From positions 1 through 37,699 of IMG/VR virus record IMGVR_UViG_3300047200_000206: a stretch of DNA of 37,699 nt; one strand, 5' to 3'. Made by a program: the position numbers and the translations under genes. Below, one piece after another: positions 1 through 37,699 of this stretch. The DNA comes from a virus. Below the pieces are notes generated by a model that saw only the letters and a list, made by a program, of their open reading frames with translations, was not told where the DNA came from and ran no database searches. The stretch's first letter is position 1, and the number at the start of each line of letters is the position of its first letter.

Positions 1-174
1 GACATAGGGAATCCCTTGATGATCGCTTCATCACCACTAAGATTGTTATCAGATAAGTGAGCTTTGAGCTGTCTCATGCTATCAAACTGCTGCTTTACAT
101 CGACAATGAAATACTTTGGCTGCTGACGTGTTGTTTTCTCGCAAGTATCTTCTGCTTCAAACGGATCGTGTGTC
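1..174. repeat. Terminal direct repeat, left copy
   Basis: These 174 bases recur at 37526-37699. The only difference I find is at base 48 (A here, C at 37573). The copy carries most of a minus-strand gene that is complete only when the two window ends are joined. The simplest reading is that a circular or concatemeric genome was assembled with overlapping ends. A real T7-like terminal redundancy of this size is also possible, but two physical copies would normally be identical. Confidence 0.9.
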
Positions 175-176
175 AT
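1..176 (-). CDS. Junction-spanning 69-aa hypothetical protein, 5' part
   Basis: The gene starts with ATG at 176-174, behind a good ribosome site (AGGAG, complement of 185-189). It runs off the left edge and continues in the right-hand copy to a TAA at 37494-37492. Joined, it gives 69 residues: polar, with several charged residues, no membrane segment and no recognised family. The start is MTHDPFEAED and the end TEYVFK. Codon 43 is GAT (Asp) in this copy and GAG (Glu) in the right copy. An uninterrupted frame across the seam is good evidence that the ends really join. Downstream on the same strand comes the amber-interrupted gene at 37480. Confidence 0.7.
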   Translation of the reverse strand, partial: MTHDPFEAEDTCEKTTRQQPKYFIVDVKQQFDSMRQLKAHLSDNNLSGDEAIIKGFPM

Positions 177-188
177 AATTCGTAACTC

Positions 189-260
189 CTAAAGTGTAAT
201 AGTTAATAGGAGTATCTTGTACCAGAACTTGTAGTGATTGGATATAAAAAAAGAGATCAT
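189..260 (-). CDS. Possible 23-aa hydrophobic leader peptide
   Basis: A 23-codon frame opens with ATG at 260-258, four bases after AGGGGGG (complement of 265-271), a G-rich ribosome site type used elsewhere in this genome. Its TAG stop (191-189) abuts the AGGAG ribosome site of the junction gene starting at 176, which would allow translational coupling. The peptide is rich in Phe, Ile, Leu and Tyr. Its start codon is inside the descending arm of the terminator hairpin at 251-291, so translation and termination could interfere. It may equally be chance; the frame is short and no homologue is known to me. Confidence 0.3.
   Translation of the reverse strand: MISFFISNHYKFWYKILLLTITL
220..233. 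promoter_or_regulatory. Operator-like palindrome, site 1
   Basis: The sequence is TACCAGAACTTGTA: half-sites TACCAG and CTTGTA around a central AA. The same box is found at 2974-2987 (identical) and 36959-36972 (TACAAGAACTTGTA). Here it lies between two minus-strand terminators and the start of the junction gene. All three sites are near starts of transcription units, so this is probably a repressor site for a phage helix-turn-helix protein. Confidence 0.55.
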
Positions 261-291
261 CAATCCCCCCTACAGGTTTATTAGATCTCTT
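246..291 (-). terminator. Intrinsic terminator or attenuator, minus strand
   Basis: An 8-bp stem pairs AAGAGATC (251-258) with GATCTCTT (284-291). On the minus strand it is followed by seven T (complement of A246-252). The 25-base loop contains AGGGGGG on the minus strand, a likely ribosome site for the 23-codon frame starting at 260. It lies between any minus promoter upstream and the junction gene, so it could act as an attenuator. Confidence 0.55.
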
Positions 292-403
292 CTTTCCTAA
301 GGTATCTGGTACTTGTTTAAGGCACCTACGTCGAAGGAATAATCACGGTAGTTCATGGGTTATGATCTGTCAATAGTTCTTGTGCTAGTGGGTAATTCTA
401 GGT

Positions 404-474
404 ATAAAAAAATCCCTAAGTTGGTGTCTTAGGGATATTAAGAAGCGTTTTCTAACAGGAATTAGTAACACGCA
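404..474 (-). ncRNA. Candidate ~70-nt counter-transcript upstream of the replication genes
   Basis: A minus-strand promoter (480-508) should start RNA near 473-474. A strong intrinsic terminator (405-436) stops it about 70 bases later. No useful reading frame lies between. The arrangement, a short antisense-side RNA ending in a terminator next to a replication initiator operon, resembles the OOP RNA of lambda-like phages. The RNA would not overlap the GTG start at 540. It would overlap any longer plus-strand leader. This is a prediction from promoter and terminator geometry only. Confidence 0.4.
405..436 (-). terminator. Strong intrinsic terminator, minus strand
   Basis: A perfect 9-bp stem ATCCCTAAG (412-420) / CTTAGGGAT (428-436) has a 7-base loop and is followed on the minus strand by seven T (complement of A406-412). 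There is no T-run in the plus direction, so it works for leftward RNA only. No minus-strand gene precedes it, which is why a short RNA is proposed. Confidence 0.75.
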
Positions 475-479
475 CTTTC

Positions 480-508
480 TATATATAGCGTATTTGCTGG
501 TATATCAA
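480..508 (-). promoter_or_regulatory. Sigma70-like promoter, minus strand
   Basis: On the minus strand TTGATA (508-503) is followed after 17 bases by TATATA (485-480). The spacer contains TACCAG, half of the phage operator, just after the -35, in the same relation as at 2965. It would drive the candidate short RNA that ends at 404. Confidence 0.45.
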
Positions 509-539
509 GTGCAAAATACACCATATATAGGTGGTTTAA

Positions 540-863
540 GTGTTTGATGAAGGTTTTTTTATTTTGCCAGCCAAAGAAATCGTTTTCTCAGAAAACAGAC
601 GATTTAATGCCAAATGTGAAATAATTTTAGCTAAATTAGCTGCTATTTGTTGTGAAGATCCATCAGATCCAAACTTTGGAATCGTTTATATAAGTTGTAA
701 CAGGTTAAGTGAGAAATTATGCGGCTTAGTAAAGCGTAATTCTGTTCGCTTGGCTTTAAAAACAATTGAAAATCATGGTGTTATAAAAATTGAAAAAGAA
801 CGTGGGTTATTAAAAATATCTCTTTTGTACTATTTTGAAGCTAGCAAATCAGGTCTTTTATGA
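540..863 (+). CDS. Small winged-helix DNA-binding protein at head of replication operon
   Basis: 107 residues starting at GTG, five bases after the ribosome site AGGTGG. The start FFILPAKEIVFSE, a helical stretch, then SCNRLSEKL, SVRLALKTIENHGVI and a basic beta-hairpin (IEKERGLLKISLL) look like a winged helix of the kind in phage and plasmid replication initiators. The stop overlaps the start of the next gene by ATGA, so the two are translationally coupled. It may regulate the operon or assist initiation. No exact family is recognised. Base composition is more AT-rich than the genes that follow. Confidence 0.75.
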   Translation: MFDEGFFILPAKEIVFSENRRFNAKCEIILAKLAAICCEDPSDPNFGIVYISCNRLSEKLCGLVKRNSVRLALKTIENHGVIKIEKERGLLKISLLYYFEASKSGLL

Positions 864-1657
864 ATAAGTTCATTGCACCTAGATACGGAGAGATCTTAGA
901 CAAGAAGAAGTGGGTTGTCTATACATACCTAGTTTCTAAAGCATGGTATGGTTGCGATGATAACCAGCAATTTCGGCGCGGTCAGGTTAGCTTTAAAAGT
1001 TCTGACATTAGTTGGCTTATGAGTGAGTCATACGTTAGAAAAATTCTCAGAGAGCTTCAAGAAGAAAAACTTATCCACAAGCAAGAAGCTGAAAAGGACA
1101 CTAGAAACGGAAACTTAATCACAATATGCAATTATGACGAAGTATGTAAATTGGTAGTGCGAGGTGAGTGCGAGGTGCCGCCCGAAATAGAGCGAGGTCA
1201 ACATACTGATTTATATAGCAATATTAGCAGCTCCTGCGAGGTGCCGACCGCACATGGACTCAAAGAGTGCGAGGTCTCTTATATAGTAAGGAATACAAAG
1301 GAAGACAAGGAAGATAATATAAGCGAAACAATTGTCTCTTCTACGCCAAAAAAGACTAGGAAGAAGAGTGAGATCCCAGAGTGGGTGGCTAAGCTCTACC
1401 TATCCAAACTGGCAGAGCACTGCAATCAGACTCTCGAGAAGGTTAACAGTGGAGACAAGAAGCAGCTAGAGAAACTCTTCAAAGCCGTTACTGACGAAGA
1501 GAAGATGTCTAAGCTATTCACCTACTACTTCACGCTGAAAGATGATTATTATCTCTCAAGGGGATTCCCTTTAGGTCTTCTCGTCAAGAATCAGGATACT
1601 TTCTTCAGAGCTATCGGCAATTCAACACACACAACAATAACAGAGAGGAGATTTTAA
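860..1657 (+). CDS. Replication initiator / replisome organiser (lambda-O-like role)
   Basis: 265 residues. Residues 1-105 form a winged-helix region (KKWVVYTYLVSKAW, then DISWLMSESYVRKILRELQE). A polar linker (about 110-170) follows, and then a helical C-terminal domain (EWVAKLYLSKLAEHC to FRAIGN) like those of DnaD/DnaT-type loaders. Placed directly before a DnaB-type helicase, it probably binds the origin and recruits the helicase. The linker is encoded by DNA holding five GCGAGGT repeats in different reading frames (1159-1275), which are probably its binding sites, as in the O gene of lambda. It starts in an ATGA overlap with the previous gene. Confidence 0.8.
   Translation: MNKFIAPRYGEILDKKKWVVYTYLVSKAWYGCDDNQQFRRGQVSFKSSDISWLMSESYVRKILRELQEEKLIHKQEAEKDTRNGNLITICNYDEVCKLVVRGECEVPPEIERGQHTDLYSNISSSCEVPTAHGLKECEVSYIVRNTKEDKEDNISETIVSSTPKKTRKKSEIPEWVAKLYLSKLAEHCNQTLEKVNSGDKKQLEKLFKAVTDEEKMSKLFTYYFTLKDDYYLSRGFPLGLLVKNQDTFFRAIGNSTHTTITERRF
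1157..1276. repeat. Five helically phased GCGAGGT iterons, probable replication origin
   Basis: GCGAGGT occurs at 1159, 1170, 1192, 1236 and 1269. Copies two and four extend to TGCGAGGTGCCG. The start-to-start distances are 11, 22, 44 and 33, all multiples of 11. Three of these four are not multiples of 3, so the repeats are not protein repeats; they are conserved as DNA. All copies point the same way and face the same side of the helix. AT-rich DNA between copies three and four (1199-1230) and after copy five (1276-1330) could melt. In-gene iterons next to AT-rich DNA are the plan of the lambda origin. Confidence 0.75.
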
Positions 1658-1658
1658 G

Positions 1659-2963
1659 GTGAAGGACGATCACATTATCTTCAAGCGAAGAATTCTAGCA
1701 GAGAAGATTGTTCTCAAGGCAGCTACGAAGGAGCTAGAAGAAGTTCTTGCTATGGGTGTAACAAAAGACTTGTTCTTGGATCAGTTCCACAAGGACTTTC
1801 TTGACAACATTATTACTCGAGATAAGTGCAAGGAGAATATATCTACACCAGCGGCACACATTAGGCTGCTAGAGAATCCTACTGGCAGGTCGAAAGATAT
1901 ACTCGACATTTACAACATGGATATCTCGAAGTATATCGTTTCAAGAATGGTGGAAGTTCTCAAGGAGTGGTCTGAGCTTGATAGCAGAGTAAATAAAGCC
2001 ACTCAGTTTATTCATAGGGTACAGAATTGGGATTTCAAGGAGAAGACCAGCGTACTATTCGAGATGTTCGATAACATATCAGAACTTCAAAACATAGATG
2101 TCTTAAAGGAAGATTTCACACCCAACTGTTGGGAAGAAACCAGAGACATAATCAAGAACGGCGGCAATAATAGCAGAATAATCAGAACAGGAATATGCTA
2201 TCTTGATAAGAAGCTAGGCGGCGGCTTCAAGACGAGAAGACTCTACACTGTAGCTGCTCGCACTGGATGCGGTAAGACTGCTTTTGCTACTAACATCACG
2301 TTAACTGCTGCACAGCAAGGTTATCATTGCCTATACGTTACCCTTGAAATGACTAAACAGGAGATTCACTGTAGGATGCTTTCTACGCTGTCTGAAGTTC
2401 CTATCGAGAAGTTCGATAATTCATCCTTCACGGCAGAAGAATCAGAACTTGTTGATACTGCTCTGCTTAAATTAAAGGATCTGCCGATAACTATCGATTG
2501 GCGCTCAAGAGGTGATTGGTCGCATATTGAAAAGATGATTCGTGCGATTAAGAAGGAAAGAGGACTTAGCTTTGTGGTAGTGGACTATATCCAGCAGTAT
2601 TCTTGTCCTTCAAGGGGATTCAAGGCAGCAGACAAGAGGCAAGAGATCGATTACATGACAGGACGATTCAAGCAGATGGCTCTTGAGTTAGACTTTGCCG
2701 CAATCATGCTTGCTCAGCTTAACCGTGATATGGAAAAGGACGGAGAGAGATCGCCTAGACTAAGCGATATCAAGGAATCCTCCTCAATCGAACAAGATAG
2801 CGATGTTGTGCTTATGCTTTACTGCAAAAACCAAGCAAGAGTGGACGCAGGAGAAGACCCAGAGAAGAATATCGCTGTTAAGACTGCCAAGAATAGAAGC
2901 GGAAATGTAGGAATCGAGGATTTACACACGAAGCTATCGATTAACAAGTTCTATGGAATTTAG
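1659..2963 (+). CDS. dnaB: DnaB-type replicative helicase
   Basis: 434 residues with a GTG start; GGAG lies about nine bases upstream. It has a short N-terminal domain and then a RecA-like helicase core. Motifs seen: Walker A ARTGCGKT (200-207), the catalytic glutamate in YVTLEM (230), Walker B FVVVDY (305-310), the LAQLNRDMEK motif and SDIKESSSIEQDSDVV, and near the end AKNRSG. It unwinds DNA ahead of the phage or host polymerase, probably loaded by the initiator encoded just upstream. It is slightly shorter than bacterial DnaB. Its 3' end carries ACAAGTTCT (2944-2952), a half-site of the phage operator. Confidence 0.93.
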   Translation: MKDDHIIFKRRILAEKIVLKAATKELEEVLAMGVTKDLFLDQFHKDFLDNIITRDKCKENISTPAAHIRLLENPTGRSKDILDIYNMDISKYIVSRMVEVLKEWSELDSRVNKATQFIHRVQNWDFKEKTSVLFEMFDNISELQNIDVLKEDFTPNCWEETRDIIKNGGNNSRIIRTGICYLDKKLGGGFKTRRLYTVAARTGCGKTAFATNITLTAAQQGYHCLYVTLEMTKQEIHCRMLSTLSEVPIEKFDNSSFTAEESELVDTALLKLKDLPITIDWRSRGDWSHIEKMIRAIKKERGLSFVVVDYIQQYSCPSRGFKAADKRQEIDYMTGRFKQMALELDFAAIMLAQLNRDMEKDGERSPRLSDIKESSSIEQDSDVVLMLYCKNQARVDAGEDPEKNIAVKTAKNRSGNVGIEDLHTKLSINKFYGI

Positions 2964-2964
2964 G

Positions 2965-2991
2965 TTGACAGCATACCAGAACTTGTATAAG
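2965..2991 (+). promoter_or_regulatory. Promoter with operator, site 2 (gp157/recT)
   Basis: TTGACA (2965-2970) is followed by the operator TACCAGAACTTGTA (2974-2987), which overlaps TATAAG (2986-2991), the best -10. The spacing is 15, shorter than ideal. A bound repressor would cover the space between -35 and -10. It is well placed to drive the gene starting at 3018. Confidence 0.5.
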
Positions 2992-3017
2992 ACACACTCT
3001 CACACAACGGAGGAACT

Positions 3018-3518
3018 ATGGAAAATTTGAGCTTATGGAAACTGCAAGATGTACTTCTCGAAGCTGAAGAGGGGTTATCAGATGAGACTGTGAACCTAGA
3101 CGAGGTTATCGGCGACATTCGCAACAAAGTGGACAATATCAAGCAGATCATAGATATGATGTACGATGAAGCGGCCAGATTCAAACGCTACGAGCTTGAG
3201 ATGAAGAAGAAGGGTACGACAGCCACTAGGGCGGCTGAGAGGCTGGAAGGGTACGTTTTGAACTCCCTAGAGGCACATAATACCACCTTTGAGCTGGGGA
3301 ATGTTTGGACAGCTAAGATTAGGGAAGGTAAGTACGTCAACACGACACGAGACCCAGAGCCACTCGACTTGATGTTGTTCCCGAATCTAGTGAAGACTTC
3401 TTACTCTTGGGATAAGAGAGCGATCAAGGACACGCTAGTAGAGAAACCACTAGACTTTGCAGAGATGGCTAAATCACGTTCACTCACATTCACAGCAAGG
3501 AAACCCACACATGATTAG
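3018..3518 (+). CDS. Gp157-like phage recombination accessory protein
   Basis: 166 residues; the start follows a strong GGAGG site. The protein is charged and alpha-helical in its first 70 residues (LWKLQDVLLEAEE, then long helices). It continues with KKGTTATRAAERL and FELGNVWTAKIRE and a beta-rich end, the pattern of the siphovirus Gp157 family (Pfam PF05565). Members lie next to single-strand annealing proteins and are thought to take part in phage recombination. Here it precedes and overlaps the RecT-like gene by eight bases, which fits. Its own promoter carries the phage operator. Confidence 0.75.
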   Translation: MENLSLWKLQDVLLEAEEGLSDETVNLDEVIGDIRNKVDNIKQIIDMMYDEAARFKRYELEMKKKGTTATRAAERLEGYVLNSLEAHNTTFELGNVWTAKIREGKYVNTTRDPEPLDLMLFPNLVKTSYSWDKRAIKDTLVEKPLDFAEMAKSRSLTFTARKPTHD

Positions 3519-4278
3519 TAATTCACTAGCAATCTACGAGAATTTTGCACAAACGAAGGAAATAGCTAACGCTCTTAGCAGCAGCGATCTAGTGCCAGAC
3601 CATTTTAAGAAGAAACCGGCTAACGTACTCATTGCGCTAGAATTCGCACACAGAAACGATATATCTCCTTTTGCAGCTATGCAGAGTCTATTCGTGATTC
3701 ATGGCAGAGTAGGACTAACAGCTTCTATGGCTATCTCACTCGCTAGGAAGCATAATGTCTGGAAGAGTCTTGTGTATAAAGTCGAGGGAGAAGGCAACAC
3801 GCTTGCAGTCACGGCTATTGCTAAACTTCATGACGACTCAGAGGCTACAGCTACAGTAACTATGAAAATGGCTAACGATGCAGGATGGAGCAAAAATGCA
3901 ATCTACAAGAGTATCCCTGAGCAAATGCTTAAGTATCGTGCGGCTGTTTTTCTCATTAGGTCTCACTTCCCAGAAGTCCTCTTCGGTATGCAAACGGTTG
4001 AAGAACTTCGTGACGTGGATGCTGCTACTGCTAAGAACGTTACTCCTCCTAAGAAAGAAGAAGTCTTTGTAACGATAGATCCAGAACTTGAGGAGATGAG
4101 AGAGAAGGTAATAGCTCTTACTGATTTGCACGTGACTGATGAAGTTACTAAATCTAAGCTGCTGCATAAGACCAGAACAGCTAAGAACTTCGCAGAGCTA
4201 GAATCTGTGTGCAAGTTTGTTACTGCTGCTTACCAGCAGACAAGTATTGATCGAGTTCCTCAGGAGTCCGAAACGTAA
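3511..4278 (+). CDS. recT: RecT-family single-strand annealing protein
   Basis: 255 residues from ATG 3511, with AAGGAAA just upstream. Starts further up lie deep in the previous gene and lack such a site. Key features are the FKKKPANVLIALEFAHRN region, AMQSLFVIHGRVGLTASM, DAGWSKNAIYKSIPEQMLKYRA and the SHFPEVLFGMQTVEEL block, as in RecT proteins. It pairs complementary single strands during phage recombination. No partner exonuclease was recognised nearby. The last 59 bases overlap the converging gene on the minus strand. Confidence 0.87.
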   Translation: MISNSLAIYENFAQTKEIANALSSSDLVPDHFKKKPANVLIALEFAHRNDISPFAAMQSLFVIHGRVGLTASMAISLARKHNVWKSLVYKVEGEGNTLAVTAIAKLHDDSEATATVTMKMANDAGWSKNAIYKSIPEQMLKYRAAVFLIRSHFPEVLFGMQTVEELRDVDAATAKNVTPPKKEEVFVTIDPELEEMREKVIALTDLHVTDEVTKSKLLHKTRTAKNFAELESVCKFVTAAYQQTSIDRVPQESET

Positions 4279-4729
4279 CATTACCGAACGTCTGTGGCTC
4301 TCCCCTAAGGAGTGCTGCTCTGATCGCTTCGAATTGTTTAACGGCTAACTGGTCTAGTCCTGTGATGGAAGCCACTTTTTTCATGCAATCCCCGCACAAT
4401 TGTAACTTATCTTCACACAAGTAATTCAATCCAAATATCTTCTCACTCAACACCTTCACAGGCTGGCCGGTTACTACTGAGTAAAGTACATAGTCCTTTG
4501 GGTTAACTGGGATCTTATCGCCACTAGGAAGAGTAACTTGTCCTGAGTAAACTACCTTGAGAGAGTTATCTACTGGATCTCCGTTAGTGGAGAGCTGAGG
4601 TACTCTGCGCCGATCTGTAGAGTTAGGAATGATCCCGTAAATAGGTTGTACACCTGGCAAGTCTTTATACGGAAACCACTGCTCGGCTATGACGGTAAAG
4701 GGCACTTGGGTATAGATGCTTGTATTCAT
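4220..4729 (-). CDS. Hypothetical protein, 169 aa
   Basis: No family recognised. It has a beta-rich N-terminal half with VYSGQVTLPSGDKIPVNP and DYVLYSV, a three-cysteine patch (YLCEDKLQLCGDC), and a helical C-terminal end (AVKQFEAIRAALL). No signal peptide or membrane segment is seen. It faces the recombination genes and its 3' end overlaps recT by 59 bases, so the two transcripts can pair. The ribosome site is weak (AGGA, 11 bases away). It is divergent from the small gene at 4809. A structural or DNA-handling role is equally possible. Confidence 0.7.
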   Translation of the reverse strand: MNTSIYTQVPFTVIAEQWFPYKDLPGVQPIYGIIPNSTDRRRVPQLSTNGDPVDNSLKVVYSGQVTLPSGDKIPVNPKDYVLYSVVTGQPVKVLSEKIFGLNYLCEDKLQLCGDCMKKVASITGLDQLAVKQFEAIRAALLRGEPQTFGNVTFRTPEELDQYLSAGKQQ

Positions 4730-4746
4730 AGTTAAATAATCCTATA

Positions 4747-4776
4747 TTGACAGTACATAGTTAGTTGCCTTAATAT
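4747..4776 (+). promoter_or_regulatory. Sigma70-like promoter for the 4809-5348 unit
   Basis: A perfect TTGACA (4747-4752) is followed by TTAATA (4770-4775, 17-base spacer) or TAATAT (4771-4776, 18). It lies about 30 bases before the first gene of a two-gene unit closed by an intrinsic terminator at 5397. No operator box is present here. Confidence 0.55.
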
Positions 4777-4808
4777 TAAGCATACACACAGATATAGAAG
4801 GACTGCAA

Positions 4809-5000
4809 ATGAGAAACGAAGCACTATATGAGCTGCTGGAAGATCACGTTATCGAAGACGCAGAGATCGAGCTAAGAGCTAATCGTCAGCAGTATTTGCA
4901 ATTAAAGAACGATATCCTGAGAGCTCAATCGCTACTCGGACAGAAGCTCATGAAAGAGATATCATTAGACACAGTTACGACCCAATGGACGGGATTTTAA
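4809..5000 (+). CDS. Small acidic helical protein, 63 aa
   Basis: 63 residues; AGAAGGA lies eight bases ahead of the ATG. The protein is almost entirely charged alpha helix (ELLEDHVIEDAEIELRANRQQ) and probably forms a coiled coil. It is followed after 21 bases by the 108-aa gene, and together they make an isolated plus-strand unit set between minus-strand genes. Function unknown. The self-contained promoter and terminator suggest an inserted, separately controlled pair. Confidence 0.65.
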   Translation: MRNEALYELLEDHVIEDAEIELRANRQQYLQLKNDILRAQSLLGQKLMKEISLDTVTTQWTGF

Positions 5001-5021
5001 TTATAATTAAGGAGAATTATC

Positions 5022-5348
5022 ATGGGTACACCAAATGCAGCTTTGATCGATCAGATCGCAGGAGACCAGCTAACAGACGCTATCGAAACACGTAGAATTC
5101 AGCGTGATGAGATGCTCACAACCACTCACCTTTCTCGTCAAGCGTACACACTGTATGCTGGAAGAGCGCAGAAAGACGCCGTAGAAATGGACTTGGAGCA
5201 AAGCATCGCTTCTCAGCCATTCGACAAAACCGCTGTAACAGGCCAATTGGCGTTTGAGCGTAACGTAGCTAATAGCCTTATGGCTAACGAATCTTATGCT
5301 ACTGGCATCCTCAACTTGCTTGCAAAGACCTACTCTCCTAAAGTATAA
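5022..5348 (+). CDS. Hypothetical helical protein, 108 aa
   Basis: 108 residues with a good ribosome site (AAGGAGAA). It is mostly alpha-helical, Ala- and Gln-rich, with no cysteine or membrane segment (DQIAGDQLTDAIETRRIQRDEM to YATGILNLLAKTY in outline). It could be a virion or small regulatory protein; I recognise no family. It is the second gene of the isolated unit, which ends at the terminator 49 bases downstream. Confidence 0.7.
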   Translation: MGTPNAALIDQIAGDQLTDAIETRRIQRDEMLTTTHLSRQAYTLYAGRAQKDAVEMDLEQSIASQPFDKTAVTGQLAFERNVANSLMANESYATGILNLLAKTYSPKV

Positions 5349-5396
5349 TGCTTTAGTGTGGGAATATTGCAGCTTCATTGTTTTTTGTTGTGTGGG

Positions 5397-5430
5397 TAGC
5401 CTAGGGGTAATTCTCTAGGCTATTTTTTAT
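5397..5430 (+). terminator. Intrinsic terminator after the 4809-5348 unit
   Basis: The stem TAGCCTAG (5397-5404) / CTAGGCTA (5415-5422) has a 10-base loop and is followed by TTTTTTATTT. The descending arm overlaps the stop codon of the converging minus-strand gene (5422-5420). It acts in the plus direction only. Confidence 0.8.
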
Positions 5431-5890
5431 TTAAGGTATCGTACATGAGCTGCTGGATCGAATTGATCTTAAGGTCTGCTTCTACTTCTTTACACACTAT
5501 GATTGATAGTGCTGAGTATACATCTCTAAAGAGCTGCTTAAGTATGTCGTTCTCGTGGTCTACCATGCTCTTCTTCTTTGGGGATACTGGGGGCTGAATG
5601 TCTGCCATGTCTGAAAAATAAACGCTGTTATCTACTACCATCTCAATTGCCTTTCCTATAAGTGGTTGTCCTCCGATACTAGCTGCTGCTGAGATCAGAG
5701 ATGGGATACTATTTGATGCCTCTGGCTTCTTGCTGTCTCGCAAAAATGATATAAACTTCTTGGATGATTCCAGAATATTCTCGTTAGTCGCTTTGAATGA
5801 TTCGTCAATCTTCTCAGATAGATCGCTTAGCATGGTAACCGCCTTGATGTAATTTTCTAAGTTCATAAGTGTTGCATTTTTGCGATACAT
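5420..5890 (-). CDS. Hypothetical protein, 156 aa
   Basis: No family recognised. The first 60 residues are helical and charged (NLENYIKAVTMLSDLSEKID). They are followed by SIPSLISAAASIGGQPLIGKA, which is mildly hydrophobic, and then a helical acidic end. The first ATG (5890) has only a weak ribosome site and a second ATG at codon 9 (5866) has none, so the start is uncertain. The stop codon is inside the terminator of the opposing unit. It is divergent from the plus-strand gene at 5931. Confidence 0.6.
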   Translation of the reverse strand: MYRKNATLMNLENYIKAVTMLSDLSEKIDESFKATNENILESSKKFISFLRDSKKPEASNSIPSLISAAASIGGQPLIGKAIEMVVDNSVYFSDMADIQPPVSPKKKSMVDHENDILKQLFRDVYSALSIIVCKEVEADLKINSIQQLMYDTLNKK

Positions 5891-5930
5891 AGTTTAGTCC
5901 ATACTTAACACAACAATGGAGGAATAGACA

Positions 5931-6140
5931 ATGAACTTTATTCAACGGCTGCTCTGTAGCCATCACTACGTGCATGAATGTACGGTTCCACTCATGGGCA
6001 ATCCCATAGTAGTTCGTAAGTGCAAGCACTGCGGCAAGAAGAAGCTAATTAAGAACACTGTGCGAGAAGATAGGCACTTCTCTCCAAGTGCAGAGCAAGA
6101 TTGCTACATTAACTGGGACAAACTAAGAGGAGCTAAGTGA
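5931..6140 (+). CDS. Small zinc-ribbon-like protein, 69 aa
   Basis: 69 residues behind a strong GGAGGAA site. One CxxC pair (RKCKHCGKKK) lies in a basic stretch, and there are other candidate ligands upstream (CSHHYVHEC). Together they could bind one zinc. It probably binds nucleic acid or protein. Its TGA stop shares one base with the ATG of the next gene (TGATG), so the two are coupled. Confidence 0.7.
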   Translation: MNFIQRLLCSHHYVHECTVPLMGNPIVVRKCKHCGKKKLIKNTVREDRHFSPSAEQDCYINWDKLRGAK

Positions 6141-6307
6141 TGGGCGGCATAGATAACAACATGATATATGGTTTTCTTTTGGGGTTCTCAGTAGGCATTA
6201 ACTTAACAATTCTATTTGTTTATAGGGCGGGAAAACGTGAAGATAAAACACAGCGACTTGATCAATCTAGCAGCGGACATGGCGGGAACAGTCCGACAGT
6301 TAGCTAA
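6140..6307 (+). CDS. Small membrane protein, 55 aa
   Basis: The gene starts in a TGATG overlap with the previous stop. Residues 8-28 (MIYGFLLGFSVGINLTILFVY) form one clear membrane helix, followed by a basic polar tail. It overlaps the next gene by 71 bases in another frame. It could be a small accessory membrane or lysis protein. The coupled start and clean helix support it as a real gene despite its size. Confidence 0.5.
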   Translation: MGGIDNNMIYGFLLGFSVGINLTILFVYRAGKREDKTQRLDQSSSGHGGNSPTVS

Positions 6308-6425
6308 GGAACTAGGGATATTAGAGTCTAACCTTCATCGGTGGAACTTGAACAATAGGATACCCAAGAAAGAGAACTACGATAAGCTCGTTAACTATGT
6401 AGGAAGGAGCATCATAGATGGATAG
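6237..6425 (+). CDS. Small helix-turn-helix protein, 62 aa
   Basis: GTG start with AGGGCGG upstream. A TTG at 6216 would give a longer form without a ribosome site. The protein is a compact helix-turn-helix (TVRQLAKELGILESNLHRW), followed by NNRIPKKENYDKLVNYV. This shares its layout with the two proteins at 36941 and 36781: a helix, the LG turn, then a W and a basic patch. It probably regulates phage transcription as a Cro-like protein. The last bases overlap the next small gene. Confidence 0.65.
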   Translation: MKIKHSDLINLAADMAGTVRQLAKELGILESNLHRWNLNNRIPKKENYDKLVNYVGRSIIDG

Positions 6426-6561
6426 TGAAGGAGGAGCGGTTCTAGTCTGCTGGCTAGTGGTGATAATGCTGCTCATGATGGGTGGTTGTTTTGGTTGGGT
6501 AGCTAACGATATGATTACAATGAATAAGGGAACGAGGAATGAGCAAGAAGTTAGAAGATAG
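6418..6561 (+). CDS. Small membrane protein, 47 aa
   Basis: The gene begins eight bases before the previous stop. A hydrophobic segment, residues 7-29 (AVLVCWLVVIMLLMMGG and on), would cross the membrane once, followed by a polar tail. Its 3' end overlaps the next gene by 23 bases. It is a second tiny membrane protein in this packed cluster. Function unknown. Confidence 0.5.
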   Translation: MDSEGGAVLVCWLVVIMLLMMGGCFGWVANDMITMNKGTRNEQEVRR

Positions 6562-6814
6562 AATCATTGAACTAGAAGAGAGAACAACACTGCTAAGAGG
6601 TATGATACTAGGCGTTCATGATAAGATTAATGCTATGGAGGTATGCTTTGCAGATTGTATAGCAGAGCTCAGAGAGATGGCTACTTCACCTCTTGGAAAG
6701 AAAACCCAGAAGGCACCACAAGATGGTTCTTCTGTCCGCAGTAATACCCCATGCAAAAAGCGTCAATCAACCCCTCATGCTGGTTCATCACGATCTTCCC
6801 GAAAGAAGGGTTAA
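6539..6814 (+). CDS. Coiled-coil protein with basic tail, 91 aa
   Basis: Residues 1-50 form a coiled coil (KLEDRIIELEERTTLLRG). The remaining 40 are Ser/Lys/Arg-rich and of low complexity. The last 134 bases run antisense to the end of the resolvase gene on the minus strand. The basic tail is probably a by-product of sharing sequence with that conserved gene. It starts within the previous small gene. It may interact with a membrane neighbour or bind DNA. Confidence 0.55.
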   Translation: MSKKLEDRIIELEERTTLLRGMILGVHDKINAMEVCFADCIAELREMATSPLGKKTQKAPQDGSSVRSNTPCKKRQSTPHAGSSRSSRKKG

Positions 6815-7181
6815 TACGAGTGAAGCTAGCAGCCGTCCTCTCCTTGGTAGTGCCTATCTGAGATCCACCATTGATATGCTTATGCCATACCTGGGGGAGG
6901 ATGTATTCATAGGGGTAATCTGCTAGTAGAGCCATTAAAAGGCCAAAATTGAACCCGAATGTAAACGTGCTCTGTCCGGTAGCTCCCTTGATGAATCCTA
7001 CCTTCTCAACCGCCACTCTATCAGCATCGTGGATATTGAAGTGCCACCGTATCTCTCTAAGGTTTAGGATCTTATCATCACGGTAAGGGAGCTTCATCCA
7101 TCTACAATGCCTAGCATCTAGGTCTAGCTCTGCTATGCAACCTTTCGCCCCTGGATCACATGAGATTATTTTATAGGACAT
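6681..7181 (-). CDS. RuvC-like Holliday junction resolvase
   Basis: 166 residues starting after AAGGAG. The RNase H-like fold is visible in IISCDPGAKG (Asp9), VAVEKV (Glu59) and HEGLIDAFCMGYY (Glu136/Asp140), the spacing of RuvC-type resolvases. It cuts branched DNA, probably to resolve recombination intermediates and concatemers before packaging. It overlaps the upstream HNH gene by 16 bases, so they form a short operon, and its 3' end is antisense to the coiled-coil gene. Confidence 0.82.
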   Translation of the reverse strand: MSYKIISCDPGAKGCIAELDLDARHCRWMKLPYRDDKILNLREIRWHFNIHDADRVAVEKVGFIKGATGQSTFTFGFNFGLLMALLADYPYEYILPQVWHKHINGGSQIGTTKERTAASFTRINPSFGKIVMNQHEGLIDAFCMGYYCGQKNHLVVPSGFSFQEVK

Positions 7182-7477
7182 AGCTGCTTCTCCTTCGCTG
7201 TGTGGAACATATTACACCACTCTATCACCTGAGGATTCTCAAGATCAAAGTCTTTCAGATGGCCAATTACCAAATGGCAAGCTCTGCATAGAGTAACTAG
7301 GTTATCAGCGTTAAGCTCTAACTCCGGTGTAGTGTGGAATGGCCTTATGTGGTGAACTTCTAACTTCTCGCTTGAGCTACAAGCAAAACAGTTCGGATTA
7401 GCCTTGATGTACTCGGCTCTTACTCCTGCCCACTTCGGACTTCTTCCCTGGAACGCAAACTTAATCCTATTGATCAT
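7166..7477 (-). CDS. HNH endonuclease
   Basis: 103 residues from ATG 7477, which has GGAG five bases upstream. A longer form to 7510 is possible but lacks a site. The protein shows RSPKWAGVR, CFACSSSEKLEVHHIRPF and DNLVTLCRACHLVIGHL: the CxxC pair, the HH catalytic motif, the Asn and a second CxxC. This is the compact HNH family often seen beside phage terminase or recombination genes. It may nick or cut DNA in packaging. It is the first gene of a two-gene minus-strand unit with the resolvase. Confidence 0.87.
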   Translation of the reverse strand: MINRIKFAFQGRSPKWAGVRAEYIKANPNCFACSSSEKLEVHHIRPFHTTPELELNADNLVTLCRACHLVIGHLKDFDLENPQVIEWCNMFHTAKEKQLCPIK

Positions 7478-7532
7478 ATCAACTCCATGCTCTACAATTA
7501 TTAGGTACATCAATCATAACGTAGGACTCTGA

Positions 7533-7868
7533 ATGTCTAAAGAGAAAAGACTTGCGCTTAAGGCTTGCCACTCCACCCGTTACAAAACTATGTGGAGCGT
7601 GGACATGGACTATCTTAAGAAACTCTCAATAGACGAGATCAAGTGGCTTGCAGACTTCTGTAGGCTCTTCTATCACGGTAGTCCGAATAAGGTAGAAGGT
7701 CGCAGAATCACGAAGAAACTTAGAAGTGAGAGCTACACTAGAAACAACGTAGCAGAGAGGGATCTGTACACAAAAGCTAATCTAGTCAGTATCGATAGAG
7801 CAGACAGGGTAAAGGATTACTATTGCGAAGATCTACTTAATGCTTTAATAGATAAAGATATAGATTAA
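7533..7868 (+). CDS. Hypothetical basic protein, 111 aa
   Basis: 111 residues, Lys/Arg-rich and helical, with four tryptophan/tyrosine-containing helices (YKTMWSVDMDYLKKLSIDEIKWLADF) and a polar C-terminal half. No family recognised. It is divergent from the HNH gene with only 55 bases between starts, so the two promoters must overlap. It could be a DNA-binding or accessory protein at the head of the late plus-strand unit. Confidence 0.7.
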   Translation: MSKEKRLALKACHSTRYKTMWSVDMDYLKKLSIDEIKWLADFCRLFYHGSPNKVEGRRITKKLRSESYTRNNVAERDLYTKANLVSIDRADRVKDYYCEDLLNALIDKDID

Positions 7869-7890
7869 CATATATTAATACGAGGTTATC

Positions 7891-8085
7891 ATGTCAGAAG
7901 ATAAGAAGCAGTTATCGCAGATCCTTGATGGTGTAGCACAACTCATCCTCTTAGGACTATATCCAGCATCACACGCTAAGCTAGTTGTAGAAGCTGTTAC
8001 TGTGCTTGAGACTCTATCTAAAGCAGAAGCAGAGAGAGAAGCAGCAGCAGCAGAGGAGCCTAAACTAGAAGTAGTTGAGGGTTAA
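7891..8085 (+). CDS. Small acidic protein, 64 aa
   Basis: 64 residues, helical throughout, ending in an Ala/Glu-rich tail (AEAEREAAAAEEPKLEVVEG). The hydrophobic stretch AQLILLGLYPAS is too short for a firm membrane call. One base separates its stop from the ATG of the next gene. Function unknown. Confidence 0.55.
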   Translation: MSEDKKQLSQILDGVAQLILLGLYPASHAKLVVEAVTVLETLSKAEAEREAAAAEEPKLEVVEG

Positions 8086-8086
8086 T

Positions 8087-8290
8087 ATGAGCAGCAAGAC
8101 TATACCAGCATACACAGTTAGAAGAGTGCAAGGTGGATGGAGCTTCATAGAGCTACAGATAGATCCTAAGACCATGAAGGTGGTTAGTAAGGAAGAATCG
8201 CAGGCAGACACGAAGCCGATCATCACTGAGAAGTTTAAGATCGCTGTAGGAAAGTACTGGGGTAGGTTAGATGAACAGACAATTACTTAA
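8087..8290 (+). CDS. Hypothetical protein, 67 aa
   Basis: ATG 8087 follows GAGGG, one base after the previous stop. The TTG four codons earlier is less likely. The protein is beta-rich and basic (TIPAYTVRRVQGGWSFIELQID) with no known family. Its 3' end overlaps the next gene by 20 bases, so all four small genes from 7891 to 8516 are probably co-translated. Confidence 0.6.
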   Translation: MSSKTIPAYTVRRVQGGWSFIELQIDPKTMKVVSKEESQADTKPIITEKFKIAVGKYWGRLDEQTIT

Positions 8291-8516
8291 GCTAGACCTG
8301 GGAGCAGTATTCACTACGCTGTTCTTCGCTAAAGCTCTCTACACTGGCACTTGGCAAGATGTAGCGTTCGTAGCAGTTCTTGTCTCGTTCATGGGATACA
8401 GAATGTGGCTTAAGACGAAAACGACTAGCACAGATGCTTTCTCTGAGAAGGTAAATCAGCTAGAGGCAGAGGTAAACTCTATAAAATCAGCTATTGCGTT
8501 AAGAAGATCATATTAA
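8271..8516 (+). CDS. Two-helix membrane protein, holin candidate
   Basis: 81 residues. Hydrophobic segments at about 10-25 (LGAVFTTLFFAKALYT) and 29-46 (QDVAFVAVLVSFMGYRMW) form a helical hairpin. They are followed by a basic turn and a coiled coil at the C-terminus (KVNQLEAEVNSIKSAI). Size and topology fit a class II holin, but the position just before terminase is unusual for lysis. It may instead be a membrane anchor. It overlaps the previous gene by 20 bases. Confidence 0.5.
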   Translation: MNRQLLKLDLGAVFTTLFFAKALYTGTWQDVAFVAVLVSFMGYRMWLKTKTTSTDAFSEKVNQLEAEVNSIKSAIALRRSY

Positions 8517-8541
8517 TTGATCAGTAAGTAGCTGATATAAT
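8513..8541 (+). promoter_or_regulatory. Candidate promoter before the terminase-virion operon
   Basis: A perfect -10, TATAAT, lies at 8536-8541, 19 bases before the small terminase gene. The -35 is poor: TTAATT (8513-8518, 17-base spacer) is the best. It sits in the only gap (43 bases) before the long structural operon, which suits a late promoter, perhaps activator-dependent. Confidence 0.35.
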
Positions 8542-8559
8542 TAAATACGAGAAGAGATA

Positions 8560-8889
8560 ATGGCACATGACTCACCAGCAGTAATAGAGCGCAGAGGTAA
8601 AGGCAGACCTAAGGGAGCTGTCAACAAGGTTACCATTGCTCTCAAACACGCTCTTGAGAATCATGGCTTCGATATCACTGAGCAGCTAGTACAGCTATAC
8701 AGAAACTCAGATGATCCACAGTTTAGGTACAAGATAATTCGTATGATGATGGACTACACTCATCCAAGGCTAAAGGATGTTGATATCGTAGCTCTCGAAG
8801 CAGGTGAAGCTCAGCCGAAAGATGCTCCTACTATCAACGTATCGCTAGATGAGCTCGTAGCTATAGCGAGAGGCGACCAAGTTGAATGA
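8560..8889 (+). CDS. terS: Probable terminase small subunit
   Basis: 109 residues. The N-terminal RRGKGRPKGAVNKVT is the basic entry typical of small terminases and related phage DNA-binding proteins. It is followed by helices (ALKHALENHGFDITEQLVQL, then QFRYKIIRMMMDY) and an acidic end. It recognises phage DNA and recruits the large subunit for packaging. The ATGA overlap with the large terminase supports the role; by sequence alone the family is uncertain. Confidence 0.75.
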   Translation: MAHDSPAVIERRGKGRPKGAVNKVTIALKHALENHGFDITEQLVQLYRNSDDPQFRYKIIRMMMDYTHPRLKDVDIVALEAGEAQPKDAPTINVSLDELVAIARGDQVE

Positions 8890-10274
8890 GTGGAGCTATA
8901 ACCCAAGCAGATGCTACTCGTATCCTATGGCTAGCAGGGAATCTCTCCTTTAAGCTCTGGCAGCAGCAGAGAATCATATACACTACAATTCGTAATATGC
9001 CTAAAACCACTCAGAACGTAGTGGTACTTTGTGCTAGGCAGTTCGGCAAATCGGTACTAGGAACTATCCTGGCTACTGAGGACTGCTTAAGGAACAAAGA
9101 TATAGTAGTTATGATCATAGGTCCTACTATCAAGCAAACAAGAGCTATCGTTAATCCTAGAATGAAGCTCATAACTAGAGATGCTCCGGAAGGACTCATA
9201 AGACATGTTAAGTCAGAGGATACTTTTTATTTTAGCAACGGTAGTGAGCTTAAACTTGGCGGCTTTGATACTAACAGCGGTAGTGAGCGCGGTAAGACTC
9301 TACATAAAGTCTATATCGAAGAGATCGTGGAATCTAATCCAGATAGCTATCTTGATTTCCTTCGCTCTGATCTCGGGCCTGCTCTTACTCACTCAAAACA
9401 TGCTCAGATAGTTTACCTTACTACTCTACCTAAGATCCCAGATCATCCCTTCTGTCTGGAAACTGTACCAGAGGCACAATCTAACGGAGCGTTCTTTAAG
9501 TTCACTATCCACGATAACGCTAAGCTAAGTAAGCAGCAGTTCGATAGCTGTGTGAAGCTCTGTGGTGGTATCGATAGCATAGACTTCAAGAGGGAATATC
9601 TCTGCGAACAGGTGAGAGATAGCTCCATAGTCCTTGCTCCTGAGTTCAATGAGGATCATCATGTTAAACCGATCACTTTGCCCATACACGCCAAGTTCTG
9701 GATCAGCGGTGATGTTGGAGGAGTCAGAGATAAGTCAGTGTTCCATCTCATGTGCTTCGACTTCGAAAGAGCCAAGATCCTTGTTATCGATGAGAGAGCC
9801 TATTCCCCCGATACTGGCTCGGCAGTTATGGTTGCAGGATGCCGACAAATGGAGAGAGATATTAGGATTGAAGGACGCTACGTAGACTGCGATGGTCAGA
9901 TGAGAGTGGACTTCATGCATCAGCATACTTATCCAGTTCACCTCCCAAGGAAGGATGAGCTAGAAGCTACCGTCAACCAAGTTCGAGTAGCCTTGACTAG
10001 GAGAGAGGTAGAGATCGATCCATGCTGTAAGCTTCTTATCATGACTCTAAGATCAGGCACATTCAATAAGAATAAGACAGACTTAGAGAGGACTCATACT
10101 CTAGGGCACATGGACGCCTTCATGTCTTTAGCTTATGGGATACGTCACTGCATACGTTCAAACCCTTTTCCTCTTTACAATGGAGCAGATCCTCATACAC
10201 ACTATATCGATACAAATAATCCTGAGAGATCACAATCACAAGAGGCTTTCCTCTCTATGTTTAGGATGAAATAA
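8886..10274 (+). CDS. terL: Terminase large subunit
   Basis: 462 residues. ATPase: adenine-binding WQQQR, Walker A ARQFGKS (50-56), and a Walker B region VYIEEI (142-147) that has Glu instead of the usual Asp. Nuclease: ISGDVGG with Asp276, YVDCDGQ with Asp334/Asp336, and LGHMDAFMSLAYG with Asp410. It cuts concatemeric DNA and pumps it into the prohead. It overlaps the small subunit by four bases and lies two bases before the portal gene. Confidence 0.95.
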   Translation: MSGAITQADATRILWLAGNLSFKLWQQQRIIYTTIRNMPKTTQNVVVLCARQFGKSVLGTILATEDCLRNKDIVVMIIGPTIKQTRAIVNPRMKLITRDAPEGLIRHVKSEDTFYFSNGSELKLGGFDTNSGSERGKTLHKVYIEEIVESNPDSYLDFLRSDLGPALTHSKHAQIVYLTTLPKIPDHPFCLETVPEAQSNGAFFKFTIHDNAKLSKQQFDSCVKLCGGIDSIDFKREYLCEQVRDSSIVLAPEFNEDHHVKPITLPIHAKFWISGDVGGVRDKSVFHLMCFDFERAKILVIDERAYSPDTGSAVMVAGCRQMERDIRIEGRYVDCDGQMRVDFMHQHTYPVHLPRKDELEATVNQVRVALTRREVEIDPCCKLLIMTLRSGTFNKNKTDLERTHTLGHMDAFMSLAYGIRHCIRSNPFPLYNGADPHTHYIDTNNPERSQSQEAFLSMFRMK

Positions 10275-10275
10275 C

Positions 10276-12330
10276 ATGAAAGAATATGGAACTATAAACG
10301 ATAAGGTTTACTTTGCAGCAGCTCCTATCGATGAGATAGGCGATCGTCTAGCTGGCAAGGTATCAGACTACTATCAGTATCTCACTAGCTCTGCTCTAGT
10401 AGACTTGTGGAGAAGATCATATTACAGCTACTACGGACTCCTAGAAGACACAGCTCTATCAGGCTTCGGGATCTTTGCAATAGGTAGGATCAGAGCTTCA
10501 GGACAAGAAGGAGAAGTAGCTTCCATCAAGGTCAACCACTTCCGTAACCTTCTTACTCATATCAACGTTCTTACATCGAATGAGAAGCAAGCTCTTAAGA
10601 CTAGAGCGATCAACTCAGACTCAGAGTCACTATCTCAAGCATATCTAGGCGATGGCCTCTTAGACTACTACTTCAGGGAGAAGGGATTCGAAGCTCACAG
10701 CAAAGATGCTCTTGAGACTTGTCTTATCTTCGGAGAGAGCTATGAGAAAATCGAGTGGGATACTGGCATTGGCGAGGACTTCGGAGTAGATCAGAATACA
10801 GGCATGGCTCTTAAGGCTGGTGACGTAGCAGTAAAGGTCTATACTCCTTTTGATGTTGTACGTGATGTAACTAACACCACAAACGATCTTGATTGGCATA
10901 TCATGCACGATTGCAAGAATAGGTTCGATCTAGCAGCACAGTATCCAGCAGTATCCGAAGAGATCCTTAATATATCCACCGATATCACCTCAGGAAAACG
11001 ATATGTCGATCCTACAAAGATTATTCCAGCAGCAGGTGTTGGGACGAAACACACAGATCTCATCGATCTCTACCACTTCTTCCACAGAGAAACGCCGGCA
11101 TGTCCGAATGGACGACAAGTTATATTCCTACAGGATGGAACAGTCTTATTCGATGGACCACTCGCATACGCAAAGTATCCTATCACAAGACTTGCAGGAG
11201 CTAATATCAAGGGTACCCCTTTTGGATACTCAATCGCTTTCGACCTTCTAGGCATACAGTCAGTCATAGATAAGCTCTACTCGGTAGTGATCTCTAACCA
11301 GCTTGCATCAGGTATGCAGAACTTCTGGCAACCACCAGGAAACGGCGCAACAAGAGTACAGATGGCAGGCGGTCTTAACCTCATCGAGTCAGTAGTTAAG
11401 CCTGAAGTATTAGAGCTACTATCTACTCCTCCTGAGATCTTCAACTTCATCGAGAAGCTAGAGCACATTATGGAGATGCTTGCAGGGATCTCTGCCGTGA
11501 ATAGAGGTGAAACCCCAGAGAACCTTAAATCAGGTACAGCTCTTGCTTATGTTGCATCACAGGCGATCACCTTCTCATCAGGCTTGCAGCGTTCGTATAT
11601 AAACCTTCAGCAGGATATCGGCACAAAGCTCCTTTACCTCCTAAGAGACTTCGTACCAGACGAGCGTAAAGCTGTTATCGCAGGATCATTTAACAGGCCC
11701 CTAGAGAAGAAGTTCAAGGGCTCAGACCTACAGAAAGTAGATAAAGTAGTAGTAGAAGCTACGAGCGCTCTATCTCAGACTCAAGCAGGTAAGATCCAGA
11801 TCGCTCAAGATCTACTAGGCGCAGGAATGATCAGGAACACTAGAGAGTATATGGCTGTACTTACTACCGGCACAATTGAGCCACTCTATGAGTCAGAGAT
11901 GAGTGAGATACTACTTGTTAAGAGCGAGAACGAAGATCTACGTGATTACAAAGAGTGTATCGCTATGGCTTCAGATGATCACAAGCTACACTGGCTAGAG
12001 CACAGAGCTATCCTGGCTAACCCAGATGCTAGGAAAGATCCTCAGCTCGTAATGATGGTTACTCAGCATATGCTAGAACACCAGAACTTTGCTATGCAGC
12101 TACAAATGATGAATCCTGCTCTATTAGCATGGATGGGTGAAGCTCCACTTCCAACGCCTATGCTTCCTCCTGCCGGGGCGCAGAGTCCAGCGAGTGTAGT
12201 TCAGCAGCAGAATCCTGTAGATAAACAAGCTGAGGGAGTTAACGCTCCAGCAGCTCCTAACTTACCGAGAAACGCTGATCAGCAGACACAAGCATCTTAT
12301 GAGCAGCAACAAGCTCCACAAGCAATGTAG
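10276..12330 (+). CDS. Portal protein (podoviral)
   Basis: 684 residues. A long helical and beta-rich protein with VDLWRRSYYSYYG near the start, NHFRNLLTHINVLT and DYYFREKGFEAHSKDALETCLIFGESY (in part the portal wing and stem), and TPFDVVRDV. Its C-terminal tail is Gln/Pro/Ala-rich, from about residue 615. Size, position between terminase and scaffold, and these blocks fit the portal ring of short-tailed phages. It forms the DNA channel and tail attachment point. Confidence 0.88.
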   Translation: MKEYGTINDKVYFAAAPIDEIGDRLAGKVSDYYQYLTSSALVDLWRRSYYSYYGLLEDTALSGFGIFAIGRIRASGQEGEVASIKVNHFRNLLTHINVLTSNEKQALKTRAINSDSESLSQAYLGDGLLDYYFREKGFEAHSKDALETCLIFGESYEKIEWDTGIGEDFGVDQNTGMALKAGDVAVKVYTPFDVVRDVTNTTNDLDWHIMHDCKNRFDLAAQYPAVSEEILNISTDITSGKRYVDPTKIIPAAGVGTKHTDLIDLYHFFHRETPACPNGRQVIFLQDGTVLFDGPLAYAKYPITRLAGANIKGTPFGYSIAFDLLGIQSVIDKLYSVVISNQLASGMQNFWQPPGNGATRVQMAGGLNLIESVVKPEVLELLSTPPEIFNFIEKLEHIMEMLAGISAVNRGETPENLKSGTALAYVASQAITFSSGLQRSYINLQQDIGTKLLYLLRDFVPDERKAVIAGSFNRPLEKKFKGSDLQKVDKVVVEATSALSQTQAGKIQIAQDLLGAGMIRNTREYMAVLTTGTIEPLYESEMSEILLVKSENEDLRDYKECIAMASDDHKLHWLEHRAILANPDARKDPQLVMMVTQHMLEHQNFAMQLQMMNPALLAWMGEAPLPTPMLPPAGAQSPASVVQQQNPVDKQAEGVNAPAAPNLPRNADQQTQASYEQQQAPQAM

Positions 12331-12341
12331 AAAGGAACAAC

Positions 12342-13289
12342 ATGGAAAGCACAGTTACTACAGAATCAACACCACAAGCAGCAGAGGCTCCGATCTCAGA
12401 TGTACCAGCAGGAATGAATCCAGCGTACATGAAGAAGGATGCGAAGCTACCTGTGAACAAGGAACACGAAGAAGCTCCTACTGAGGCTGAAGAAGAGAAG
12501 AAAGAAGCGGCAGCAGCTCTTAAGAAGCTGAAGGTCAGAGGCAAAGAGATCGAAGTAGATGAAGCTGGCTATCATGCCTACGCTCAGAAGGGAGCAGCAG
12601 CAGAGGAGAAGTGGCAAGAGGCTGCTAAGATGAAGAAGGAAGCAGATGCTTTTGTTCAGCGGCTCAAGTCTAATCCTATCGAAGTGCTCAAAGATCCTAC
12701 TCTCGGCGTAGACTTCAGAAAAGTAGCAGAAGATTATCTCTGGGATCAGATGCAAGAAGAGAATCTCTCTCCTGAGGAGAAGCAGTATCGCAAAGATCAG
12801 CAGGAGCTTAAGGATCTTCGGGATGCAAAGGAGAAAGTAGCAGCAGAGCAGGAAGCGCAGAGACACCAAGCAGAAGTTCAGCACTTTGAGCAGGAGTACG
12901 ATAAGAAAGTAGCTACCGCACTAGCAGACTCAGGCTTACCTAAGACTACCGGCACTATCAGGCGAATCACAGAGTATATGCTCCTAGATGTTAAGAACGG
13001 TGTAGAGCGTCCTATCTCTGACTATGTGGATCTCGTATCAAGAGACTACGCAGATGATATTAAGGATCTCATCGGAAACCTTCCTGCTGATAAGCTCCTC
13101 AAGCTACTTGGATCAGATGTAAGTAAGAAGATCAGAGATCATGATGTAGCTAAGCTGAAGAGCGCACAACCTGCCTCAGGTCATACCTTTGTTCCAGGAA
13201 AAGGCATGGTACCAGCGAACAAACCAGCGAAGAAACTATCAGGCCACGATTGGCAGCAGCAAATCATGAAGGAAATGAGGGGCTTATAG
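12342..13289 (+). CDS. Scaffolding protein
   Basis: 315 residues with AAAGGAACA as ribosome site. It is very rich in Glu, Lys and Ala, and nearly all helical. It contains KKLKVRGKEIEVDEAGYHAYAQKG near residue 65 (a conserved element of phage scaffolds), a long coiled coil (130-190) and a basic end with HTFVPGKGMVPANK. It lies between portal and capsid, as scaffolds do, and would shape the prohead and leave it before DNA entry. Confidence 0.85.
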   Translation: MESTVTTESTPQAAEAPISDVPAGMNPAYMKKDAKLPVNKEHEEAPTEAEEEKKEAAAALKKLKVRGKEIEVDEAGYHAYAQKGAAAEEKWQEAAKMKKEADAFVQRLKSNPIEVLKDPTLGVDFRKVAEDYLWDQMQEENLSPEEKQYRKDQQELKDLRDAKEKVAAEQEAQRHQAEVQHFEQEYDKKVATALADSGLPKTTGTIRRITEYMLLDVKNGVERPISDYVDLVSRDYADDIKDLIGNLPADKLLKLLGSDVSKKIRDHDVAKLKSAQPASGHTFVPGKGMVPANKPAKKLSGHDWQQQIMKEMRGL

Positions 13290-13448
13290 TTCCTCGTTCC
13301 TCCCCCCTAACCTTTCCTAGTGGACAAGCTCCACTCTCGGCCACTTTTAGGCTCACTCTCAGTGACAACCTAGTGCAACCTCATCGGTAGCAAGATCCAA
13401 GCGAACAATCATTACAATTTATTATTTAATCAAAGAAGGATTTATATC
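13290..13448. other. Gap between scaffold and capsid genes
   Basis: 159 bases without a convincing gene, the longest gap inside the virion operon. A 6-bp hairpin AGTGGA (13319-13324) / TCCACT (13330-13335) has no T-run and is a poor terminator. The stretch before the capsid start is AT-rich (ATTTATTATTTAAT, near 13420) and may hold a -10 for an extra capsid promoter; no clear -35 goes with it. Confidence 0.35.
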
Positions 13449-14726
13449 ATGGCAGGTGAAAATACACTTACTAGTTTGAACACACAGTTTAAATACATCC
13501 AGGACAAAGCGACCAGTTTAATGCCTGAGAACAGCGTTCTAATGAAGTTAATTCCAGAAATTACAGAGGCGACTAAAGAAGGTCGTAAGTATCTCGTTCC
13601 TGTACAGCTCAGCCACGAAAACGGCGTGACTTATGGTGACGGCTCGGTATTCGCTCTTAACAGCGCTTCTGCTGCTGCTTATGACGAGATCGAAGTAGAT
13701 GCAGCTCCAATCATCCTCCTTACTCAAATTTCAGAGTCCGTGGCCAATAGAATGGCCAATTCAAAACAATCGTTCATCACTGAAGCTACTTTGAGAGCGA
13801 GAGTAATGTATGAATCACTAGCTCGTTACCTTGAGATCAGTATGCTCTACGGTAAGAGTACAACTGGCTGGGGTACAGCTTCTTCTACTTCTGCTGCAAC
13901 AGCAGTTCAGACCGTAGTAATCACAGCAGCTCAGTGGGCCGGTGGTATCTGGGGTGGAGCAGTAGGCGCAGTTCTCGAAGCATATCAGGATAACGCTGGC
14001 ACGATCACTAAGATCGCTGATTCTACTAACACCACTTGCACAGTTACTAAGGTTGTAGCTTCCACAAGAACTATCACCATGACTTGCGCTTCTGCTACTC
14101 TCGCTGGTGCTATCGATACTGCAAAAGCATCGTACACTGTCTTCTTTGTTCCTAAAGGAGCTTATGAGAACGACATGGTTGGCCTTGAGAAGCAAATCGT
14201 AGGCGGCGCTTCTTACTTTGGAATCGATCCTACCGTTTATCCTCTATGGCAAGGTCAGACTTATGCTTGTGGATCTGCTTCGCTCACAATGGCTAAAGTT
14301 CTTAGCGGCGCAGCTCAAGCAGTAGCAATCGGCGGTCTTAAGGATGATGCAGTCCTCATGGTATCTGCTGTTACTTATCAGAACCTCAACAGCGATCAAG
14401 CGGCTCTTAGAATGTATGATTCGAGCTACTCGTCTTCTGACTCTGAAACAGGAACAGAAGGAATCGTCTATCACGGTCCAAATGGAAAGATCAGTGTAAT
14501 CGTGAATAACTGTGTAAAAGAGGGTGAGTGCTATTTAATTCCTCCTAAGTTCCTATCGAGAGTAGGAGCGAAAGAGCTTAGCTTCCAACGTCCAGGCAAA
14601 ACTGATGAATTCTTCCAAGAGATTCCTGGTTATGCTGGCTATAGCTTGAGAGCAGGAGCAGAGTTTGCTGTTCTTCTTAGCCGTCCAGCAATGGCAGTTA
14701 AGTTCACAGCGATCGTCAACTCCTAA
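13449..14726 (+). CDS. Major capsid protein
   Basis: 425 residues after the site AGAAGGA. MAGENTLTSLNTQFKYIQDK, an N-terminal helix region, EGRKYLVPVQLSHENGVTYG, SVANRMANSKQSF, and a C-terminal half with KDDAVLMVSAVTYQNL and SLRAGAEFAVLLSRPAMAV fit HK97-fold capsids of podoviruses. Residues about 150-240 (Thr/Ala-rich, ITMTCASATLAG) look like an inserted beta domain. It forms the shell. A hairpin follows it at 14741. Confidence 0.85.
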   Translation: MAGENTLTSLNTQFKYIQDKATSLMPENSVLMKLIPEITEATKEGRKYLVPVQLSHENGVTYGDGSVFALNSASAAAYDEIEVDAAPIILLTQISESVANRMANSKQSFITEATLRARVMYESLARYLEISMLYGKSTTGWGTASSTSAATAVQTVVITAAQWAGGIWGGAVGAVLEAYQDNAGTITKIADSTNTTCTVTKVVASTRTITMTCASATLAGAIDTAKASYTVFFVPKGAYENDMVGLEKQIVGGASYFGIDPTVYPLWQGQTYACGSASLTMAKVLSGAAQAVAIGGLKDDAVLMVSAVTYQNLNSDQAALRMYDSSYSSSDSETGTEGIVYHGPNGKISVIVNNCVKEGECYLIPPKFLSRVGAKELSFQRPGKTDEFFQEIPGYAGYSLRAGAEFAVLLSRPAMAVKFTAIVNS

Positions 14727-14740
14727 CAGGCTTTCCATGT

Positions 14741-14775
14741 AGGGGAGGTGGAGTAATCTGCCTCCTCTCTTTCCA
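14741..14775 (+). terminator. Possible terminator after the capsid gene
   Basis: A stem of eight pairs, one of them G-T, joins 14741-14748 (AGGGGAGG) to 14761-14768 (CCTCCTCT). It has a 12-base loop and a moderately T-rich tail (CTTTCC). Partial termination here would lower expression of downstream genes relative to capsid. The tail is weak. Confidence 0.4.
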
Positions 14776-14791
14776 TTGAAAGGATATAATC

Positions 14792-15340
14792 ATGACTCAA
14801 TCATTAGTGCTTACAGTTAACGTAGCTCGTGCAGACGTTAACGATTATGTGAAGAGCTCCACAGATCCTAGAGGGGAAATGACAGCTCTATCTACTTTGT
14901 TTAGTAGAATAGCAGCAGGAACGATCTCTGGTTCGGTAGTAGCTCAAAAGGCAGCGGTAGCAGCAGTAGCAGCAAGTGGTACTATGACCGTTACTTATGC
15001 TTCAGTAGCTAACAACGATACAGTAGCAGTAGCAGGCGTAACTCTTACCGCTGTAACTGGTGCACCAGTAGGAGCTCAGTTCAAGAAAGAAGTAGATGCT
15101 ACTAAGACTGCTTCTAACTTAGCTGCTCTCATCAACTCATTAGCTACAGTGAATATCTATGTAAGAGCTACTTCTGCTCTAGGCGTAGTTACGATCAAAG
15201 CTAATCAGGCTGGTGTAGTGGGTAACCTGATAGCTCTTGCTACTTCTAACGGCACAGGCATAGCGGTATCTGCTGCTGCTCTAGCTGGTGGAACGGGTGG
15301 AGCTGTAGTTGGCGCAACAACGTACTCTCGTGGACTTTAA
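14792..15340 (+). CDS. Possible capsid decoration or structural protein
   Basis: 182 residues, Ala/Val/Thr-rich, with no cysteine. Residues about 60-170 form a beta domain with TVAVAGVTLTAVTGAPVGAQF and NLAALINSLATVNIYVRA. The same motif set occurs inside the tail tube protein at 21987 (TLTIAGVVFTGVVGVPTGAQ, then MQSLSAMINQ). This domain type is widespread in phage tail and capsid-surface proteins. Directly after the capsid gene, a decoration role is plausible, but an adhesin-like role cannot be excluded. Confidence 0.6.
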   Translation: MTQSLVLTVNVARADVNDYVKSSTDPRGEMTALSTLFSRIAAGTISGSVVAQKAAVAAVAASGTMTVTYASVANNDTVAVAGVTLTAVTGAPVGAQFKKEVDATKTASNLAALINSLATVNIYVRATSALGVVTIKANQAGVVGNLIALATSNGTGIAVSAAALAGGTGGAVVGATTYSRGL

Positions 15341-15359
15341 TTAATATTGGGGATTTTAT

Positions 15360-18300
15360 ATGTCGTCAGTCATAGTTTTTAATGGGATATCATATACTAT
15401 CCCCGATACTAATGATGTATCGTGGGGTGCTTCAGTAACAGCCTACCTCAAGGCAATACCAGGAGGAGTGCTAGCTAAGACAGGTGGAGCTTGGCACTTA
15501 ACGTCAGCAGATCTAGACCTAGGAGCAACCTACGGGGTAGCATCTCCTTACTTCAAGAGTAAGACAGCTTCGATCTCTGCTTCAGGCGTTCTCAGACTAG
15601 CCTTGACAGATCTGATCACATGGAGAAAAGACGGCTCCTCAGATTACAGGCTAGGCGTAGGATCTAACGGCTTCGCTACATGGGAGACAATAGACCTAGT
15701 AGACGTTAGCTCTATTCAGACTCTAACTAATAAAGTGATAGATGCAGACTTAAATACGATCACTAACATCAGAGGACTTAACCTAGCTCCTGATGCAGCA
15801 ATAGCTTACTCACAGCTTCAGATCAATCCTGGTGATATTCCTTACGCAGCACTTACTCTCACAGGTCAGATAACTAACGCAGATATATCTCCTACAGCAA
15901 ACATAGCAGGATCGAAGATCAATACAGACTTTGGCCCTTCTACTATCATAACATCAGGTGGCCTTAAGCTAGGCACTACCAACTTCGTAACTCTTAACGC
16001 AGATCCTAGCGCAGATTATGACTTTACCTTCCCTGATACGGACGGTATAGACGGGCAAGCTCTCGTAAGACAATCAGGTGAGCTCGTATGGGCTTCTATT
16101 CCAGGCTTATCCTTGCCACACTATAACGTAACGGTAGGAGATGCTAGCAGCCTGCCTCAAGCTGTGGATACTTCAGTAGTAGGCGATATCCTAGCTGATC
16201 CTACAGCGGGATTAACGATCAAGAGCAGCGTAATTATAAACGACATGGTTTCTCTTACTGCTGGAATAGAGTTCGCTAAGATGGAAGCTCTCACAGGTGA
16301 TAGAGCACTTCAGACTGACTCTTTCGGAGTAGTAGAAGCATCGGCGACTACAGTAGCAGAACTAGGATACCTCTCAGGAGTAACTAATTCAGTACAGACT
16401 CAGCTCAATGGTAAAGTAACAGGACCAGGATCAGCGGTTAGTGATGATATCGCTATATTCAATGGAGCTACAGGGTCAATAATTAAAGACTCAGGAGTGC
16501 TTCTCTCTAGTTTGGCTACTACTACAGCATTGAGTGCGAAGGTAACAGGACCAGCAAGTGCGGTGGACTTAGATATTCCTGTCTTCGATTCTACAACTGG
16601 AAAACTAATTAAGGACTCAGGAACTAAGATAGCTGATCTAGCTACTGCTTCTAGCATCCTTCCATTCTCTCAACGTGTCACTGACTCAGGAGATCCTATT
16701 GGTTTAGTAGGAAGTCCTACAGTTACCTATCAAGGAGCTAGAACCGTAAGAATAGCTCATCCTTTTGCTTATTGGTATAAAGGTACGAGAGTATCATCGG
16801 TAGCAGATATTGACGTTCAAGTGCCTAACGTAACTGGAAATTACTTCATAGTATTCACAGACGCAGCACTTACAACTACTTCAACCACAACTCCTGATAT
16901 TATTAATCAGGTAATGTATGCAGGGCTCTACTGGAACGCAGCTACCTCAGATTATATGTTCTTTGATGAGAGACATGGAATATCATGGTCAGCAAGCGAA
17001 CACGCTCATGATCACCTTGTTTATGGTGCTAAATATGAATCAGGTGGTAGCGCAAGTGGTTATACTCTAAATAACGATACACTTACTAATGTTCAGATTG
17101 CTATTGGATCTACGAGCTTTTGGGATGAAGATATAAAGAACGTACTAGCTGATAAGTTAAAAACAGACTCTTTCGATAAGTGGTACAGATCTGGAGTAAA
17201 TGGAGATTGGGCTAAAGATACAGGGGATTCTATTCCTGCTTTCTGGCTTGCTAACGTACCTAAGATCAATACCTTCTCGGCTACATGGGCTTTGACTAAC
17301 GTACCAAGTGGAAACTTCTTTAATACTTACATCATGGCTACTAACTCTAAGGAAACAGCCAATAGATTTATTCTTATTCCAGGACAGACTTCTGTAAACA
17401 GCTTAACAGCGGTGCAGGCTATCTCAATTAAATCTCTATCGCTTGGAACTTTGCCAGTTAGAGAGATTATAGCTATGTATCAAATTACTATGGAGTATCA
17501 GAGCGGTTTTAACGGAAACAACGCAAGGATCAGAATAAGGTCGGTTACAGACTTAAAAAATACTGTTTCCCCTGGAATATCTAATACAAGCTCTAACCAT
17601 AATTCACTCGCTGGTAGGTCAGACGCAGACTCTCATCCATCGAGCGCAATTGGTAATGATGTATCAGCTTTCAATAAAATCCTATCGAGTGCTAATACAA
17701 CTGTTCAATCGGCACTTGATTCCCTAGATGATGGAGCCGTAAACGTAGCCGGCGATACCATGACTGGAAACCTTCTATTTACTGGTGATGCTGCTAAAAC
17801 TGTAGGAGTTAACAGAAATACTACTACAGATACAGCTGGAGTAAGTTTCACCCATACAGCAGGTGGAGCTACTTCAGCAGCTACCGATAAAGCAGGTGGA
17901 GACTTGATCTTATCCTCTGGTATCTCTACAGGAACGGGAACTTCTACCATACAGCTTCAGACTGCTACAGCAGGAACAACTGGAACAGCAGATAGAACAC
18001 CGACAACTAAAGTAACTATACTTGGTAACGGTAACGTAGGAATTGGTACTTCTGGCCCTACGCAAATAATAGGAATAGACGGAACAGCAGCTAGAGTAAT
18101 TGGTATGGAAAGAGCTACATCTGGCAGTGTTGGTAACTCCCTAACTGTAGTTGCTGGAGGCAGTCAACCAGGGACTAGTAATCAGGGTGGTGGCAACTTA
18201 ATTTTAGACTCTGGGTCTACTACAGGAACCGGAGCTTCAGATATTCAGCTAAGAACTACAACGGCTGGAACTACTGGCACTAGCAGCAGGGCTCCAAGTA

Positions 18301-20438
18301 TAAAGATGATCATCAAGGGTAATGGCAACGTAGGTATTGGTACTTCTGGCCCTACTTCATTACTATCGGTAGCAGGAGATGTTGGCTTAACAGAGATTGC
18401 TACTCCTACAGCTCCAGCAGCGGGTATAGTTAAGGTCTACGCTAAGACTGACGACAAGCTCTATATCCAGAACAGTGCAGGAGTGGAGACACCTGTAGGC
18501 TCAGGATCAGGTAGTAGCTCAGAGATTAACTACATCTCTAACCCACTCTTTGAAGAAACTGCTAACGCCGCCGTACCTACCGGATGGGTAACGTATGCAG
18601 ATGCAGCAGCAGCAACACCTGTAGATGGTACAGGAGGATCTCCTACTGTTACTTTCACAGCTTCTACTTCATCACCTATCAGAGGACTTGTCTCAGCGGT
18701 CTTTACTAAAGATGCAGCTAACCGCCAAGGTCAAGGCGTAGCTTATGCTTTCACTATTCCAGCGGTAGATAAGGGTAAGCTCGTAGGAATCAACTTCGAT
18801 ATCACTCCAGGGGGATCTTATGCCTCTAGCGATATGTCGGTATATGTTTACGATGTTACTAACTCAGTTCTAATTACTCCAGCAGCAGTGAGCTTACCTA
18901 ACTTAATCGGCACGTTCACAACTAGCTTCGGATTGACAGCAGGAACTAGCTATAGGCTGATCCTTCATGTGGCTTCGACTAACGCAAGTGCTTATACGCT
19001 TAAGATCGATAACGTATCTGTAGGGTACAAGCCTACTCCTCAAGGCGCGGTGGTTGAAGGTATTAGGACGAAATCTTATGCTACTTCAGACTTTGGTGCC
19101 GTTACAGGTGTTACTATCTCAGCCACGACTAATAAAATAATAAACTGGCGAGTAGGTGAAACCTTGAGAATGGCTGGAACAATCTTATTCACTAATGCTG
19201 CTGCTGGGTCCGACAACTCTGGTGTCACTATGAACCTACCAATAAGCGGTATAAGTATTAGGGACAATAACGGCACATCAGACAGGTACGCAGGTATTAA
19301 CTTGAATGAAGGGGTTCAAGGAAGTGCTACAGAGGTATCAGGGATTGGATATGCAGTTAGAGCTTCAGGAACACAACTACAGTTTTATACAAACAACAAC
19401 GTAATCGTCAGAGGAACAGACATTAGAGATGCTACCGGATATCTCTACTCACTGGGAATCGACATAACAATCCCAATCGCCGAATGGGCAGGAAGCGGCA
19501 CAGTAAACCTAGCGCAGAATGATGTTGAGTATGCGAGTAATAGTTCTACTACAGGTGCAGGAGACACAACAAGTTTCGCTTATGGACAAGCAGGAAGTTT
19601 AATTCCTACATTCAACTCTGCCGCAACTACAGGATCTTATGATAAGTATGTTAAGTTTCAAAGTCCCATTCAGTCAGGAGATAAACTTACCATAGAGATC
19701 CAAACAGGAGGAACGGGTAACTGGATTCCCCTTGAGGAGCATGATCGTTATGCAAAAGCTGGCAGGCTTGACGGTACTGCAAAGTATTATGGTATGTATA
19801 TTGGATCTGTAGATTCTACAACATTGTTAGTTGGATTCGGTATCTATGGATCTAATCTTCCTGCTACTTGGGGTGGTACTTCTGGTAATTACCCGATAAC
19901 AGCCAACGACCGATGGCGAGTCCGCAAAACTTCGGCCGGTGCTGCTGTGGGGTTCGGTCAAGTGTCAGAGAACAGCTCAGGACTATTCCCAGCATACAAC
20001 ACCAACTTAGATAACGCTACAGCTACGAGACTAGGGCTTAAGCAGTATCTTCATGGCACTACTTATAATGGGGGTAATGCTCCTACTGTTACTCTTAGTT
20101 CTGGTGGTGGAACATTATCTGCTATAACAAGGGCTATATTTGTTCCATATCAATGCCAAGATAATACTTGGAGAATGAGATTTACTGTCAATGCGGTAGT
20201 ATCTAGTGCAACGAGAACAAGTGCTTTTTTTGCTGTAGCTGGAGTAACCACTAAAAATGTAGCGGGTTATGCTCAAAGTATTGCGGCTTCAGAAGGTAAT
20301 GGATCAATAACTACAACTACAGCGTATTGTGATTCGAACGCTAATACCTTCGGACTATTTCACGCTAGTGGTAGTTCTACCATATATAGATTATCTGGTG
20401 ACGTAGAACTAGAATCAAAACCAACATGGGCATACTAA
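15360..20438 (+). CDS. Tail fibre / receptor-binding protein
   Basis: 1692 residues, the longest gene. In order: an N-terminal anchor; TNKVIDADLNTITNIRG and YSQL-type fibre repeats (about 120-190); LGYLSGVTNSVQTQLNGK (about 335); two 42-residue repeats (KVTGPGSAVSDDIAIF, then KVTGPASAVDLDIPVF); GDTMTGNL (about 798); two 98-residue repeats each ending GNGNVGIGTSGPT (889 and 987); a carbohydrate-binding-like domain opening with NYISNPLFEE (1057); and beta-rich tip domains ending KPTWAY. No S74 chaperone motif was seen. It recognises the host surface. The modular build suggests exchange of domains. Confidence 0.88.
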   Translation: MSSVIVFNGISYTIPDTNDVSWGASVTAYLKAIPGGVLAKTGGAWHLTSADLDLGATYGVASPYFKSKTASISASGVLRLALTDLITWRKDGSSDYRLGVGSNGFATWETIDLVDVSSIQTLTNKVIDADLNTITNIRGLNLAPDAAIAYSQLQINPGDIPYAALTLTGQITNADISPTANIAGSKINTDFGPSTIITSGGLKLGTTNFVTLNADPSADYDFTFPDTDGIDGQALVRQSGELVWASIPGLSLPHYNVTVGDASSLPQAVDTSVVGDILADPTAGLTIKSSVIINDMVSLTAGIEFAKMEALTGDRALQTDSFGVVEASATTVAELGYLSGVTNSVQTQLNGKVTGPGSAVSDDIAIFNGATGSIIKDSGVLLSSLATTTALSAKVTGPASAVDLDIPVFDSTTGKLIKDSGTKIADLATASSILPFSQRVTDSGDPIGLVGSPTVTYQGARTVRIAHPFAYWYKGTRVSSVADIDVQVPNVTGNYFIVFTDAALTTTSTTTPDIINQVMYAGLYWNAATSDYMFFDERHGISWSASEHAHDHLVYGAKYESGGSASGYTLNNDTLTNVQIAIGSTSFWDEDIKNVLADKLKTDSFDKWYRSGVNGDWAKDTGDSIPAFWLANVPKINTFSATWALTNVPSGNFFNTYIMATNSKETANRFILIPGQTSVNSLTAVQAISIKSLSLGTLPVREIIAMYQITMEYQSGFNGNNARIRIRSVTDLKNTVSPGISNTSSNHNSLAGRSDADSHPSSAIGNDVSAFNKILSSANTTVQSALDSLDDGAVNVAGDTMTGNLLFTGDAAKTVGVNRNTTTDTAGVSFTHTAGGATSAATDKAGGDLILSSGISTGTGTSTIQLQTATAGTTGTADRTPTTKVTILGNGNVGIGTSGPTQIIGIDGTAARVIGMERATSGSVGNSLTVVAGGSQPGTSNQGGGNLILDSGSTTGTGASDIQLRTTTAGTTGTSSRAPSIKMIIKGNGNVGIGTSGPTSLLSVAGDVGLTEIATPTAPAAGIVKVYAKTDDKLYIQNSAGVETPVGSGSGSSSEINYISNPLFEETANAAVPTGWVTYADAAAATPVDGTGGSPTVTFTASTSSPIRGLVSAVFTKDAANRQGQGVAYAFTIPAVDKGKLVGINFDITPGGSYASSDMSVYVYDVTNSVLITPAAVSLPNLIGTFTTSFGLTAGTSYRLILHVASTNASAYTLKIDNVSVGYKPTPQGAVVEGIRTKSYATSDFGAVTGVTISATTNKIINWRVGETLRMAGTILFTNAAAGSDNSGVTMNLPISGISIRDNNGTSDRYAGINLNEGVQGSATEVSGIGYAVRASGTQLQFYTNNNVIVRGTDIRDATGYLYSLGIDITIPIAEWAGSGTVNLAQNDVEYASNSSTTGAGDTTSFAYGQAGSLIPTFNSAATTGSYDKYVKFQSPIQSGDKLTIEIQTGGTGNWIPLEEHDRYAKAGRLDGTAKYYGMYIGSVDSTTLLVGFGIYGSNLPATWGGTSGNYPITANDRWRVRKTSAGAAVGFGQVSENSSGLFPAYNTNLDNATATRLGLKQYLHGTTYNGGNAPTVTLSSGGGTLSAITRAIFVPYQCQDNTWRMRFTVNAVVSSATRTSAFFAVAGVTTKNVAGYAQSIAASEGNGSITTTTAYCDSNANTFGLFHASGSSTIYRLSGDVELESKPTWAY
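17795..18360 (+). repeat. Two 294-base internal repeats in the fibre gene
   Basis: Two 98-codon units share GGDLILSSG/GGNLILDSG, TGTGxSxIQL, TTAGTTGT and the end GNGNVGIGTSGPT. The identical ends at 18024 and 18318 are similar at DNA level too (GGTATTGGTACTTCTGGC-like). They probably arose by duplication and give a repeating trimeric shaft. Confidence 0.75.
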
Positions 20439-20455
20439 CATAGAAAGGAACAGTC

Positions 20456-20752
20456 ATGGCACTGAAACTTACAAGAGACTTAGGGAATGGATACCAAGCT
20501 GAATATTTCAGAATAGGATCTTTCTCAATCGATGTAGATGCAGCACTTCTTAATGTTACACTTCTTCTCTATAAAGACGAGCAGTCACGTAGAGATGGTA
20601 AGGAGCATATTAAAGCTAGTTCTGCGATAATTATCTTCCCTTCGTCGGATGATATTAAGACATTCATTACAGACATAACGGGATCACTTGCTTGTGCTAT
20701 TTACTGCAAGGTTAAAGAGAGCGAAGAGTACACCACAGCTATTGATTGCTAG
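20456..20752 (+). CDS. Hypothetical virion-region protein, 98 aa
   Basis: 98 residues behind AAAGGAACA, the same ribosome site as for the scaffold gene. It is beta-rich (EYFRIGSFSIDVDAALLNVTLLLYKD) with no membrane segment and no known family. Its place right after the fibre suggests a fibre-associated, chaperone or tail protein; no direct evidence. Confidence 0.65.
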   Translation: MALKLTRDLGNGYQAEYFRIGSFSIDVDAALLNVTLLLYKDEQSRRDGKEHIKASSAIIIFPSSDDIKTFITDITGSLACAIYCKVKESEEYTTAIDC

Positions 20753-20764
20753 AAAGGAACAGCC

Positions 20765-21058
20765 ATGTTTTTGAACGAGAAAGAGAAGAGTCTTAAGAGT
20801 AGAGCGTTAGAATCGCTTATGGGCAAGATCGATGAGATGGATAACAGCAAGCTAGGCGGTAAGAAGCCTGTAGCTGAAGAAGCTGTACCTGTAGAAGGTG
20901 AAGAAGAAGAAGGTGAGCTCGGCGAGTACATGAAAGAAGCTGGACACGAAGGAGTAGAGGCAGAAGAAGCTAAGCTGTTCCCTGCTGAAGAGGCTATGAG
21001 CGTTACTCCTGAGCAAAAGGCGATGATCGAGGAGCTCTACAATAAGTTCGTCAGATAA
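20765..21058 (+). CDS. Acidic small protein, 97 aa
   Basis: 97 residues with AAAGGAACA ahead of the ATG. A basic helical start (LNEKEKSLKSRALESLMGKI) is followed by a long Glu-rich stretch (VEGEEEEGELGEYMKEAGHE) and a helical end. It is probably flexible; it may be a tail assembly helper or a small internal protein. Eleven bases separate it from the tail tube A gene. Confidence 0.6.
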   Translation: MFLNEKEKSLKSRALESLMGKIDEMDNSKLGGKKPVAEEAVPVEGEEEEGELGEYMKEAGHEGVEAEEAKLFPAEEAMSVTPEQKAMIEELYNKFVR

Positions 21059-21069
21059 TAGAGGTAACT

Positions 21070-21987
21070 ATGAGTGCTTATACTACGCTAGATCTAATCA
21101 AGAGCGTTAAGGTCAGAGGTATGTTTCCCGATGCTTCAGCAGGTACGTTCTCAGCAGAGAATATCTTGCTCCTAGCTTCTGAGGAGATCAGATTACAAGT
21201 TGTTCCTCTGATCCTAAGTGCGAGAGAGAAGTATTACGAGACATTCGTAGACTACGATCTTATAGCTAATCAGGCGATCTATCCTATCCCAGAGAGAGCA
21301 GTAGGAGGGATATGCAGCTTGATTCAGTATATCAACAATCAGGCTGTAACTAACATATCTCCACTAGATCCTACGAGCGTAGCTACTACTCAGACAGGGC
21401 TCTATCCTAGAGGATTCTACTTCGAGAACGATCACATTGTTATCTACCCAACACCTAACGCTACTCAAGGCGTAGTTAGAATGAGATATCCACAGAGGAC
21501 TTCTCTTCTAGTAACTCCTAGCGAATGTGCTCAGATCACAGAAGTAGACTCGGTAGCTGAGACTGTAACCGTGACAAGTTATCCTTCATCATGGGCAAGT
21601 GCTATTAAGGTAGACTTCGTGAGTAACACAGTTCCTTACACTCCTTACGGCCTCGACTACTCTATTAACGTGATCACTCCAGGAATGAGCGACTCTGTGA
21701 TTAGCTTTGTAGATCTTCCTAAGAACAGAGAAGGACTACTTCAAGTCAAGGTCGGCGATTGGCTGGCTCCTGCTGGATACACTTGTCTTCCTGAGGTGAT
21801 GAGTGAGTTCTTCCCGTTTCTGGCTCAGCTCGTAGTTGTTAAGCTCCATGAGGCAGATAACAACCAAGAGGCAGCAGGAATCGCTATGAAGAAGTTGCAG
21901 GAATACGGAGAAACAGCGATCAGGCTAATCACTCCTAGGGAACAGTTCGGTCTTAAGAAGATCAAATCAGATTGGAGAAACTGGTAA
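21070..21987 (+). CDS. Tail tube protein A-like head-tail connector
   Basis: 305 residues. The N-terminal helices (SAYTTLDLIKSVKVRGMFPD, NILLLASEEIRLQVVPLIL), YPIPERAVGG and the beta region, then a helical end with LVVVKLHEADNNQEAAGIA, fit the gp11/gp4-type tubular protein A of podoviruses. It attaches the tail to the portal. Its TAA shares one base with the next start (TAATG), so the two are coupled. The tube B-like gene follows immediately, as expected. Confidence 0.78.
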   Translation: MSAYTTLDLIKSVKVRGMFPDASAGTFSAENILLLASEEIRLQVVPLILSAREKYYETFVDYDLIANQAIYPIPERAVGGICSLIQYINNQAVTNISPLDPTSVATTQTGLYPRGFYFENDHIVIYPTPNATQGVVRMRYPQRTSLLVTPSECAQITEVDSVAETVTVTSYPSSWASAIKVDFVSNTVPYTPYGLDYSINVITPGMSDSVISFVDLPKNREGLLQVKVGDWLAPAGYTCLPEVMSEFFPFLAQLVVVKLHEADNNQEAAGIAMKKLQEYGETAIRLITPREQFGLKKIKSDWRNW

Positions 21988-24596
21988 TGAGTCAATCTCT
22001 AATGATGAAACTGAGGGGACTTTATACGTTCCCTAACGATATGAGTGCAGTTCCAGAGGGAGCTTTATCGGTAGCGGATAATATCGTGATCGATAAGGAC
22101 TCCATAGCCGAGCCTAGAAGAGGACTAACCTTCGCTTCTCTCAGCGATCTTACTAGAGCTGACTTTGCTACAGGTGAGATGCTAGAGAGGATCTTCTTCT
22201 ACAAAAACGGGATACTTTCTCTCGTCCACAATAATACAGGCCCATACGATCATCTTAAGTATTTCTCCCCTGCTACCTCAGGGTGGAGAGATAACGATGG
22301 TCCGTTAGGTGAGCTCTGGGACGTAGCACTATTTAGCGATATCAAACCTCAGTCTCTACAGGAGCGAGGAAACCTATATATCACGACAGCAGAAGGTCTG
22401 ATTAAACTAGATGCTCTTAACGCATACCCTGAGTATGCTGGGCTTCCAGTAGCTAGGGATATTAAGGCAGCTTCACCTCTTTTAGTTTCGACTAGTAGTC
22501 CCTACTGGCTAGCAGTTAACTATGCAGTTTATTATAAGACTACGATTGTAAGAACAGACGCTAATGGAAATGAGTATGAGAGTGCCCCTAGCTCACCGTT
22601 CTATCTTAAGAACGATACTAGTGACCCAGCTTCTCCATACTATAATCCAGGCAACCCATCTGGTTATCCAGTATCTACCAATATTGCAGTATTCTATCCT
22701 AGCTTTGTTAAGGTAGGAGACAAGATCAGGGTATATAGATCTGCTTCTAGCTTAAGTCCTAACATAGGTGAACTTCAGTTATGCTTTGAGGAAACTATAG
22801 ATATCCCTACAGGCGACACTCAAGTTTTAGATGTATGTATTGATGAGATGCTAGGAACAGCATTATACACTAGTAACTCAAGAGAAGGATCAGAGTCTTC
22901 TAACTTTCCTCCTCCTCTAGCCAAAGACATAGCTTTATTTAGAGACTGTGTCTTCCTATCTAACTTCACCGAGACTCCTGATCTATACCTCACTCTAAAG
23001 TCTACTGCTGCTGCTGGTAGTGCTAACGTGAACAACTTTCGTGCAGGTGATACTCTTACTATCGCAGGCGTAGTATTCACTGGTGTTGTAGGAGTTCCTA
23101 CAGGGGCTCAGTTCACCGTAATAACAGGAGGAACTACTGAGTATAACACAGCTCAGACGATGCAGAGCTTATCAGCAATGATAAATCAATACTTTGCTAC
23201 TTCTACCTCTGGCCTGCAATCCTCCTATGTGGTCAATATCCAGGAAGATCTCATAGGTAGAATACGAATATGGAGAAAGAGCTTCGAGGCGTCTACTTTG
23301 CAGTTTACTGTTAACTCAAATCGTCCTAAGGCTTTCATACCTAATATGGTAGGAGGGGCGTTATCATCTAGTTATAACGTAGTTCCTAACGGTCTAGCTT
23401 GCTCAAAGCCAAGTATTCCAGATGCTTTCCCATTGAATAATCAGTGGTTTGTAGGATCGAGAGATGAAGCAATCTATAGAATTCTTACTCTCAGGGATTC
23501 TTTATTCATCCTCAAGGAGGATGGAGTGTGGAGACTTTGGGGAACAGATCCGAGTAACTTCCAGATCGCACTTCTTGATGGTACGGTTAAATGCATAGCT
23601 CCTGATGGTGCTCTGGTACTAAACAACCAGATCTTTGCTCTTACTACTCAAGGGGTTGTTTCTATTACAGAAAACGGTGTGACAATTGTATCACGTCCTA
23701 TAGAAAGGAACTTACTGGATCTACTTGCTACAGATGCAGCGGATATGTTCCTGAACGCCTTTGCAGTAGGCTATGAGTCTGAGAGATCGTACACTCTCTT
23801 TCTTCCTACAGTAGCAGCTGATGTATATCCTACTCAGTATTACCGCTATAACGTGATCACAAACAACTGGACGAGAGGCACACTAGCAAAGGCTTGTGGC
23901 GGCGTGAATCCCTATGATGATCGAATGTACTTAGGTGATAGGACTCATAAGTGGATGGACGTAGAGCGCAAGAGCTTTACATCATTCGATTATGCTGATT
24001 ACGTCAATACTCTATCGATCACTTCTTCCTCTGGTAGCACAGTAGTATTCAATGCAGGAACTAGCGATCTAGTGGCTGGAAGAGTTCTCTATCAGCTTGA
24101 TACTCGTTGGTGTGAGATTGCTTCTGTTTCTAATGTTGGAGCTGTCTATACTGTTACATTGAAATATCCGATCACGTTCTTAACTGGAGCAGTTCAGATC
24201 TTAGATCCTATAGACTGCAAGATTAAGTGGACTCCTAACGCTTTCCAGAATCCAGGTATCAATAAGCACTACAGAGAAGCTACTTTGATCTTCCTGAGTG
24301 ACTTCTACGGCCAAGGCACAGTGAGCTTCGAGACAGATCAGTATCCTCAGATCCTCTATGAGACAATCGAGGGATCTATGGCCTCTCCTTGGGGTCTATT
24401 CCCCTGGGGAATCGCTCCTTGGGGTGGTAACTCGCCTAGAAGACGTCCTGTGAGGATAGCAGTACCTAGGAATCACAAGAGAGCAAGCTGGCTAAAGGTA
24501 GGCTTTGAGCATGATGTGTGCTTCAGTCCTTGGAAGATCCAAGGTATCAGCGTAATCGGCACGAATATCAGCGAGAAAGTTGGTACAGATACATGA
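21987..24596 (+). CDS. Tail tube protein B-like / tail stabilising protein
   Basis: 869 residues from ATG 21987, which follows TTGGAG. A TTG start at 21972 would be part of that ribosome site. The opening LRGLYTFPNDMSAVPEGALS, and the ending WGLFPWGIAPWGG and HKRASWLKVGFEH, are like the beta-propeller nozzle protein of podovirus tails. Residues about 336-440 carry an inserted beta domain related to the 14792 protein (GVPTGAQ; MQSLSAMINQ). It forms the tail nozzle. The ATGA overlap leads to the next gene. Confidence 0.78.
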   Translation: MSQSLMMKLRGLYTFPNDMSAVPEGALSVADNIVIDKDSIAEPRRGLTFASLSDLTRADFATGEMLERIFFYKNGILSLVHNNTGPYDHLKYFSPATSGWRDNDGPLGELWDVALFSDIKPQSLQERGNLYITTAEGLIKLDALNAYPEYAGLPVARDIKAASPLLVSTSSPYWLAVNYAVYYKTTIVRTDANGNEYESAPSSPFYLKNDTSDPASPYYNPGNPSGYPVSTNIAVFYPSFVKVGDKIRVYRSASSLSPNIGELQLCFEETIDIPTGDTQVLDVCIDEMLGTALYTSNSREGSESSNFPPPLAKDIALFRDCVFLSNFTETPDLYLTLKSTAAAGSANVNNFRAGDTLTIAGVVFTGVVGVPTGAQFTVITGGTTEYNTAQTMQSLSAMINQYFATSTSGLQSSYVVNIQEDLIGRIRIWRKSFEASTLQFTVNSNRPKAFIPNMVGGALSSSYNVVPNGLACSKPSIPDAFPLNNQWFVGSRDEAIYRILTLRDSLFILKEDGVWRLWGTDPSNFQIALLDGTVKCIAPDGALVLNNQIFALTTQGVVSITENGVTIVSRPIERNLLDLLATDAADMFLNAFAVGYESERSYTLFLPTVAADVYPTQYYRYNVITNNWTRGTLAKACGGVNPYDDRMYLGDRTHKWMDVERKSFTSFDYADYVNTLSITSSSGSTVVFNAGTSDLVAGRVLYQLDTRWCEIASVSNVGAVYTVTLKYPITFLTGAVQILDPIDCKIKWTPNAFQNPGINKHYREATLIFLSDFYGQGTVSFETDQYPQILYETIEGSMASPWGLFPWGIAPWGGNSPRRRPVRIAVPRNHKRASWLKVGFEHDVCFSPWKIQGISVIGTNISEKVGTDT

Positions 24597-25012
24597 GTAA
24601 GCTACCTAACGTAAGAAGACTGCTCATCGAAGACTTCCTAGACCAGAAGGACTGGATAGGAAACCTCTTCACTCCTCTTAATGTCTTCATGGATGGAGTA
24701 ATCACCTCTTTATCTAAGGGTATAACGCTCAAGGATAATATGGCTGCTGATATCATTGTTTCTCTGACAGATAGAGTGCCTACTCTTACTACTCCGATAA
24801 TACTTCCTTGGAACAGTAAGCTAGGAGCTCCACAGTCGGTTACTATCGGCAATATCCAGCCTGCTAACGGCTCTAACTTCACCTTGGCTAGCGTAGTAGG
24901 TATGCAATGGAAATATGATGCTAGTAAGGGTATCCTTATTACTAACATAATCGGTTTAACGCCTACTTCTACTGACAAGTATAACATAACTTACACTGTT
25001 TTTGCGGGGTAA
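24593..25012 (+). CDS. Small tail protein, 139 aa
   Basis: 139 residues starting in an ATGA overlap (24593). It begins with SKLPNVRRLLIEDFLDQKDW and FTPLNVFMDGVITSLSKGIT, and then has a beta domain. The block order resembles small tail or needle-associated proteins that follow tubular protein B in some podoviruses. No catalytic motif. Three bases separate it from the first internal protein gene. Confidence 0.65.
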   Translation: MSKLPNVRRLLIEDFLDQKDWIGNLFTPLNVFMDGVITSLSKGITLKDNMAADIIVSLTDRVPTLTTPIILPWNSKLGAPQSVTIGNIQPANGSNFTLASVVGMQWKYDASKGILITNIIGLTPTSTDKYNITYTVFAG

Positions 25013-25015
25013 CAG

Positions 25016-26023
25016 ATGGCAATCATTAGGGATGATAACGAGTTCAAGAATAAGAATGTAGTTCCAGGAGGAGGATCTAGTCAGCTCGGCGGCGGCTATA
25101 GCTCCGGCGGTGGAAGTTCTACCGGCCCTGCTGCTGGTAACGTGCCTCAGAGCTCATGGACGAATATCCAGGAGTATCTAGGAGATCCTAGCCAAGGAGC
25201 AGCGATTGCCAATAAGGTGGCTGGTGATGTTGAGACTCAAGGCATGGACGTGCAGAAGGGTATCCAGGGCTGGGAGAGCGATGTTGGCAACCAGATTACA
25301 GGTACAACCCCTCAGTTAGGCGATACGGCCTATAATGATGTTGCTTCTGGCAAATCAACTGCTGCTCCTGGAACTTATGCAGGTGCAGGTGGGATCACAG
25401 ATCCTACTACTACTCCTGGATATCTTGGGCTACAGAAAGGTGCTACGGATGTTACTGAGAAAGCAAATCAGTTAGGGTCATTCAGCGGTATCCAGACACT
25501 TCTTCAGAAGAACAACCAGCAACCAGGTCAGCAGTATTCTGGAAGGTATGATGCTCTACTTGCTCAAGGAGGAGGATCAGGTAGATTAGGAGAGACACAA
25601 GCTAAGTACGGTCAGACAGGTAAGCAGCTACAGACAGCTACTAGTAATCTAGGTACAGCTATTCAAGGAGCACAAGATAAATCAGCACTTGTGAATAAGA
25701 GCTGGGAAGATGCTACAGCGGCTAATACCGCTAGACTCAGCACACAAGCTCAAGAAGATGCTCTTAAGAATCTTAATGCAGATATAGCTAAGAGATATGC
25801 TCCTCCACCTGTAGCAGACATGACTAAGGTCAACCAAGATATAGCAGCACAGAATAACGCTAATGCTTTCTATGCTCAGCAAAAAGCGGCAGCAGATGCG
25901 GCAGCGGCAGCGGCGGCAGCAGAGAAGAAGAAGAAAACTCAGGGCGATCATTCAGTAAACCCACTCAAGGCTGCTGGCGGCTCCATCAGTAGTGAATGGA
26001 AACGTGTAACAGGAAGGAAATAA
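25016..26023 (+). CDS. Internal virion / ejection protein 1
   Basis: 335 residues. A Gly/Ser-rich N-terminal part (VVPGGGSSQLGGGYSSGGGS), a Gln/Ala/Thr-rich helical middle (GKQLQTATSNLGTAIQGAQ), then an alanine run (QKAAADAAAAAAAAEKKKK). No membrane segment. In podoviruses the genes after the tube proteins encode internal proteins that leave with the DNA and form a channel; composition and position fit that role. One base separates it from the next gene. Confidence 0.6.
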   Translation: MAIIRDDNEFKNKNVVPGGGSSQLGGGYSSGGGSSTGPAAGNVPQSSWTNIQEYLGDPSQGAAIANKVAGDVETQGMDVQKGIQGWESDVGNQITGTTPQLGDTAYNDVASGKSTAAPGTYAGAGGITDPTTTPGYLGLQKGATDVTEKANQLGSFSGIQTLLQKNNQQPGQQYSGRYDALLAQGGGSGRLGETQAKYGQTGKQLQTATSNLGTAIQGAQDKSALVNKSWEDATAANTARLSTQAQEDALKNLNADIAKRYAPPPVADMTKVNQDIAAQNNANAFYAQQKAAADAAAAAAAAEKKKKTQGDHSVNPLKAAGGSISSEWKRVTGRK

Positions 26024-26024
26024 C

Positions 26025-27062
26025 ATGAGCATACTAGACTATTTTTTCTACGATCCATCGAGAGATGAAGGTAAAGCCAAGAGAGCTAGCGAAGAGGCTA
26101 TGGCAGGGATCTCTAACGTTCAAGATCCTAACTATCAGCCTGTAGAGTACACTTCTCCTGAGTATGCTGGTGATGTAACACCAGAGGAATCCCAAGCCTA
26201 CACTATGGGCTCTACTGCGATGGAAGGGATCAGCACAGATCCAGCTCTTCGTGGTTCTCAGATGTCTCAGATTGCAGCTCTTGAGAGATTAAGGGATCAG
26301 GGAGGACTTAACCTTACGGACGAGGCTAACCTTAACAAGATCCAGAATCAGGAACTTGCTACTGCTAGAGGTCAACGTGAAGCTACTATGGAGAACGCTA
26401 GGCAGAGAGGAGTCAGCGGATCAGGTAGAGAGCTCATGGCTATGCTTGCAGCAAACCAAGCAGCAGGATCTAGACAATCTCAGCGAGATCTTGAGATCGC
26501 AGGAATGGCACAAGACAGAGCACTTCAGGCAGGTGGGCAAGCAGCTTCTCTTGCAGGTAATGTCAGAGGTCAGGACTTCTCTCAAGAGTCACAGATTGCA
26601 GCAGCTAAAGATGCCGCAGCCAAGTTTAACGCTTCTATGATGAGCGGAACAAATCAGTTCAACGTAGGCAATCAGCTACGAGCAGATCTAGGTAACAGAG
26701 ATGTTAGGCAGGGAGTAAGCAACATAGGAGCTGAGAACTACAATAAGCAGCAGACTATGAATAAGTACACCATGCCTGGTCAGCAGTTCTCGGATACTAT
26801 GGCGAAGGAACAAGCTCTGGCTAACCTTAAGAGTGGTGAAGCTAACAGGTATCAGACTAAGGCTAATCAGGGTGTAGCTACTCAAGGTCAACTATGGGGT
26901 AGTTTAGCAGGTGGAGCTACTAGCGTTCTCGGCAATATGTATACTCACGACAAAGGTCCGTTTGCTCCTGATAAGGTAGCTCCGAATAACGGTTATAGCT
27001 ACGAGCCATATAGCACTGATGAGAGCTGGAAGAACCAAAAATATAACCGATTAGACTTTTAA
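26025..27062 (+). CDS. Internal virion / ejection protein 2
   Basis: 345 residues. Opens with SILDYFFYDPSRDEGKAKRA. It is highly helical with repeated polar heptads (TARGQREATMENARQRGVSG, SQRDLEIAGMAQDRALQAG). The middle QRGVSGSGRELMAMLAANQA is typical of internal core proteins of short-tailed phages. The end WGSLAGGATSVLGNM is mildly hydrophobic and could touch the membrane. It probably leaves the capsid with the genome. Confidence 0.65.
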   Translation: MSILDYFFYDPSRDEGKAKRASEEAMAGISNVQDPNYQPVEYTSPEYAGDVTPEESQAYTMGSTAMEGISTDPALRGSQMSQIAALERLRDQGGLNLTDEANLNKIQNQELATARGQREATMENARQRGVSGSGRELMAMLAANQAAGSRQSQRDLEIAGMAQDRALQAGGQAASLAGNVRGQDFSQESQIAAAKDAAAKFNASMMSGTNQFNVGNQLRADLGNRDVRQGVSNIGAENYNKQQTMNKYTMPGQQFSDTMAKEQALANLKSGEANRYQTKANQGVATQGQLWGSLAGGATSVLGNMYTHDKGPFAPDKVAPNNGYSYEPYSTDESWKNQKYNRLDF

Positions 27063-27075
27063 GGAGAGTTTAGAT

Positions 27076-28596
27076 ATGCCTATCAATAGAATGTACGAAG
27101 ATGAGCTTAAGGATCAGCCAGATTACTATCAGGACTGGGCTCAGCCATACTTGAAACAAGATCTTCCAGAGGATCAGTCTTATCCTGCTTTATCTCAAGC
27201 TCCTAAGGAAGTTCTCCGAGATCCTAGCAAGAAGCTACCAGCAGATCGTAGCCCTGTAGATTATCCTGTAGGAGATAGCAGACTAGATGCAGAGAGAGGT
27301 CAGAGATATAAAGCCAAGGTCTACACTGAGCAGCTCTATGATGCCTTGAACAAGGGTGAGGATATTAAGACAGCTAGAGGTAAAGCATCTAACTTAGCGA
27401 TGATGGCCGATGTAGGTCAAGCACTTGCAGGAATGGCTACAGCTCAGTCAGTAGGCAGAGGCGGCCCTGGAGCAGATAAGTCAATCTTCGATGGTATCAG
27501 GCAGAGAGCAGCAACACTTCCTAGAGATGCAGAGGAAGATAGGAAGTCTAAGATCACTGACTACCTTACTAAGAGAAAGTTAGGACAGGAAGCTACTGAG
27601 GAACTTGCAGGATCTAGGAAAGAAGACGAGCTTATTAAGCTACAAGATCCTACTAGCGATATATCGAGAAGTTACCAGCAGATGTTCAAGTCTACTTACG
27701 GCAAATATCTGAAGGAATTCGAGACACAAGATCCGAATACAGGCGACTCGTATAATGCTATCGACACTATGTCAGCAGCAGATCTAATGAAATCTAACGA
27801 GCTTCTTAAGGGTAGAGCGCAGCTAGATATGGCAGGAGAGATGGCACAGCAGAGAGGATCTATGGCTCAGCAAGCTCTTGATCTTCAGAAGGAGAAGATA
27901 GGATTAGGTAGAGAGTCTCTTGGTATCCAAAGAGATAAGATGAATATGCCTAGAGCTACCACTCCTCAGAGAGAAAGATCGCCAGAAGAGATAGATGCTA
28001 TCAAGGCTAAAGCAGAACTAGATAGAGCTAGAGCAGCGGCACTTGGTAAGGATAAGGAATCAGCAGTATCTCCTACAGGAGAGCCACTAGCAGCAGGAGA
28101 GGATATTCCTAACAGTCTCAGGTCTAAGGCACTTTCCGAGAAGAAGGCTCTTGATGAGTTCAAGAAGGTGAAGGATAACGTGCTTAGGTCTTATGACGAG
28201 GGTGGCAAGTTCTCAGTTATTAGGGGTAACGCTCCTAGCTGGATGGGAGGGTCAAGATCTGAGTTTCAAGCATATAGAGCGATGATAGCTTCTCAGGTTA
28301 TCAACAAAGTTCCTGGTATCAGATCTGACTCTGACTTCAGGAATATCGTGGAGCCAATGCTTCCTTCTCCTGGAGATCCTAAAGAGACTATCGCTACTAA
28401 GAAGAAGTTATTTGAGGACTTCATCAACTCGGTATCTCCTGAGACTACGACCTATGATTCGATCTACGGATCTAAGAATAAGTCTGAGACACCAGCTTCT
28501 AGTGTGCCTCTTGTTACTCCTGATATGGCTGGCAGCAAGATGATCGGCGATGTTCTCTATAAGAAAGTTCCAGGCGGGTGGAGGAAAGCAAAATGA
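27076..28596 (+). CDS. Internal virion / ejection protein 3
   Basis: 506 residues; AGGAGAG upstream. The protein is polar, helical and Lys/Arg/Asp-rich, with LAMMADVGQALAGMATAQS (about 115) and coiled regions (IGLGRESLGIQRDKM). The C-terminal part has SQVINKVPGIRSDSDFRNI and KKVPGGWRKAK. No enzyme motif was seen. It probably belongs to the ejected complex. The stop overlaps the next start by ATGA. Confidence 0.6.
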   Translation: MPINRMYEDELKDQPDYYQDWAQPYLKQDLPEDQSYPALSQAPKEVLRDPSKKLPADRSPVDYPVGDSRLDAERGQRYKAKVYTEQLYDALNKGEDIKTARGKASNLAMMADVGQALAGMATAQSVGRGGPGADKSIFDGIRQRAATLPRDAEEDRKSKITDYLTKRKLGQEATEELAGSRKEDELIKLQDPTSDISRSYQQMFKSTYGKYLKEFETQDPNTGDSYNAIDTMSAADLMKSNELLKGRAQLDMAGEMAQQRGSMAQQALDLQKEKIGLGRESLGIQRDKMNMPRATTPQRERSPEEIDAIKAKAELDRARAAALGKDKESAVSPTGEPLAAGEDIPNSLRSKALSEKKALDEFKKVKDNVLRSYDEGGKFSVIRGNAPSWMGGSRSEFQAYRAMIASQVINKVPGIRSDSDFRNIVEPMLPSPGDPKETIATKKKLFEDFINSVSPETTTYDSIYGSKNKSETPASSVPLVTPDMAGSKMIGDVLYKKVPGGWRKAK

Positions 28597-30629
28597 GTGA
28601 TTTTATATCCGATGAAGAGATGCGGAAGCTAGAGTCTTCGGAATCTCCTGATTTTATACCTGACGAGAGTCCTTGGATGCCAGAGCAGAGCTTTACTCCT
28701 ACCTCAAGGACAGAATCAGCTCTTAGAGGTGGAGCGCAGGGATTAACCTCAGACTTTGCGGACGAGATAGCGGCAAGGATCAGATCTCAGATGGAAGCTA
28801 GGCCATACGAAGAAGTTCTCCCTGAGGAGAGGACAAAGTTCAAGCAGGCTCAAGCATCTCATCCAGGATATTACGGAGCCGCTCAAGTAGGAGGCGCAGT
28901 AGCTCCTTGGCTCATTCCAGGTGGAGGGGCAGCGGGTGCAGCGATAAGAGGGTCTAAGTGGGTAGCTCCTATAGCAGCAGGAGCTTTGCAAGGGTATGGA
29001 GCTAGTGAAGCTGAGACAGTAGGCGAGGCACTACCAGACGCAGCTATCGGCGGGATCTTCGGACTAGGAGGAGCAGCAGTAGGTAACGTGATCGGGGCTA
29101 CTCCTGGAGCTGTGAGAAACTTTGCATCGAATAGAGCAGCAGCACAGCTAGGAGCTGAGAGAGGAACTATCAAGTCTCTCGGAGCTGATAGGGTTCAGCA
29201 AGCAGGAGCTACAGCTCTTAAGGAAGGAGTTCTAAGTACGAACACTCCTCTTATGCAGAAAAGAGCAGGAGCACTTAGCAAGTCTTCTGGCAGCAGAATC
29301 GGCGAAATCAATCAGATGATCGATGAGACAGGAGAGAGATACTTTTCCCCTCAGTCGGCGGCTGGTGAGTTTAGGAAAGAAAGTGGCGGATTCTACGAGT
29401 CACCACTCAATAGAGATATCAAGAATCAGTACGATAATATCATCGAGGCTATTAGCGGCCTAGGAGAGGATAATATCGGTATCATCCAGGCTCAAGAGCT
29501 TAAGGAGCAGTTAGGTAGAGCTGCTAAGTTCGATAAGCCGATGAGAGATGATAAAGCTCTGATGGCAGGAGAGGCGTATCATGTAGTTAAGAAGCATCTT
29601 GATGCTGCTGTTACTAAGGGAGAACAGGCTCTAGGTAAGACAGACGTTCTAGCAGATCTCTATAAACAGAGGAAGCTCTACGGCGATACTAAGGTTATGG
29701 AGAAGCTGCTTACGAATAGATACGCTAGAGAGCAGGGCAATAAGATGAATACAGGTCTTACTAACACCACAGTAGGATCTCATGCTGCTCAAGTAGCTGC
29801 TTCTGGTAATCCTCTAGCTGCTGCCTCAATATACGGCGGAAAGATCGGCTATGAGAGATACGGTAACATCTCTATGGCTCATGGAGCAGACAAGATCGCT
29901 AAGGTCTTAGAGTATATGCCGAACAAGTTTGGCAAGTACGCTCCTCTTATGTCTCAGGCCATTAGACAAGGGCCAAAAGCGTTTGCTATCCAGCACTTTC
30001 TCATGGCTAGTCGAGATCCTGAGTATACTAAGATGGTAGAGCAGGCTGTACTTGAGGCAGAGAAGGAAGACGAAAAAAAAAAGCAGATAGCTCCTATTGA
30101 ACCCCCTTCCTTAGGACAGCAGCTAGGATCTGCTATAGATAACTTCTCATGGACAGATAAGATCGGCCTTGATCCTCAGGAGAGGGGAGAGGAAGGTCTA
30201 TACGCAGAGCAGCTACCTTCAATGGCTATGGCTCCATTTAAGAAGATGAAGAAACCTGATATCTCATACAAAAAACCAGATTGGTTCCATGTAGGGAATG
30301 ATAATATTAGATTACTACAGAAGGACTTCGATCGTAATTATATCAATGAGCTCGCAGATTCTATTAAGAAAAATGGTTGGGACGGCCCTGCTATATTAGA
30401 TTATGGAGGTCAGGCAATAAATGGGACTCATAGAATCAGGGCTATTAGACAGCTTATGAGAGAAAATCCAGACATTGACTTAGATATACCAGTGATAAAC
30501 GTATATGATTACGTTAACGACTATATGCAAAAAACAGGTAACACTTCTATAGACTATAGGGATCTTAGGGCTATTTTTAAAGGCACAGACCTAGAGGATG
30601 AAGTTAAGAGAAACATCAACGATTGGTGA
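28593..30629 (+). CDS. Ejection protein with membrane-active segment and C-terminal ParB-like nuclease domain
   Basis: 678 residues; ATG 28593 follows GGAGGAAAG. Residues 45-70 (ALRGGAQGLTSDFADEIAAR) and the Gly/Ala helices at about 100-190 (AGAAIRGS, IGGIFGLGGAAVGNVIG) match membrane-inserting internal virion proteins. After a helical core, a Lys/Glu stretch with an A10 tract (residues 494-497) leads into a linker and then residues 562-678. These resemble the ParB/sulfiredoxin fold: YINELADSIKKNGWDGPAIL and INGTHRIRAIRQL. The last 370 bases are AT-richer than the rest, so the tail is probably a late addition. It may enter the cell with the DNA. Confidence 0.75.
   Translation: MSDFISDEEMRKLESSESPDFIPDESPWMPEQSFTPTSRTESALRGGAQGLTSDFADEIAARIRSQMEARPYEEVLPEERTKFKQAQASHPGYYGAAQVGGAVAPWLIPGGGAAGAAIRGSKWVAPIAAGALQGYGASEAETVGEALPDAAIGGIFGLGGAAVGNVIGATPGAVRNFASNRAAAQLGAERGTIKSLGADRVQQAGATALKEGVLSTNTPLMQKRAGALSKSSGSRIGEINQMIDETGERYFSPQSAAGEFRKESGGFYESPLNRDIKNQYDNIIEAISGLGEDNIGIIQAQELKEQLGRAAKFDKPMRDDKALMAGEAYHVVKKHLDAAVTKGEQALGKTDVLADLYKQRKLYGDTKVMEKLLTNRYAREQGNKMNTGLTNTTVGSHAAQVAASGNPLAAASIYGGKIGYERYGNISMAHGADKIAKVLEYMPNKFGKYAPLMSQAIRQGPKAFAIQHFLMASRDPEYTKMVEQAVLEAEKEDEKKKQIAPIEPPSLGQQLGSAIDNFSWTDKIGLDPQERGEEGLYAEQLPSMAMAPFKKMKKPDISYKKPDWFHVGNDNIRLLQKDFDRNYINELADSIKKNGWDGPAILDYGGQAINGTHRIRAIRQLMRENPDIDLDIPVINVYDYVNDYMQKTGNTSIDYRDLRAIFKGTDLEDEVKRNINDW
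30072..30083 (+). other. A10 slippery tract inside the ejection protein gene
   Basis: Ten consecutive A (30073-30082) follow G and precede G. In frame they read GAA AAA AAA AAG. A shift to -1 gives a stop after five more residues (ADSSY), and +1 ends after two (SR). Slippage by RNA polymerase or ribosome would therefore yield a form of about 500 residues lacking the ParB-like domain. No clear downstream stimulating structure was identified. Confidence 0.4.
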
Positions 30630-30632
30630 TTT

Positions 30633-30671
30633 ATGATCTGTAAGTATTGCCACAAGGAAGTGAGCGTATGA
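30633..30671 (+). CDS. Possible 12-aa peptide with CxxC
   Basis: A 12-codon frame (MICKYCHKEVSV) starts three bases after the ejection protein stop. It ends in an ATGA overlap with the next gene, whose ribosome site lies inside it. Such a mini-frame may couple translation. It may also be the broken start of a longer zinc-binding gene, as the next protein opens with another CxxC (CPSC). Weak evidence. Confidence 0.25.
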   Translation: MICKYCHKEVSV

Positions 30672-31003
30672 AGTATCCAACACATTGCCCCTCGTGTCGG
30701 ATTTTAACTGCAAACGGGATCGGAGCTGACGATACACCAGAGCTGAATAAGTTCCTGCAAGCTCTGCCTAGTAGCCACTTGTTCTACGAGGCGAGTGTAG
30801 GACACGATCTTAATTTTCATCTTGCGAGAACTAAGGAGGATGTTAAGAGAGCAAACGAGATCTTCCTTGCTGATATGCTAGAGGCTTGCAAGTCTAAACC
30901 TCTATGGCAGAGATGGTTTTGGAGGATACAGGCGTATCGTAACTTCTACTTCGTGGATGCTTACGGAGAGCAGTTCTGCGACTTCAGAGGGTGTGAGGGC
31001 TAG
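30668..31003 (+). CDS. Small phage protein, DUF1353-like (tentative)
   Basis: 111 residues from ATG 30668; AAGGAAGTG upstream. After HCPSC, the segment FYEASVGHDLNFHLARTKED is followed by ANEIFLADMLEACKSKPLWQ and RWFWRIQAYRNFYF. The His-Asp followed by a helix with spaced charged residues recalls DUF1353-type small phage proteins and, more loosely, phospholipase A2-like folds. It could have a lysis or virion role. The family call is a guess. Its end overlaps the holin-like gene on the other strand by four bases. Confidence 0.55.
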   Translation: MKYPTHCPSCRILTANGIGADDTPELNKFLQALPSSHLFYEASVGHDLNFHLARTKEDVKRANEIFLADMLEACKSKPLWQRWFWRIQAYRNFYFVDAYGEQFCDFRGCEG

Positions 31004-31266
31004 GAGTCCTTCTCTCTAGTCTGGCACTTCCTGCAAGCTCGTTCCACGTTCTCCAATCGTTTCTCCAGATAAACTATAACAGTGTTTCTTTCAGCCATAG
31101 TCACTCTCAGTGAGTTTATATCCTTGGTAAGCTCCTCAAGAGACTGAAGGATATCCTTGATTGCTGCATCAACGGTGTTCTTGATTGATCCAGTTAGGAA
31201 GTAAACTAACCCACCAATGGCTCCACCTACAGCGCAAACTAATGCGATTATTGATTGAGAATCCAA
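31000..31266 (-). CDS. Holin-like membrane protein with coiled coil
   Basis: The preferred start is TTG 31266, behind AGGGGGG, giving 88 residues. ATG 31287 and GTG 31350 would add 7 or 28 residues, the latter with a second membrane helix. SIIALVCAVGGAIGGLVYFL is one clear membrane segment, followed by a long coiled coil (SLEELTKDINSLRVTMAERN) and a basic Cys-containing end. This layout fits small phage holins or holin partners. It is transcribed against its neighbours. The start is uncertain. Confidence 0.55.
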   Translation of the reverse strand: MDSQSIIALVCAVGGAIGGLVYFLTGSIKNTVDAAIKDILQSLEELTKDINSLRVTMAERNTVIVYLEKRLENVERACRKCQTREKDS

Positions 31267-31309
31267 TGGTTTATCCCCCCTGTGCATAATTTTGGCATAG
31301 GAATAGTAT

Positions 31310-31338
31310 ATCACGATTAGGACAACCTGAGGTATAAT
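31310..31338 (+). promoter_or_regulatory. Candidate promoter for the lipoprotein gene
   Basis: A perfect TATAAT (31333-31338) lies 34 bases before the ATG of the metallopeptidase lipoprotein. The -35 at the right spacing (ATCACG, 31310-31315) is poor. The box lies over the upstream region of the holin-like gene on the other strand, so the two may share this control region. Confidence 0.4.
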
Positions 31339-31371
31339 AATATAAACCACAAAATTTATCGGGGGGTAGCT

Positions 31372-32238
31372 ATGCGAAGTTTGCTTTGGATTCTAGGCAT
31401 ATTCACATTCATGGCTTGTGGAGCTCAGACAGTGGAGCCGGCGGCTAAAGTATCGTTCACTCGTACCTTCTTACCTCAAGAGCAGGAAAAGTCTTATCAG
31501 GGATCTGATTGGTACGGCGTGGGTGGAATAGACGAGAATACTTTCAACGCTATCATAGATGTTGCTGATCAGGTCTACACTCCTATTCTCAAGAAGAACG
31601 GTCTGACTCTAGTATTCGATCGTCAGTGGAGCTCGGAAACGGTCAATGCTTACTGCCAACGTGACACAGAACTAGTCACAGTTTCTCTATTCGGGGGTCT
31701 AGCTCGTTTAAAAGACATGACACCAGAGGGATTTTTGCTTGTGGTGTCCCATGAAATAGCTCATGCAATGTCTATTTATCCTCTGTATTCGGGCAGTTGG
31801 GCTAGTAGCGAACAATCCAGTGACAATATGGCGGTGCAGCAGATAGCTAGGAAGCTCTTTGCGCAGGAATCGAGTGGCGGCGAAGATAAGTGCAATTGCG
31901 GGTTTGCTCCTGATTATAACCGTAAGATCAATGACTACTGTGCTAAGTTCCAGGATGAAGAACAGAACATCATCTGTAAGAGGTCTATGGCTGGAGGACT
32001 TGCTCTAGGTAAGGTATTAGCTTCGCTCGGAGGTGAGCCTATTCCTTCTTATGAGACTCCATCGAGAACTAGAGTGAAAAAAACACAGACATCTCACGCC
32101 TCTGCTCAGTGTAGATTAGATCAGTATGGAATAGCTGCTTTGTGTGAGAAGACTATCCCAGAGGCACCGTTTCTTAGCACTAAATCAAAAGCTATGCCTT
32201 ATATCTGTTCTTATTCTCCTTGCTGGTTTACTCAGTAA
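31372..32238 (+). CDS. Secreted metallopeptidase lipoprotein
   Basis: 288 residues behind GGGGGGTAG. The signal peptide (SLLWILGIFTFMAC) ends at a lipobox with Cys16, so the mature protein is lipid-anchored. The zinc motif HEIAH (127-131) sits in a hydrophobic helix. WASSEQSSDNMA (143 on) offers Glu147 or Asp151 as third ligand, as in gluzincin-type peptidases. Seven or more cysteines in the second half suggest disulfides and a periplasmic place. It may aid lysis, change the outer envelope or exclude other phages. The pattern recalls Bdellovibrio lipoproteins. The gene may be host-derived. Confidence 0.7.
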   Translation: MRSLLWILGIFTFMACGAQTVEPAAKVSFTRTFLPQEQEKSYQGSDWYGVGGIDENTFNAIIDVADQVYTPILKKNGLTLVFDRQWSSETVNAYCQRDTELVTVSLFGGLARLKDMTPEGFLLVVSHEIAHAMSIYPLYSGSWASSEQSSDNMAVQQIARKLFAQESSGGEDKCNCGFAPDYNRKINDYCAKFQDEEQNIICKRSMAGGLALGKVLASLGGEPIPSYETPSRTRVKKTQTSHASAQCRLDQYGIAALCEKTIPEAPFLSTKSKAMPYICSYSPCWFTQ

Positions 32239-32254
32239 TTGCTAAATCCTCCTA

Positions 32255-32308
32255 GCTGTCCTTCTTGCGCAAGACTGATGGCGTAATAACTATCAGAAGG
32301 AGGACAGC
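32255..32308 (+). promoter_or_regulatory. Inverted repeat sequestering a ribosome site
   Basis: GCTGTCC (32255-32261) pairs with GGACAGC (32302-32308), and TTCT (32262-32265) with AGAA (32295-32298), leaving GGA (32299-32301) bulged. A second anti-ribosome site, CCTCCT (32248-32253), lies just upstream. Both arms cover the GGAGG of the next gene, so its translation is probably restrained. Confidence 0.45.
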
Positions 32309-32312
32309 ACAC

Positions 32313-32936
32313 TTGTCTAGAAAGATCGATATCACAGGTCAGAGATTCAATAAATTAATCGCCATAAGATACAACCACATGACTCCAAATTCTGGACAGG
32401 TGTGGTTATTTCTTTGTGATTGTGGCAATGAGAAAGTTGTAACTGTTCACGATGTAAAGCGTGGTCACTCTACTTCTTGTGGTTGTCATAATAAAACAAA
32501 GAACATCACACACGGCAGATCATCTCATCCCATGTTCGTTATATGGAAAACAATAAGATCTAGGTGTTATAACGAGAAAAGTAAGGACTATGGTCGCTAC
32601 GGTGGCCGTGGAATCGTTATGTGTGATGAGTGGAGAGACTCATTCGAGTCCTTCTACAGAGACATGGGAGATCGTCCTCCAGAGCATACAATAGATCGAA
32701 TTGATAACGATCTAGGGTACTCGAAGGGTAACTGCCGCTGGTGTACCACTAAAGAACAGGGTAGGAACAAGCGAAACACTATATTCGTAGAGTACAATGG
32801 AGAGAAGCGACCATTAATTGAGGTATGTGAGGAGCTAAGTATAAACTATGGATCTGTAGCTAATAGGATAAGGCGATTAGGATGGAGCTCAGAACGAGCT
32901 CTCAACACACCATTTAATAATAATCAGCAGAAGTAA
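32313..32936 (+). CDS. HNH homing-endonuclease-like protein with zinc ribbon
   Basis: TTG 32313 is nine bases after AAGGAGG, giving 207 residues; earlier starts lack a site. SRKIDITGQRFNKLIAIRYN and CDCGNEKVVTVHDV...SCGCHNK form a DNA-binding ribbon. MFVIWKTIRSRCYNEKSKDY with YGGRGIVMCDEW, then HTIDRIDNDLGYSKGNCRWC, is the HNH part; a recognition domain with a small helix-turn-helix at the end follows (INYGSVANRIRRLGW). Such genes move between phages. No split gene is next to it. The end overlaps the converging minus-strand operon by 13 bases. Confidence 0.85.
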   Translation: MSRKIDITGQRFNKLIAIRYNHMTPNSGQVWLFLCDCGNEKVVTVHDVKRGHSTSCGCHNKTKNITHGRSSHPMFVIWKTIRSRCYNEKSKDYGRYGGRGIVMCDEWRDSFESFYRDMGDRPPEHTIDRIDNDLGYSKGNCRWCTTKEQGRNKRNTIFVEYNGEKRPLIEVCEELSINYGSVANRIRRLGWSSERALNTPFNNNQQK

Positions 32937-33112
32937 TCACAAGTAAAGCTCATGGCCTCTTCTAACGTTAGATTCTGGCCATGTCTCTGACACACTAGAT
33001 TATCTGTAGTATCATCACCAGCAGTACAGATATAAGCACACCTCGCACATCTAGGCGACAATCTCAAATATCCATTCTCTTCCGAGCTCTCGGGATTAAG
33101 GTAGCTCCGCAT
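32924..33112 (-). CDS. Cys-rich mini-protein, 62 aa
   Basis: ATG 33112 lies five bases after AGGAG; ATG 33130 has no site. It has six cysteines: CARCAYIC, then LVC, FTC and DYFC. The CxxC start with spaced later Cys resembles its neighbours at 33317, 33699, 34850 and 35025, and it probably binds zinc. It is the last gene of the minus-strand operon. Function unknown. Confidence 0.65.
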   Translation of the reverse strand: MRSYLNPESSEENGYLRLSPRCARCAYICTAGDDTTDNLVCQRHGQNLTLEEAMSFTCDYFC

Positions 33113-33317
33113 ACAATCTCCTCTTCTCATATCGTTCTCTTCGCACGTTAATATATTTGATATCTGCCTCTTCTACTTCAGTGAGTGGACAGAAAGCAGG
33201 ACGATTATCTAACATACCAAAGCATGACTTTCCATTAACTTCTGGTTTTGAGCAAAATCCCTTAATACCGGCACAAAAGTCACACTGCTTATTCATAACT
33301 ACTAGCCACTTACTCAT
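33096..33317 (-). CDS. Cys-rich mini-protein, 73 aa
   Basis: Starts in an ATGA overlap, with GGAG upstream. CDFCAGIKGFC, then KSCFG and PAFCPLTEVEE: a CxxC pair plus three Cys, ending in the FCPL motif also seen (as WCPL) in the protein at 35025, its closest relative here. A basic helical end follows. Probably zinc-binding. Confidence 0.65.
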   Translation of the reverse strand: MSKWLVVMNKQCDFCAGIKGFCSKPEVNGKSCFGMLDNRPAFCPLTEVEEADIKYINVRRERYEKRRLYAELP

Positions 33318-33571
33318 ATAAGCTCCGGTACTCCTGTAGGGAAATAAATATGATCTCCTGAGTATCCCCTTACACTATCCTCAAGATCACTGAACTTATA
33401 GCTCGTATAACAGTAGTAACCTTGTCCTACCTGTATAAACTTAAGCCCATCTTCTCCATGCCTAGTGAATGTACGAATGTTCTCTAGTGCGGTATAATAC
33501 TCCTCCGAGCAATCTTCGTTAGTCCACTTAAGAAACTTCTTACCTGCTAACGTGTATATGTTAAGCATCAT
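33314..33571 (-). CDS. Hypothetical protein, 85 aa
   Basis: Two adjacent ATGs (33571, 33568); AAGGAG is better spaced for the second. The protein is Tyr-rich with mixed helix and strand (GQGYYCYTSYKFSDLEDSV), has no membrane segment and no known family. It overlaps its neighbours by four bases on each side, so translation is coupled through the operon. Confidence 0.65.
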   Translation of the reverse strand: MMLNIYTLAGKKFLKWTNEDCSEEYYTALENIRTFTRHGEDGLKFIQVGQGYYCYTSYKFSDLEDSVRGYSGDHIYFPTGVPELI

Positions 33572-33699
33572 TTCTCCTTAGTATAGTTATGGCACCATTG
33601 TTCGTGTGGCACTGTATAAGCATTGAACGCTTCATCGATGTAGGCATTGAATAGATTGCAAGTGAATCTAATAGCGCAGTTATAGCAGTTCTCAGTCAT
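33568..33699 (-). CDS. Cys-rich mini-protein, 43 aa
   Basis: 43 residues from ATG 33699, after AAGGACAG. A longer frame to 33795 overlaps the previous gene by 104 bases and is less likely. CYNCAIRFTC, then a helical stretch and EQWCHNY: four cysteines in the order Cx2C, C, WC, which matches the other mini-proteins of the operon. Confidence 0.6.
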   Translation of the reverse strand: MTENCYNCAIRFTCNLFNAYIDEAFNAYTVPHEQWCHNYTKEK

Positions 33700-34033
33700 C
33701 AAACTGTCCTTCTTGGTATTCAACTCTGATTCTTGCAAATCTTCCATCATTACTATATTGGTCAGCTTCTTCTTTTGATCTAAAAAAGATTTCATCGTTA
33801 TGCTTACGATATAGATTCAACCAAATCACTTTCTTCTCTTTCACTTCGATTAGATCATATTCTCTTTGGTGTGCACAAACACCATTATCTATATGTAAGT
33901 GAACATCTCCGAAAGAGTCCATCGATAAAACTTTGTTACCATCATGAATACCTTGTCTATCTGTACACAAAATCCTCGCTTCATTATTAGTCAATAGTCC
34001 ACTATATCTATATTTTAGGTTAATATCGATCAT
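33692..34033 (-). CDS. Hypothetical protein, 113 aa
   Basis: ATG 34033 shares a base with the previous stop (TGATG), behind GGAGCA. It is mixed alpha/beta and polar, with VHLHIDNGVCAHQREYDLIE and EIFFRSKEEADQYSNDGR, and no known family. It lies between a membrane peptide and a Cys-rich mini-protein. Confidence 0.65.
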   Translation of the reverse strand: MIDINLKYRYSGLLTNNEARILCTDRQGIHDGNKVLSMDSFGDVHLHIDNGVCAHQREYDLIEVKEKKVIWLNLYRKHNDEIFFRSKEEADQYSNDGRFARIRVEYQEGQFDD

Positions 34034-34185
34034 CAAAATGCTCCTGTTTCTATAATTTCAAGAACAACTTCTCCGATCGTATGTATTCCCCATATAATTG
34101 CTGCTATGGCTCCTATAGTTAACCATATTGGCAAAAAAATGATGACTATAACACCTACAGATATGTTTTTTATTATCTCGATCAT
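34033..34185 (-). CDS. Small membrane protein, 50 aa
   Basis: 50 residues in an ATGA overlap with the preceding gene. Residues 7-37 are strongly hydrophobic (GVIVIIFLPIWLTIGAIAAI), probably one long or two short membrane helices. The start coupling and tight packing support it as a gene. It may be a lysis accessory or envelope-acting protein. Confidence 0.6.
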   Translation of the reverse strand: MIEIIKNISVGVIVIIFLPIWLTIGAIAAIIWGIHTIGEVVLEIIETGAF

Positions 34186-34454
34186 TCAACAGGCTCCCAT
34201 ACTTCAACCGTTATAGTCTTAACAACCTTTTTCACTTCTTCACACTCAACTTCATCTTCATACTCCCAAGGTTGTTCATCTTGGCATTCAGTAGATCCTT
34301 TAGAATATGAAGTCGTATAGTATTTATCGTCTTTTTTGAAAACAATCTCATGGATAGTAGACCATCTAGTTTGGTCTATAATCTTGTCTTCAATGACACC
34401 ACAATAAGGTAGATACAAATCTACTAACTCACTTTTCTTAAATTTTACTTTCAT
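34182..34454 (-). CDS. Conserved phage protein of unknown function, 90 aa
   Basis: 90 residues: a basic start (KVKFKKSELVDLYLPY), then RWSTIHEIVFKKDDKYYTTS and an acidic stretch with DEQPWEYEDEVECEEV. I recall similar small phage proteins with the RWSxIHEIxF and DExPWEYE blocks, but no function is known. It overlaps neighbours on both sides (17 and 4 bases). Confidence 0.72.
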   Translation of the reverse strand: MKVKFKKSELVDLYLPYCGVIEDKIIDQTRWSTIHEIVFKKDDKYYTTSYSKGSTECQDEQPWEYEDEVECEEVKKVVKTITVEVWEPVE

Positions 34455-34683
34455 TTAATTCCCTTCCATACTCATCTGTATTTCTAGCCTTTGCGTACAC
34501 TGATCTTGTTAACTCAATACCACCAAAATTATTTCTATTAAAAATATACTCCCAAATAATGTCTAAATCTTTCCACCCAGTTAACCATCTATGGGCTACT
34601 ATTAGTTTCTGAATTGCGCATTCATTATCTTCGTATTTTCTTAAGTCTTTAGTTCTTATTAATGACCATCCAAATAGGCTCAT
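34438..34683 (-). CDS. Hypothetical protein, 81 aa
   Basis: ATG 34683 follows GGGAGGGGG; the frame can be read from TTG 34695 but that codon sits in the ribosome site. Trp-rich and helical (LIVAHRWLTGWKDLDIIWEY), with a polar basic end. No family recognised. Confidence 0.65.
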   Translation of the reverse strand: MSLFGWSLIRTKDLRKYEDNECAIQKLIVAHRWLTGWKDLDIIWEYIFNRNNFGGIELTRSVYAKARNTDEYGRELNESKI

Positions 34684-34850
34684 TCCCCCTCCCAAGAGTC
34701 ACATACAGAATAATCATCTAAAACTGACTGGAACATATACATCTGACAATATAATCCATGCCATTCATTAACGATTGAATACTTGCAATTATCGCAAGCA
34801 TAATCTGTAATTGTTAGTAACCTAAAATTCGGAGCATCTTCTTTACTCAT
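34680..34850 (-). CDS. Cys-rich mini-protein, 56 aa
   Basis: 56 residues, with start and stop both in overlaps with neighbours (8 and 4 bases). YACDNCKYSIV, then LYCQMY and YSVCDSW give the Cx2C, C, C order of the other mini-proteins in this operon. It probably binds one zinc. The G-rich ribosome site of the next gene lies in its 3' end. Confidence 0.6.
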   Translation of the reverse strand: MSKEDAPNFRLLTITDYACDNCKYSIVNEWHGLYCQMYMFQSVLDDYSVCDSWEGE

Positions 34851-35025
34851 CACTCACCTCTTTCAGCGGGCACCAATCTGGTATTATTGTGTAATATCCA
34901 TCTTCAAGTATTTGATTAGTAGGAGATGCTAAGCACACTCTGTCTTTTTCACCAGCATAGCCACAAAAATTGCATAGTTCACAACTCTTAGGAGTATCAA
35001 TAATCAGCATAGACTTACTCACCAT
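34843..35025 (-). CDS. Cys-rich mini-protein, 60 aa
   Basis: ATG 35025 follows GAGGAG; the frame extends up to 35121 without a site. SCELCNFCGYAG, DRVCLAS and PDWCPLKEV: five cysteines and the WCPL ending, like the FCPL of the protein at 33317. It overlaps both neighbours. Probably zinc-binding; role unknown. Confidence 0.65.
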   Translation of the reverse strand: MVSKSMLIIDTPKSCELCNFCGYAGEKDRVCLASPTNQILEDGYYTIIPDWCPLKEVSDE

Positions 35026-35215
35026 TCTTCTCCTCAGTGTACTTCCTGTTTCTCTCTTTCCATAGCTTATGATGTTCCTTAGAGCAGGCATCCCATATAG
35101 TACGAAAGTCACTAATTCCACGATATGACAAGTAGTTCCCTACGATTAATAGCATATCTTCTATTCTCTGAGACTCTATAGGACTCCACTCTGTATCTAC
35201 GCTATTAAATTTCAT
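35015..35215 (-). CDS. Hypothetical protein, 66 aa
   Basis: ATG 35215 behind AGAGGTGG. It is helical, with IEDMLLIVGNYLSYRGISDF and a basic end (KLWKERNRKYTEEKNG). No family recognised. Overlaps the next gene by 11 bases. Confidence 0.6.
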   Translation of the reverse strand: MKFNSVDTEWSPIESQRIEDMLLIVGNYLSYRGISDFRTIWDACSKEHHKLWKERNRKYTEEKNGE

Positions 35216-35223
35216 AACCACCT

Positions 35224-35283
35224 CTATCTAAAGAACAGATACCACACTATAAACCCCACTATTATCCATCCAGGTATAAACAT
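35224..35283 (-). CDS. Possible 19-aa membrane peptide
   Basis: A 19-codon frame with AAGGAG six bases upstream of its ATG, lying in the 77-base gap between larger genes. The peptide is one hydrophobic helix (FIPGWIIVGFIVWYLFF) ending in Arg. The strong site and the place in the operon support it. Tiny membrane peptides like this often go unannotated in phages. Confidence 0.5.
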   Translation of the reverse strand: MFIPGWIIVGFIVWYLFFR

Positions 35284-35292
35284 ACTAACTCC

Positions 35293-35976
35293 TTATAATG
35301 CTAAACTTATGCTTCCACCGATAACTCTCTGGATCTGTCCAGCCATTCCGAATATACCTAGTCCTAGCGAGTCATTGAGGAAGTAGGTATACCCTGCTCC
35401 ACCGACTAGCGATTGGTAAGTCTCTGCTGAGATGTATCCATCTTCATCGATGTAAGGTGTGGGTAACATTCCATCATCAGCATAAGCAGCGAATCCCGTG
35501 AAAACGTGTCTCTTCATCACTGGAACTTCTCTGTCTACGAAAACAGTCTTTTCTTTCTCTATAACCTTCTCATTCGGAGGACGAGACATGAGCTGCTCAA
35601 GGGATACGATCCTAATCTTCTGCTCTTGGATAGTAGCCTTAAGCCTAGTGATCTCAGCGTTCTCTGCTACACACTTACGGCATGGAGGACATTCGAACTT
35701 CATCTTACGGTGTAGGTCACGAATAGCCTCTTTCTCCATCTTCCTTCTCTCAAGGCAAGGATCTTCAGCAGGAGTACAGATATCCATGCTCTTAACTACT
35801 TTGTACTCCATCGCAGAGTATTCCTTCTTAACACCAGCTACTTCCACCACGATCTTACCTTCTTCAGCCTTGACGTTAGCAGCTACGATAACAAAAACTA
35901 GGATCGCAGTGAGTAGGCAAGCGATTGTCCAGAGGGCATGATATATCTTATCTAGATATGATGTAACTTTTCTCAT
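35293..35976 (-). CDS. Membrane-anchored coiled-coil envelope protein, spanin-like
   Basis: 227 residues starting directly after the lipoprotein stop, with GGGGGTG upstream. One membrane helix (about 13-34, ALWTIACLLTAILVFVIV), then a periplasmic part with Cys67, Cys74 and CPPCRKC (96-102), a coiled coil (103-130), a Pro/Lys linker and a beta-rich end (FLNDSLGLGIFGMAGQIQRV). With the lipoprotein just upstream, this resembles an inner/outer spanin pair that would fuse the membranes at lysis. The beta-rich end is not usual for spanins. An envelope-linking role in superinfection exclusion is an alternative. Confidence 0.55.
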   Translation of the reverse strand: MRKVTSYLDKIYHALWTIACLLTAILVFVIVAANVKAEEGKIVVEVAGVKKEYSAMEYKVVKSMDICTPAEDPCLERRKMEKEAIRDLHRKMKFECPPCRKCVAENAEITRLKATIQEQKIRIVSLEQLMSRPPNEKVIEKEKTVFVDREVPVMKRHVFTGFAAYADDGMLPTPYIDEDGYISAETYQSLVGGAGYTYFLNDSLGLGIFGMAGQIQRVIGGSISLAL

Positions 35977-36432
35977 CTAACACCCCCTTGGAACAGGTAG
36001 AGGTAGCGGCTCTCTTCTTGAGGTAGGATCGCAGCTGTACTCGAAAGAAGATCCGTAGTAGCACTGGCCGAGATTCCTGAGGTTATACTTACTGATCTCT
36101 CTCTTGAGAATGTATACTGTCTGCCACTCACCATTGAGGCACACACACGCTACTACAGCAGTAGGAGGACACTCTCCTACGTTACAGTTAGGGTACGGAG
36201 GATTCAGCACGATTATGACATCGGTGTTTCCGTTAGTACTAGGAGGAACAGGCTCAGCAGTCCTAGTAGGGATAGGTATAGGAGTAGCAGGCATCGTTGG
36301 TGTGTAGTCTCTTCCATCCTTACCATCTCGGCCATTCGTTCCATTTCTTCCATGTACCCCCTCAACTTTTCTGACTTGATCTGTTCCGCAGCTTATCGCT
36401 AATAATAAAGGCAGGATCATTGTTGATTTCAT
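35977..36432 (-). CDS. Lipoprotein with collagen-like repeats
   Basis: 151 residues after GGAGG. The signal peptide STMILPLLLAISC has its lipobox Cys at 15. Six Gly-X-Y triplets follow (25-42, GVHGRNGTNGRDGKDGRD), then a Pro/Thr-rich spacer (MPATPIPIPTRTAEPVPPST) and a Cys-rich end (PNCNVGECPP, ACVCLNGEWQTV). It should be anchored in the outer membrane facing the periplasm or outside. It may be the outer partner of the next gene. The first 71 bases overlap the upstream helix-turn-helix gene. Confidence 0.7.
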   Translation of the reverse strand: MKSTMILPLLLAISCGTDQVRKVEGVHGRNGTNGRDGKDGRDYTPTMPATPIPIPTRTAEPVPPSTNGNTDVIIVLNPPYPNCNVGECPPTAVVACVCLNGEWQTVYILKREISKYNLRNLGQCYYGSSFEYSCDPTSRREPLPLPVPRGC

Positions 36433-36781
36433 GTGTGTATACCTCCAGTAGTTTGTGATATCTCCAACGGCTCACTATGAGCCCATTGTGCTTGTGAATG
36501 TTGTGTGCATATGGCTTCTTATAACCGACTCTCTTAGAGAGTTCATGTCTACCGATCTTGATGAGTAGATAGTTAATCATGCTCTGCGCCTCTTCATCGA
36601 GAATAGGCTTCAGTCCGCAGGTTCTCATCGCTATATGATAGTAATCGTCTGATAGTAGTCTTATTCCTTTGATCCAGTCTTCAGCGGTCTTACGAGAGCA
36701 ACCGAAGTGCTCAGCTACCTCTCTGGGATCTTGTCTTAGCACTATTCCGTGAAGTAACTGGCTTACGAGTGCTCTCATCAT
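36362..36781 (-). CDS. Helix-turn-helix protein, 139 aa
   Basis: 139 residues after GAGGAAC. The motif DPREVAEHFGCSRKTAEDW is a clear helix-turn-helix, followed by KGIRLLSDDYYHIAMRTCG and a second helical, basic domain (INYLLIKIGRHELSKRVGYK). Same N-terminal layout as the shorter protein encoded just upstream, so the two probably arose by duplication. It is probably a regulator of the phage operator. It overlaps the upstream gene by 71 bases. Confidence 0.72.
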   Translation of the reverse strand: MMRALVSQLLHGIVLRQDPREVAEHFGCSRKTAEDWIKGIRLLSDDYYHIAMRTCGLKPILDEEAQSMINYLLIKIGRHELSKRVGYKKPYAHNIHKHNGLIVSRWRYHKLLEVYTHEINNDPAFIISDKLRNRSSQKS

Positions 36782-36941
36782 ATTTGTTCCTCAAGTGATT
36801 AAAGTAGATCGGTCTCATATCATGTCTACCTGTAGTCCAAGAAGAGATGGTATTAGCCGATACTCCGAGTCTTCTAGCTGCTTCTACAGACGTACCTACT
36901 AAGACAATATATTTAATAAGCAGCGATATCTTGTGATTCAT
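36711..36941 (-). CDS. Small helix-turn-helix regulator, 76 aa
   Basis: ATG 36941 has AAGGAAC six bases upstream; ATG 36959 is at the very end of the operator and has no site. TSVEAARRLGVSANTISSW is a clear helix-turn-helix; GRHDMRPIYFNHLRNKY and a basic tail follow. Cro/C1-type proteins of this size act as dimers on palindromes. Its own promoter overlaps the operator TACAAGAACTTGTA, so it probably regulates itself and the other two sites. Confidence 0.75.
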   Translation of the reverse strand: MNHKISLLIKYIVLVGTSVEAARRLGVSANTISSWTTGRHDMRPIYFNHLRNKYDESTRKPVTSRNSAKTRSQRGS

Positions 36942-36958
36942 AATGTTCCTTAGTTCCA

Positions 36959-36996
36959 TACAAGAACTTGTAGCACCTGCTCTTGTATTGAGTCAA
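36959..36996 (-). promoter_or_regulatory. Promoter with operator, site 3, before the minus-strand operon
   Basis: On the minus strand TTGACT (36996-36991) is followed after 18 bases by TACAAG (36972-36967), which is both the -10 and the left half of the palindrome TACAAGTTCTTGTA (36972-36959). A further half-site, ATACAAGAG, lies in the spacer (36988-36980). Repressor binding would block this promoter directly. It drives the two helix-turn-helix genes and probably the whole operon. Confidence 0.6.
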
Positions 36997-37010
36997 TAGT
37001 TTATTTAATA

Positions 37011-37118
37011 TTAGCCAGAGCCAGAGCCAGAGCCATCACCAGAGCCATCACCAGAGCCATCACCAGAGCCATAGCCAGAGCCAGAGCCATCGCCAGAGCC
37101 ATAGTTTACATCTTCCAT
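37011..37118 (-). CDS. Gly-Ser-Asp repeat peptide, 35 aa
   Basis: 35 residues from ATG 37118, with GAGG seven bases upstream and the start overlapping the previous stop. After MEDVNY it consists of GSGD, GSGS and GYGS units. It should be flexible and acidic. The same DNA is open in another frame that encodes Met-Ala-Leu-Val repeats (37102-37001). The coupled start favours this frame. It may be a spacer or adhesive peptide; the repeat number probably varies. Confidence 0.4.
   Translation of the reverse strand: MEDVNYGSGDGSGSGYGSGDGSGDGSGDGSGSGSG
37014..37099 (-). repeat. Hexamer/12-mer tandem repeat
   Basis: About fourteen tandem copies of the unit GGCTCT with variants GGCGAT, GGTGAT and GGCTAT, arranged partly as the 12-mer GGCTCTGGTGAT (three copies in a row). 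The unit is a multiple of 3, so any change in copy number keeps both open frames: Gly-Ser/Asp in one, Ala-Leu/Met-Val in the other. The third frame has TGA stops. Confidence 0.85.
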
Positions 37119-37480
37119 ATAGCTACCTCAGATATAGACTTCTTAGCTATTTCTGTTACGTCTAATATCTCTATAACTTCTAGTAATTCTACTCGATCTA
37201 CTTCACAAGGAAACTTACATCCGTTTGGGTTAGATGTTCCATCGGTAGCTAGTTGTGATAAAGAAGCGGCCCCAGACCACGACCATAACCTTCTAGCTTT
37301 AGTCATTACTACTTCTCTACCATTGCGTGATTCTATGTACCCTACGAAGACTCCAGCGGAGTAAGTCCTTACAATCTTATACTCACTAACTGGTTTAGAA
37401 AAACACAGACCACTAGCTAGTATCTTCGCTTCATTAAAACTAATCTAACCACTCTGTATCTTCTCTATTATATCTAACAT
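37106..37480 (-). pseudogene. Conserved phage gene interrupted by one in-frame TAG
   Basis: ATG 37480 has a strong AGGAG site. After 11 codons there is TAG (37447-37445). The same frame then stays open to TAA at 37108-37106, giving 124 codons in all. The part after TAG reads on with ISFNEAKILASGL, YKIVRTYSAGVFVGYIESRN, ARRLWSWSGAASLSQLA, GCKFPCEVDRVELLEVIEI and ISEVAIWKM. That looks like one intact domain of a phage protein type I have seen before. ATG 37306 would leave 66 residues and lose half of the domain. It may be an amber mutation, a sequencing error or readthrough. TAG ends many other genes here. Confidence 0.65.
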
Positions 37481-37491
37481 CGTAACTCCTA

Positions 37492-37699
37492 TTATTTGAA
37501 CACATACTCAGTTTTAGTTTCATAAGACATAGGGAATCCCTTGATGATCGCTTCATCACCACTAAGATTGTTCTCAGATAAGTGAGCTTTGAGCTGTCTC
37601 ATGCTATCAAACTGCTGCTTTACATCGACAATGAAATACTTTGGCTGCTGACGTGTTGTTTTCTCGCAAGTATCTTCTGCTTCAAACGGATCGTGTGTC
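37492..37699 (-). CDS. Junction-spanning 69-aa hypothetical protein, right copy
   Basis: The same gene as at 1-176, here with its stop (TAA 37494-37492) but missing the first two bases of the ATG. The last residues (SYETKTEYVFK) lie outside the repeat, on this side only. Codon 43 is GAG (Glu) here and GAT (Asp) in the left copy. Twelve bases separate it from the ATG of the interrupted gene, whose ribosome site starts two bases after the stop. Confidence 0.7.
   Translation of the reverse strand, partial: THDPFEAEDTCEKTTRQQPKYFIVDVKQQFDSMRQLKAHLSENNLSGDEAIIKGFPMSYETKTEYVFK
37526..37699. repeat. Terminal direct repeat, right copy
   Basis: Matches 1-174 in full length except C37573 (A at 48). 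The repeat ends at the window edge, so its true length may be greater. See the left copy for interpretation. Confidence 0.9.

Follow-up and report, generated by a model that had tools for sequence, protein, structure and literature searches.

A putative phage ejection protein with a C-terminal domain of predicted ParB/sulfiredoxin fold

The window, by which we mean the whole stretch of 37 699 nt that was analysed (IMG/VR record IMGVR_UViG_3300047200_000206), carries the same 174 bases at both record ends (1-174 and 37526-37699, with one mismatch), indicating that the genome (about 37.5 kb) is probably complete. Its late block comprises terminase, portal, capsid and tail genes followed by four consecutive large proteins, the fourth of which is the 678 aa protein described here (Table 1). 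Families recognised in this block were terminase (phrog_2), capsid (phrog_14242) and virion/internal protein (phrog_3287/511), whilst the portal gene was recognised by similarity to an annotated portal protein. The ATG start of the frame encoding the 678 aa protein overlaps the stop of the preceding gene (ATGA overlap). A preliminary description of this DNA had proposed that the last part of the fourth internal virion protein is a ParB-like nuclease tail, citing the peptides DSIKKNGWDGPAIL and INGTHRIRAIRQL. Both peptides lie where they were said to, within a single open frame, and the placement of the tail at the C-terminus of a protein encoded in the internal virion protein block is supported.

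Table 1. Features of the putative ejection protein gene and its immediate surroundings (window coordinates)
Feature	Coordinates	Strand	Basis or remark
Whole gene: putative ejection (internal virion) protein with predicted ParB/Srx-fold domain, 678 aa	28593..30629	+	Open frame; phrog_5880 and Silvanigrella phage matches
Core common to relatives	28593..30050	+	Alignments with G001 protein and Silvanigrella phage protein, shuffle-tested
Run of ten A's (A10), read GAA AAA AAA AAG (contains A AAA AAG), candidate slippage site	30073..30082	+	Homopolymer scan
Linker, residues 498-551	30084..30245	+	In-frame translation, codon usage, G+C 0.50
Predicted ParB/sulfiredoxin-fold domain, residues 552-678, 127 aa	30246..30626	+	HMM, profile-profile comparison, AlphaFold model
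Next gene, 111 aa	30668..31003	+	Starts 38 bases past the tail; overlaps the core gene end by 4 bases in G001 and G004

The core of the protein has recognisable relatives at both of its ends. Residues 31-207 match phrog_5880 (E 4e-9), a PHROG family with no assigned function, and a late-block protein of a Silvanigrella phage (E 8e-9) matches residues 26-208 when the frame is started at GTG, an alignment of the N-terminal ~200 residues that was equalled in 0 of 1000 shuffles. Gly/Ala-rich hydrophobic stretches are present at residues 98-118 and 143-170, and a conserved C-terminal core motif ending RDPEY occupies residues 448-482. Two close syntenic relatives were compared, G001 and G004, which display the same gene order, portal proteins 75-80 % identical to that of the window and a 683 aa protein at the equivalent position. 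The latter is largely without recognisable similarity to the 678 aa protein, apart from its C-terminal end: the final 40 residues in G001 can be aligned with residues 448-482, as well as in none of 1000 shuffles, the relatives' sequence in the RDPEY region reading KYERMMS..SDPKKSAINHYILMNRDPEYQALI versus KYAPLMSQAIRQGPKAFAIQHFLMASRDPEYTKMV. Compared with 19699-21750 of G001, the core is a mosaic: its N-terminus resembles the protein of the distant Silvanigrella phage more closely than those of the 75 %-identical relatives, and its C-terminal RDPEY motif is common to the latter. Elsewhere in the window, a 1692 aa protein (15360-20438) has ends 50-57 % identical to G001 and a poorly matched middle, and judging from this pattern is likely a receptor-binding tail protein. 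Two genes at 31000-32238 lie, as a block, in the opposite orientation to their counterparts in G004 and G001 (22890-24132 in the latter); they encode a small protein of membrane type and a lipoprotein weakly like M48 metallopeptidases.

Past RDPEY, the G001 and G004 proteins continue for 9 residues, against 200 in the 678 aa protein. As the relatives end just after this motif and the next gene overlaps the core there, the tail is best seen as an addition between the core gene and the next gene. A ParB_N search of four related records (G001, G002, G004 and the Silvanigrella phage) gave no match; whether the same tail is common to all relatives had been raised as a point to check, and those compared are without it, suggestive of an acquired accessory domain. 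The preliminary description had also begun the tail at 30072 and called its DNA AT-richer than that upstream. AT-richness holds for the domain (30246-30626, G+C 0.362) and fails for the linker, whose G+C over 30084-30221 (0.50) and codon usage are like those of the core; the composition step sits near 30246 (Met552), where the domain proper begins, rather than at 30072. A search of the linker region against phages gave no match.

The linker bears directly on whether core and domain form one protein. Its codon usage score was 0.35 in the fused frame, compared with 0.087 at the 95th percentile for wrong frames, and no ATG, GTG or TTG occurs in it before 30222. Being coding yet devoid of start codons up to that point, the linker indicates that the domain is translated via the core as a fusion, and the same two properties speak against the domain as a separate gene. 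Homopolymers are error-prone, and a misassembled or phase-variable A run would shift the frame so that the core ended there and the ParB-like protein was a gene of its own, as might be suggested by the domain having its own Met552 and stand-alone relatives. We consider this improbable, given that the 46 codons separating the A run from the first ATG have coding-type scores when read in the fused frame and offer no start, and that no well-spaced Shine-Dalgarno sequence precedes 30222 or 30246.

Profile and model evidence together predict that the tail domain has the ParB/sulfiredoxin fold. PHROG ParB-like families match residues about 544-648 (E 1e-4 to 3e-3; best 1.1e-4, with the tail alone as query). 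Pfam ParB_N matched the protein below threshold (E 0.12), and a ParB_N search over the whole window record returned 30318-30455 as its sole match (E 0.004). Aligning a profile of the tail and its Bifidobacterium relatives to a phage ParB-domain profile with hhalign gave 92.6 % (E 4.5e-7), with 200 column-shuffled profiles reaching at most 4.9 % and a reversed profile 0.2 %, a result to be read with caution as the sequences of the ParB set came from a locus itself found with the tail; that locus is independently recognised by Pfam as ParB_N (E 3e-5). An AlphaFold2 model from 12 sequences reached a pLDDT of 79 and a pTM of 0.67 and depended on that alignment, which includes bona fide ParB sequences; a run with four sequences was poor (pLDDT 47.5). 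The best Foldseek E value of the model against structures was 3.6e-4, and its PDB matches by Foldseek and VIA-align were nearly all ParB, Noc, KorB, PadC, sulfiredoxin, free serine kinase or SbnI, with structural Z of 7 to 9.9 to ParB, Noc, Srx and SerK. In secondary structure the model runs E-H-E-E-H-E, GTHR opening the second helix, and the tail thus has the beta-alpha-beta-beta-alpha-beta core and the GxxR turn before the second helix that characterise the ParB/sulfiredoxin superfamily. With a profile from which ParBs were left out, sulfiredoxin was the top PDB sequence match (E 0.3). A phmmer search of the PDB with the tail alone matched only an unrelated enzyme, indicating that single-sequence searches are insufficient. 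The ParB/Srx resemblance first noted from the peptides therefore stands above background, with HMM searches (weak matches, but consistent ones), hhalign and its shuffled controls, and AlphaFold2/Foldseek all in agreement.

Relatives of the domain were found as separate genes. Bifidobacterium phage BigBern1 (QIG78221) and two IMG/VR contigs encode a stand-alone 122 aa homologue, which aligns over 101 residues (578-678) through the last Trp at 33-36 % identity and has in common with the tail a family-specific C-terminal end, L.AIF.GT..E...W. The BigBern1-type protein is like the tail over the length of the domain but, unlike it, is the product of a separate gene unfused to a virion protein. The existence of such stand-alone homologues indicates that the domain is an autonomous unit. 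Carriers of the homologue are Bifidobacterium phages or prophages, and in the IMG/VR contigs the 122 aa gene sits near integrase/recombinase genes. Downstream of the stand-alone ParB-like gene, contigs L015 (2699-4789) and L016 (3430-5520) both have a 285-aa-type gene, common to the two, and a second tyrosine-recombinase-like gene. Genome contigs were scanned twice without a relative of the tail coming up, and the full-length 678 aa protein had no relative in viral contigs. One candidate relative of the tail, L003, proved false, its MRENPDID patch lying in an unrelated exonuclease-like ORF.

Partition ParB proteins have a GERRxRA motif and a central helix-turn-helix for parS. The pocket motif of the tail is instead GTHR (30423-30434, residues 611-614; GTHRIRA in an extended reading), and the domain, the last 127 aa of the protein, leaves no room for further domains, so that both the parS-binding helix-turn-helix and the dimer domain of ParB/Noc are lacking. 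TIGR00180 covers only positions 21-69 of 186 with E 0.026, far under the family cut-off. The N-terminal CTPase domain of ParB/Noc nevertheless has the same fold and gave the best structural matches to the tail. Sulfiredoxin also has this fold along with a GxHR pocket motif (GCHR in sulfiredoxin), of which the tail lacks the catalytic Cys, and the free serine kinases SerK and SbnI have it as well. The superfamily holds CTPases, ADP/ATP-dependent kinases, sulfiredoxin and reported nucleases; these mixed activities make a nucleotide-dependent activity likely, with nuclease as just one option, and an NTP-dependent activity (nickase/nuclease or phosphotransferase) seems likelier than a parS-type partition function. 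The nuclease activity in the original proposal is not supported: the fold is common to CTPases, kinases and sulfiredoxin as well as to reported nucleases, the motif is GTHR rather than GERR, and we saw no nuclease-specific feature and could assign no catalytic residue, the serine-kinase Glu included. It is doubtful that the tail is a nuclease. PADLOC returned a weak match of 30246-30626 to the defence protein PD-Lambda-5_A (E 0.007), which may reflect a ParB-like part of that protein.

ParB domains occur in late-gene, virion-borne polyvalent proteins such as DdrB of phage P1 (Iyer et al. 2017, PMC5512222). As in DdrB, which is thought to be injected, the ParB/Srx fold here belongs to a large, multidomain phage protein encoded next to late virion genes. 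The two differ in their carrier, in the present case a podovirus-type ejection protein (putative, by gene position); Pfam ddrB-ParB (PF18763) had no match in the window at E values up to 10, and Pfam detected no peptidase or other polyvalent domain on the 678 aa protein. Ejection proteins of P22, T7, N4 and T4 are delivered with the DNA, and injected proteins with enzymatic functions have been described (PMC8402733). P22 gp7/gp16/gp20 and T7 gp14-16 are like the 678 aa protein in late-block position and general type, whilst no sequence match to it was found among them. The P22 and T7 proteins are not known to carry a ParB domain. A fusion of ParB to an ejection protein or an internal virion protein was looked for in the literature, and none came up among the papers covered.

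The analysis established by computation the fold, where the domain begins, its absence from relatives and its fusion to the core as a single translated frame. On these grounds we think it fairly probable that a small stand-alone ParB/Srx-fold gene was gained as a C-terminal cargo domain on the last ejection protein. The core would travel in the virion and exit via the portal, either ahead of the DNA or together with it, like the P22 and T7 ejection proteins, and would carry the unfolded tail along. The tail would then refold in the envelope channel or the cytoplasm, and bind a nucleotide (ATP/CTP type) in a pocket formed by GTHR and the neighbouring helix; its target, in the minutes after infection begins, would be DNA, nucleotides or a host protein. 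We infer delivery with the genome from gene position and from the ejection proteins of P22, T7, N4 and T4, and the tail is probably an enzyme carried as cargo into the cell when infection begins. The analogy with polyvalent proteins (PMC5512222) makes it plausible that this enzyme would act against host DNA or host defence. The tail might alternatively work in the producing cell or the particle, for example in DNA holding or in the timing of ejection protein assembly, in keeping with the ability of ParB domains to bind DNA and with a gene that belongs to the late block. However, the tail is without the helix-turn-helix part and the relatives possess the same set of particle genes and no tail, so we regard such a role as quite unlikely. 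If true, the cargo-domain explanation would mean that injected ParB-fold cargo, known from polyvalent proteins of the P1 type, also occurs on the small ejection proteins that short-tailed phages have, and would provide a compact, testable case in which one gained C-terminal domain makes a conduit protein a delivery vehicle.

The A run between core and tail raises the further possibility of two products, whereby slippage on A10, either of RNA polymerase or (at A AAA AAG) of the ribosome, would give a core-only protein of 498-502 aa and the tailed protein, mixed in the virion. This is compatible with the cargo-domain explanation, to which it adds a mechanism. Apart from A10, no homopolymer reaches a length of 8 in the window, where 0.05 A10/T10 runs are expected, and the pattern GAAAAAAAAAAG occurs once, with 0 occurrences in 100 shuffles. 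Slipped frames stop at 30088 (TAG) or 30098 (TGA), within 2-6 codons, such that a run shorter or longer by one or two A's yields a protein of near plain-core length, with KADSSY or KSR as the predicted C-terminus. Elsewhere in the scanned genes KKK is encoded six times, mostly with AAG. Given a KKK peptide, A10 is only mildly improbable (rough estimate 0.1-0.2 per genome). Thermus thermophilus dnaX makes a short and a long product by slippage, which is described there for runs of 9 A or T that have stops close by in both frames (PMC5009743), and the gene described here likewise has a single long frame, an A run of at least that length and nearby stops in both other frames. Two products are established for dnaX, whereas here the likeness is one of sequence. 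RNA folding downstream of the run revealed no stimulatory structure (z about -1, no better than shuffles), leading us to reject a dnaX-like stimulatory hairpin; no second genome with the tail was found in which conservation of the run could be compared; and RNA polymerase of Escherichia coli slips less on A runs than on T runs (PMC6260861). On balance we consider the formation of two products unlikely, and rather unlikely the fuller proposal that slippage on the ten A's yields plain and tailed ejection protein and thereby fixes the proportion of effector-bearing to effector-free conduit subunits injected by each particle. If the run does act as a slippage site, the phage would have a simple means of determining how many subunits are loaded relative to plain ones. 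The run can be broken synonymously as AAGAAGAAG.
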